Shown in pieces: positions 1-64,000 of a stretch of DNA of 64,000 bases. The number at the start of each line of letters is the position of its first letter. Position 1 is the stretch's first letter. This DNA comes from Tubiluchus corallicola (lineage: Eukaryota; Priapulida; Priapulimorpha; Priapulimorphida; Tubiluchidae). A program made the position numbers and the translations under genes. Where the stretch lies: NCBI GenBank assembly GCA_030141605.1, contig JAQGDQ010000079.1, forward strand, positions 186,001-250,000, written 5' to 3'. A model generated the notes under the pieces. That model saw only the letters and a list, made by a program, of their open reading frames with translations. It had not been told where the DNA came from and did not search any database.

Positions 1-13
1 TCGTCGTCGTCGT
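1..13. repeat. (TCG)n microsatellite at window edge
   Basis: Four TCG triplets open the window, so the array may continue to the left. No coding context is visible around it. Confidence 0.7.
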
Positions 14-628
14 AACACCAATGCAGTCATAAGTAACAGTGGCAGCAACTGTATAAAGACAAGCAACAGCAAAAATAGTGTTAATCTTATTACCCACCTA
101 TTTAAATACAAAGTAAAAAATTATCACTACATCTATAAATTGTGCAAGCATCCTAAGTTTTCCACAAGGAATTTCATTTTCGCATTTCATTCAGCAAGTT
201 GTACAAATACGAGCAACCGCTTCGAATTAGTTGTTCAAAAATTTGTTTTTCCAGCTCTTGATGAATAACGGGATGCCTTTTTATTGGGTTCTGTAAATGC
301 TCAGGAGCACTGAACTATTTTAAAAACTTCAGGAGGAAGCATCTTGTTTGGTCATTTATACATGAAATTTTCAATGATTATGCGAGAGAAGTAAGTCAGC
401 TACTGAGTGAGGTATAAATCTCACAGCTTTTAAATAATGTTCTCTGGATTTTACTGTATTTTTTATTGCTGCTTAACTGCAAACAAATGACGAGCAGTGC
501 CCAAAGGTTACGTTTTGCTATCCAATAAATAAAAAGTTTTGCTTCGTTTGGCATAAATTTACCAACTCTTATTTTTCAGCCAATTTACATACATGCGTTT
601 CTGCACAATTCCAGTATTCTGTTATAGT

Positions 629-700
629 GCGGTGAGTGGCCGAGTGGTCATGTACAAGTCCTCACTTTGAAGATGAAGCATATACGCAATGCGAATGCAG
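629..700 (+). mobile_element. Possible tRNA-derived SINE head or tRNA relic
   Basis: Positions 637-647 match the Pol III A-box consensus TGGCNNAGTGG perfectly (TGGCCGAGTGG), in a context like the 5' half of tRNA-Ser or tRNA-Leu. About 40 bases downstream, 688-698 matches the B box GGTTCGANTCC only weakly (7 of 11 by hand). No acceptor stem or full cloverleaf is apparent, so an active tRNA gene is unlikely. A decayed SINE head or a chance match are both possible. Confidence 0.3.
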
Positions 701-1530
701 GTAATATGGCATAGGAAAAAATTTCATGGTAAAAACTGGCACAGGAAAAATGGCACAAAATTTAAAAGGGTTAGAGTTACAGTGTGGTGGATATTTATTT
801 TAGCTATTTTTACCTCTGCCAAAGAAGTTATGCTTTCTTTGTTTGTTTGTCTATTTGTTTGGTTGGTTTTTTGTCTGTTACGGCAGAAAATCTATTACGC
901 CAAATTCCAAGAAACTTTGTGAAGAAAGGCGGGTATAGGATGCCAGAATGCGAATCTCTTCGCCGGCCGAACACCACGTACAAAAAATCATTCGTGAAGC
1001 ACTTCGTGGAGGTCTCAGAGGGAGTGTTTAGTACTTCTTTTTTGTTATCTCCATCTGGACAAACAACTGCGAGTTCCATGGAGTTCTATTTCGAGAAATT
1101 TTCGCTTGTAAAACTCTCTATGACCTTTGCTTAATTAATGTGTATAGCCTTTCCTATAAAGTAACTTGGTACATTTTGTCAGTTTATTACCATCGCAAAA
1201 GTTAACGGTGAAATCGTAGATAAACACCGTTAGACATTAATGATTATAAATCCATTTAATGAATACCAAATTTTGTGAGTCTTTTGCTAGTTTACATAAT
1301 ACTATACAGGTACATTTTTGTATGCTTGTTTATTTTTGTGTAAAGTTTTTTGAATCAAAAGAATCAGACAAATAAGTTTAGAATTGCGCGGTTTTGGTAT
1401 CTGCTTCTTACTGAGCACATTCTAGTTTTATTTTAGAAATCAATTGTATCAAATTTGCTATCAATTGTATGTGACATTTTTTCCTGTGTCATTTTTACCG
1501 TGCCAATTTTGTCCCGTGCCATTTTTGCCG
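701..1530. mobile_element. Foldback-like element with minisatellite arms
   Basis: The left arm (701-762) holds about four degenerate copies of a 15-16 base unit resembling AAAAATGGCACAGG. The right arm (1471-1530) holds about four copies of the same unit in the opposite orientation (GTGCCATTTTT-type). Inverted arms built from short tandem units are typical of foldback transposons. The roughly 700 bases between the arms encode nothing I recognise. No target-site duplication was identified, so the borders are approximate. Confidence 0.4.
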
Positions 1531-2149
1531 CGCACCACTCAAAGCACATGCTGTAAAACTTTCGATTTGTCACAACATAAAATAATCATTTTTTATTTTT
1601 TCCAAAAAATTATCATGTTGCAGTTTAAAAAACATTCTTTGTAATTAGAACATTTCTGTAGAAACTTAGAAAATTATAGCCATCCCAAGTTTCCATCATT
1701 AATTTTGGTGGCATCATGATGACCTGCATACTATCTAGCCATAAAAGATATGATATTATACCAAAAGCACCCAGCGTCTGTCTTCCAGTGTCCAGCATCT
1801 GGTTGCTGGCTTTTAGCGTTACTTAGTAGTTAACATCAAAGCGTCTAGTGTGCAAACTCTAAGTTCTTCGCAGGAAAACAAAATGGACAATATAAAATTG
1901 ATTTTTGCAATGTTTCCTTTTTACATTATTTATACGTATAATATCGCAGGCCCTGAGGCCCAGTCATCATTATTTAGGTGGTTGTGGAACATACTCTGCA
2001 TACTCATAGGAATTAAAAAAGTTTCCAGCGTCCGATGCCAAAATCATTGCTTCATCACCCATCAACAATATAATCATACCTTCTTCTGGCTTCCAGACGT
2101 TGGGCGATTTGGTGTAACGCAATTACGTTTTACCTGACAATTTCACACC

Positions 2150-2383
2150 TTTTGTTAATACTTTTTCATTGGTCAAATTTGTGACGTCATCATGACGTTT
2201 TGCGCTTGGCGCAACCTGTTTCGCTAACTGGGTTAGTGAACTTCGGGTTTTAACGGCGTGTGTTATCCTTGAAACTAAAACTGAAAGTTTTATGAGTTTA
2301 TAAGTTCTTTTATGTAGCAGTGTGAGCTGCACTTGGAGCGCATCTAGTTGTGTTTGCATTGCGTTTCTATAAAGTTTATAAAA
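2150..2383 (+). promoter_or_regulatory. Candidate promoter of heme transporter gene
   Basis: Immediately upstream of the 2384 start codon the base composition becomes richer in GC and CpG. It contains a perfect palindromic cAMP-response element TGACGTCA at 2182-2189, and an inverted CCAAT box (ATTGG) at 2168-2172 only ten bases away. No TATA box is evident. CRE and CCAAT close together within about 220 bases of a start codon is a common proximal promoter layout. The transcription start itself cannot be read from sequence. Confidence 0.45.
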
Positions 2384-4509
2384 ATGGCTGTGCCTTCGGT
2401 GGGACTAATGAGATGTCGACTAGCATTTGCGGTGATAGGTGTCATAGTTGGTCTTTCAATTCTAATATGTTTTGGCGTTAGCTATCGCAATTATAATACC
2501 GCATTGTGGGGTGGACTGTCAGGTAGGTTTGCGTTTAGTGAAGGCTTAATAATTTCGTTTGGATTAGGTACTATACCTATTGGAAATATTAAAAGTTTAC
2601 CATGTGTATCATCACGTGCTTGTAGGTTTCTAGTTGGGCGCACAAGTTGCTTTGCAATAATAATAGAAATTAAATATAAATATACGTATTTAGCTTAATA
2701 GCAGTAATGGTAAATTGATAATAAGTATAATAGTCATGTCATATTCTTTTCTTTAATAAAATTAAATTCAGTTTTTATTTTTCTGTTAAGAAATCAGCAC
2801 CTGCTGCTAAGTGCTATACTTTCAGATGTAGAGACTTGTCTCACAACTTGTTGCGCAAATTTTCTCTGAGAGTAAAGTTGCAACACATGAACGGTTTAGC
2901 AACTTCTCTCGCGATGAGTGAATGGCTTGGCAACTTCTCTCGCAACTTGTTGCAAAGTGTGAAGTCAGGGAGAAGAGAGATGTTGCGCAACAAGTTGCGA
3001 GAGAAGCCTCTCCATCTGTACACGCCATTACACAAACTTTGGATTTTTTCAGTCTTATAAATATTAATTAGACCTACACAATATCTTTCACTTAATTTTT
3101 AGTAATATTTTTTAAATTTTATCTTTTAGTCAATAGGAATAACTCATTTGGCTTATGTTGTTCATTTGTGCACTCGGCTTTAAATAAAGATTATTATATA
3201 TGTATGTAATTACTTCAAAACTTATTAATGAGTTCAAATGAAATGTTTTATTAACAGGTATATTTGCTGGAGCAACATTATGGCTGCACATCATGTATCG
3301 GAGAGGTTATTTGATAAAGTGGGTACCTCATCTTCGCACAATCATGCTGACTGGTTGTTTTATTCAGCTGGCTGGAATTTGTGGTTTTGTAGCTTACATT
3401 GTCCTTGCAGCAACATTAGATCAGAGTATGTGTGTATTAATTAACTTATTATTGTTGTCCTTTCACCAAATTAACTGTAATTGTCATCATTGCTCCTCAC
3501 TGATATATAGCATAAACTATGTCAAGAGAAAGCATTCTGTTTCGCTTAGCATAACCTACTAATTACCCTCTTCAGCATACAAATATCTAATTGTTGTGCT
3601 TCTGTGACCTGAAAACTGTGGGATTAATTTTTTCAATTAACTAGCTGGTTAGAAATTTGCTGAAAGACAGACTGGATGCTTAAATGATAAATTAAAAAAC
3701 ATGACATCACCCAGTATTCAACACTACAAGATGTGTTGGAGGACGTTGAGTTTTTCAAACCACTATTCCAATCTCACCTCCAAGACTGCATGCTGTAGGA
3801 GACTTGTGAGGCTATCACACTATATTTTGAGGGCATGAGAGATTCCCTATTGTTTGAGCTATACTTAGACATGGTAAATTTTCTGTCCTGTTACGCTTTG
3901 TTTTTTGTACCTCCATGTATAGGCTGCTAGATCCAGTTATGCAAGTTAATACAAGTAAAGGCGCTACTCTGTCCCATATGCACCCTGAAATTTTCAAAGT
4001 AACAAATGGCCAAATGCAACTTGAAACTATACTGTCCCCACTTGGTTAAGTGGAACTATTTTTTAAAATAATAAAACTTAGTCTTGTAGATTGTTTTCTC
4101 TTTGTGGTGGAAGTGTGCTTACTTTCTCTTGAGCAACGAAAGATAAAAACTATTCTTCTTAGAGTAGGACAAGATTTTGGAATTTTTATTCTTGCAGTGT
4201 GTTGTTGGACTTTTATTAATCTCATATACAATACTCTACAAACATTTTAATGACAATCGAAATCATTAGCTGACTTAGAGTACATTACTTTTACAGCTTA
4301 TGCCTTTTTCAGAGCTCACGCCATATGATGATGGCTATTACCTCACTTCTGTCTGGTGTTTCATGACTTGGAAGTGGGGGTTCATGTTATTTTATTTCTC
4401 TCGATCATACCGACGTTTACTCACTTCAGAGGAATATCATCCTCTCACTAATTCTGTTGACCATGGGACGGAGTCCAACAAAATGAGTGACCAAATTAAT
4501 AACTGCTGA
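2384..4509 (+). CDS. slc48a1: HRG1-type heme transporter (SLC48A1 family)
   Basis: Three exons, 2384-2522, 3258-3425 and 4313-4509, join in frame (phases 1 and 1, GT-AG) to give 167 aa with a stop at 4507-4509. Human HRG1 has 146 aa. HRG1 proteins move heme out of endosomes and lysosomes into the cytosol. About four membrane segments are visible (near residues 12-31, 46-60, 77-97 and 111-131). His57 in the motif LHIMY aligns with human His56, and the last segment contains YYLTSVWCF then WKWGF, close to human YYLSSVWSF and FKWAF. The tail has YHPL (144-147), which fits a YxxØ endolysosomal sorting signal. The start AAAATGG has good context and no upstream in-frame ATG is present. The family call is secure; the substrate is inferred from the family. 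Confidence 0.9.
2823..3018. mobile_element. MITE-like inverted-repeat element in intron 1
   Basis: A 196-base segment in the first intron of the heme transporter gene is bounded by CAGATG and CATCTG. Its ends form an imperfect terminal inverted repeat of about 36 bases with roughly five mismatches, including a shared core CAACTTGTTGCGCAA. The interior repeats related pieces such as GCAACTTCTCTCGC. It encodes no protein; the overlapping short frames on both strands are by-products of the symmetry. No clear target-site duplication was found, so the superfamily is unknown. Confidence 0.55.
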
Positions 4510-5428
4510 CAGAGAAAGCAAATCTAGTACATATTTTATTTGGATTAGGCAGCGGAAAATTGAGAGCAAATATGCATAGAGAAAAAAAGGAATGCACAGT
4601 AGAATTCTTGAAGACTAAAGAAGTATTTGTTGAATTTCGTGATTAATTTTAGCAATTTTGCTAGATGTTACTAGTACATAACGCTGTGGCTTTAACTTCT
4701 AACATGTGTTTTTTTCATTTGCAAAGTGAATACATCGTGTGCAAAAATTGTTAAGTTTATCAGATTAAATATCTAACAATTTTTTTGTTCATTTTCATTT
4801 AAAGATATAATATAGAAAAAACCTTATGATGTGGAAATAATCCTTTTGACAAGAATTAAAATTGCTTGATTATTTATAAAATTAACTTATAATATTCATT
4901 ATTTAGGTGCTAATTTTGTGATTACTTGAACACTGGGTGCTTTTTTAATTTTATACACATGTATTGAGATTTTTTAGTATGAATTCTTAGATCGTAAATA
5001 TACAGCAGCATAATGTTACGTGGCCTGAATATGTTTTTCCCTAATTACTAATTTCTGACACACAAGTTTTGTATCTGTTTCGTCATATTAGGCAGCTTTT
5101 CATTGCACAAGTTAGTTATACTATTTTCTTGAACAAAGTTCACATCTTTTGTAAACAATCTATGTAGATCAGTAATCAGCCTGTGATACTGTAGTTAGCT
5201 TGTTATCAGACTGTGATTTTTTTACATAACATTTTCTCCAGGGATTAGTAGATGTATAGCTATAATATTAAATCAATGGTCAGTCACAGGACAGGCCTAT
5301 GATCCTATTGGATACATGTTAAAAGGAATTTGTAAATACTGCATCGTGAAATGAAATTATATTTATACCATCGTGAAGAACTGAAAACTTTTTAAATTAT
5401 ATTTTGACAACAGAGCAGAAAAAAAATC

Positions 5429-5434
5429 AATAAA
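5429..5434 (+). terminator. Candidate poly(A) signal, heme transporter
   Basis: A canonical AATAAA lies about 920 bases after the plus-strand stop codon. Two earlier ATTAAA variants occur near 4764 and 5269, so the true cleavage site is undecided. Confidence 0.3.
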
Positions 5435-6617
5435 CTTAAGTGACTAATTTATTTTTTATTTTATTTGAAAGCTTGGTAACCATTTTCGACTCTACAATTA
5501 CGAAAACATCAAAGTTATTGCAAACGAGCGGAAACAACAAATGATGAAAAGGAATTTATACAACAAAGAAGAGGTTTTGCAATATCGTTTAGATGCATGT
5601 ATGCATTTTCGGTACAACAAAGTCACCTAGCCGATCTAACTAATGCAAAAGATAGCTTTTCTTTATGCAGCTTTGCATTAAGCTTATCAAATGCCTTACT
5701 TCTGAAGTGATGGATTGGTATTATTATGTCCTGTTTCCTTTTTTTTCAAAAATGCACAATACAGTCTAAACAAAGTTGGAAAGAAAATGAACACAATACT
5801 TGGCTTCATACTTGTACTCTTAAACACATTGTAAAACCTCTCCAATACCCTATTTTCTTTTCAGTAATTGTTATCACAAAAATGAAACGCACAACTGAGC
5901 ACCAAAAGAACATTCTTCAAATTTGTGTAAACTTGTTTTGCTAAATTCTTTAAATTAAAATTATTTAATTGCTGCACATAAAGATTAATTCATTTTTGAT
6001 ATTCCAATTACTCTGAATACTGAAACATTAACAAAGTATCAAATGAATTGAAGTCTAAAGATTCAAACAAACATGGTCGTAATGCAAAAAATACCGAGTA
6101 ATACCAATAACATTAACAAATGCTGTCACAACTTGCAAAATTATGTAGTCGAATAATTCTTAGATTCGGATGTTCTTTGTTAAAGGGCCCCAGGGCTAAA
6201 ATGTTTAAAAAATATCACTAAAATTATTTCATAAAAGAGATACAAGACTAATCAGTGTGCTCTTATAAGTGAAACTCAACGCATTGTCCCTACATTTTAA
6301 AAGAAAATTTGTTACAAAAACGTGGTCGTAGATTCGAGACGATTTTATAACCACATTTCTTTGATGTATTAACATCAGTTTGCTGTCTTGATTGGAGTCC
6401 ACAGTAAGCTAGCTTAACAAAAACTACAATCTTTCTCACTTTATTCACACAATCATCAGAAACAAAATTCAAAAGAACACGCACAGCAAAATTACACTTC
6501 TAAAGTTCACTACACTAGAAGTAATACAACACAAATGTAAAATAACTGACACTAAACATGTACTGCCAATCCATAATTACGCTGGAGTAGTCAGGCTAAA
6601 GACGAACAGAAGCAAGT

Positions 6618-6623
6618 TTTATT
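6618..6623 (-). terminator. Candidate poly(A) signal, SLC5 distal 3' end
   Basis: TTTATT on the plus strand reads AATAAA on the minus strand, about 1.05 kb after the distal cotransporter stop codon. It would give a 3' UTR of ordinary length. Other A-rich signals further left (near 5450) are also possible. Confidence 0.3.
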
Positions 6624-7671
6624 GAATTTTCTAACAATCCTCCAATTAAACACAATGTACCATACTATATTAGAAGTATATTTTAAGACCATACAGACAC
6701 AGACATTTAGTAAAAAAGTGCCCTGTAAACTGAGTACAATATAGTAAAACCAACCTGTATAAAATACAACTACATTTTGAACTGGAAAAAATACTAACTA
6801 CATCACTTGCACCTAATACTCCTATGCTCAATAATCCGACTATATTGTGATGCATTTGTTCTATAAGACTTTATGACAATGTAGCAAAACTAATAGATTC
6901 TCATCTATGCTCCCAGAGGGATTACAAAACCTTGAAAACACTTATGAATACAATGCAAGGTTAGTCACTAACCTAAGTACCAGTCAAAAATAGAACTAAC
7001 ATTCAGTACTAAAATGACAATAAGTCACTAAAAAATATAACGTAATATGAGACCACATGACGTAAACATCTTTTGAGGAAACATTACAAACTGAGCAAAT
7101 CTCTGAATTATAGCCTAATAAATTACTCTGATGTTTATAAAAAATATGTACAAACAGAAAACATTCATTACACATCACACATTCAGTCAGTACAAAACAC
7201 ATTTGCTTTAGCACTGGCACTGAGTTGAACTGTTATGGTAGTCATACATTATCCACGCAAAGACAAAACTATGATTATTATTATTATTAAATTTGCAAGA
7301 GTCACACAAACACAGTATTAAACACTATGAAATTGCACAAAGCAATGTACAAAGTGGAGTAGTTATTACAAAATAATTGCAGCATCAATGCTAGAGTAGA
7401 TTTGTATGCAGATTCACAATTGGCTACTGTTAATAGTACTCACAAAGCTTTCTCTCCCATTCAGTTTGATAGATTCAACAATGACATATTTCTTCTGACA
7501 ATTAACATTTCGCAACTTTTAAACAGTGTGAGGTAAGCTCGTTATAACGAGATCGGTGGAAGCGTGGAACGTGTAATAGCAATAATTTCTTCGATAACTC
7601 TTATACTTAGACTGAGACTTAACTTGGTCTTATACTGATAAAGAAGACTTTTCCAACTTACAATTAATGGG

Positions 7672-7877
7672 CTACACAGACCAAAAAATGTATAAAAACA
7701 CTGCAACGCAGAGAACGACAACCAACATGCAGTTTAAAAAGATCTTTGCTTTTGGATCTTGCTCTAGCGACGAGAGAGTGTGCAAATGCTTCCGGAGTTC
7801 CTCACTCGCCTTCTGACCCTCCGGCGAATAATCTAAGCCAATTAGCCAATTCCAAATCTTTTGACAAATTCCTCGAC
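7672..7877 (-). CDS. SLC5 distal alternative last exon
   Basis: The exon follows a TTTTTTAG acceptor, enters in phase 1 and ends with TAG at 7672-7674. It encodes a cytoplasmic segment and a last membrane helix: QKIWNWLIG, then [15 protein letters not shown], then a hydrophobic stretch ending FWSV. It is homologous to the exon at 9482-9735, which has the same phase and order of motifs. Joined to residues 1-601 it gives a 669-aa protein, near the 664 aa of human SGLT1. Confidence 0.85.
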
Positions 7878-10800
7878 CTAAAAAAGCAATTTAAAATAAA
7901 AAACTAAATCTAAATTAAACTAATTAAAATCTAAAATAAAAAATTAAAATCCAAAATAAGAAACCAAGGTCCTGGCTTTATGAATAAAGTCTTTCACATA
8001 AAGTAATAAAATTTTAACAAAATATAATGATTTTGTTATAATAGACAATGTTGACTTATAATAAACAATAAGTCACAAGAAGCAAAAAACCTTTTCAATG
8101 TAATAATTTCAAAACAGATTAAAAAATAAGCACATAATTATTATGCTTTAACTAAATCTTCGTACATAATAAAAAACTTGAAGTAAGTAAACTATGTGTG
8201 AAAATGTATAAAAACAAACCAAGAAGGAAAAAATTAACAACAAAGCTGCATTAGCAAATCAGAGAAAAATTCTACTGCAAGCACGAAACTGGTTTTATCG
8301 CACGCTGACAATCCACAACCTGAAGCTACGGTCAAAAATGCAACATCAACATTGATAGTGCTACTATATATATGATGATCACTACATAACACTCAAATTA
8401 TTTGTAAGAACTATCAGTATTAGACCTACAAAACAAAAGACGTACGAAAAGTATGAAAAGAGTCGATGTCTTCAAGTTAAATATGTACTGGAGTGTGAAA
8501 TATGGTTCGCAAGCATCGCTTGTAAGATATTCTAATGAAAATAATGATGACTAGCTACGATTTGATTTACTATATATATATTATAATATATATATTCCTA
8601 AATCTTTTGCTATTTTCAGGGTGACATGCTCGAAATCACATTTTAGGAATAACGTTACATATTTTTCATATTATACAACTCCATTGCTACTTATTTTTAC
8701 TTTGCCTTAAGTCTAGCTTTTATACAGCAGTACTTCATTAGGAAGCAATCTTCATTCAAATGCAAACAGCTTGCGAACTTATTGGATACAGTTGCAAGAA
8801 CTGCATAAACTCAGGAAAGTTGAACCAATGATAACAGTACGTTTTCTGCTGCCATGCTGACCTACCTTTTGTATATTACTTCTCTGGTTAATTATTCCCA
8901 AATCATCCACAATTTTTGTTATAATGATAAAGAAATACCATCATCACAATGCTTCCGTTACGATCTGATGCCAATTCCCGATGCCACAGATCAAATTAGA
9001 CTATACGGAAACTAGCTATTAGCTATAGCTCAAATGCATTTCACCACATTTCAACAGGTCACTTGTCCACATTCTACTGGTGTGATTTCGAATCCCAAAA
9101 TTGAATGCTAGAAGTAATATGAAGACAAAACCAATTCTGCAAGTGCCTGAGGAGAATACAGTGGAATCCACAAAACTTACGACATTAAAGAATTGTTTTC
9201 ACGCGTATTCCCTAGTAATATTTAACCTAACAAAATGCACTGTTGACGAAGAACTGCAAGCACATAATAATGCAAACAAGAGTCTAGTATACAATGAGCT
9301 AAAAATTCATTCATTGTATGAATTACTAGTAGCATGTAACAACTGTTCTAAAGCTAAGCAAAAATCAACAGCAGAAAAATAAGAAAGAGAAAATGTTAAG
9401 TAACAGCACAGAATGGCACAACTGTTATCACAATTTGCTAGCAACCACATACTCATACCTCAACCATTTTGAAAAGTCGACTCACTGCCCTGAATTGCAT
9501 TGTGGATTATAGTGACAAGCAGGCCACCAGAACGAGAAATAAAAGAAGCAAAAAGCTGCAGTAGATAATACAAAACAAAGAAGACAAGTGAGCAACAGTT
9601 TAGCCTTGGGATCTTGACTCAATGAGCTCAGTTCAGCCAAGTGTTTGCGCATTTGTGCCTCGTTTAGGCCACCAGGGGGCTCGTAATTATATCCAGTAAG
9701 CCACCTCCAGCATTTCTGCGACATCGATACTTTCTCTGCAAATAAGTAGCTACCAACTGAAAGAAACTAAAGAAAGTAGAGCATGCACAGCAAAATAATT
9801 AACTAAATGACCATTTATAAGGTGCAAAATCTTTACTGCTGGTAAAAATTTTAGAGACTAAATGACTATACAGTATTAAAAACAGGAAAAACATGTTCAT
9901 TAAATAATAAAACAGATCAACAAAAAATTTACCAAACTAATAAAAAACGTTTACAAGAAAAAACTTCCAAACAATCATTCACTGTTTGTTCACAGCCAGC
10001 ATTTGTACAACTTTTAAATTTCCAAGCCCATTTAGTGACCAATTCATACTCAGAACTATTAGTTAAAAAAACAGTTTTGGGGAGTAAATCAGAAGTGGTG
10101 TTAAGCTCAGGAACTAACCCTATTACACTAATTGAAATATTACAGATACAGTGCTGAAAAATAATAAAATCAAGATGAATAACAATAAGTTTCTCAAATA
10201 AAATTACATAAATAAAAATTATGCAAAGGAAAAAAGAAAGGCACTTGTTATATAATTCAGAGTTATACCAAATACAAACTTCACTTACTATAAGTAGCAG
10301 TGACTGTTAACTTTTTGTTGTCTTTGTCAACATCAGCACCACCATCTAAAAGAATAATACTCACATAAAATAAGTGAAGACACAGTTTAATTCGACAAGT
10401 AAATAATGTTTTATACTGAATAGATAAAACAAACAATTTTCTCTAAACTACCTTTAGGTTTCATAGGTATTACTTCGCCATTATGTTGTACACCAGCAGC
10501 TGTAAAAAGCAAGAAAACAAAAGATTACTGTCAGTCTCAATGCACGATAGTTCTCTTCCCAACTACAAAATTATATTTGTAACTGAACAGCCTAAAATAA
10601 TAAAGATTTTGAGACATAAAATACTCAGTGGGGTGGAGTTGTCCTAAACAAAAACATCTTCCACACGAAATGTCATTACAAAATTTTTGTAAATCAAAAA
10701 AAATATCGATATGTATCTAAATTATGGAAGCAATAATAACTGCAAAAAATGTCATCTTTTTAAATTATGCAAATCATGTTTTTAGTGCTTCTCTAAGAGC

Positions 10801-13800
10801 ATGAGTAATTAAAAAGTTCGTACCTTCATCCACATGTTCAACATCTTCTACTTGAGTTGTATCAAACCGAGTCCAGTATGTTGTTCGCACAGTCTGTTAC
10901 GAACAAATGTTGATAAATAAACTGTTTCTAAATCTTTCTAGTTAACTAATACATTTTCATATGCAAGAAAAGAATTTAGTACAAACAAGAATTTTAGTTC
11001 ATATAGCACACTGTTTGGAAAACAGACTTCCCTGTTATGTCACTAAATTACGTCATGTATGAATGGCACAATTCACTATAAAAAGACATCATATTGAGAA
11101 ATGATGAACAAATGATTAACAAAATGACTAAACGTAAATAGAATCCTACTTACATATTTTTGAGGCAATGGTTCAGTTAAAAGACTGACCACAACGGAAG
11201 AAACGACTGTTATCACAAACAGCAGCAAAGCAAAATACATGTAATGAAAATTCTTCACGATTGCCGGACGAGGGTCACCATTATGGAACTTATCTATGCA
11301 CTCGGGCTCGACGTAGTAAAAGTCCAGGCCCATACGTATGAAGCCAACTACAAAGCCTGCAACAAGGCCCCAGAAGCAACCCTGAAAATAAAGAAAACTT
11401 ATACGTTCACACAAATAGCTGTTGCAGTTTTTATTCCGGGTCATGTGGAGACTAAAATCGTTTTTTTTTTACTATGAATATGTAGCAATTTCATCTGGTA
11501 ATCAAAACAAATACAAACCATTGCAGCTGAATTACTCGGAAGGATAAGACTACTGCAAATAAAGAAGTGACATTTTTGGACTCAAATGAAAATTTTGCAT
11601 GATATAAACCAGCAGAAACATATTGATGCATCATTCAAGATGACGTTACACACATACATCAATTGAATAAATTTAAAACAAAACCTACAAAAATCAAAAC
11701 TCTTGAAATGATTTCACCTCAAAGAGCATAGAACATCCGTTTTACCAAATAAAGAAATTTAAATTGCAAGCTATTGTAAATTTGTAATGTAATTTAATTT
11801 TTTGTTGCACAATAAATGACCTTATACCTAGTCACATGTTGGAGCAAATATTTTAAACCAAGCAGAATAGATGAAGAAATGACAGCAGAGCAAAAATAAA
11901 TAGAAAAGAAGAGGACATACATAGTGCAGAATTCTTAGATGTATTTTAAGCTTGAACTGTGTAAAAACATATCAGAATTTTATCTTATTACAAGCAAGTG
12001 ACCAAAAAATATTCTCATAATTCTGCTTAAATAGCTTCAGCAATTGAGTTCCATACGTTGGAAACTTTGGCAGATGGGTATTGTTTGCCACTCTGTTCTC
12101 CCAAGTCCCAACACTGGTATCACACAGTTTAGAATTACCATCAAAGCTGTTTTTTAATATTATTATTTGGCACACTGCAAGCCGGAATCCAACATCATTG
12201 GCAGAGCCTAATCAATGATGATATTATGTGAGAAAGTCAGGACTTGGGTCATCATTAAAACCATGCCTCTAAAATGAGACACTGACGTGCCAGAGGTATC
12301 TTAGCCACGTTCGAATGTATAAACACCCTCCTTTAATGAGGTAAATTGGAAACTAAGTATAGAGAATGAAGCCACTAGCACTGTCACGGGTTAACTTCGA
12401 TCATAAATTCACAAAGCACACGTGCGTGGTCAATGTACTATTTACTCCACCTCAAGTTACACTGTTTCCCAGAAAGAAAAACAGGTATCTGAAGTGAAAT
12501 CCTAACTTTATCGAAAATAAGAATCTGCCTCCTCAGCACCTCAGTTGAAGTCAGACTAATGAAAATGCACTTTACTAATGAGAATAGTCCTTGAAGAATC
12601 TAATTGCTTCTAGGATGGACTTGAAAATGTTATTTATTTGCAAAAAATCTGTAAACATGTGTCAGGGAAAATTCACAACTGGTGAACGTTGAAGTGGCAT
12701 TTAACGCTTCTCATCACAACACATCGAGAACAAATTAAGCAGACAGATACAGCACAGCACAATGTGCCACAGTTCACCGCTAGCACCAGTGTTCAAACTT
12801 GCTGCATACATACTGCTTCATTCAGCCGCGGCCAGAAAACAGAAAGAACAAAAGCACAGGAGATGGGCGGAGCCACGTAGTTTCCAATTTTATAGATGTA
12901 CAACGTTAGCCCGCCACCCTGCAGAACTTGCAAAACCGGAAGCCAAGCCACACTTGCTATTACCATGGCAATTACAAACATTCTGAAATTATAGTACAGG
13001 CTACTCATGTGAACTAATCACAATCCGGCTTCTCACAATTTCTAATCACTCGGATTTTGCTAAACCATAACAGGTGTAGTTTATAAATTAAAACAAAACT
13101 GTTATAATAAGAGATCAATATGTAGGAATTTGCCAAACACTTTATCAAATGAAAGTACTTTACTAACATGAAAAACTTAAGTAGAGTAAATTCAAAATAA
13201 TTAGCTTTTGAGTTTGAACAGTAGGGTAGTGTAATTACTTATAAGTTTATTCTAAATTTAAATACGGACATCAAATGCAAACTCTCATTATAAGATTAAT
13301 GATAAAAACTTCAGGAATTAAAAAAAATTCTGGTTACTTACTTTAATTTTCTAATATTTAGCTTTCATTTAATTATGATTAAACAAAAACTTGAAATCAC
13401 TTTTCTCGTTACTCATGATTCCTATTACTTTAACCTTCTAACATTCAACTTTCATTTCATTTATGACTACACAAAATGTTGTCATTGTTGTGACCATTTA
13501 TCATGATTGCAATCATACCAACCCACCAGAGGTGGAAAATCTTACAAATGTCCCAGGGACTAAAAGTTGGCATCCTTGCATGGACCAAGCCCAGAGATTT
13601 TCATAGAAGTATCTAGTATCGAGATTGTTGTGGGGGAGGGGGGTTGCAGCACAGGGTCACAAAGGTCTATGAAGACTTGAAAAGTTCGACTTCTAAAATG
13701 TCAAATTTATTAGAATTTTCACCATTTACACGTATTTGCTTCAGACACAACATCAAACAATAATTCTGCAAAATATCTCACTCATTTAGACAATGCTTAT

Positions 13801-16800
13801 GTCTGATGTTGTTTAACTACTGAAGGAAGTTCTTTTGAATGTCAAAAAGTTGTTAAGCAGTGAAGTTTTTAAGATATTAGCACATGACTTGCACTGGTTG
13901 ATGACTAGGTGGTAAGACCAGGCGCAACGGTAACTATAACAGTGTAATTTGAAGCCAACCACAACTCATTGAGTCAGCAAGGCAATACTCATTATGAAGT
14001 GAATTTTAATACTGGCCATTGGTCAGGCTTGGAAGGTTGACCGGGCTACTACAAAAATCAATATATCTTATCTTTGTAGCAGCGAGTCTATTTATAGAAC
14101 GAGATCATTACTACAATACATGTAGTTCAGTCACATACATTATACCTGAATTTTCTGCCGCTACCAAGTTTTTGAGTATGACGCAATACGTAGGGACAAA
14201 TTGCAGTGTATGCAAGCGCACAGAAAATTATCTCAAGTAATAATTATATTGTAACTTTGACGAGTATTATAATGCGGAACAGTTTTGTCGTATTTACTAA
14301 TAAAGAGAGAAAAAATGGAAACTTTGTTTTTAAAATTTTGAGAAAAAAATTGTGTCCCTCTGCCAGAAGATGTGTTCCGCAGACCACATCCGTCAGTCTG
14401 GTAAGATTTTCCAGCCCCGCGATCCAAACCACTGGTTTTTAGTGTGGTGTTTGAGAAGGGGTAAGATACTGCATTTTCAACTTTAAACAACAGTAGTTTT
14501 GACCACTCAACTTCCACATATAATAGCACATAGAATTCTAGTCAATTTCTTCCAAAATGAAGATGCGTTATAGTATTACTTATTATTACAAATAATGACA
14601 TTTTTGATTTGACTGTCCATGATCATCACCATTTGGACCTAGCATGCTAGTGGCTTGTTAAAAGCCTAACGTATTTGATATTTTGGCCTGAATAGTAAAA
14701 CTTTTCATTAGTATTTACATATAGTAAGCTTAAATTAATTGACAGTATTGTGAAAAAGATAGAAAATTTAGTAAACTGGATTAAATTTCTTTAACTGGCT
14801 ACAGCCAATGTAATTTAGTGCAAACTAAAGTAGCACAAATATACATGTTGTTGGTTTCCACTGTTAAATTAGCACATGCTCAGTGTTTGCAAGTGCATCA
14901 ACAAGCTAATGTTGTATGTTGCCCAGCATAATCCCAGACACTGTCCAGTATAAACCAACACATTTTAAACAAATAATCACACATGTACAAGCAAAAGCAA
15001 ATAAGCACATTTCTCAGGTAAGCAATTGTAAAACTGTAAAACGTGTCATGCAATGTAATCTGTTCGTTGTCTTGAGATGTTGCCAGATTACTGACCTTTT
15101 CATTGAGACGTTTCCACAGCACAGACAATGTGTACATAGCAGCAAGCGGCGGAGACAGATGCGCCGAAACAACCTGAATGTACGTGAACAACTGACCACC
15201 TTGTACAGTTTGCAAGACAGGGACCCACAGTATGCTAATAATCACCATGATGACAACAAATACACTGCAATCCAAAACAAATAGAAAAGCAACACACTTA
15301 AACAATGCAACACAATGTAATACTTATAGTGCTCACAAACTCATCCAACGTTTGCATTATAAAGTGCTAACTGCTCATTTTTATAAGGCAAAAGTATAGC
15401 ATAAGTTAAGAGTATAAGTAAAACATTAACAATTTTCTTAACAATAAATAAACAAGATAAAGATTCTGACTGGGTTATGTATTTTATGTTCTTTAAAGAT
15501 TCACTTCTTCATCTTGAAATACGCGTTGGTTTCGAGACGCAGAAATGCATATGAATTTGTGTTTAAACTCTTATTGAGAGCCTAAGAAACTACAAATAAA
15601 ACAACCAATGATGTCATAAACACAAATTTACAAAAATAAATTGCTGATGTCCGTTCTTTTGTCCAGAATTTTTTATTTTTTTTTAAATTTCCAAGCAAGC
15701 TGGAAAATGGTGAAATTTAGAGATATTTAAGCCAATATATAAATACTTGTTTGCCGACTTACACATTTCTCAGAAAAACAAACCCAGCCAGGTAAATCAA
15801 AACTATAATGTAAATTAACAAAACAATTTATTACACACCTTAACTATAGAGTTAAGTATTAAAAAGAAATGCACAAATTAATAAGAAAACTAAATGTATA
15901 AGTTATAAATTTAAAATAATAGAAAAAGAAACATTGTAAAATACTTTTTGTAACAGTTTATACAGCAATTGGGCTGGTGCGATATCTAAATTTTTTACTG
16001 AATGCGAAAGTGTCATCCATACAATATTTTTCATTTATTTTTTCTAGCCCTTCCAAGCCTACTGATATGGAATCTGCACAACACCACCCACACTTTCTCT
16101 GGCATTTTTAGATAGCCTGGGTACCACAGTATATACAAAATTATACACAGGATCTTTATATAAAACCCAATGGAAGCAAATAGTAAAGCTTGCTTTTAAA
16201 AGACTCATTATTATTCACTATTACTAATGATAATGCAGGAAATAAATAACTAATCACCTGTGTATAAGTTATAGCAGTTTTCAAGCTCCAGAGTGGAGTG
16301 CCATGTTTGATATTATGATATTGATAGACATTTGTTTGAATTTATATTGTTTCCTATACAATTCTTCAGAATTTTTTATGGGTTTTCTTCAAAAATTCCA
16401 TCAAGTCAAATATGCACCTCACCTATTGAACAGTAGTAATTGCATGTAACCCAATAGTTGTAGCAAGTGCATTTCCAAAGTCAAGGTTTCAACTGTTCTA
16501 TGCAAACACTCAAATCAATTACTCAAGTGTATTGTTGGTCCAGAATGCGCTTTTGCAGTAAATAAATTGAATAAGCAATTGTTTGATGACAGGCATGCAA
16601 AATTTAAAAGAAAAATGATTAGCTCACGATGACATTTAAGCAAATACATTTTATTTTATCAGAATTATATTTCCAAATATGTATCATCGAAAAATTTTAA
16701 AAGAAGCCATGCTAGATATGAAAATACGATAGGGCAGACAAGTCGAATTGCACTATCAGTGATCTGTATGGTGATTACAATGATCGCTTAGTGTAGTGTC

Positions 16801-19800
16801 CTCTGTGTGAGTATGTCAATATTATCATGCACTATCAACTCATAACTACGTTAATCAGACATCAAAGTATTTGTGATGACATTACTATTCATTTTGCTGT
16901 CGTTCTTCTAGATTTTAACTTTTCATGAAAGGCATTAGTTCCCCCGGAACATGCGCAGACATACAACCACGTAAGGTAAAAATGAATTCTTTAATCCCAA
17001 AATCGACCAAAGACATCGGGCAATACAACCTTAAGCACATGGGGTCATCTAAGGTATCACAAATGCTGACGAGTATCACATGGCATCGTCCAAATCCTAA
17101 ATCAACGGGTCAACAAAAGCTAGAAAACATTAATTATATTGTATAGATGATACTATAGGCTTTGAAGTTTGGCACGAGACAGCTAAACAACGTTAAATGA
17201 CTCTGATGATCAAAACTTTCAGCTTTTACGTGATACCGAAGCTTTCGGCTTTTTTTTACTTGATTAATGTTGAGCTCAGCAAAATAAGATGATTCAAAAA
17301 TACTTTTTATTTAATTTGCAAAATGCTTTTTGCATATCAAAATTTGAACGTAAAATTTCTGTTACAAAAACAAATACAAGAAAAAATTCTAAACTATCCT
17401 AAAACTCAAAGCATAGCTACTGCAACAATTAAACAAAACAAACATAAGTCCGGCAAAACAAACATCACACACTAGTGATTACCTTCAGGTCGCAACACTT
17501 ACCGTCCAACTATAAGCAATTCTTTAATGGAAGGCTTGTGCCGTATTCGAGGGTAAATATCAATTGTAAATAACGTGCTGCTGCTGTTGAAGATAGATGT
17601 CAAATCACTGATCAGCGCTGCTATCATGCAGGCCACCATCATGCCACGAGCAGCTAAAATTAATAGTAACAGCAGACAATGGGCTAAAAGATTTAGTTTA
17701 AAGTTGTTATTGCATTAGATTGCTATAGCATAAAAAATGTATCATGAATGAATGTATCATAACACTGCATGACTCAAAAGTTTCAAACCAAGTATATCAA
17801 TCGATTTCTGCCACTTATTTAGTATGCGACATCTTTTTCTCTCCTTAAGATCTGTGATAATTTTTAAACTCTGCTGAATTATTTAATAAAGGCAAAATAA
17901 TACTTCAATTAAAATGACTAGAGTACACTAGTGTACAAATGACCAGAAAGACTGCCATGTCTAGGCACATCCGTAGTAAAAAAAAGACCGGCAATAGTAG
18001 CAAACAAAAAAATAGGTTAATGTCAGCATTTTGTCATTCTCATTTTGAGGTGAAAAAATATCTGAATGGTCATGACGCACAACTACGAAGTTAAGCAACC
18101 TAAATGGAAGAGCGAAAGACTAATATCAAGAACTATCTCGCTTAGGAACAGTTTTACCTGCAACACTGCACTGGCTGTTACATATACATCTAAACGTAAC
18201 TAAGATACCTCTGCCATTTCAGTGTTTCACCCACGAAAATTATCATTAGTAATGGGTAGGTTTTGTTCTGCCACAGCCTTCAACAATCGTGTTGGCGATT
18301 ATGACTTGTCCCAGGGTGTCAAAATATTGACTAAACTTTAACTTATGTCTAATGCAAAAGTCAATTAGTATATTTACATCATTTATAAACTTTAATTTAC
18401 GTCAAAAGTATTTTCACTCTACTCTTATGTATAGCAGACGAAGACATCTTACCACTCGGCATTAGATTCAGAACCAGGAGTGGATAAGCTAAATTTGAGC
18501 ACCCGATTCGACTCCCGCAGGCAGCTTCACAGACATCTGGGTCAGCACATGCAATGATGTCTGAAAATAGAAATAGTCAACAACAACAACAAGTCAATAA
18601 GTAAATGGTGGAATAGAATGACTCAGCAAGCAGCTGAATAATCCCAACATCTGTATCACTGAGGATTATGTTGCTCAGAAACAGGGCACCATAATGTTTT
18701 ATACAGTGAAAGAAATAAACATCCCACAAGATTCATTTTGTACTGTTTTAATTTAACCAATGAAACATCGCGTATGCGCAGTGAGATTTTTTATCTGTGA
18801 ATATCTGATCTTTCATTAATTCCACAAACTATGAAAACCATAATCACACAAAAAAATTGTCTGTTATTTAGCTTGTTCATTGAAAAAAGCTTTAGACAAC
18901 ATCTATGCATTCATCCATTGCATCAGCTGTCAGCACAACTATCTATAAACCATGTGTTAGGAATAGATATTAATAGTATCAAAGAAAGTGCATTGAAATG
19001 TATATAAAACCTTATAAAGTCCAACGGCAGTAACAGATTCAGAAATGCAAAAATTCATTTAGCTTAACAAACTGGTGTTCTAAGAATTCCAGTAATTAGT
19101 GTTCCATTCAGTTACTAATAACTAAATGACCCTCAGTTGTAAATGATCAGGTTTTCAGAGCAGCAAGTCAGTGATGACATAAAGTTACACATGCTACACA
19201 AATTTCCATGTAAATATCATGGAAAGACAACACACATTGATGTATTTTTTCTTTGCCAGCACTAGTAGACAATACAATTGTGCAAGTCCCATCAGAATAT
19301 TGCTAATTTTGCAGCAGTTTCATTATTTGCATGAAACAAACAGCTACAGTGTTTAGCACAAAATGTACTCAATCAAATAATCAACTGTTTTTTTATAAGT
19401 TGGAGAAATAATGACAGTTGTTTGGTTTGTTTATCATTACTATTGGCAGCTACGAATCCACATATACAGACGACTTACTCGGGTGTAGAACTCGGCTAAT
19501 CATTCCTGGCATAACGATCATAAACATGGGCAAGATTTTAAGATATCCAGCCAACAATGTACCACCTTGTGCATGTGACAAACTTTTTGCTGCCATTGCT
19601 CGCTGTACCATCATCTAAAGAAAGACAGACAGAGCTTGATTTGCAAAAGTAAAACAAACAATACATCATTAATTATTTATTTGAAGGAGACAGAATTGGT
19701 AGATTTTAGTATCATTATTACTTGGAAGAACTATAGCCAGCATTCCAAGCAATAATGACACTAGAATCTAATCGATTAATCATTGTTTAAGCTAATAAGC

Positions 19801-22800
19801 AATGAAAATGTAAAAGTGACACCTAAAGCATGCAAACATTTATAATATATTTGGTTTAATGGAACTCAAGGTTTATGTCAAGGAAAATCAGAGGTATATC
19901 AGAGTATTCAAAGCTTATAAATAGGCAACGCTTACAGTAAAGCAAATGCTGCTACCTAAATTTGATACTTCCACCAACAACTGCCAGTTTTATCGTGCTC
20001 ATTGGTGAAGAAGAGTCCCGTGTCTGTATGACACAGCTACTGTACGATACTAGAACACAATGACTTTAACAGCTGCAAAGATGGTGGAAATTAGTGAGTG
20101 AGTACAACACGGAAAGATCAATGTTATTTTGGTGTATAGAAAATGACTTTATTCATTATTTACTGAGCTAATATTGCTAATATCTAATTCATTTACATTT
20201 ATTTCAGTATATTTTTATATGTTCCAACCAAGTCGTAGACACCCTCAAAACCCATTTGAATTTAATGAATTTTCGATTAAAAAGTATAAAGTGAAAGTAG
20301 AAATAAAGCATTAACCTGCAAAGAACAGTAAGAACCTTTGCAGGTGTAGTTTAAATGTGACATTTTGAAGAATGGCCAAACTTGGCATTGTACTCAAACC
20401 AGTATCACCATTCCCAGAAACAAAATAGTGAATCGGAAAATTAGGTCTTTGGTTAAATACATAGTACAATTTTGTTTGTCTAGTGCATATAACTGCTTAT
20501 TTCAAGATAAATGGTTATATCTTTACACCTAATCTGAATTAGAAACTGAATTTAATGATTGAAGCTGAAAGCTAAACTTAAAGGTAAGACATTTAAATTT
20601 TTGGCAAGAAAAGCTTCTTAAGCAATCAGCAAAGCTTTTCAACATTTTTGATAGCAAAGTCCTTTTTCGTATTTCCAGGAAAAGTGATACCAAATGCTTG
20701 AATGCAGCCAAACTGTTGATGGTCACAGTAAATACCATGAAAAGCTGAAATGCCCACCTGGTCAGTACACCAGTACCAAAGTGATGCTACAGACTGGCCA
20801 AAGATAAAACCAGCCCAGGGTATGTCAGAGTGCCGTGGCTCACGTAACATCTGCCATGCATCTGCACGAGGGATTCCACATGTAGTACCGTATGTAGAAC
20901 CATTGCTGTACAAGGTAGTATCAGGAATGGCATGCTGATACTGTTCCATCAGTCCAACAAGACCCCCAACTCTTACAAATCCTGAAACATGAAATAAAGA
21001 TAAATATTATAAAATGAATAAATAAACAAACAAATAAACAAAAGGTAATCAAATGAGGGCACTAAAATAAACTAATGAAAAAATAAATGAATAATGAAAG
21101 CAAAAACTTGTGAAGCACGAATAAATGAATAAGCAAGTAAATGAATTAAACAATTAAAATTAACAAATGTACAAACAAATGCATGAATGAGTGAAAGGAT
21201 GAACGAATGGAAGAATGAATACACTAAATAACTTACCTACTATCATTAAGGATATTCCTCCAATTATCATGATAGCACATTGTAAGGTATCTGTATAAAT
21301 TACAGCTGCAAGACCTCCTGTTAATTCATACACAAAAATGATTCAGTTATCGTAAATATAACGGATACAAACAGCATATTTTTGTTGTTTAATCTTATTT
21401 TAGAAAATTTATCATAGCTTTTAATACACACTTTCAATTAAAATATATGAGAGTAAGATCTATTTAAAATGGAAAAATTACTGTAAAACTATCTTAGTCA
21501 CACAATATCAGAAATTACTACAAAACAGAGAAAGTATTACGTTACTATTAAGTACACAGGGTAGCGCTTAGTACTGAAACTTGCAAAAAATTGAAACAGA
21601 ATTTTGAATTTGAACTTGACAGCAATTCAGTACTTTCAATAATCTGAAGAGTAATTTCAAAGTAAAAAATAAGGTAGCAATTAAAGAGGATCAAAACTAC
21701 TAGAATAATTTTACATACAGGTATACCACAAAAAAAGGGAATAATATTTAAATATTGTAACACTGGCACACTGTTCAAATCTTGAAACTTGTTTTCATTA
21801 CTACTTCCTGGTAAAGAATGAACAAATTCAAAGCATCAAAGACAGAATGATTAATTGAATAGAGGTTCGTGGAGGTCACATATTTTTATAAATTTGCAAA
21901 CGTAATGCATTACTTAAAATATTTATTCTACTGCTTATATTCAACATATAAAACATGAAAACAGGATTGTCATAATTGAACAGCATACAAGCACGTACCA
22001 ATATTGATCGTTAACAATATGATGCCTTTGTAAGGTTTTAACCTTCACCATGGGTATTGGTGCAAAACTGAAGGGTACTAAGATCTGGAATTAACTTGCT
22101 TTTTTAGGCAAGATGCTCAAGGCTAGCAAATAACAATTACTGTACTTGCCTTTGGAGACCCAGTTTGGTTAAATTAATTAAAGCAATATATAAGATAAAC
22201 TGATAACTGCTAAAAACTGAATGTTAATGATAAAAAGCTTAATAAAATAATATCTACAGCTAAAGTGTAAACAATAAAACGAAGAAACAAACATTATTTT
22301 TTTAATTTTCACAAGTTTAAAAAAAATTATTTGATCAGTCTTGCAGTTAAACTAATTAAAATTATATTATTCTTTCTCACAAAAGAAATACTATCTTATT
22401 CTGTTCTTGTGCATAGGTGAATTCTTGTCTAAATATTGGCATCAGACTCTGCATCCATTAGAGCATCCTTAAGAATAGGATTTAACACATGGCAACAGCG
22501 TCGGTTAGAATTACAAAAACCAAGTATTTTTGGCATTTGGGTGTTTCAGCTTTTTTCCAAGAAGTCAGATGGTATGCGTTATGCACATGCATTTACATTC
22601 TTGTGTAAGTATAAATACCAGCAGTTAATGTCATAACATTTAATTAGGATCTGCAAAGATTAACAGTATGAGTTGAGTAACTCAAACCCCATTACAGTTT
22701 TTACAGAAAAGGATTAAACAGAAAATGATATTAAATGTTTGTGTCTAAAGAGAATAAATGCTAAGTTGGCATGCAGGTCACCAAAGTCTAAACGACAATT

Positions 22801-25800
22801 TAGCTAACGAAAACTAAAAAAATAGGCTTGGAAAGTGAAATCAACAATTTACTACACATATATAAGAAAAGAAAAAATCAGTATTTCAAGATAATTAATT
22901 ATAGTAATATTCATACATTTTAAAGGTGAAAAACTGGAAAGTATCTACTTTTCAAGTAGAAAAACTAGTAAAATTTATACAGTTTAAGTTGATAAATTAG
23001 AAAAGAATACATATTTTTAAAGCCTGATTTTTACTGATGTACTCTTGCCTTTAAATGACGTGAGTCTAATGAGCTAAAGCTCCACATGGATTTTGAGAAA
23101 TGTTATACTATGATAATGAAATGACTGAGGCCATCTCCAAAAAAAACCTGCCAAAAGTTGTAAAATTTAAATTAACTAGAGCAAAATGTGATGAAAAATA
23201 GCAATTAAGCAATATTTCTGTAACATATCAGTGCACAGTTATTAAAATCATATAAGCAATACAATGCTCGATGAATGCTTCCATAACAGTCATGTAAAAT
23301 AAGTTTTGTGAGGAAAATGCTTTAAATTTTGTTTTCATTTACACAACTGCACAAATTACTTGCAATGAACAGCACTTGGTATAATAATACTTGAAAACTA
23401 CTAATACAAATCATGGAAAAATTAACAATGGATGGTTGCACTTTTTCAGTTTGGCAAGTTTTTCTTCGGAGAAAGCCACAAATAGCTTCTCACACTTACA
23501 TACCAGTAACAGTTACCAAGCCCGTTAGAAAAAGTAGCAAAATTATAGCCCAGTAAATATTCCATCCTAAAGCTTGTTGTATAAACAGGCCACCTGAATA
23601 TAAGTTCACCTGTAATGTAATATTTTAAAAAATTTCGTGAATTTTTGTGCAGTTAAAGGAAGATCTGATGATTGTTGAGACTCAATCTCATTTTAATTTA
23701 CTGTCCAAAATATACATTTTCTTGCCTATAAAAGTTAACAATTGTTCCTTATATTTGAATAATTAGCTTAGAAAGTTAATTAACGGCAACCGAACACAGC
23801 TATTGCTTACATCAGAAATTAACCACAGTTTTGCAATGGCAGGTGTCTTCCCTTGTGCATCAAGCACATTTGCATAACTGCTACAGTACTGTTTAAACGC
23901 GTGATGTCACGAAAAATGGGCTCGACATCATATGACGTCAGAAACTAACACTGCAGTTCATGATCATGCTTATCATGGTACCGCCTTCTATTTGTCGGCC
24001 GCACGAATGTGACAAAAAGGCGCCGCTGCCAATGTTAGTAGATTCACTGAAATGCGCGTAGCTTTGAAAGTTTAACGAAATGTGAGTATCCGAGGTAATT
24101 ATTATTTAAGCTTTGATTTAAAAAAGCTATTGTAGTTTTCAACATTTTAGAGCACTCTTTATTCTGAACTAATGTTTACATAATCATCTGGTTTTCCTTT
24201 AAGGAAAGCAAAAATAGTAGTTACATAAATGTGCGTGAAAATAATCAGCTTCAATAGATTTGACTGAAATTATTGTATGTTTTCTATGTGTACATCTCCA
24301 ACGATCTTATGTTTAAAAGACTGCCTGAACGTATTGCAAAAATGTTACGAAAGAATTTTTGGTTCAATTAGATATTTTTAATGAAAGTTTAAACTTTCTA
24401 AACTTAGTTTCTTCCCAAACACATTTTATATAAACATTTTGTTGCAATTATCCTAATCATAGTAATGCCTGGAAAATTGCACACAATTATTAAGAAAGAG
24501 TTAAATATCTCTATGTAGTGTATGAACTGATTTATGTTCACAGAAAATTTTGGATTATTTCATAGGCAAGTATCTAGATAAACAGCCACTTAAAAATTAC
24601 TTACAGAAATCTTAGTGAGAATGTATAGCAGAACAGAAAGGCAAGCAAGGTACACACGTAACCTATGTCCACCGAATCTTTTGTGAATATATTCAGGTAG
24701 CGTGCTGGCCTACAATAAATGTAAACACATTTGTATGACATTTAATATAATTTCAGTAATAACTAGATAAACGATTTTGTAATTCCTTGTAAAAGCACCT
24801 GCCAAGGTTTTTAAATTGAAAATTATGTAACACATCACGTGCAAAATTGCTAGAACCTGCATTTCCAAACATGGCAAGACATGTTGAAATAACTGAATGG
24901 TGATAAAATACTATTAAATATTTAACAGGGTTTCCTTTTTGAAAAAAAGGACTGAAATGAGAGAAATTTATCTCAATAGAGAAGTCTCAATCCACTATTC
25001 AGGGTCTGGAGTTTACTCTCAGATTTTTTTTAAAAAATATGATTATAAAATATGAAAAAAAATATGGACAAAAATGTATGAGACAATACTTACTCCGCAA
25101 GCAATGTAGACTGGTAGAAAGACCCAACCAAGAATCTGAACAATCACCAAAGCCTGAAAACTTTCAGAAAATTAATATAGCACATCCAATTTTGCAATGC
25201 TAAGGCACCAGGCTAATAAAAACAAATAATTTATGGAAAATTCTACAGTAAATAACATGAAGACTTCAGAGGAACAAAAAAGTGCAAGCCTAAATTTTAA
25301 AATGATAGCACAAATAGCTAAAAAAGAACAAACACAAAATACCACTAATACGTCATTAGCAGCAAAATTAGAAAAAAATTAGGCTAAATGTTTGCAGTGT
25401 TTGAACACAACAATTTATTTATAGATTTAATTGGAAAGCAGAAAATAAACAATTGGTACTAAATACATTTAGTTCAAAAGCAGCAACTCCTATGCCTCCG
25501 GCTGCACCAGATCCAGCTAAACCAACAAAATGCTCACTTCCAATGTTACTAGCAAAAATTGATGCACCAACCTGAAATGCAAAATTCCTTAAAGCTAAAT
25601 TCAAAATTACAATATAAGCATGAACTCATAAAATATAATTTGGCAAAAGTGCAAGACCAGTTAAAAAAAACTTTAACTTTTACATTATTTTGCTTCTGTG
25701 TAGTTACAAATTCAATGCAAACTAACTATGTGTGTATACATTCCAGTTTTTATAAGTTTTTTATGTAAATGTCGGATGTGAAAGAAGTTTATTTTTGAAT

Positions 25801-28800
25801 GATCATAACGGCTCGCAGTTTAAATAATGACACTTATTTGTGGCCAGTGTCTCATGTCATTTAAATTAATATTCAGAACTTACAGGTAACCATATCATGA
25901 ATCGTCCAGCAAGAAAATATCCACTAATCGTTCCACGGTTAGAGCGAAACATTGACTGGAAATAAAATGCAAGATTATTTAATAATTAAGAATCATACAA
26001 CAAATACTTCATCAGTTTGATAAAAGATTACATCGATCATTTCATTCAGCAATCTTAGTTTGTATTTTAAATATCTATACCACTGAAACTGTGTACTATT
26101 CAGTCCTTTTACCAATACACACACTAAAACTTTTCAAACTATGCAGTTTGGCACACTGTACTCTCCTTTACAGCACATCACCAATAGTCAACATCAGAGC
26201 CTAATGGATAACTACTAAAATTAAATGGCTGTTGCAGAAATGGGATCTATCTTATTACTAAGGATAAGTCTAAGATAAGACATGGATTGGGAGAGATGTT
26301 TAACATCCTCCATCAACAATATAAGTATGTGGAGACAGTAAAATCACTCACAAGCAGGCACTTACTAATCATGCCTAACACTGCGTAATTTTGTGTCAGT
26401 GAAAACCGAAATAATTTATACATATGTGATTTAAGAAATACTGATGCAAAATTTTTTACTTTAACATTGAACCTTTTGCTTTTTAGTTGTTTTCAAATAC
26501 TACGGTTTGAAATAGTACGAAATGTCTAGGGATACCAACAAGAAATAGTATAGTACTCTCTATCATACAACAATTTGCAGACAACTCTTACTTATTCATT
26601 TACTTTACTTTAACAAGTACTTCTGCAAAAGATTGGTGATAGAAATGAAACAGTTTGAAAAAAATAAGTGTCGTTTGAAACATTGTTTTATGTTTGTAAG
26701 CTTGACTTTGACCAAATTATTGGTTTTCTTCATGACTGAAATCAGTGTTTTAAAATTTTTCCACATTGTTTCACCAGAACAGAAGAAATATGGCCTACAT
26801 TGTCTGCAAAAGAAAGAACCTGAGAAATATTAACTTGTCGCAATCCTTTTGAGTGTGTTTTTGACAAGTCACATCATCAGCAGGCAGCAGGGACAATAGA
26901 AGATCAAATAAAATTTCAAAGACAATAAATAATCCATTTAAAAAACTGCTTCACTAAAAGGTCATTTACAGATTGACTTGTAGAGCGCAGTAAGCAGACA
27001 CAGTGCCAGTGAAAACATAAAATTAGCTTAGAATGCTGTGTAAATACATAAAAGTACAAGTGGTTGTAGTCAGTGCGATGGTTTACAAGGCAATGAACTG
27101 GAACGAGTAAACAATTATAACTTGTAGGCCCTCATCAAGCTTCTTAGACAATTTGGAAACAAACCCCTTAACATATTACTATTTGCAATAGATTTTAATA
27201 ATGATGATGGTAATAATAATAATATTTTTACCAGTGACAATTCACTCATAACAAGTTGCTGACCAAAACTGACAAGTGTTTACATTTTGTTCTTAGTACA
27301 ATGAATTATTGATTTCAATCAGAATTCTGTACTTTTGTTTAGTTATTTATCTCGCTGTTGTTTTTTCACTTGCTTGCATATTTTTGTAGCATGGGTTTAT
27401 GGGTAGAGAAATGAAATTTGGTGTGATAGCAGACAGCCAAAATACAGGGAAACAAACAAAAAATGGGTCAGCCAAGTGACCAATTGTAAAAAGGAAGTAA
27501 ACTGTATGACAGACGTAGATTTTTTTTGCAAATTTATGCCAACAAAATTTGTCTTCTTCTCAAAGATCATTCTCAAAGATATCACTCTCAAAGCTAATGT
27601 TTTCTGATACTACCACAACTTTTATTTGCGAAATGATCTTAAAGAGGAACATCAGCAAATTTTGGAAAGAAAAATTCAAAAGCTTCACAGAAATGTTGTA
27701 CAAGTTAGCAGTCATCTTACATGCTTGTGTGGTCTGTGAGCTGTACATGTAAGGCAAGTAGGTAAAAAACAAATGTTTAACATGGCCAAGATAATGCCAC
27801 AAATCCAAAGACCCTGATCTCAGTGCATACATATAGCTTAGACAAATAATTATTTGACTACGTACTAGTACATGCAAACTGGTTTTTTGCCAACTTTACA
27901 AAATATATTACGTTCCTCATTGCTTGACAGAAGACCAACCATTAAATGGTTGCATCTAGTAGGTAGCCTAATATTTCAAGTATTACACATATTCCTACTC
28001 AACTCGTGAATTTCGCAGAAGTAAAATTAGATGTAGAGTCTGCAGGTGATATAAAATTTCAAAACAAGTTTTGAAGCTGCAACAAGTTCTAATATCAAAA
28101 TTAAGTGATCTGGCCTTTAAACTTTTCTGCCCGCTTTTGAGTGTTATGGGTCAATTATTCTGCAAAATGACTTACAGCAACAATGTCCAATTTATCTTGA
28201 TAATGTACAGGTACAGATTATGTAAACCCGCCTCAGACAAGCAAGCTAATCCAGTATATCTAGCTGCCATAAAACTGCTTTAGTTGTGTACTCTGTGCAT
28301 TTTGGATTGATTCCTGTTGATGGTCACCACAAGTAACCGTCAGACCTGTTTTCGAACTAACAGATCAAAGATGAAGGTGATTAACCTTCGATAAACTCCC
28401 ATGAACAAGAATAAGTATTTTGCTGAACCACGATGGGTACTAGGTGGTGACAGTGTGCTTTTACTGGCACCAGATAATTGACTTGGAACCAGTGTTCTAG
28501 ATAATATTTTACATACTATGCAAAGAGTTTTGCTTCCTAAAACTTTTTTGGAGAATGTAAAACCTTGGGAGCAATTCTCACTTTTCCAGTTTTTACTCAA
28601 TGTATTTACTTAACGTATTTCCTAAAATTAATACTGTCTTTTAATTATTATTATCTTTTTGACACGATTTAACTGCATTACAGAATCCTGATATAATAAT
28701 ACACCAAGATAAAGAACACGGACATCACCAAATTTCACATACATCTTATGTTTGGCAAAGAAAATGGCAATGAGTTTACAGATAGCATGATGTTCTCCGT

Positions 28801-31800
28801 TGTATTTATTAGATTTTGCAGCTCTTTATTACAGTTTGAAGGGCAAGATGTGCAGTGTTACGATTCTTTTGGCTGTTTCTCTTGAACTATGAGACTAAAT
28901 TTGATAGAAAAGTTTCGTTTATCTCAGCCTCTTCTTGCATCTGTTATGCTCAGCCTAAGCTTTTTTTAATTTTATATACACTCTTTTTATTATACTACTA
29001 TTTTAGCTGTTTTTATACTCCTAGCTTTAATTTCCACTGCACTTGTATTCGGAAATAACTTGCAACTAGACCGTGTTTACGACAAAGTCTTAAACTTAAG
29101 ATTCCACATTACGACCAAAACTGCAAGTGTTGACTGTGAAAAATCTTTGCTGACTTTATATTTGTTTCAAGATCATAATTTTGCAATTGCTGAATTCTCC
29201 GAGCTTGATTACCTAGGAAATGCATTTTATTGCAACCAGTTTCAACACTTTCGCCTATGTCACGTGACCAGACCATGCCTACTTTTCGAAAATTCCTTAG
29301 TGCATGTCTATGCTCGACTGCCTACCTGTATGTGCCATAATGTAATAGGCTTCTAGTCCAGACAAAGCCATTCTCCCTAGTTTTCACATTTTGCTACCTG
29401 CTGCTGTGACCTTTAACCCAGATGTCGCCATTCTTATATTGCTCTGTGGTAGCTACGTTAAGTGTTCACCCTGAAAGTTTCGTGATTCTGACTCCTATAC
29501 ATATGGAGTTATTGACCACATCCCATTTTAACACTTTTGCCCATGTCACGTGACCTGGCCACGCCCACTTTTCAAAAAATACTTAATGCGTATCTACACC
29601 CAGCCGCCTACCCACACATGCATAAACATTGACTCCTGGTCCAATACTGTAAGAGGTGTTGAGTGACAAAGACGTTTGCCCTAATTTTCACATTTGGCTA
29701 ATTCTCACATTTCACAATTTCCGAAAAATATCTAAGGCACACCTACCTCACAAGACCTAAACACCCGTGAAAAAAAATGAATTTAACTCAAAGCCTTATG
29801 AGGAGGTGAGCAACAAAGAAAAACTGACCACTGGCCAGTGTCCTTGGCCCTTTGACCCGCAATGACTGGTCACCATACCACTGCCTGTCCCCCACCGTCA
29901 CATGTCTACCCACCAAGTTTGGTGACTCTAGGTACCATCGTTGTGGAGTTATTCACCATCGTAGCAAAGAAATAATAATAAATGGTTGATTTCCAATAAG
30001 ATTCTGCTATATGCAGTATCTTAATTATGTAAATATGCAGCTTGTTAGCAGAACTGGCAAAAACTATTTAAATTAAGGTAGAATAATTTAATTACATTTA
30101 CAATAGTGCAATTACATTGCTTATTTGCCAACACCTTAACCATTTAAACACAACATTTTAAGCACTACCATTAAGAAAAGTAAGAAAGCTGCTAGCTGGT
30201 ACAAATTTATTATATTGCACTTTTCTGAGACATTTTAATTCGTCGATTTCTCCTTAAAAGAAAATGCATAATTATTAATAAAAACATTAAATTGCCAAGC
30301 TTTCAGACAAAATTATTCAGAGACAAGCTAAGTTAAGCGAGGAGACAACAACTAAGCAATGCTTGCAGTCGAAAATAATTACAACAGAAAGTTGATTCTG
30401 TGGTGTTTTTTCTGCATTACAGAGCTGGCAGGGTCAAGGGCCCCATGGCTTTTGAAAATGTGGGCCTAAGCTATGCTAAAGTAGGTATATAATAATGCCT
30501 ATATTATTAACTAAATGGGCTGCAATAGATTTTATACCTTTGCTATAAAATAGAAAAAAACACAACATTTAATTTTGTCCAGCAGATGAACTAATTAATC
30601 TGCTAGAAGGTATCCAGCTGTCAAAGTAAAAAAGCAAAACTTGCATGGCAAAAATCTTCCAAAGAAACCCATTAAAAGCCACAGAGTCTACCTGTTTGCA
30701 CTGCACCATTTAATCAGCTTATATCAGCATCTTTACCACTACTGGACTCCCCATTGACTACATTTCTGTTGTGAAACTACTAGTATCACACATGGTCTTG
30801 CAGATGCTCAAAGCACTGCAAATGAAACAAGTCTGCAAATGCTCATTATGTCTTTCTAAATAAATATTGTGTAAATTCTTTCAACTTAGAATGTTTCACT
30901 CTTAACTTTCTTGCGCCACTTGGGCTGTGCCATCATTTACTGCTATGTGCATCACAAAATAAACACTGAGCATCTGAAAACTGATTTTAGCACAAAAATG
31001 TTTCTTTTCTAGTCACATGCTACAGAGATCCAAGTCACCACTGCTGCTACAAAGCATCAAACTTTTGCCAACATAAAAAAATCAGCAGTGTCATGCAGCT
31101 AAAGCATAATAAATAGCATGTGCCATTGCAAATTCATTGGCAAAAGAAAAAATTATTATCAATAGTTAGCTAAAATATTTGTTTCTCAGTGTAAATGGAT
31201 TTATAAGTAAAACAGATTTTCCGTGCCCAAATTGTAAACAAGATGTCAGCTTAGGTAGCAAATACACATGACGTCGTAGACACTTTCAATGAATCAAAGC
31301 AGTGGAAAAGACAGAGCATAAATGGGAAATAATTATCTGGTTTGGCTATTGTAAGTTATGGCTTTCGACTGAAAAAGAATAAGCAAATTTTTACTATATG
31401 GCATTGCTAAACGCTAATTTTATGGTAAATTCAAAGTAATTGTAGAGGCACGGATTCATCCGTTTTTACAACATACCGGTAACTGATTTCTCTAACTGAT
31501 ACATAACACCCGTGTTGCTAACATTCGTACTGTAATATGCGCATATATATTAAAATAAGTTCTGTCTACAGTATATATATATATATATATATATAGGCAG
31601 TACTGTAAGATGCATTTAAAAAATATTTATTTACCATTATTAGTATCTTCGATTATCACACTTGTGCTAGAAATTTGTAATAACACCTGGTTGCTGGCAC
31701 ACTCGTACAGCACAATACTTATACATATTTTACCAAGTTTAAAATTTACTTACCAGCAAACCTACACCCAGCACCAAAATAAAATATGTTATAATAATAA

Positions 31801-31837
31801 CAATGTCCCATGCAGTAAGGACGCGGTTATTGGCCAT
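7672..31837 (-). CDS. SLC5 Na+/solute cotransporter (SGLT/SMIT group)
   Basis: Sixteen exons common to all forms, or present as one of a pair, plus a terminal exon give 669 aa (distal end) or 685 aa (proximal end). Exons in order: 31754-31837, 25884-25955, 25467-25571, 25094-25153, 24605-24709, 23504-23609, 21237-21317, 20758-20981, 19479-19614, 18453-18560, 17503-17653, then 15096-15264 or 12814-12982, then 11154-11381, 10824-10893, 10452-10499, 10289-10345, and 9482-9735 or 7672-7877. All junctions are GT-AG with matching phases. The family couples Na+ entry to uptake of glucose, myo-inositol or related solutes at the plasma membrane. Hallmarks are ASNIGSEHF (residues 59-67), [23 protein letters not shown] and [12 protein letters not shown]. 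Residues aligning with SGLT1 Asn78, His83 and Glu102 are Asn61, His66 and Glu85. Sequence features are mixed between SGLT4/5 and SMIT, so the substrate is not assigned. Confidence 0.93.
9482..9735 (-). CDS. SLC5 proximal alternative last exon
   Basis: It is accepted at TTGCAG in phase 1 and ends with TGA at 9482-9484. It encodes [28 protein letters not shown] and a last membrane helix, followed by a Cys- and Asn-containing tail that the distal exon lacks. Shared motifs (QK-W-WL-G, RKHL, LSSL, QDPKAK) make it a duplicate of the exon at 7672-7877. I noticed no AATAAA or ATTAAA on the minus strand in the 1.6 kb before the distal exon. A GTGAGT donor overlaps its stop codon, so it may also be spliced onward. 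Confidence 0.85.
10289..11381 (-). CDS. SLC5 exons 13-16: late helices and cytoplasmic loop
   Basis: Exon 11154-11381 starts [13 protein letters not shown], the conserved GAFWGL region that follows KRLNE in this family, and ends at EPLPQKY. It covers two membrane helices separated by an extracellular loop with PECID and NGDPRPA, and FHYMYF leading the second helix. Exons 10824-10893, 10452-10499 and 10289-10345 encode a hydrophilic cytoplasmic loop beginning [11 protein letters not shown] and rich in Asp and Lys. The three small exons are all phase 1 at both ends after the first, so skipping 10452-10499 or 10289-10345 would keep the frame. Confidence 0.85.
12814..12982 (-). CDS. SLC5 mutually exclusive exon, version B
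   Basis: The exon is 169 nt, accepted after TAATTTCAG in phase 2 and leaving at GTATGT in phase 0, exactly like the 169-nt exon at 15096-15264. It encodes [36 protein letters not shown] and [11 protein letters not shown]. By hand it matches version A at 28 of 57 residues. At the position aligning with SGLT1 Gln457 it has Tyr, and at that of Thr460 it has Gly. Because 169 is not a multiple of three, including both versions would break the frame. The open frame, splice sites and conserved PP and W-RLNE residues argue against a dead copy. Confidence 0.85.
15096..15264 (-). CDS. SLC5 mutually exclusive exon, version A
   Basis: The exon is 169 nt, accepted after TTGGATTGCAG in phase 2 and leaving at GTCAGT in phase 0. 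It encodes [36 protein letters not shown] and [11 protein letters not shown], close to the SGLT consensus GQLFDYIQSITSYLGPP. Its Gln441 and Ser444 align with the sugar-contact Gln457 and Thr460 of human SGLT1. It is the more family-like of the two versions and is likely the standard transport form. Confidence 0.88.
17503..17653 (-). CDS. SLC5 exon 11: Na+ site segment
   Basis: This 151-nt exon encodes the segment [18 protein letters not shown] followed by [12 protein letters not shown] and IDIYPRIR, ending at the conserved LLIVGR. SGLT1 has SSLTSIFNS, where the two Ser (392 and 393) help form the Na2 site. Here the pair is Ser376-Asp377. Asp at this place also occurs in human SMIT1 as I recall it, which supports kinship with the inositol carriers. 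The phase-2 end (CG) is completed identically to Arg by either version of the following exon. Confidence 0.88.
18453..20981 (-). CDS. SLC5 exons 8-10: extracellular loop and core
   Basis: Exon 20758-20981 encodes a Tyr/Asn-rich extracellular loop with possible N-glycosylation at NGS, then [11 protein letters not shown] and WYWCTDQ. Exon 19479-19614 gives [18 protein letters not shown] and [18 protein letters not shown]. Exon 18453-18560 gives a Cys-rich loop ([18 protein letters not shown]) and NLAYPLLV. All are standard SGLT elements in the standard order. The loop cysteines match the disulfide-rich loop of SGLT1. Confidence 0.88.
21005..21228. repeat. Degenerate tetranucleotide repeat filling an intron
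   Basis: Almost the whole 255-base intron 20982-21236 is built of four-base steps such as AATA, AATG, AACA and GAAT on the plus strand (pyrimidine-rich TTYA/TTTG steps in the transcript). The array is decayed but the four-base rhythm persists for about 220 bases. Confidence 0.6.
21237..25955 (-). CDS. SLC5 exons 2-7: N-terminal core helices
   Basis: Exons 25884-25955, 25467-25571, 25094-25153, 24605-24709, 23504-23609 and 21237-21317 encode [14 protein letters not shown], the [16 protein letters not shown] motif, [46 protein letters not shown] and [13 protein letters not shown]. These are the sodium/solute symporter signature regions. The residues matching the sugar- and Na+-site positions Asn78, His83 and Glu102 of SGLT1 are all present. 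Phases are 0,0,0,0,1,1 down the series. Confidence 0.9.
23888..24075. promoter_or_regulatory. CpG-rich intronic island with CRE sites
   Basis: Inside the intron between cotransporter exons 5 and 6, a roughly 190-base patch is much richer in CpG and GC than its surroundings. It contains a perfect CRE (TGACGTCA, 23933-23940), a related TGATGTCA near 23902, and GGCGCC. On the plus strand it ends in a plausible splice donor (AAAT then GTGAGT, near 24082). It could be an enhancer, an internal or antisense promoter, or a GC-rich repeat. No coding frame supports an antisense protein gene. Confidence 0.3.
29230..29985. repeat. Dispersed repeat with internal duplications
   Basis: Two diverged copies of one segment start near 29247 and 29532. 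They share CATGTCACGTGACC, then a CACGCCCACTTTTC-like stretch. Two further related ends near 29478-29520 and 29915-29965 share GTGACTCTAGG-like and GGAGTTATTCACC-like text. The block ends with AAGAAATAATAATAA, a retroposon-like A/T tail. No coding capacity is convincing. The family is not identified. Confidence 0.5.
31572..31595. repeat. (TA)12 microsatellite
   Basis: About twelve perfect TA dinucleotides in intron 1 of the cotransporter gene, some 160 bases downstream of exon 1. Confidence 0.9.
31754..31837 (-). CDS. SLC5 first coding exon
   Basis: The ATG at 31835-31837 opens a 28-codon exon ending at GTAAGT in phase 0. It encodes a short hydrophilic N-terminus ([11 protein letters not shown]) and the start of the first membrane helix, the same arrangement as human SGLT/SMIT proteins where AADI precedes the first helix. 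The next exon continues in frame with MFRSNRGT. Confidence 0.85.
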
Positions 31838-32179
31838 GCTAACGATTGTTTATAGTTTATTCGGTAGTTAAATTTCAAGCTGCAGCAAATCCGTATTATT
31901 TTCTGGCAATATGGAAGCTAGTCTATCACTGTGTTTTTGTCAAACTCCAAGTTTTTAATTCAATGCACAAAACTCTACACATCACACACGCAAACTGAAA
32001 TTAAATGAAGAATTTATATACACTATTAAATGCAACCGTGAGGTTATAGTTATTTCGGTTAAACTTTGACATTTGTAAACCGTTTTTCCGAGTTATCAAC
32101 TGCAAGCCTGCACTATATCACTAGTTCTCCTAACAATCGCTCATAGTAACATTTCATGACTGATCAGTAATCACTAAGC

Positions 32180-32330
32180 AGTAAGCACTGAACAACCACA
32201 AAATCCACAGTCAACCGTTGCGCTTCATTGATCACAACATCACAAGCAGCAGTAGTGCAAACCTTTCAGGTTCTAGAATCGTCTAGCGGAAGCATTGGCG
32301 GATGTTGAAGATGACAAACTTCTAATGCGT
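32180..32330 (-). promoter_or_regulatory. Candidate SLC5 promoter
   Basis: A GC-richer patch 350-490 bases upstream of the cotransporter ATG contains a minus-strand CCAAT box (32294-32298) and a perfect heat-shock-element half pair TTCTAGAA (32271-32278). No TATA box is obvious. Assignment rests on position and these short motifs only. Confidence 0.25.
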
Positions 32331-33584
32331 TCTAATTTCAAACTTTGCACACAGGCGGTTTATGTAGTATTTAACGTATATTGCTTTGCCAATGTACATT
32401 GTATGTATTGGTGCAAATAAAACTGAATTGAAATTATTGAATTGTTATGGACAATCAGACTCGTACGGGCGCTTTCCGCCGATCTGGCATTTACGGGAAA
32501 CTCTTTTTTTCGTTACACTCATGCAAAATGATGTATTTCTAAATAAAAACTGAAAAGTTGCATAAAAGACAGGTTCCACAGTTCAAAGCCCATTAGGAGC
32601 AAAATTATTTAATCCCAACTATGGCTGGGCCCATGCTCCAGACATCTGTAAAATGTAGATGACCGACAAACAAGACTAGGACTTAAGCGCGGCATAAATT
32701 ATAGACCCTATTGTAAGCTTTAATGATGTTGTTTGATTTTCCAAAATAATAGCAGCACACATTATTACTGACCATTTTCTCCAGTTTAGCACTATACGTA
32801 TATGGCTAACAATAATTAAAATAGTATTTGCAAGGTAAACAAGAAACCAAGTGTTCTACGTATATGCCATAGATAGTAATACGTATTACTATTTACTATG
32901 ATATCTTCGGGAAAAAAACGCATACAGCGTTAAAGGAAATACGTTTTTAAGAGGGCCAATGTTTATATTGTACGAATGTTTTACAGTTTTTTTGAAATTG
33001 AAGATAAAAAAATTCCATGTATAAATAGAATGGCATTTAGACATTCGTAGCTTCAGTGCAATCCTGTTAATAGACAGAAATCAACAATGAAAACATAACC
33101 ACTTGGTGAAGATAATTATCCTAATAATCAATGTATACCCACGTGCACCAGTTAAGAACTCTTTATGATGCAGTACAATAATTAGAATAATTTAGTTTAT
33201 TAATATGAAGCAGACAAATATCATGAAATCGAGTTCAATAATACAGAACTACCAGAACACTACATTGGATAATCAGAAGAAGCCAATTTTGCAGAAATGT
33301 CACACTGCTTCAAATATAACTAAAAATAATTTAAAATTAGAGCTCAACAATTTGTCCTGGGTTCAGCCTCAGATTGTTGCAAATTAAAAAGCACTTAAAT
33401 TCAGTTAAAACTGGTGTTTCACACATGTTTGTTTGCACGGAATCTAAGAAATCTGAATGATTGATTTCTGTAACACAGTGAGCAGTGCTCATAAGCTCTG
33501 GGAACAAAAAAGTGAAAAACAAGAATTGATTTAATCTAGCTTTAGCGTGCCAGAGTTTATGTGCAAATAAACACCATCTGGGTA

Positions 33585-34185
33585 ATATTGTTGATAAAAA
33601 TAATGATAAAAAAATTAAGTATTATTAATAAATTCAAAATAAATATTTTTTAAATGTTCGAGCACACCAAACCAATGAAAGAAACGAAAAGTCTCAATCA
33701 ATGCTTTATTAAAGAATTTAAAAGAAAAACTGTGGTGGTCCATATTCACGAATTCCATAAAGAAAGTGTTGATAAAAATAATGAAGGGTTAATACTGTTG
33801 ATAAAATAATGATAAAAAATTAAGTATTATTAATAATTCAATTAAAGAATTTAAATGAAAAACTGTGGTGGTCCATATTCACGAATTCCATAAACAAAGT
33901 GTTGATAAAAATAATGATGGGTTAATACTGTTGATAAAAATAATGATGGGTTAATACTGTTGATAAAAATAATGATGGGTTAATACTGTTGATAAAAATA
34001 ATGATAAAAAATTAAGTATTATTAATAAATTCAACATATATATTTTTTAAATGTTTCAGCACACCGAACCAAGAAAGAAACGAAAAGACTCAATCAAACT
34101 AAAGACAGTTCGACCTTCTTTATTAAAGAATTTAAAACGAAAACTGTGGTCCATATTCACGAATTCATAAACAAAGTGTTTATGA
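33585..34185. repeat. Nested tandem repeat array
   Basis: A composite unit of roughly 150-300 bases occurs three times. Shared pieces include ACTGTGG(TGG)TCCATATTCACG (near 33729, 33861 and 34141) and TTAAGTATTATTAATAA (near 33616, 33822 and 34012). Within it a 29-base unit starting GTTGATAAAAATAATGATGG is repeated head to tail at 33901-33929, 33930-33958 and 33959-33987, with partial copies at 33769 and 33988. The pattern suggests unequal exchange or replication slippage on two scales. Confidence 0.75.
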
Positions 34186-36466
34186 ATTAGTACTGTATTT
34201 CTAATTAGGCATGCTGCTCACTGCTAGACGACAAAATATATCTATAAATGTAGTTATTTTAACATACTATTTTCAAAGCAACTCTTCATGACTCCAAGTA
34301 CATTTGCTTTTCACTGGTGTAACTTGCTGACAGCTTGTGAATAAACTCTCAGCATAGACAAATATAAATAGTAAATACCAATGACTATAGTACTTCGCTA
34401 TGTACAATGCATAAGTGCATAAGTTAATAATATCATAATATCAACCCTTACTTACATGGACCTGTATTTACAAGGTCTATAGCTAAAGCATCTTAACTAT
34501 AACTAGTTTCTTCTAATTAGTTAATTAGGTTAAAATGTGCAGTGACTGCAGTTTCTGAACAGTAAAGCTTACTAGTATATACTTATCTCAGAAATACATT
34601 TTAGATACAGTAGAGTAACATGCACCAGAAGTAGTTAAATGCATTATGGTCAAACACCTTTCGTAATGCTACCTGGTTTATAATAGCTAGTTTTGCCAAT
34701 TTTTTTTACAAAACATGACTACCAGGAAGTGTACACTATCTAGCTACATAAAGCATTGTCTTCAGCATATGTATAATGTACACATTAGCAGCCTATCACT
34801 CCATGTGCAAGGATTAACAAAATCATAAAATTTGCTCAATAAACAAAATAAAAGCTAGAAACAACATTTACATCTTTGCCTTCAGTAAAATGCAACAAAT
34901 GTGAACCAAAACTGTAAAAACGGCTACATAATTTGTGACTTTACACTTTTCATGTTTACTGTATCTTGCCTAAGAAACTATTGTCTACAACAATGGTGAT
35001 ATATATAAGCAACTCACTCTAATTTATACTAAAAAATGACTTTTGCCTGCCTTGTGCAAGAACTGTACATTTTTAAGTTACAAAATATTAAAACACTGCC
35101 CACATCAAAGTTTTTCGAGAAATTAGTAAAATTGAAAAACAATGGGGCTAGCCTAAACATCAATCTATATGTAAGCTTTTTTTAATGATTATTGACTAAG
35201 GCTTCCCATCGTTTGATAATAAATAAATAACAAAGAGGGAAATCTTTCAATGTCTGCATGGCAATTAAACTAACTTTTAGAAAAGACAGCATTAACAAGC
35301 CCTAAAGTTGCCTCATACAGGGAAAGACATTGTCATTGATTGTAAATAAAGGTGGTTTGGCTGGTATCAACTGGTGACTGTTTCCCAGACATGCAATTTA
35401 AGATATTGCAGCAAATATGCGATATTTAACCAATATTTTCGTAAAAAAGTAACTGACTTCAATTAGAATTAAATTATCAAATTAAAATAGTGTAATAAAA
35501 ATGTCAAATGTTGCTATTTTTTCAATTGCTTCAAAGTCAGAATAAAGCTTGTGATTACAATATATAGTACAATATATACCTACACCTTGCCTCTTGAAAC
35601 TTACAGATTAATTCAAAGTCAACTTACCAGCATGCAGTATTATGTTGTACATCTTTAGAGTAGCTACCAGGCTATGAGTCATCAGTATCACACACAAATG
35701 AAGAGGACAGAATAGGCTGTTGGTGGCAGTTCAAACTCTTGAAGGCAATTTGAAAGTAACCACAGGAAAAATGCCCCTTTTTTCAAGGCTATCATAAACT
35801 TATACAGCCAAATATTTCTCGGAAAGAGAAAATTATAGTGTAATAGTGTCCACCTTAACAGTGTTAACAGGACAATATGTTGAAAATGCAAGATATGCGA
35901 CTGTTTAGCAATTGTTCACTAATTTACACACTCAGCTGAGCACGGTTCACCAGTCACAACCAGTCAATCTACCAAAACAAACTGATGACTTTCCCTGGAG
36001 ACAAGGAAACCAAGGACCGACACTGTAGCCTACTAGACCCTGAAGCTGCTTGTGTTTTCTTTCAATTTTGCTACCAAGTCAGATTATATGGTTGCTAGCT
36101 GGCTCAAGCTGCAAGATGATGGTAGACTGATGCTTCAGTATTAAAATGACTTAAAAAGGTTCATTTCTACAAGCCACAATGCTGTATTTAACAGACTAGT
36201 GTGGCTTATGTCATGTATATTAGCTGGGCGCCTCATGACAGTGACTTCAGGGTCTTGCCCCAACATCTAGGTAAAAAGCAGTTCTTTTTTGAAAAATGAA
36301 GCACATAGTTCATATATTTGAGAGAAGGTGATCATACAGTACTTGGGAAATAACAAAGTGCCAACTGTCTTATACTATGGAAATTATTATCACAAAAAAT
36401 GTGGCAGCTTCATTAAACATGAATTACGATAAGCATACAAAATTACCACATATGGTAGAAGTACTG

Positions 36467-37843
36467 TTATTGTATACAACCCTGTATCTTATCTATCCAC
36501 TCTTGTGCAGAGTGTTGATCATGAGCCACAAAGTTGTAGTCTCGTTTTTTGGTCCTCAGCTAGAAAGCAAAATAAAATGTATAATTAAAACGATGAATCA
36601 GGAACATGATAGAGTATCATAGTAAATGTACTGTTTCACAAAAATCGCCACCTTACAAAAAGACTGTAACATACCTGAATTTGAATATAATATAGAAAAC
36701 AATTTTCTTCAACTGTGCTCATATTATAGTGAAGCTTTAGTCATAAAAGAAATAACAATAAGCTTGCTTTTACTTGTTCAATGACGTTTTAAGAAATTCA
36801 GATAAATGAAGTAAATAATTTACTGTAGTATAACGTGTTTAACATATAGCAATGTGCAACCAATTGGTGGAAAATTACCTTAGAAGTTAAAGCTAATAAC
36901 TTTTTACATGAACTCAACTAACCAAAAAGTCAGTTTAGTAAACATTAGCAGCTTTATGATACAAGCTTTCACCGGAGGTGCATAAGCAAGCATCACTTTA
37001 CAAAGTACAGTATCTTGTCTAGTGTACAATGCCCACATCTCTGGTTTTGACGAAAGTTTCATGATAAAGTGAAGACCACCTGTAAATATTTAATATGTCA
37101 AACAAATTACCTCAAAGAATGATTTGTCATCAGACTTTTTCGGAGCGCCAGCAACGGGTTGCCCTGACGTCACAGAGATCACCTCAGAAAGCTCAACGAA
37201 TCCCTTACAGTGACTGTCTTCTGTGGAATCATAGTAGCGTAACTGAAAAATAGAACCAAATGCTTTTTAAAGCTTCTACTTCACACTGCATTATAGATAT
37301 TCAAGTCTTTGATAAAAAAACATTTTTGAGACACAGCACACATAAAACATGTCAGTAGATATTATGAACACATTTATATGCTAAGATGTTCTTAGGAAAA
37401 ACCATTGAACATGCTCACAAAAGTGAAGTTACCACACGATATAATACAGCAATTCAGACATACTACAGTTTTCAAACATGTCCATATCTTAATTTCGGGT
37501 GGTACTTGTTATTGAGGTTAACACTCATAGTAAATCACGAGCTACCGGCAATGACTATGCCAAGCATAAACAGAAATCACAGCCGCAGAAATGTTGTAAT
37601 AAACTTGCTTGATCAGAATAATGCACTTTTACAAAATTTTCTAAACCAAGCATTGATAATAGCTTTATAATTAAAATTAAAATACCTGATGCTTAATACT
37701 GTCAAGAACAAACCATCTGAGCTTCCACCCTTTGAGTAATGCTCCACGCTTGTAGAGGTAACCCTCATGAGTGCTGTGCTCACCAACGTTAGATGAGTAC
37801 TGATCGTAGTATGTTTGGCTGCTAGCTGTTAAAGTACCTATAC
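36467..37843 (-). CDS. Sbf C-terminal PH domain exons
   Basis: Exons 37686-37843, 37111-37242 and 36467-36559 encode a pleckstrin homology domain: [22 protein letters not shown], then [18 protein letters not shown], and finally [25 protein letters not shown] before the stop. The closing Trp of the last helix (EWIDKIQ) is the invariant PH Trp. Human SBF1 has the same ending (YNFCAQD, AQQWVDRIQSCL). The domain would bind phosphoinositides at membranes. Confidence 0.92.
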
Positions 37844-40800
37844 CTGAAACGGTATCATAGCAGCTAACTGTTTCAATGTATTTTTTACTTATTATAGTTC
37901 AAACATTTCTTATACTTAAATATAATAATCTTGTAATATATTCACATATGATTACTGTTATTATTTTCAAACAATATATATATATATATACAACGATTCT
38001 TTGCAACAAGTTATGACCATCAAAAATTAACATTATGATCAAATTAACAGTGTTACTACCAGTGAGCTTTCTCCTGTAACATACCAAGGAGAAAGTTGCT
38101 TATAAATTGTAATCTTCACATATCACTGAATGTAAAAATAACAGCTTAGTGGTGGCACAAAGAACCAACAAAACTAAAGCAGATATTTTTAAATTACAAT
38201 ATCATTCACACAGTTTGCACGAAAATGCAAATGTATTTACAGCAATACAATGAGTAACCCTTGTGAGTGACAGGCACTCTTTTAGGACCCCAAGTGAGAA
38301 AAGGGCGGTGCATTTTTGTTTCTCACATGTGTAAAGTGATAACAGATGCTTACCAGAAGTGACAACAGATGCACTATCTGAGCCACCGCCAGAAACATGA
38401 AGACTAGAAGATGATGTGCCATTGTGAACTGACTTGTAACGTGTGCAATTTTTCGGAACTTGACTCTGGCATTTCTCGTGGCAGTTATAACCGCAATCAA
38501 TACACCTCATACCTAAAATCAACACAGCTTCTAGTAAATTTTGATTTTTTTTTGTTACTTATGTTATGCATTCACTATCGTGAGCATCATGATTATAACA
38601 CAAACATGTGAGCAAAACAGTTCTGCAAATTTTAATGTTTTACAATAAAAAAGTTTATTCTCAAAGCAGCGCTTCATCTGCTTCATTTTGGGCTAAAATA
38701 TTTAATTAGGATTCAACCATGTGTATAACATGCCTCTACTAAACAAACCATTGTTAGTCTTGTTTAGAAATTGTTAATCTCAAATTATTATTATTCTCAC
38801 CATACAAGGCAATAACTAATCAATAAAGCTGATATTCGTTTGCAATTCTTAGTTAACCGTTACCAAAATTGAAAGTGCTCTTCCTTGTCACATGTCTCAC
38901 CCCTCCACAAAGTTTTGTGGAAAAAAGTTAAGCAACTTTTGAGTAATTCAGTTAACAAACAAACAAATGGATACGAAAACATTGCCTAATTGACAAAGGT
39001 AACTAGATTAAAGCAAAATATGCAATAAACAATGAAAACAAACAAAAAGGAATAAAATTGATAAAATACAATCAAGGTTTAAATCTGTTGTATCAGTTTT
39101 ATTTATTTTATCAGTCATCTATAGAAATATTACAACTATCCATTACTTGCACATGAATAACAGCTGTATAGGAACTGGCAGCTATCGAAGAGAATAAATG
39201 ACATATACAAATGTATTCAATTACAAGCAATAATGACAAAATTTAAAAAAGAAAAGTTGTTTTTCCAAGATTTTAAAACTGAATCACCAAGCAGAATTTC
39301 TTAACAATGTCATAACAATGTCTTAGATGTCATAACAATGCTTGTTTAACCACGAAGCAATGATGACCATGGCCATCTGAATAAATACATTGAATAGCTC
39401 TGGCATTGCCCAATACGTTATCTCATTGTAATCACCAGCTACTGTTATTCCACCAGCATGCATGTAAATTCCATGTTACAGAGAAAACTAGAAAGTTATG
39501 TAAGTTGCATTAGAAACACATAAAACTCTTTTTTAATTGACCATGCTTACCCGTCTTAACGAGGCCCCACAGCACATGGTTGCATAAGTCGCAATAAGTT
39601 GGTGTTGTGTAGTTGAATTTCTCAAATCTGTGGGGGTGGGAGTAAATCTGAGCAGTCTCCACCCCCATTTTACCCTTGACCAGAATTTCAATGGTTGAGC
39701 GCTTATGTATGGCACGCCCGTGCGATCGACACTGCTGTGTGGCCCACGATGTCTGCTTCTACAAATACAGAAGATGCAACAAAGGCTAAGCTTTTTTATA
39801 AGATATGTTAGTACAGAAACAACAGCATTGCAAGAAATTACTATTGTTAAGTGGCTTGCACAGATGATACGTTAATGAACTTTATAATTATGTTGAGTGA
39901 ATCACGAGAAAGTGTTTTCTAAAAAACAGAACAAGCTTTTGGCAACAAAACATGACCAACTAAACTGTAGATGTTCTTTCTGAGCAAAAAGACACATGAT
40001 TACGTAAAATATATACCAATCAACAGCAACTGAGAGAGATTCCAATCTGACTACGCTTATCTAAAAACTTTGTTCTCTCACCTAAACATTCGTACCTTCA
40101 AAATTTTACAAAAAAAGCATGGAGAAGAACAAATTTAACAACTGGTAGAACGCATGTGAGGCATGTGAGAAAGTTATATTAAAAATAATGATGGACTAAG
40201 AAATAAAATTGTTAATTCTAAATGCTAGTTGATTGCGTAACATTGCGTAACCAACGCAATTAATGTAAAGCAAATCGAATCACACCCGAATGTAGTAAAT
40301 ACTGTTGTGATCATTTAAACACAAAAGAGAATGTTTTGTATCTCAGTGAAGGCTTTAATGTAGCACTATAGCATTTACAAATATAAAAACATCTTTTGTA
40401 GTGTTTGTTGAGTACGATTAAAACAAACCAAAATTTAAATTGGTCAGACATTGACTGAATATGTGGAAATATGTCGGTTTTCAATTGATATCATGGATTA
40501 GAAAAAGTACAATTACAAAAATTGTTAATATTATTACCAATAAATACAGCAAAATTAATATTTTTAGAGAAGCATTAAATTATTAGAATAACAAAAAAGT
40601 TCATGCAATTTGTTCAATCCACTTAAAAATAAGAAAGTCAACTAAAATGTAACAGTGCAAATTAACAGATAAAAGTATGCACCAAATTTCATATGAACTA
40701 CAGATTGTATTTTTAGTACTGTTAAACAAAGAGATCTGTCAAAGCAAGTGACCATAGTGTATTGCAAAGTGACAACCAACAATATATAATAATTATAACA

Positions 40801-41725
40801 CAAATTATTTCTAAAATAATCAGTATATCAGAGCTAAATAAAAACACATATTTTAGTTTAAATATTTCTACCTGTATTTCTTCTTGTTGTGGATATTCAA
40901 GACGATCAAATGCTAACTTCCAACGCTGAGGTAGATGGCCCAACTCTGTTTCTAATCTACGAATTTCCTAACAAATTACAGTATCAAATTTGTCAATCAT
41001 GCATAAAAGTAATTCACATTAAACTGATTAATTTTCAATTAAACCTAGTAACTAAATTGAAATACGGGACTCCTAGTTTTAAGTTAAGAAATAATAACAA
41101 GGCATACTCCTATCACTCACTTACAGTTTGCAGCTCACTTTTAGCAATAAACTAATAATTGCAGGCATTAGGCAAAGTACATAATACAGTATTTATTATA
41201 ATTATTTTAAGACTTACATCTAGTAAATAAGCTATAGCATTAGGCTGCAAAGAATACATATTGTCGTATCCAACGCCCACAATTTTTCTGTTGCTCGGTG
41301 CTGATTCTAAGGCATTTGCTTCTTCCTCTAGCTGAGCTTCCATTGCAACCATTTCGCGGTCATACGATGGGGTGTGGCCCAACTCTTCCGAAAGATAATA
41401 GTCCCAAATTTTTAAGTTGGCAATGTTTGAATAAGGTCGCAGAACATGCATTTTCTAGAAATGAGAGTAGACAAAGTGTCAGAAGTAATACCAATGAAAT
41501 CCATCAAAAGACTTGAAGTTTAATTGATAACTACAATTATGAAGTACGAGTGCAATATGAAGTTTGTTTACATAGTATTTGATACTTACAGAATCCTGTT
41601 GCTGTTCCTAGTATGCATGCAATTAAAAAAAAGGTAAACTTTAAACTGACTAAAGACATTCCAAACAAATGCAATCTCCCTTGTTTTCTCCCTCTGACAC
41701 GCTGCCTCCATCTCTCCCTCCCTTC

Positions 41726-41806
<81 letters not shown>

Positions 41807-44800
41807 CCTTTTGACATGTATTTGTCAATCAAACTTACATGATTAATGCACCACGGCTGATTGTATTTTGGATTGTAGAACAATGGTGATGCTTTGTGGT
41901 ATTTGTCTACATACTCCCACAGTGTTGGCCCTAAAAGAATTTTAAATAGTTTACACTCTGCTCTATAAAAAGACAGTCTTAAGCGAAAATGAACTAAGGT
42001 GAAACAATAAAATAATGGTAAAACACTATACCTCGTCCATTGTTGCGGGTAAGGAACTCTCCCCCATTTGGGGTGTCTTCATCTAGTCTGTGCTGACTGC
42101 GAGTTGGCGAATGGTCATCTAGGAGCCAACCGGCTTCCACGCGCTCACACTCACTGTCCAACAGGAATGTACGGAATCGACCGGAACAATAGTGATACCC
42201 AACAAATTTCAAGTAATACTGGCTGAATTCAAATGACAAGGGAAACTGATTGTGCACCTAATGGTAAAAAATAAAAACCAGTTAAGAAATCATTAATGAA
42301 AGGAAACCAAACAATGATGATGAAGAAGTAGTAAATTATAGTACAAATCATCAGTTTTTGTTGCAATGAAATGCAAGTGCTTTTGCAAATCAAGTTCAAA
42401 AGTTGTATTTCATGTAATGTGCATGAAAAAGTAAAAACTTGAACAATTGACAAAATTCTGGTATAATACTGCTGTCACAGAATACTCTAGAAAAATGGAT
42501 GTGCGAGAGTTGTAGGAATTTCCAAGCTCTTAGGAAGAGAGTCATACAATTTAGCAAATTCTTTAGTGATGAACTTTAGAAACTATCAAAATCAAACATA
42601 AAGTCAATTTCCCTTAACAGTGTAAAGTTCAGTGGGTTAGTTTACTTATGCCCTGTAAGCGAAAACTGCAAAAAATGAGAATGTCTTACGCCACATCATA
42701 ATAAGCTTTGCTAACAATAATCAATCAATAATTATAGTGGTTTGTTATCATACACATGAATACACCATTAAATTGCAGAAATACTGTGGCTAAACTAAGG
42801 CCTTGTTCCAGGTTGTCTACAAAACTCACCTGGTGCACCACATCGAGAAACTGCAAAAATATCGGCGCAAAACCAGAACCCTGTGAAGATGCCGTGGGGT
42901 TACCACGGTAACTGAATCTGTGCCCGAATGCCAGCCATTCTTTTTCAATGAGAGTGCTAAAACCCTCAATGGTCCTATAGTAAGGATCTAATAATATTTG
43001 TGCCACCGAAATGATCTGAAAAATTTGAAGCAATAGCATAAAAAAAGCAGATGTCAATAAATACTGTCAATTCAGATTAAATTTTAGACAAAACACCTTA
43101 AGTTTCCAATTATAGAACTGAAGTAATGTATACATGCACAACTAACACATTTAAAAATGTAAAATTTTCCACTGCTAAGATTTGAACCCAGACTGCCTTG
43201 TTGTCAAATTAAAAACATGAACTTAGGGACACACACAAATAAGAAACGAATCTGAAAAAGTCTCCAAACACTTCTTATACTGTTAAACACAATAATTAAA
43301 AATCAGCATTAAAGAGCAAAGTCTAAACACATTTCCACTGAAACCCACCTGTGCTGTTACATCCCAGCCGTCCTCTAAGCAAACCATTACGGATGAACCT
43401 TGTACATCAAGCAGATCTACAGCTGCACCAGCTAACTGCATGACGGACTGGACCTGCATGTAGAATTGCACATATTTACTCTTAACTGTAGTGGAAATTC
43501 ACAGCATTTCAACTAAATTATTAGGGTGCTAACAAGCCTGACAGACTTGCATCCTACACTACTTATTTGACTCCAGCAGAAACATGATTATCTAAAGTTC
43601 AAAGAACACAATACAGTACACAAAATATTATCAGCATGAAGTGATCCCGAAAGTGCTTCACAGAGTTAAAGCATTGCATTGCAATGGTAGTCCAAGTCAA
43701 AAATGTTATGCAAAATCCTTGAATAGCATCTGTATGACCACTAATATGCAAAAGGCCTTTTTCACAACTAAATGGTAATCCTGAAAGTAAGCACCTTAAT
43801 GACTTTACAACTCTTTATGCATCTATTCAAGTGGTAATATAATACATTTTAAAACATTAGAACAATGTTTGTTTTCATGGATTACGTCAAACACATATTG
43901 CTTTTATGTAGTAATCACCTGCTTTAACCATTCGCATTCTTCCACTGTCTTGTAGAAACTCAGCTGGGGATCATTAGATGCAGCACTGGGCATACATGCT
44001 CTAGTCAGCTTCTTGAAACTCGTCTTTACATGCCTCACATCATAAAAGTCAACAGGAATAAAATCACATTTTGGAAATGACTCCTGCTTTATTCCCTTTA
44101 TTTGTCCTTTTTCACCCAGAACATAGAGTGCTGCCCTCTGTAGACCATTACCTAAAACAAACATTTCATTGGGAAAGTCACTATCTCACCCAGTTTGGTA
44201 TGCAGAAGATGAATTTGGATTTGAAAATCAGGTTTACATGTTATTCCAGTAAACCTTTATTTTACTACTTTTAGTAGCTGTTTATTTAATGACAACACAT
44301 TTTCCAATCTTGCCTCCAGGAAATGCAATTTTTAGCCAGTTTATTTAATAGCTGGAGCTTCCAAAAGAGAAAGCTTACATGTTAGAAAAAGAAAGGCATT
44401 ATCAGTGCAATTAGACAGGCAGCTCTGTTATTGTAGTCAGTATTATTTTGGACAAAAAATCAGTATAGACTGACGAATCTAATCAGCAAGAGAGAAACAA
44501 CAACCAGGCGTTTGATGTTTTTAAACCACAACAAATCTGATGATTACATTTAAAATCTCATGAAAGACTTACTTTGTGGGCCATCACTGTGGAAACCAGG
44601 TTCAAATGTCTGAGCATGACGTGATCCATACAAATCCAAATTACCATTTGGCCTTTGATTTTTCATGCTAGCGAATTTTGCCAAAGCTGGAAACAAAAAA
44701 AGTGTTTAGTTCATTTTTAGATCAACTCTAAAGATACAAACAATACAATCACATAAAACTAATCAAATTTCAAAATGAGCTTAAACAATAAAGTCTGCAC

Positions 44801-47800
44801 CAAATCTGCACCTTGCCTGACCGAAGAATCAAAATACATATATCGTTATATATATTTGAAAAACAACACCAAAACAAAAGAAACTAAAATTAAATCAGCT
44901 ACACGTATTTTCCATCTCCCGTTTAAGAAGGAAAAAAAAGCTAAGTAGTATATCACCAACACAAGACATAAACTGAATTTCGAAACATGCCAGTCTGAAT
45001 GTATATAGTGCTATATATGTACATGAGGTGACAATAAAGTAATGATTAAAACAATTTGGAAATATAACTCTTGAATAAAAACGCCAAAATGCACTATATA
45101 TCTAACAAAATATAAAGATTAATGTTTCAACAAATACACCTAGTATTTTCAAAATCAGAATAATTTTAAAATGCACATGGTTTTGCAACATTAGGCCATA
45201 CATGACAATCTAGAACAAAAACAATTTCCCACCATTCTAACCATCCACAATTTTAAGACTAAATTATATTTAAAACACTCAGTGTTACAGTTTAATGTTG
45301 GCTTAAAGAAATTATTTAATATGCCACCATAATCAAATGATCAAATTTTAAGGGAGTTGTGTCAATGACAACAAAATCTTCACATTGCAATAAGTTGTTG
45401 TAGTTTCGACGATGTTTAATCGAAAGTAAGCTACTAGCATTTAAAAGCTCAAGTACCCGACAACTTAGATTTCTCTTAGTATGACCTACGTAGGAAATGT
45501 CACAACTATGCAAGAAGTTTCATTAATTACATTGGTAGGACCAAGAGCAGACACAATATTTTCCTCACTCACCTGGGGAAACAAATACAAAGAACGATTA
45601 TTTACAAAAATTACGCACAAAGAGAACTTTCAAAGTAAAATGGGAGATTCTAAATATAATTTAGTCTTATAATGGATGGTTGGGGTCTTATGGTTTGTTT
45701 GTTTGGGATGTCAAGTAATGTTATTAGAACTTTTTGCGCATTTTAGAATTATCCTGATTTTGAAATCATAAATCATCGACTTACTGCATATAGTAAGTAA
45801 CCAGTCGTTCTTACAAACGTTAACATGTCTATTCATTAAAAAGGGAAACTGTTAGTAAGCAAAAAGAGTTGCAGTCACTGTTAATTTAGTGAGATTCTCT
45901 AAAGGTGCTTTGGTTGTATTGTGGAGTTAAGGAACCAATGCTGTTCTATTATGTAAAAAGCAGTGCACTAATGCCAAAGCAAAGCAAATAACAAGAAAAA
46001 ATAAAAGAAATGGACATGAGGTTGGACAAATCAACAAATGGAAACAAGCCAAAATAAAGCAAAGTGTATTGTGTAATTGTGTTGAATTAATTTCAGTCAT
46101 AATATAATTTGATTTGATAATCAAACAGGATAATTTCTTTTCAGGAATGTCACATGTAAAAACCGTTTGGGTTTTACGCCAGGTTTAGCAAAGCATTACG
46201 AAAATCAGACCCAAACACACAAAAACTATACACAGCGACATTTCCAAAGGAAAGGAGTTTCATATTCTTGCATTTTTACACACTGAAACTTTACAGATTG
46301 AAATTTTTTTGTTTACTAGGCAAAGTTCCAATACTAAGAGGGTGCAGAAAGATCCAACTAACAGCCCACTATCCATTAGTCCTATCTACAACCTCATATA
46401 ACAGGGAAGGACATTCTCTTTTTTCAGTCTGCTCAAGTCTTCACCGTGTCTTTTCAACTATGTTATGTAAGTGTCATACACAAAAATTAAACAACATTAG
46501 TATGATGAATATACAGGTACCCAAATACTACAATGGTGATCAGTAAAGCAGACCAGCTGCATCACCCAAGGTGTTCTTGCACGGCAATTTCTGAGGCACA
46601 GATGTATTGTAATCAAGCATTTCTAGGCAAACTGGACAAAAAGTAACTCACTTTTAACAGTACCTTTACTCATTTTTAATAAAATACAATGATGGGGCCA
46701 AAATAAGTGTTAAGTGCAAGAACAAATGATAATGTGGTTGTAAATAGGGCTTCCAGTCAAAGTGAATAAATTAATTACCCCATGCTCTAATACAAAATGC
46801 TCACCTAGTGAACTGGTTTCAAACACAGTTTCTTCTGGCACACCTACATTATAAACAATGACTACAGCTACAGTGCAAAAATCATTAATGAAAAAGCACA
46901 AACACGTATAGCAGGCTAAATTTATTCAAACCAACTGTGATAATTGTGATGATGGACATAGTATAATAGAACACGATGCACACAGGTGATGTATCGGCTT
47001 ATGCACACAGAAAACCCAACTTTAACTAAATAATCAAATGCATGTGCTAGCAAACGAAAAAACAAAGAAACCAACTTTTATTATAACACGATGCAACTGC
47101 ATCAACAATGTGTGGGAAAACAGACACGTTCAGCTCATTATGAGCATAAGCCAATAACATGTAGTTGAAATCAACCAGAAATAACATGGGTAGTATTCTG
47201 ATTTATTTCACATTGTAAATGTGAATACACCAATAAATAATCTAAACTTTTAAAGGGCACGAAAACATTATACTTGAGAAAACACCATGCTAAATTTCTG
47301 TGAAGATTTCACATACGTTACTGATCGTTGTTAGCTGATACCCTGCTGATGAATCATAATAAAAAATTCGTTTTAACAAAAAATTCTAATTAGAAAATTT
47401 TTTCCGTACAAATTAATCCTCTAATTAAAAAAAGAAAAAGCAAAAACAATAAAAAAACTAAAGTTAAAATTATTTATGCATTTTAGCTTTAATAACAACA
47501 AAATCAAAGTAAACCGTCAATGGGTTATGGGAAAAAGATTTGTTAAAGACAGATAGTACGGAAGTATAGCAAACAGAAAAGGCACAAACCAAATACATTA
47601 TTAAAGGATACACTCATCATGCCCAATCGTACTGCTTCTTCACCAAGACAAAAAATTAATTATTTAGCATACATGACTAATGGGAATTAATAAAAGTAAC
47701 TGAGCAAAAAATCGCAAAAGATTTCGGAAACAAAATTTGAAAAAATAACAAGTGCTTTGTACATTTCCTTAAGATGAAAATATAATTCAAAAAGGTGCAT

Positions 47801-50800
47801 CTTATACATACATTTACTGCCTTTACCGCCACTGTGTCGGAGGCTGTTCATGGCTCTTTGCAGTGCGTTGCTACGGCGACTAGTTTCAGGCGTTAATGCT
47901 CCCATATCATTACTCGCAGGTGAAGAAAAAATGAGGGAATTGAGGCTTAGGGTAGAGGCAGACATTTCAGCTCCACGTCCTGCAATGTCAAAATAAAGAA
48001 TAAAGCATCTTACAAGCAAAAGAAAACACAAAAAGAAATCTGATTCACAGACAGCAGCATATTTTAGAAATAAGTACCATTAGATTTAATCAAAAATAAT
48101 ACTTGGTATTTGTCAACATTGAAAATAGTTTTTAGTTCAGATGCAGACTAGAATGTCAGACAAATTTTCCAGAAAAACCATTTACTAAATTTAAGTGAGT
48201 CTTGCAAAAAGCAACTTACCAAGCATCATGCTGTATCTGAGATTACCTAGTGGTGTTGAAGAAACGATAGCAGAGAAGTATTTCTCTTGTTCTACACTCG
48301 CTGATGTTGATTCATGACTAGACGGTCCTATAAAAAATTACGTAAGTTTTTGCAAAAAATATTACACCATTTATACAGAAGTGAGTGCTTTATACATATG
48401 CAAACTGACTTATTGACTAAAGATGATTTACTGACTGCCAAGAATTAAAAGCAAGCGTGTCTTCATTTTGATGTAAAAATTTAAACAGTTCATAAAAAAC
48501 ACAAGAAAATAACAAACTTTGTAGAAAGTTGCAACTAACAAGATGACAGACACTTTGCAGTTGCAACCGAAAACAAATAAGCAATATATCCGTCATGGCA
48601 GTAATTAATGAAGTTTACCAATCGTCTAAAATCATTTTCAAGCCAAAAAGTTGAACAGATAAACACACAGCAAGAAGCTAAAAACCTGTGGTTCTATGGC
48701 TGTCAGATCCTTTCAGCATCTGTAAAAGGTTTTTACTGTGGAAGCCACTAGCTCTCATTAACACAGCCTTTGTGCGTGAGTGTCGCCAACAAACTGTCGG
48801 AAACCTGCAAAAAACTTTCAAATATGAAAGAAACTGCAAAATTTTTCACAGGTAACAAAAAACTATTTCCAGTTATCACACTATCAACAATAATTCCTAA
48901 GCGTGTTAATGAGTTTTCGACAGTCAAAACTCCCTCATAAAATGAGGGAAATTCTCATGGAAGAACATATCTTAAGATGCCCATCATATACGTCACAAAA
49001 CATACAATAGCAGGCTCGGGTTTATGTCTGACAAGTCGACTAACTTGCTATTCTTCCAATTAACGTAAATACCTTAAATACATTTAGACTGCGCTGCAAG
49101 AAAATGATCTCAAAGGGTCAAACCTATTATGTCTGTGAGTTTTGGCAATTTTATGCAAGCTATCATCAGATATGATCGTTGGCACAACAACTGCTGCTGG
49201 ATAAGATCTGCACACCGTGTAGTTGACATTACACATTGACATACGAAATGGCTCTGACTTTTTTACCATGTTACTCGCCAACACTCCAAGACCTGAAATG
49301 TAGCAAAATCGATTAAATTTAAGGTGACACAAAGCTTTCTTGTAAAGTAAATATGTCTCACAGAAAAACTGTTTCAAAATCAACAGCACAACAAACCTTT
49401 TATGCCCATTCGCTGATAGTCTTTGCAGTAGTTTCGCTCAGAAAGACGCTCTAGAGTGTTCGTTGTTTGAGACATAGAACCTTCTTCAATTACTATAAAA
49501 ATATTTTAGCAGTTTAAGATTCTGGCTATATACAAACTGTCATTAATTATGAAACTGAAACACAAGAGCCACTAATAAAATACACTGTAGTAAGTTACAA
49601 TAATTCAATTAAATTTAAATAAAAAATTCATTTTACATACAAGAATTGAATTATATTAAGACTCGTAGTCACAATTCAACGTTCCAGCACATCACATGCC
49701 ATTTCTTAATAAAAAAATATGGTAATCAGCAAATGACACTAATTCAACCTACTTGCTAAATCATCATCATAATTTTGACTCAATGGTCGTTCAGTAGAAG
49801 TCGAAATGTCACTATCGAGTGACGTCTGGGACAAAATGATTTTCCTCGACACAATAGGCATCTGATATACATATTTTTGTCGTTTGGTAGACTTCTGTTT
49901 TACACCAACACGTCTGGCTGTCTTCATGATTGTCTTTTTAGCTAAACCCCTAAATAATGAAAATAAATCAAAGACATCCTACAAAATACGTTTAATAAAT
50001 AATATGTAAAAATATGTAAAATAGCTACTAATTAAAGATTTCTGTAAATCTGCAATAATGTTTTATTAGAGTGATAGAGAGGCTGTTAATGGGTCAATTT
50101 CTTTGATGCAAAACTGAAAGCAATAAAGTTCTGTTAAAATGCAAAGAGCAATGCATAGAGAAATAATGTGACTAATTGTGAGGCTGACCATTAGTCCATT
50201 ACTTGAAGATAAACAACTAGTCACTCTCTAAATAAACATTTATTTTTAAAAATAAATAAAAAGTGAAGAATTGTTTTTGTTTTCTCCAACAACATGCATG
50301 CACTATGTGTCCTACATTACACAAATGTTGATGCATGAGGTGGAATGTATATATCATGTTTGTCACAGCAAGCTACAGTTTGAACCTCAAAGCATATTCG
50401 TTCTATGCAAATTGTTTTCTAAAAATCTGATGACTGAAAAATATTACTGTTATCTGTCTCCCTTTTGGGATATATCCACGCTCTATGAAATCAGTTATTT
50501 TTTTGTATTTAACGGAAGGAAATTAGTTCCAAAATTACACAACAAATCCTTGATTTACTGAACTAACACAGGTGACTTATTTCCACTATGAGATTCCAAA
50601 AGCAACGATTGAGCAAGCCATAATGTTGAACCATGCTTAATCGCTTCAGCACTCTGCAGCACGCAGAAAAACATGCAAAACTATCCACCAATTAAGACTA
50701 TCAATAGTAATTAACTAGTTAAGAATTCATGTGGCAGCAGTGCACATTATTTAAAGTACAATCTGTATCACCAACATTTGGAATTTGTTGGAAATACATT

Positions 50801-53800
50801 GTTTAACTCAACATACTTCAAAGTTGCATTTTTTGCTATTTTCTCTCGACTTAGTGGAGTAGGTGGCATTGCGCTGAGACTTGAAAATGCAAACAATTGG
50901 TACACAGATGGAGGCATGCACACTCGATGGATCAACTTGCGGAATGTCTCCACATTTTCTGAATCCACTTCCTCGTCAAAAGCAATTTTTAGCAGCTAAA
51001 ATAAATAATGAATTTTATGTTCTTGGATTTCTCATAACTGAAATTCCTACATTCTAATATACGGCAACAAGACGAATTGACAGTATCTTCCGCAATACCT
51101 TACACAATTACATCAAACTCATACATTCACAGAATGCTCTCAACAATGTTAACAGAACTAAAACACACACAGAAAACATGGTTGCCACTTGACAAAAACA
51201 ATTTAAAAACTTGCTACTTAGAAATTTAGTATTATCATAATCAAATTTCATTTTTGACTTAAACAACTGAGGAATTTTCCAGTTAAAACTCATCGTACTG
51301 TCTTGCTGTACTTTTGTACATATTTCTTATTTAACAAATCCCACAGTTCATCAGCAATTTTTTTCATGTCAAATAAAAAATTGTTTCCAGCAACTCCCAA
51401 AGAGTGAGACCTTTCACTTGAAAATAAGTGTTGATAGCATCAAGTGTGTTTTCAGGTCTGCTCATCTGAGCTCTTTCACAAACAAACTTCTCTCCTAAAT
51501 AAACATTTCAAGCATGAAAAATTCATGCATGAATAAATTACATATGCAAGATCCTTGAACAACTGCGTCACTTATCAGGGAAAATAGCAATTTCCACTAT
51601 AAGTCAAAAAAATCAATAAATGATCCTAAAACTGTTAAATATACAAATGAACAAAGAGTACCTGGAATGTGTTAGATCGCAATTGTAGTCCCTCAGACAG
51701 TGACTGCTCTATGTGAACTAAATACTGACTACTAATTTTTTTCTCCTTGGTCAAGCTAACAACCGGAAAACTGCGTATCACAATCTGTTCACAAGCTGAA
51801 ACAAAGCCAAGAAAATGAGCTTCAGTTTCGATTAAATCAGCGTACATAACTACAGATTGAAAAAATGGACTCACTTCACTAAGTGGATAAATACTTTCGA
51901 AGATACAACCTAGCCTCCAAAAATTTTACAACTGTTAGGCCACATAGATGACTACATATTATTATTGCACTAATTACATTAAGATATCAATTCACTGACT
52001 GTGAACTGCTTACCAAATGGATCACAGGGTGTTCCTTTAAAGATTATGCGGTATGTTGTTAAGAATATGGCACCCTCAGCTGGCAGTAACTGTGGTCCAC
52101 CATTTGCACCGGTGGCTACATCCCGTCCATCCGGAACCAGGAATACTCGAAGGCCTCCCATCACAATCTCTTCACCATTAAGCAAAGTTGGTGTCAAAAT
52201 CTTAGGCTGGAACAGTTAAGAGTAAGTACTGAATGAATTGAAAAGCCGAGCAGATATTACACGATAGTTTATTCGTTAGTGTCATCTAGTTCATGGACAA
52301 TAACATTGAAAAATAATAACAACTGCCATGGAAAAGCAGACATTTGAATAAAAGAATACTATAATTTACAAAACTATTACTCATTAAAGAGTTCTAATTT
52401 TGTTTTAGCTTTACATTGTTGACACATATGCCATATTATGTTGCATTCATGTAATTACGTATTTCTAAAATCTTACGTAAACACTTTGTAATCATATCTT
52501 TCTAATAGCCTTAAGATACACAATTCTCATGATGCAAAATTAAGTTAACCAAAGCTCTTTTTTTTTCTTTTTTTATTTTCATCCATTAATACATTTTTAA
52601 AAATAAACTTTAATTCCAAAAAATAGTACCGTGCTAAGAAAAATTTAATACCACAATATAACATACCTTCTGTATTGGTGGCAATCTCTTGCATTCTCTA
52701 AATACAGCATCTAATGTTTCTATGTGCATTGCTACGACACCTGGAATTATAATGGTACTATTTAGTTTAATTTTATTTAAAAAGAATAAATAAGTGCTTA
52801 CATAAAAGGCAAGACAATGTTACAAAAACAAAAGCCCCAGAGTTAAGTGTGTTTGGCACTTCTTTGCACTTGACAATCCATTTGTTAAGTTGTCATAATT
52901 CAAAATAACAGGACCTAGTGAAAATGTCAGATGTATTTGACTACTGCACCATGACTGTGCAATTTACAAAGCTGCTCAATTGCCCAAGTAGGAAAACGTT
53001 TAAAACAGTCTCAGCGACAGTATATTATACAAGAATTTCTTAGCATTTACTTTTTTTACTATAGTTAATCAGCTTATACTAGTTTACTGCTGATATAAAT
53101 TAAAAAATATATCTCTTACATGCTGTCAGTAAATTGAATACCATTTTTAATGCATACCAGGTATCATCTGATGCAAGGCATGAATATGCTCTTGAGTAAC
53201 TCGACTGTTTGAACAAACTTTGTCCACAAATCTGGTGATAAACCGTACGATCGTCGTCCCTGCTTCTGTAGTATCCTCCTCGAATCCAGACTCAGCATCA
53301 AAACTATCACTCTCGGCAATACTGAGCAAACAATACAAAAGTAAATATTACTTATAGCAAAAAAACTAAACCAACCTTCATAACAGCATAAAAATCAATA
53401 CATGGCATAAAACTGTTTTTTCCTCAAATAACATTACGCAAGAAGAGTTTAATCACAGAACATCACAATCATGTTTGCTAGTTCATTAAGCCTTGTGCTC
53501 ACAAACAATACATAATCACACATGAAAGAATGCCAAGATGCCATATCTAATTCATCTAATATGGTGACATTTTTCCAAAATGCTTTAAACTATTCCAATA
53601 AAAATGACTAATCAGTACATGCGGGAAATAGCATGTAATTAAGGTATTAAAAGAGCTATGTCAGCCATTGACTGACATGTTTCATTAATCCTGGGGTTAT
53701 TGTTTATTTGCATGGAATTAGATAACAAGCTACCATAGATGATGCTTAACTCACCTAACTATAATTAATAAAAGTTTTTGTATTCTTGTTAATCAGCAAT

Positions 53801-56800
53801 ACAGACACAAACAGCAAATTATAACAAAAGGTGCAAAAATCGGTAAAATTATATGAAATATAAGTCCGTGTGCAAAATGCATAAAATAATATTATGCCAG
53901 AATGTGGAAAAAGCTTTGCATAAAGCACATTTAGGAAGCTAAACAGTGAACAAAAAATGTAATATTTAAAAAATCTTGCTGCTGTAATAAAAACTTCAGA
54001 CTTGAGTGCACATGTGATAAAGAATGCTCACTCTAGTTCTGGGTCGAATCCACTGTTGCAATGAGAAAAACGATTTGTTATAAGATGACGAATTGAACTA
54101 TTTTACGAAAGAATTACCAATAGAATATACTTGCAAAAGGCTTTTTGAGTAACTCCATTTAAAATTTCACAGTTTTAACATTGGCATAGACACACTTGTA
54201 TTCGCAACAACCTGCAAACTACTCGCAATAAGGTGTTTAACAATTGACCAAAGCGAAAAGCACATTACTCTAACACACAAAGATGAAATACCTGTTTGAG
54301 CAGTGGAATCCAACAGCTGTCAGCTACTGAGATTAGAACCCATTTCTTAGAGAACAGCCGGTTGTTGCCATGCTCAAACATGTTTTCAAAAAGTAGTATG
54401 GTACGGGCATTTGCAGAAATAGAAGTGAGGACCAATGCAGTGTATGGTACCACACCAAAGTTGCACACAAGCGCTTATTAGACACGCTTAAGCATTGAGG
54501 AGTGGCAAATCTTCAGGCATCGTCAACCTTAGATCATTGTCATTTGTTAATACCAGCCTTATAAAGATTACTAGTAATTACGAAGTAGTTTTCTCTTCAA
54601 GAATAAAGATAAGCAGGAAGTTATCTTTATAGCAGTGAGGTATTGAAAGTCATGTCTGCATTAACAACATCATAAATGTTTACACTACGGTTACATGCCA
54701 ACTTTTATTAATGAATTACTGATTACATGCTACAGTTAACAATGCCTAGGTATCAAAATATGAATTCACCTGTTTGTTATGTTGCTGCTGCTGCTTTCAT
54801 CATTAACATCCATCTTGATACCTTTGCTAACATCTAAAGGTACACGGAGATACACCATTCGATTCGCATAATGTATCGCCTGACTGTAAACTGTAGATTC
54901 CTCGTTAGAGATACGTTCCGTCTTCTCTTCTTCACTAAGATGAGGCCACATTCTTATCTGAAATAAATAAGTAAATAAAAGTATCGGTAAACCCGGAACG
55001 AAAATATTTCGAAAGATAACACATCATTAAAAAAGTTCTACAGGCATGACTGTTGCTAATATGAAATCATTACAAGCGTGGCAGTAACGAAAATGGTTCT
55101 GATTTTATTTACGAATAACACATTTTTATACTATAGATGCATTCATCGATCCGTCAATTGTCATGCATATTTCAATTAGTGATGGGTCTCTTTACTCCTT
55201 TGTGAAACTCAACCCTATTTAAACCTAAACAAGCTTGTAATCAGACTAGCAATATTTCACACTGATTGATAATTTGACATTTTTCTTATTCATATTATTA
55301 CTGATGATAGTTTTATTACCAAGTCATTTTTACTTATAAAGATACACAAGGTGATAAATCGGAGACCAAACTATGCTAACTCGGTAACTATCTCAAAAGT
55401 TTTAATGCTGAGATTATAAGTAAGTAATTGTTCATAATCAGGAAGAGTTAAATTGAGTTATCACATCTCTTCAAGCTCATTGAACAATTACCTGTTCAGC
55501 TGCTATGGCCAAAGCTTTTTTCTCTGGTGGTCTTAAATAAAGTGACCGTCGATGATGACCCATATCATCACCTTGCTGAAGTCGATGCAAAGCCTCAGTT
55601 CCAGACCAGCTAGCACTGGTGAGCTGTGGCATTTTCTGCAATTAAACAAACAAATACTAAGGTTAAAAATAAAAGAAACACAAACCTAATATCTGAGTGC
55701 TTGTATGGGATGCACAGGCACCCACCTTGGCAGGCAGGAATAGTGAAACTAAAAATCGTAAAACATTTGGCTATTTCGCTTGCTCCTTTCCCCTGGCCAT
55801 TGTTATGTGAAATAAGATGATTAATAAACTTACATCACGAGGACTAGATGGCACAAGACTAACAGGTTCAATTTCGGCAATGAGGCCCTCCTGCGGAGTG
55901 ACATACAGCAGACGGATTTGCCTTTCTACGTCGGCATAAAAAGTCTGCTCCCAAAATTGCATGCTGGACCATACTGGATGTTCCTGGATGCACGTGTATG
56001 CAAACTGGATAACTCCAGTGCATAATTTCTGAAACAGATGATAGATTTGTATAAAATAAAGTTGAATACAAGTGTCACTGGTGTATCTTACTGTGGTGGT
56101 GCACAAAATATTCGTACTGTGATAGGGCACAAAGATAGGGCGCTATCACACTTACTTATAATCAGTTAATATACAGCAAATTATATAACCTAGTAATATT
56201 GTAAAAAGAAACAATTAATTTGGAGCTATTACATGTCTGTTAATGACGATAAGCAAACTAAACTTTACTTATAAATAACAAAATTCAATGCTCAAGAGCA
56301 ATAATGCATTCTTCATTTCGGGACATTAGACATTGCCAGTGGCTTGTCAACATTTGTTTACAAACAGACGAAGACCAAATTACTAAAAATGAGGCATAAC
56401 AACTTAAATGTGGTTCAGTTTTGTTGATTTCTTACCCTACAAAAGGCAGTGACTAGAGGCAAAAATGCAGCAGCGACACCGTGTTCATCCATTGAAGATT
56501 CATTCTGAAAAAACAACACTACTGAAAATACATCGGTACAGCATTATTGAAAAATAAAATATCTATCCTGCCTACAAATGAACAATTACTTATAACAAGC
56601 CCTATCAGTACTCACATATTTACAGATAAAAATGAGCACAAAGTAAAAGCTGCTTTTTATATGTTGGGACTTGTACAATCAGCCCTGATTTTTATTACAG
56701 TCATTCAAATCAGTCAGTTTCAAGACTGCTCACCTACACTAGAACAATACATAATTACAACTATTCAAACCAGCTTGTTCATTGTCTAGTTGTAATTTTA

Positions 56801-59800
56801 TACACAAAGTTATTAGATGGTACAAATGTTAAATTGTGCAGCTAATGTATTTTAGATTTAACACTTATGCTACTACAAGCTGTTAAAAATATAATTGCAT
56901 TTTCTCTACAATATAGGAACAAGGAGTACACTGAAGCCAAACTGGTACCAGACCTACTCTAGAAGTAACACACAACATGTACTGACATGTGATACAAACC
57001 TGAAGAGCGCAGTTCATCAACCGCACTAGTAGATCAAACTGCTGATGTTCTAACATGGCTCGATTAGTTTGGACACGCAATGCTAACTCTTGAGTGAGTG
57101 CTAACCTGGCTGTCTTGCTCTTCAAAGTACGGAGAACAGCTGGGAACGTCTAAAATATACAACATTGAAATTATCATATGTTTATATCTATAACTAAGTT
57201 CAGTAAGCATTAACACCATGAATGCATAGTATCACATAAACAACAAGGTATTGTAACAACAGTCCTGTATCAAGTAAAGTAAGGTAAGCTTACTATTGAA
57301 AAACTATTCACAAACATTCATATTACTGCTATACCTTATTCTGGGCTCTTGTTTAAAATTCTCTTAATTTCCAATATTCGCATATAAAACAACGCAGTTG
57401 GTTTTTGTAAAAATGTCAAAATATTATAGGTCTTAGTCTGCAAGATGTTAGGGAAACCAAGTTAAGACAACAGGAGTTTTCCTTGTACTCCAATGATTAC
57501 CATGTCAATGCAGAGAAGTTCAACACTATGTTTTGCCGATTCACTGAGATATTCTGGGAAGTACTGCATTAACAAGAACAGCAAAGCTTTTGTACACCGA
57601 TTTTGGATCATTAGTTTAGTACATTTTACATTTTTAGTTTATTTTACATCAGATCATCAAAAATCGCTCTGTATTTTTTTTTACATTATGCTTGCGTTAT
57701 GAAGTAAATTTCAGTTGCCATTGTTATTATGTTCCTGATGTCAGATTTTTATTTCAGTTCTTGTTTCAGTCCTTATTTCAGTTATCTTCAGTTTGATTTT
57801 TTTTATTATTATTATTATGCACTTATTATTACTGTGTATGAATTGTACTAACACATTATAAGCATATCATTATCAATTTTATGTCATTCCTAACAATTTA
57901 GTTTTTATTATAAGCAGTACTAACACTAATACACTGTAGCATAGCGCCTTTAAAAAAATGTTCATCACTAACCAAAGGGCAGCTGACTAGATGATCAATT
58001 GGTCTTTCGCTGCCCTTTCTTCACATTTTTGTTGCTAAATTAATTGTATTGTAACTGTGTGTGTTAAAAGATAAATAAAAGATTATTATTATTATTATTA
58101 CATTCCACTTGTTCTTCCTAAGTATTGAACAGAGTTCAGACATTAATTTTTGTTCATCAAATACTATGATATATACTCCATTCCCTTAAAAAGCTCGGTT
58201 TGAATTTGTAACAGGCAAATAGTTACAAAATGCAACAATTTTTCCTGTAAAAAGAGTATCTTGTTTTGTGAAGTGTGTTGGCTTTGCTAACATTCAATGT
58301 TTTAAACAGTAAAATGAGCATTACTTACTGTGTGGTTTGTAAATATTTCTCGTCTAAAAAATGTGAACTGGTACCTTTCTAGCGTCTGCAATTTTATTTT
58401 CAAAAATGCAATTGACACAACTACGAAGAACTTCAAGTCGTCTCGTACTACTTTCAAGGAAGAGTTGATTCTGACCAATTCCTACAATGTCTGGACCTAG
58501 AGGTACGATCTTTGGATGCTGTGGGCGAGCTTGGTGCAGCCGAGACTTTAAGCTTTGCTTTGAAATCCCTTCATCTATTATTTCCTGTGCCTAAAACACA
58601 AAAAGAGTGATGCCAGGAGCAAATATTCTTTATAATTTTTGCAGACAAATCTTTTTAAATACTATATGAAGCAAACCGGCCAGTTTAGCTGACGGTGTTA
58701 AAAGTTGTACTCGACTCAGATAACCTGTTTCAAATGCTTAGTGTAGGTCTATACGACATGCTGCACAGGAAACATGCTCAATAGATTACCCATGATACTG
58801 GTATTTTGGAACTATAAAGAATTTATTCAAGTACCTATTAGTCTTTATGCTGAGTCGAGTTATGACATTATAGGTCCTGTACTGCTCAAAAAAGTAATGG
58901 TAGTGTGCAAACTCCAAAAAGCAGTAAATTGTTTTATTTATACCGCAAGTCAAACTCCATTTCGTTCTTCTTTTCAAGTTCTCATATTATCAAATTATTT
59001 AAGAAATTTTTAAATTACATAAGGAGTTACTGAGAAAGATAAAATTATGACCTTTATTAGTTTCTAATTCAAATGCCTTATACATGAAAAACAAGTACTG
59101 CTTCAGTTATTTTAAAGGTCATTATAAAAGTGTATTATGCAGATTTATAATGTAAAATATTAATAATAAACATATGATTTTAAAGGTTACAAACACCAGC
59201 ATAAATGCAACAACGTTACTGACCTGCACCCAATCAATCCACGGAAAAATCGGCTGATGAATTCTCAGATGTGAGCCCTCTGTTGGCCGGGGTATCTTCT
59301 GCACATACGGCTGAGGATTAGGATTTTCATTAATAAACAACTGCTGAGCTAATTCCTGAATGTTGTGCAACATAGTCTCAGGATGCTTAACTTCTCCTTC
59401 TAAAAGCTCAGCAATGTTTGCATATTGCTGCAAACAAAAAATTACTCATTAGTAACCAAAATTATGTTAAAACAGAGACATTTAAACATTATATTTCTCT
59501 CTCTAAAAAACTTTGACAAGTGGAAGCAGGAAAACATCTGATTTTTCTAAACTAGTAAAAAAATGGCAAAGCAGAGATTACTAATATGACTTAAAAACAT
59601 GACCTACAAACTTTTGTTTATTGAAATTACATCATAGATAGTAATTATGACAAATATAATATACAAGCTAATAAAAAATTATAACAACAATATATATCAT
59701 GATGACAAGCCTCGACAAATTTTATTGATAATCAGAATAAAAATGTGATGTGTCATATAGTTGTAAAGTCATTTTCTGAGTTTACAGCAAAACCTAAATT

Positions 59801-62474
59801 ACTGTGAATGGAAAAAGTCATTATCCAAAATAGAGTGACACTTTCAATGAGATGATCAACCGAACGACAATATCGTTATCATTAAATGGACAGTAATAAC
59901 ATGTTCTACACATAGTCTTGAAAGAGCAATCAGTTTTGCCAAGGTAGATTTGTTACAGCTTCTTACACTAGAGAACAACTGAAGACTACTTAAAAATGGC
60001 ATTTTCACGAAATGTGTTAACTCAGAACTCAAGTTATATTTGCATGAACCTCAAAGAAAAGCTTGCTTTTATCTTATATTATAAACGTATTACTAAAATA
60101 TTGATAAAGTACAATAATTATATATTCACACATGATGAATCATGGCAGATCAGATGATCCAATAAAGTCTTCGGACTAATCCTTATTTGTGAAAATTAAA
60201 AATAAAACCCAATTCAAAGCTATAACAATTTCTCCATAAGCACAAATTATCATTCTCTCAGACAAAATCATTTTAACAGATAATGCACGCTATAAACAGC
60301 TAGAAGAAACGAACCTCATCGAAAATGTCCAGTACTCTGAAAGGCGGACCTCTCTCGGTCACAAAAGTATTGAAAGACATGCTATCTAGAACTTTTGTCA
60401 TAAACTCTACATCCAACATTCCTCTGTGACCCAAAAACATTGCCTAAAAACAAGGAAGTACAAGTCTGGATTTGCACAAATGTCCTTAACACATCTGTTT
60501 TTGTTTTTAGAACTGCATCAAACTTATCTAAAGCCTTCAAAAATTTGTGTTTCGCCAGCATTATGAATCATAATACAGTAAGTGCCAATTAATAGACTCA
60601 CTTTGGGATGAAATTTACCCAATTAACTGACGAGTGCAGATACATTACCACTTTAAAAGTATGAGTCATCACTTGTCAGCTTAGTATGCACTACAAAGGC
60701 TTTAAATGCATTTTTAAATGCAAATTAATGTCAAAATTCCAATGTGCAATTATTTAATAATACTAATTTATATAAGTGAGTTAATAAAAAAATAAGAAAT
60801 TGCACAAATCTGATTATTACCACTACAAATTATAGAAATTCGTGCAATGTCGGCAGCTTCATTTTTCACAAAGAGGTTGGTTTATGAAATTCTCATACTG
60901 ATTAAAACATTGAAAATCGGTTTATGTATGCCACACATATTCATGCAAAACATCTACTTATCTAGTGCTTGGGCTGCATTTGGTGATGACCATGTTTTAG
61001 CTTCCAGAAACAACGAGGTTAATTGCAGTGGACGAGCAGATAACAGCTGTACTTAACATGACTGTTTCTACATATATTGTAGTGCACAAAATCAAAATAA
61101 AGACGACATAAAAGTAGTAAAAGCTCTTTGGTCACGCACAAGTGTCTTATTTTAAGTACATGAAGCAAAAATATTGGGTCAATTATACGGAGTTATTTGA
61201 GTCAATAAGCCTTTTGACAGTTCCAGCAATTGATGATGATTGTGAAAAGGTCTAAGAACAAGTGTACCAGACAACATATTTGTGTACACTTCACAACACC
61301 TTGCAGCCCAAGCTACTATAATAGTAACAGTTTTAACAGCTATCTAGAACTTTACCTAGTTATTTTTTCTTGTTCCCAAGCAAGATCCTGCTAATAAATT
61401 GCTTTATGTGCAGACTAATGTATAATTAAGTAAAGTCCACGTAAAACAACTGAACTTACTGAACTGATGTAGCAGATGGCTTTGTTTTACACACATGTCA
61501 CGTGACGATTGTAGTTAAGACAGAATGCTGTGGTATACTTAACCGTTGACCTGCAGCAACTGTGCGTGCGCGCAATGAAACTGCGAAAAGCCTTATTGCC
61601 AGCAGTTTTTACAAACGTATGCATAGGATCGGCCAATATCAGGCATTTCTGAGTCAATTAGGTGACTGATTCTATTATCCATAAGTCTATTAACCATTAA
61701 CAATAAACAGCACCAAAAGTATGTCACAGTCAGTTCAATAGTATGTTTTTCTAGCACTTCCACAACAGTCAAGTAAATCATGAGTCAAAAGAATATTTTC
61801 ATCAAAAAACTTGATTGTACTTGGCTATTTGGTCTTTTGCATTATCTTGAGAAAACTACTGCAAATGCCCTGTTAGAGATGTTATTGTAAAGATGAAATA
61901 AACTCTAACTCTTTCACCATAGTGCTGTATTGCCTTTCTATAATGTTACATAACATTTTCTCACTTTTTGCACTTACTTTATGAAAAGTAATGAATGGTT
62001 CCGGGTGTATTCGTATAACAGTGAGGCAAGATCGATATCCCAAGAACAATTCACAAAACATTCGGAGGAAAACCGCACGAATTTCCTTATCCTGAAAAAT
62101 ATTCAAATTCTTGGAGATGTAGGCTAAAATTAGCAAATGATTTTAGATGAATTTTACACAAAAAACGTAAAAATTAATATTGCTCACAAGAAATAATTAC
62201 ATATATTACCAGCAATTCAATTCAATGCAATAAATTTATTTGATTTGTCCCTTTGTCTTACATAATAAAGTATATTACATAATCATTGATTAGGAAATGA
62301 AACTAGAGATACGGTGGCAAAAAACCAGAGGTCACCTAAGCAGTCACCCTGATACCACTATCGAAATTTATATTCAATGCCATGTTTTCATGAAATCAAA
62401 TGTGCGTGGCTGCAGTATTATCATTTATAGTTGTTTTTCCCTTTTTACATTTCATGTATGTATATATATGTGTG

Positions 62475-62519
<45 letters not shown>

Positions 62520-63177
62520 GATGTATTTAACATATATATCTTACATAGCAATATCATAGTATTGACAATGTTGTGAAAAGTTTCAAATAATAAACCATAA
62601 ACAAAAAGTATTTATTTAAAAAAAAAGAGAAACATGTAAAATGAACCCCGGCCATTAAGTAGTATACAATAAGATAACTAAAGTGAGATATGAGCATAAA
62701 CAAGTTGCAGGTTAGGCCTACTTATACAGCTTGCTTCTTGCAATACAGATAAGTGCATTTTACCAGCATTGTAGGGGTTGTGCTTCGTATGGAAGATGAT
62801 GAGAATGCATAGTCAGCTACCTGCAGGTCTGGATGTAACACCTAAAAAACAGAAAAAACAGCTTGCTCTGTTATACCAAAGAAGTTTAGTCCAAAGGATC
62901 AATGCAAATAATAGAACACAATAAATTACGTAACATACACAAAAATAGTATGGCACAATTAATTGTATCAATTTGGATATAATCGACCACACACATCACA
63001 AAATCTCCGGGAAAAATTTCTGCATTTGCCTAAATACACATATAATCATATTGCAGAACTTACAGTGAACAATGCCGTCAAAGTCCTAGTGTAAATAGGT
63101 TCAGGTATACGAGGTATAGAAACATGTTCAGGTATTAAAACGCTGCCACCATCCAAATCTGCTACGATTACATCCAA
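36467..63177 (-). CDS. Sbf: Sbf / MTMR5-MTMR13 pseudophosphatase, 5' end missing
   Basis: Thirty-five constitutive exons join in frame to about 1741 residues with a stop at 36467-36469. About 300 N-terminal residues (early DENN) lie outside the window. Exons: 63064-63177, 62764-62841, 61978-62091, 60315-60443, 59224-59427, 58375-58590, 57000-57149, 56436-56504, 55834-56028, 55492-55635, 54770-54957, 53158-53321, 52667-52740, 52014-52206, 51662-51795, 50817-50995, 49753-49949, 49397-49492, 49124-49292, 48686-48804, 48220-48327, 47827-47979, 44573-44686, 43919-44151, 43349-43453, 42830-43015, 42032-42257, 41839-41930, 41218-41454, 40872-40967, 39551-39758, 38354-38512, 37686-37843, 37111-37242, 36467-36559. 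Domain order is DENN, SBF2, GRAM, inactive myotubularin, C1, PH. Family members are Rab guanine-nucleotide exchange factors (Rab21/Rab28 class) and partners of active myotubularins in endosomal phosphoinositide control. Confidence 0.95.
37974..37990. repeat. (TA)8 microsatellite
   Basis: A short perfect TA array in the Sbf intron between the C1 and PH exons. Confidence 0.8.
38354..39758 (-). CDS. Sbf C1 zinc-finger exons
   Basis: Exons 39551-39758 and 38354-38512 together encode one C1 domain with the full pattern H-x12-C-x2-C-x13-C-x2-C-x4-H-x2-C-x7-C, starting HRFEKFNY and including [27 protein letters not shown] and VPKNC. The Pro and LWGL features of diacylglycerol-binding C1 domains are kept, but the usual Gln before the last Gly (QG) is Thr (TG). 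The intron falls inside the domain. I know this C1 domain from Drosophila-type Sbf; human SBF1/2 lack it as far as I recall. Confidence 0.9.
40872..41454 (-). CDS. Sbf end of myotubularin domain and coiled coil
   Basis: Exon 41218-41454 begins [20 protein letters not shown], matching the VLRPYSN-LKVWDFY region of human SBF1, then runs into an acidic helical stretch ([13 protein letters not shown]). Exon 40872-40967 encodes [17 protein letters not shown], matching the human coiled-coil segment LQRLETELGQ. This part mediates dimerisation with active myotubularins in vertebrate relatives. Confidence 0.88.
41731..41804. repeat. (CT)37 microsatellite
   Basis: A perfect dinucleotide array of 74 bases, read as (GA)n in the Sbf transcript. 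It lies in the intron 41455-41838 and begins about 30 bases downstream of the splice donor of exon 41839-41930. The long Arg-Glu and Ser-Leu open frames here are artefacts of the repeat. Confidence 0.95.
41839..44686 (-). CDS. Sbf inactive myotubularin phosphatase core
   Basis: Exons 44573-44686, 43919-44151, 43349-43453, 42830-43015, 42032-42257 and 41839-41930 encode [25 protein letters not shown], the phosphatase loop region, [45 protein letters not shown] and WEYVDKY. Active myotubularins have HCSDGWDRT; here the aligned residues are CLEDGWDVT, so the catalytic Cys and Arg are missing. Human SBF1 has GLEDGWDIT at the same place. The protein is therefore a pseudophosphatase, as expected for the family. 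Confidence 0.92.
45316..45525 (-). mobile_element. Relic resembling Penelope GIY-YIG endonuclease
   Basis: In a long Sbf intron, a minus-strand frame of about 65 codons reads [19 protein letters not shown] and later [10 protein letters not shown] and FVVIDTTP. YVGxTxRxLxxR, preceded by Cys and followed by a His and a hydrophobic strand, is the signature of GIY-YIG endonuclease domains carried by Penelope-like retroelements. Stops interrupt it upstream and no reverse transcriptase is visible nearby, so this is a short decayed fragment at best. Confidence 0.4.
46805..46843 (-). CDS. Sbf candidate 39-nt cassette microexon
   Basis: Between exons 47827-47979 and 44573-44686 (a 3.1 kb gap), a 39-nt segment is bounded by AG (ATAATGTAG) and a strong donor GTGAGC. 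It enters and leaves in phase 1, exactly as the flanking exons require, and would add 13 residues ([13 protein letters not shown]). The acceptor's pyrimidine tract is weak. Including or skipping it keeps the frame, so it is best read as an optional exon in the linker ahead of the phosphatase core. Confidence 0.45.
   Translation of the reverse strand: MCQKKLCLKPVH
47827..49949 (-). CDS. Sbf GRAM-to-phosphatase linker exons
   Basis: Exons 49753-49949, 49397-49492, 49124-49292, 48686-48804, 48220-48327 and 47827-47979 encode a basic segment ([19 protein letters not shown]), [63 protein letters not shown], and [14 protein letters not shown]. These match human SBF1 ([61 protein letters not shown]). 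The last exon is a Ser/Thr-rich linker. It has two possible donors 9 bases apart (GTAAAG and GTAAAT), both in phase 1. Confidence 0.88.
50817..52206 (-). CDS. Sbf GRAM domain exons
   Basis: Exons 52014-52206, 51662-51795 and 50817-50995 encode [77 protein letters not shown] and [10 protein letters not shown]. This is the PH-GRAM fold that precedes myotubularin domains and binds phosphoinositides; human SBF1 has LLPAEGAVFLTTYRVIFTG and VVRSFPVAALTKEKRIS at the same places. Confidence 0.92.
52667..58590 (-). CDS. Sbf SBF2-domain exons
   Basis: Exons 58375-58590, 57000-57149, 56436-56504, 55834-56028, 55492-55635, 54770-54957, 53158-53321 and 52667-52740 encode the helical SBF2 region. Landmarks are [112 protein letters not shown] and [19 protein letters not shown]. 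Each has a near-identical counterpart in human SBF1. The small exon 55492-55635 (Gln/His/Arg-rich) is less conserved and of a length that keeps the frame if skipped. Confidence 0.92.
54032..54052 (-). CDS. Sbf candidate 21-nt microexon
   Basis: Between exons 54770-54957 and 53158-53321, a 21-nt segment follows a good pyrimidine tract and CAACAG and ends at GTGAGC. Both neighbours meet in phase 2, and the 21-nt piece also enters and leaves in phase 2, so it fits as an optional exon adding seven residues (SGFDPEL, with the next codon becoming Asp). Its text resembles the nearby conserved SGFEE of the following exon. No transcript evidence is available here. Confidence 0.45.
57950..58101 (+). 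mobile_element. Possible LINE 3' end with ATT tail
   Basis: In an Sbf intron, a perfect 10-base inverted repeat AAAGGGCAGC / GCTGCCCTTT (57974-57983 and 58009-58018) is followed about 60 bases later by AAATAAAAG and six ATT triplets. A 3' hairpin plus a short-repeat tail is typical of several non-LTR retrotransposons. No reverse transcriptase is seen upstream, so this would be a 5'-truncated copy. The hairpin itself is certain; the identity is inference. Confidence 0.3.
59224..63177 (-). CDS. Sbf DENN domain exons (C-terminal part)
   Basis: Exons 63064-63177, 62764-62841, 61978-62091, 60315-60443 and 59224-59427 encode [46 protein letters not shown] with GYRSC and [46 protein letters not shown] and [20 protein letters not shown]. 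They match the cDENN/dDENN part of human SBF1. The upstream exon should end at the equivalent of TQEL but was not found before the right edge. Confidence 0.92.
62478..62519. repeat. (ATT)14 microsatellite
   Basis: A perfect ATT array of about 42 bases in an Sbf intron. The poly-Leu open frame over it is an artefact. Confidence 0.95.
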
Positions 63178-64000
63178 CTGTAATGTACATTTTCATAAGT
63201 CGAAAGATGTGCTGAGATTTTTAAATCATATAACAAAACTAGGTGATAGCCATAAAGAATCATGCATACTTACTGAAAAAGAAATTAAGCAAAAATTTTT
63301 ATGGTACACAGGGTAAAAATTTTTAAGGTAAAAATTTTTACATAGTTTCTCAAATGATAAAAATGATGTTGAAGAAATGCCAATCTGGGATACAGTCACT
63401 AGTCCCAGAATATTAATTCACTTGACGAATTTATTGCAACTGGTACGTTAACAGCTTTCTAACTAGTTTTACTAACCTAGCTTTTATTCTAATAATCCAA
63501 TTTATACAAATAATATTATATCAAGCATTTCTCACATGTTCTAGATGGATACATATATTTGATGCGTATGACCAGAAACTTCTATCGTGTGGCACAGAAA
63601 AAAGCATGTATGTTCCAACTACAACAATATTAGAAGCGAGTGATCTACAAAGTTGATATTTCACAGCCTTGTATTATAATGTATTGACTTTTGGCTGTGA
63701 AAGTTACAAGATTTATGGTTTTAGTGGTTTTTAAATTTATGGCCAAAAAGCTTATGCATGCTAAAAAATTAAATGCCAGAACAATGTCAGCTAATCATTA
63801 ACTGAAAATCAACTATGTTGAGTGACGTATGAAGCACTAAATACGTGGAGCAAAACAATGAAGGAATATATCTGTTTATATCATGGTCATTACAAGAGAA
63901 AATAAAGTACAAATAAAGATGTGTCGCCAAGAAAATATAGGTCTTAATTCTTCAGATTACGGTATCTGGAATTCCCTTAAAGAGAATGACCGCACAGAGC
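63178..64000. other. Right-edge Sbf intron, no exon confirmed
   Basis: Reading both strands, I find no segment matching the missing DENN residues that should directly precede LDVIVADL. The next Sbf exon therefore probably lies beyond the right edge. The stretch is AT-rich and otherwise featureless. Confidence 0.5.

Follow-up and report, generated by a model that had tools for sequence, protein, structure and literature searches.

The window, by which we mean the whole 64,000-nucleotide stretch of the Tubiluchus corallicola contig analysed here, contains on its minus strand a complete SGLT-type SLC5 gene whose model encodes 685 amino acids. Its mRNA comprises 17 exons (Table 1) with AG and GT borders and a single frame running from 31837-31754, the first, to 9735-9482, the last, the two versions of exon 12, named A and B, being counted as alternatives. 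The SSF family (Pfam PF00474) matches exon by exon, and the best solved relative of the model is human SGLT1, whose structures match with an E value of around 1e-199 over 513 residues. Possession of the SSF domain, along with full-length similarity to SGLT1/2, places the gene among the SGLTs. Alignment to human SGLT1, the numbering of which is used throughout for residues of the sugar site and gate, reveals that N78, H83, E102, Y290, W291, K321 and Q457 of the sugar site are all kept in isoform A. Searches with B against contigs of prokaryote genomes, and with A against IMG/VR, gave no match, as expected for an animal gene. The genome has, by our estimate, around 40 genes for nuclear receptors and a similar number for Cys-loop receptors, which points to a probable bilaterian; a search for COX1 gave no match.

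Table 1. Exons of the SGLT-type SLC5 gene and an associated repeat, in window coordinates.
Feature	Position	Strand	Remarks
Exon 1	31754..31837	-	Start codon and first helix (28 protein letters)
Exon 2	25884..25955	-	
Exon 3	25467..25571	-	Contains sugar residues N78 and H83
Exon 4	25094..25153	-	
Exon 5	24605..24709	-	
Exon 6	23504..23609	-	
Exon 7	21237..21317	-	
Exon 8	20758..20981	-	Y290/W291 region; homologous exon doubled in paralogue G000:C1893:73-88k
Exon 9	19479..19614	-	Contains K321
Exon 10	18453..18560	-	
Exon 11	17503..17653	-	Upstream neighbour common to A and B; exits in phase 2 (CG, then N; Arg with either copy)
Exon 12, version A	15096..15264	-	169 nt; TM9 and TM10, with F453 and Q457
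Exon 12, version B (exon 13 of the model)	12814..12982	-	169 nt; phases as A; F453T and Q457Y
Exon 14	11154..11381	-	Downstream neighbour common to A and B; entry in phase 0
Exon 15	10824..10893	-	
Exon 16	10452..10499	-	
Exon 17	10289..10345	-	Exits in phase 1
Exon 18a	9482..9735	-	Terminal coding exon; last helix and stop
Exon 18b	7672..7877	-	Second terminal coding exon; 50% identical to 18a; phase as 18a; own stop
Interspersed repeat	13519..14427		Within the intron between A and B; about 35 related copies in the genome

The original prediction singled out A and B as tandem exons of exactly 169 nt, and both lie precisely where it placed them. Each is indeed entered in phase 2, the CG left by exon 11 being completed to Arg by either copy, and each leaves in phase 0. 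The AG and GT borders are present (acceptors ...ggattgcag for A and ...aatttcag for B, donors gtcagt and gtatgt, respectively), with acceptor and donor scores inside the range set by constitutive exons of this gene. The hand count of 28 identical residues out of 57 is reproduced when the split-codon Arg is included, and at the nucleotide level 86 of 169 positions agree. The residue span given for the segment, 411-467, is correct once the first coding exon is added. No stop and no indel interrupts the 169 nt of B which, with its flanks, matches just one place in the 343-Mb assembly.

It had also been proposed that the reading frame enforces a choice between the copies. Joining A to B does bring a stop 90 nt into B, and skipping both brings one 31 nt into exon 14, so that inclusion of both or neither gives an early stop; but this lock alone does not force the choice at splicing. 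Transcripts of either kind being non-coding, the choice is predicted to be enforced at the level of the usable message, a prediction that does not extend to splicing itself.

A and B are neighbouring homologous exons between constitutive exons 11 and 14, and exons 14-17 are single. Their adjacency, their equal length, phases and splice sites, and protein-level selection on both (see below) are as expected of mutually exclusive tandem-duplicated exons, a known kind which is enriched in ion transport genes (PMC9741552). In every SGLT paralogue examined in the genome the gate-helix exon is single, 169 nt long and of identical phases. The gene in the window has therefore either acquired its extra copy or retained one that has disappeared elsewhere; in the exon tree, the node ordering the A/B duplication relative to the paralogue on contig C226 has 37% support.

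The likeness between A and B at the residue level is not due to chance. When neutral drift was simulated to the nucleotide identity of B, a median of 13/56 and a maximum of 21/56 residues were kept, compared to the 27/56 observed, and 7% of runs stayed free of stops, as B is. By codon position (first, second and third), A and B are identical at 26, 40 and 20 of 56 sites. Corresponding figures against the exon of the nearest paralogue, that on C226, are 32/43/20 for B and 30/45/21 for A, with 30 and 31 residue matches, respectively. Changes specific to the B branch were counted at sites identical in A and the C226 paralogue, yielding 8/45 at second positions against 11/21 at third positions (p=0.0075); for the A branch, the equivalent figures are 6/43 and 10/20. 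Exchanging the reference for the C1893b paralogue leaves the pattern in place (B, 11/48 second and 13/21 third positions; p=0.0027). Since the changes on the B branch avoid codon position 2, the signal does not come from A alone: purifying selection acts on B's own branch, and B is not a decaying copy.

These data bear directly on the strongest rival reading, that B is a once-used exon recently silenced, a young pseudo-exon yet to acquire stops. In its favour are the radical changes at two conserved positions and the length of the B branch, 1.62 changes per site as against 0.48 for A, from which constraint on B may be weaker. However, the frame of B is uninterrupted, its splice sites are intact and selection at codon position 2 is seen on its own branch. 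Moreover, the changes at invariant sites are not scattered randomly over the 14 such positions but fall on both gate residues (1 in 91 by simple count), and we regard silencing as improbable.

Exon 12 corresponds to residues 427-483 of human SGLT1 and encodes a first hydrophobic helix, TM9, its limit within the exon being that which we infer, followed by TM10, the gating helix, which bears a Pro-Pro pair. The swapped segment thus includes the helix at the sugar site, as had been suggested, but its partner is the preceding helix and not the following one. Comparison of human SGLT1 with seven sugar-type SGLT exons from this genome, A among them, defined a set of 14 invariant positions. Twelve of these are kept in B and the two changed are F453T and Q457Y; in addition, the near-invariant Q451 is Gly in B. 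Having Tyr and Thr in place of Gln457 and Phe453, the pair characteristic of sugar SGLTs, isoform B should not be classed among the standard sugar transporters, judging by its sequence, though the remaining protein is common to A.

Both positions feature in published structures. F453 and Q457 are outer gate residues of TM10 and, in the occluded structure of hSGLT1, they close off the route of entry above the sugar together with residues of TM2 and TM6 (PMC10203128). The substitution E457Q makes the hSGLT3 sensor a coupled transporter while, conversely, Q457E uncouples hSGLT1 (PMC2857651), and Q457R abolishes transport with weak binding remaining (PMC8410129). From this published work, residue 457 sets sugar binding or affinity and Na+/sugar coupling. 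The way in which SGLTs couple sodium to sugar depends centrally on this residue and on the TM10 gate. With Thr and Tyr at both outer-gate positions, affinity, substrate or Na+ coupling is expected to be different in B. Thus isoform A is expected to act as an ordinary Na+/sugar (or Na+/inositol-type) cotransporter and isoform B to differ from it in substrate, affinity or Na+ coupling. Most likely the pair makes a sugar isoform of the standard kind together with another whose gate has been rebuilt; that the choice between them alters sugar handling is somewhat less secure, though we favour it. A paralogue at G000:C1095:330286-330471 is likewise off consensus, with Met453 and Phe457, but in contrast to B its exon is separate, single-copy and further changed (P465T, L473T).

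Duplicated exons can serve as poison exons. B might accordingly be not a strict alternative but an exon whose inclusion alongside A causes a frameshift and reduces the gene's output, and the stop that then falls inside B is as such a role would have it. No poison role, however, needs a conserved 57-residue transmembrane segment, its frame or a length of 169 nt, and B keeps the 12 invariant residues and the codon signature of translated sequence, making this reading very unlikely. Least likely of all is an assembly error, or a piece of another SLC5 gene in tandem put into this one: SLC5 genes exist in multiple copies, both on this contig and outside it, and there is a second terminal exon further downstream, but a single exon has been copied between exons 11 and 14 with exons 14-17 present only once, the introns of A and B lack similarity beyond chance, and B is just 51% identical to A in DNA and is found once.

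A mutually exclusive pair of SLC5 exons, as originally predicted, is therefore the best reading of the anatomy, the frame lock, the usable splice sites, the single genomic copy of B and the selection on its branch, all of which are shown by the analysis. That A and B are a true alternative pair, with one copy used per message, we consider highly probable. Tandem duplication would have given rise to mutually exclusive exons in this SGLT-type gene, with either A or B entering each mature mRNA and those mRNAs carrying both or neither meeting an early stop and, presumably, nonsense-mediated decay. Both isoforms would be made, their choice regulated and function changed by that choice, which would act as a switch of transport mode in the manner of the exon 4 variants of NKCC2.

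As to how exclusivity might be imposed, the two mechanisms considered, intron pairing and intron length, yielded none that enforces it. Docking or selector RNA pairing was sought among the three introns but the best ungapped helices were no better than random, and no long-range intron-intron base pairing above chance was found; a whole-intron duplex comparison was no more informative. Steric exclusion was rejected, the 2113-nt intron between A and B being far too long; some 0.9 kb of it is interspersed repeat. The pair thus does not belong to the sub-class enforced by intron pairing or steric hindrance, which excludes that sub-class only: regulation by splicing factors is possible and, together with decay of the wrong products, would be the default explanation. 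The repeat itself is present in about 35 copies in the assembly, 70-86% identical.

The original prediction knew of no described SLC5 exon swap, and none was found by us in the open-access full texts searched; the main-text passages searched in human and fly surveys of such exons name no SLC5 case. The closest parallel is NKCC2 (SLC12A1), where the alternative versions of exon 4 alter a transmembrane helix as well as the isoforms' ion affinity and transport characteristics (PMC6873903) and which appears among human tandem duplicated exon events (PMC9741552). Like A and B, these are tandem copies of a transmembrane-helix exon in a Na+-coupled cotransporter. NKCC2 nevertheless belongs to another transporter family, its swapped helix affects ion (Cl-) binding and not a sugar gate, and its transcripts are known, whereas those of the pair described here are predicted. 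In SLC25A3 and SLC39A14, also solute carriers, homologous alternative exons swap part of a folded domain (PMC5740500), but their folds and substrates are different. Human SGLT1 and SGLT3 offer a functional comparison, in that residue 457 (Gln or Glu) separates transporter from sugar sensor (PMC2857651); there, however, two genes are involved and the alternative residue is Glu, not Tyr, while the gene in the window would contain both versions and select between them by splicing.

If the interpretation is correct, splicing could switch the transport function of one gene's product and SLC5 would join the small number of transporter families whose transport is retuned by the choice of exon. A natural splice switch of TM9-TM10 alone, with both gate residues changed, would amount to a ready-made gating-helix experiment. 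A bolder proposal, which we hold only tentatively and think rather doubtful, is that alternative splicing of this gene would yield a coupled Na+/sugar transporter (A) as well as a different-substrate or uncoupled, sensor-like protein (B), repeating the division of labour between SGLT1 and SGLT3. On this view, SLC5 genes of this lineage would have diversified through recurrent duplication of exons at the sugar site (exon 12 in the present gene and exon 8 in a paralogue) and of a terminal exon.

The terminal exon is indeed doubled as well, as 18a and 18b, the C226 paralogue having only one; two by two choices of A or B and 18a or 18b would make four proteins possible. Between the stop of 18a and 18b there is no AATAAA or ATTAAA, the first ones being at 6623 and beyond.

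The homologue of exon 8 is duplicated in the paralogue G000:C1893:73-88k (L013, L014), around 110 kb away on the same contig. Its copies, 8a and 8b, are 215 and 209 nt long (L013 6375-6589 and 9284-9492); both are 2 mod 3 and hence frame-locked. Each spans the TM5-TM6 loop as far as WYWC[TS]DQ, containing Y290 and W291, making these a second candidate mutually exclusive pair, in the Y290/W291 region of the sugar site. Contig C1525 holds a copy of the gene approximately 92% identical, both exon 8 copies included; between the two genes, 8b has 11 differences (dN 0.058, dS 0.045) and 8a two. In the exon tree (tree rows 7a, 7b) the single exon of the paralogue C1810 groups with 8a, with 90/91 support, which suggests that the duplication of exon 8 is old.

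Other SLC5 paralogues are arranged variously. The closest is seemingly split between the start of one contig (L022, G000:C215:1-10000) and the end of another (L021, G000:C226:101000-107629), with gate-helix and terminal exons that are each present once in its 3' half. An intronless SSF gene occurs at 13393-14580 of both G000:C1107 and C2057 (L003, L004) with identical coordinates and scores, and these are likely to be duplicated contigs. Several further full-length SSF frames are intronless, for example on C452 and C1716, and at G000:C1915:1158000-1192000 (L009-L012) three SGLT-type genes lie in tandem, with one gate-helix exon each.
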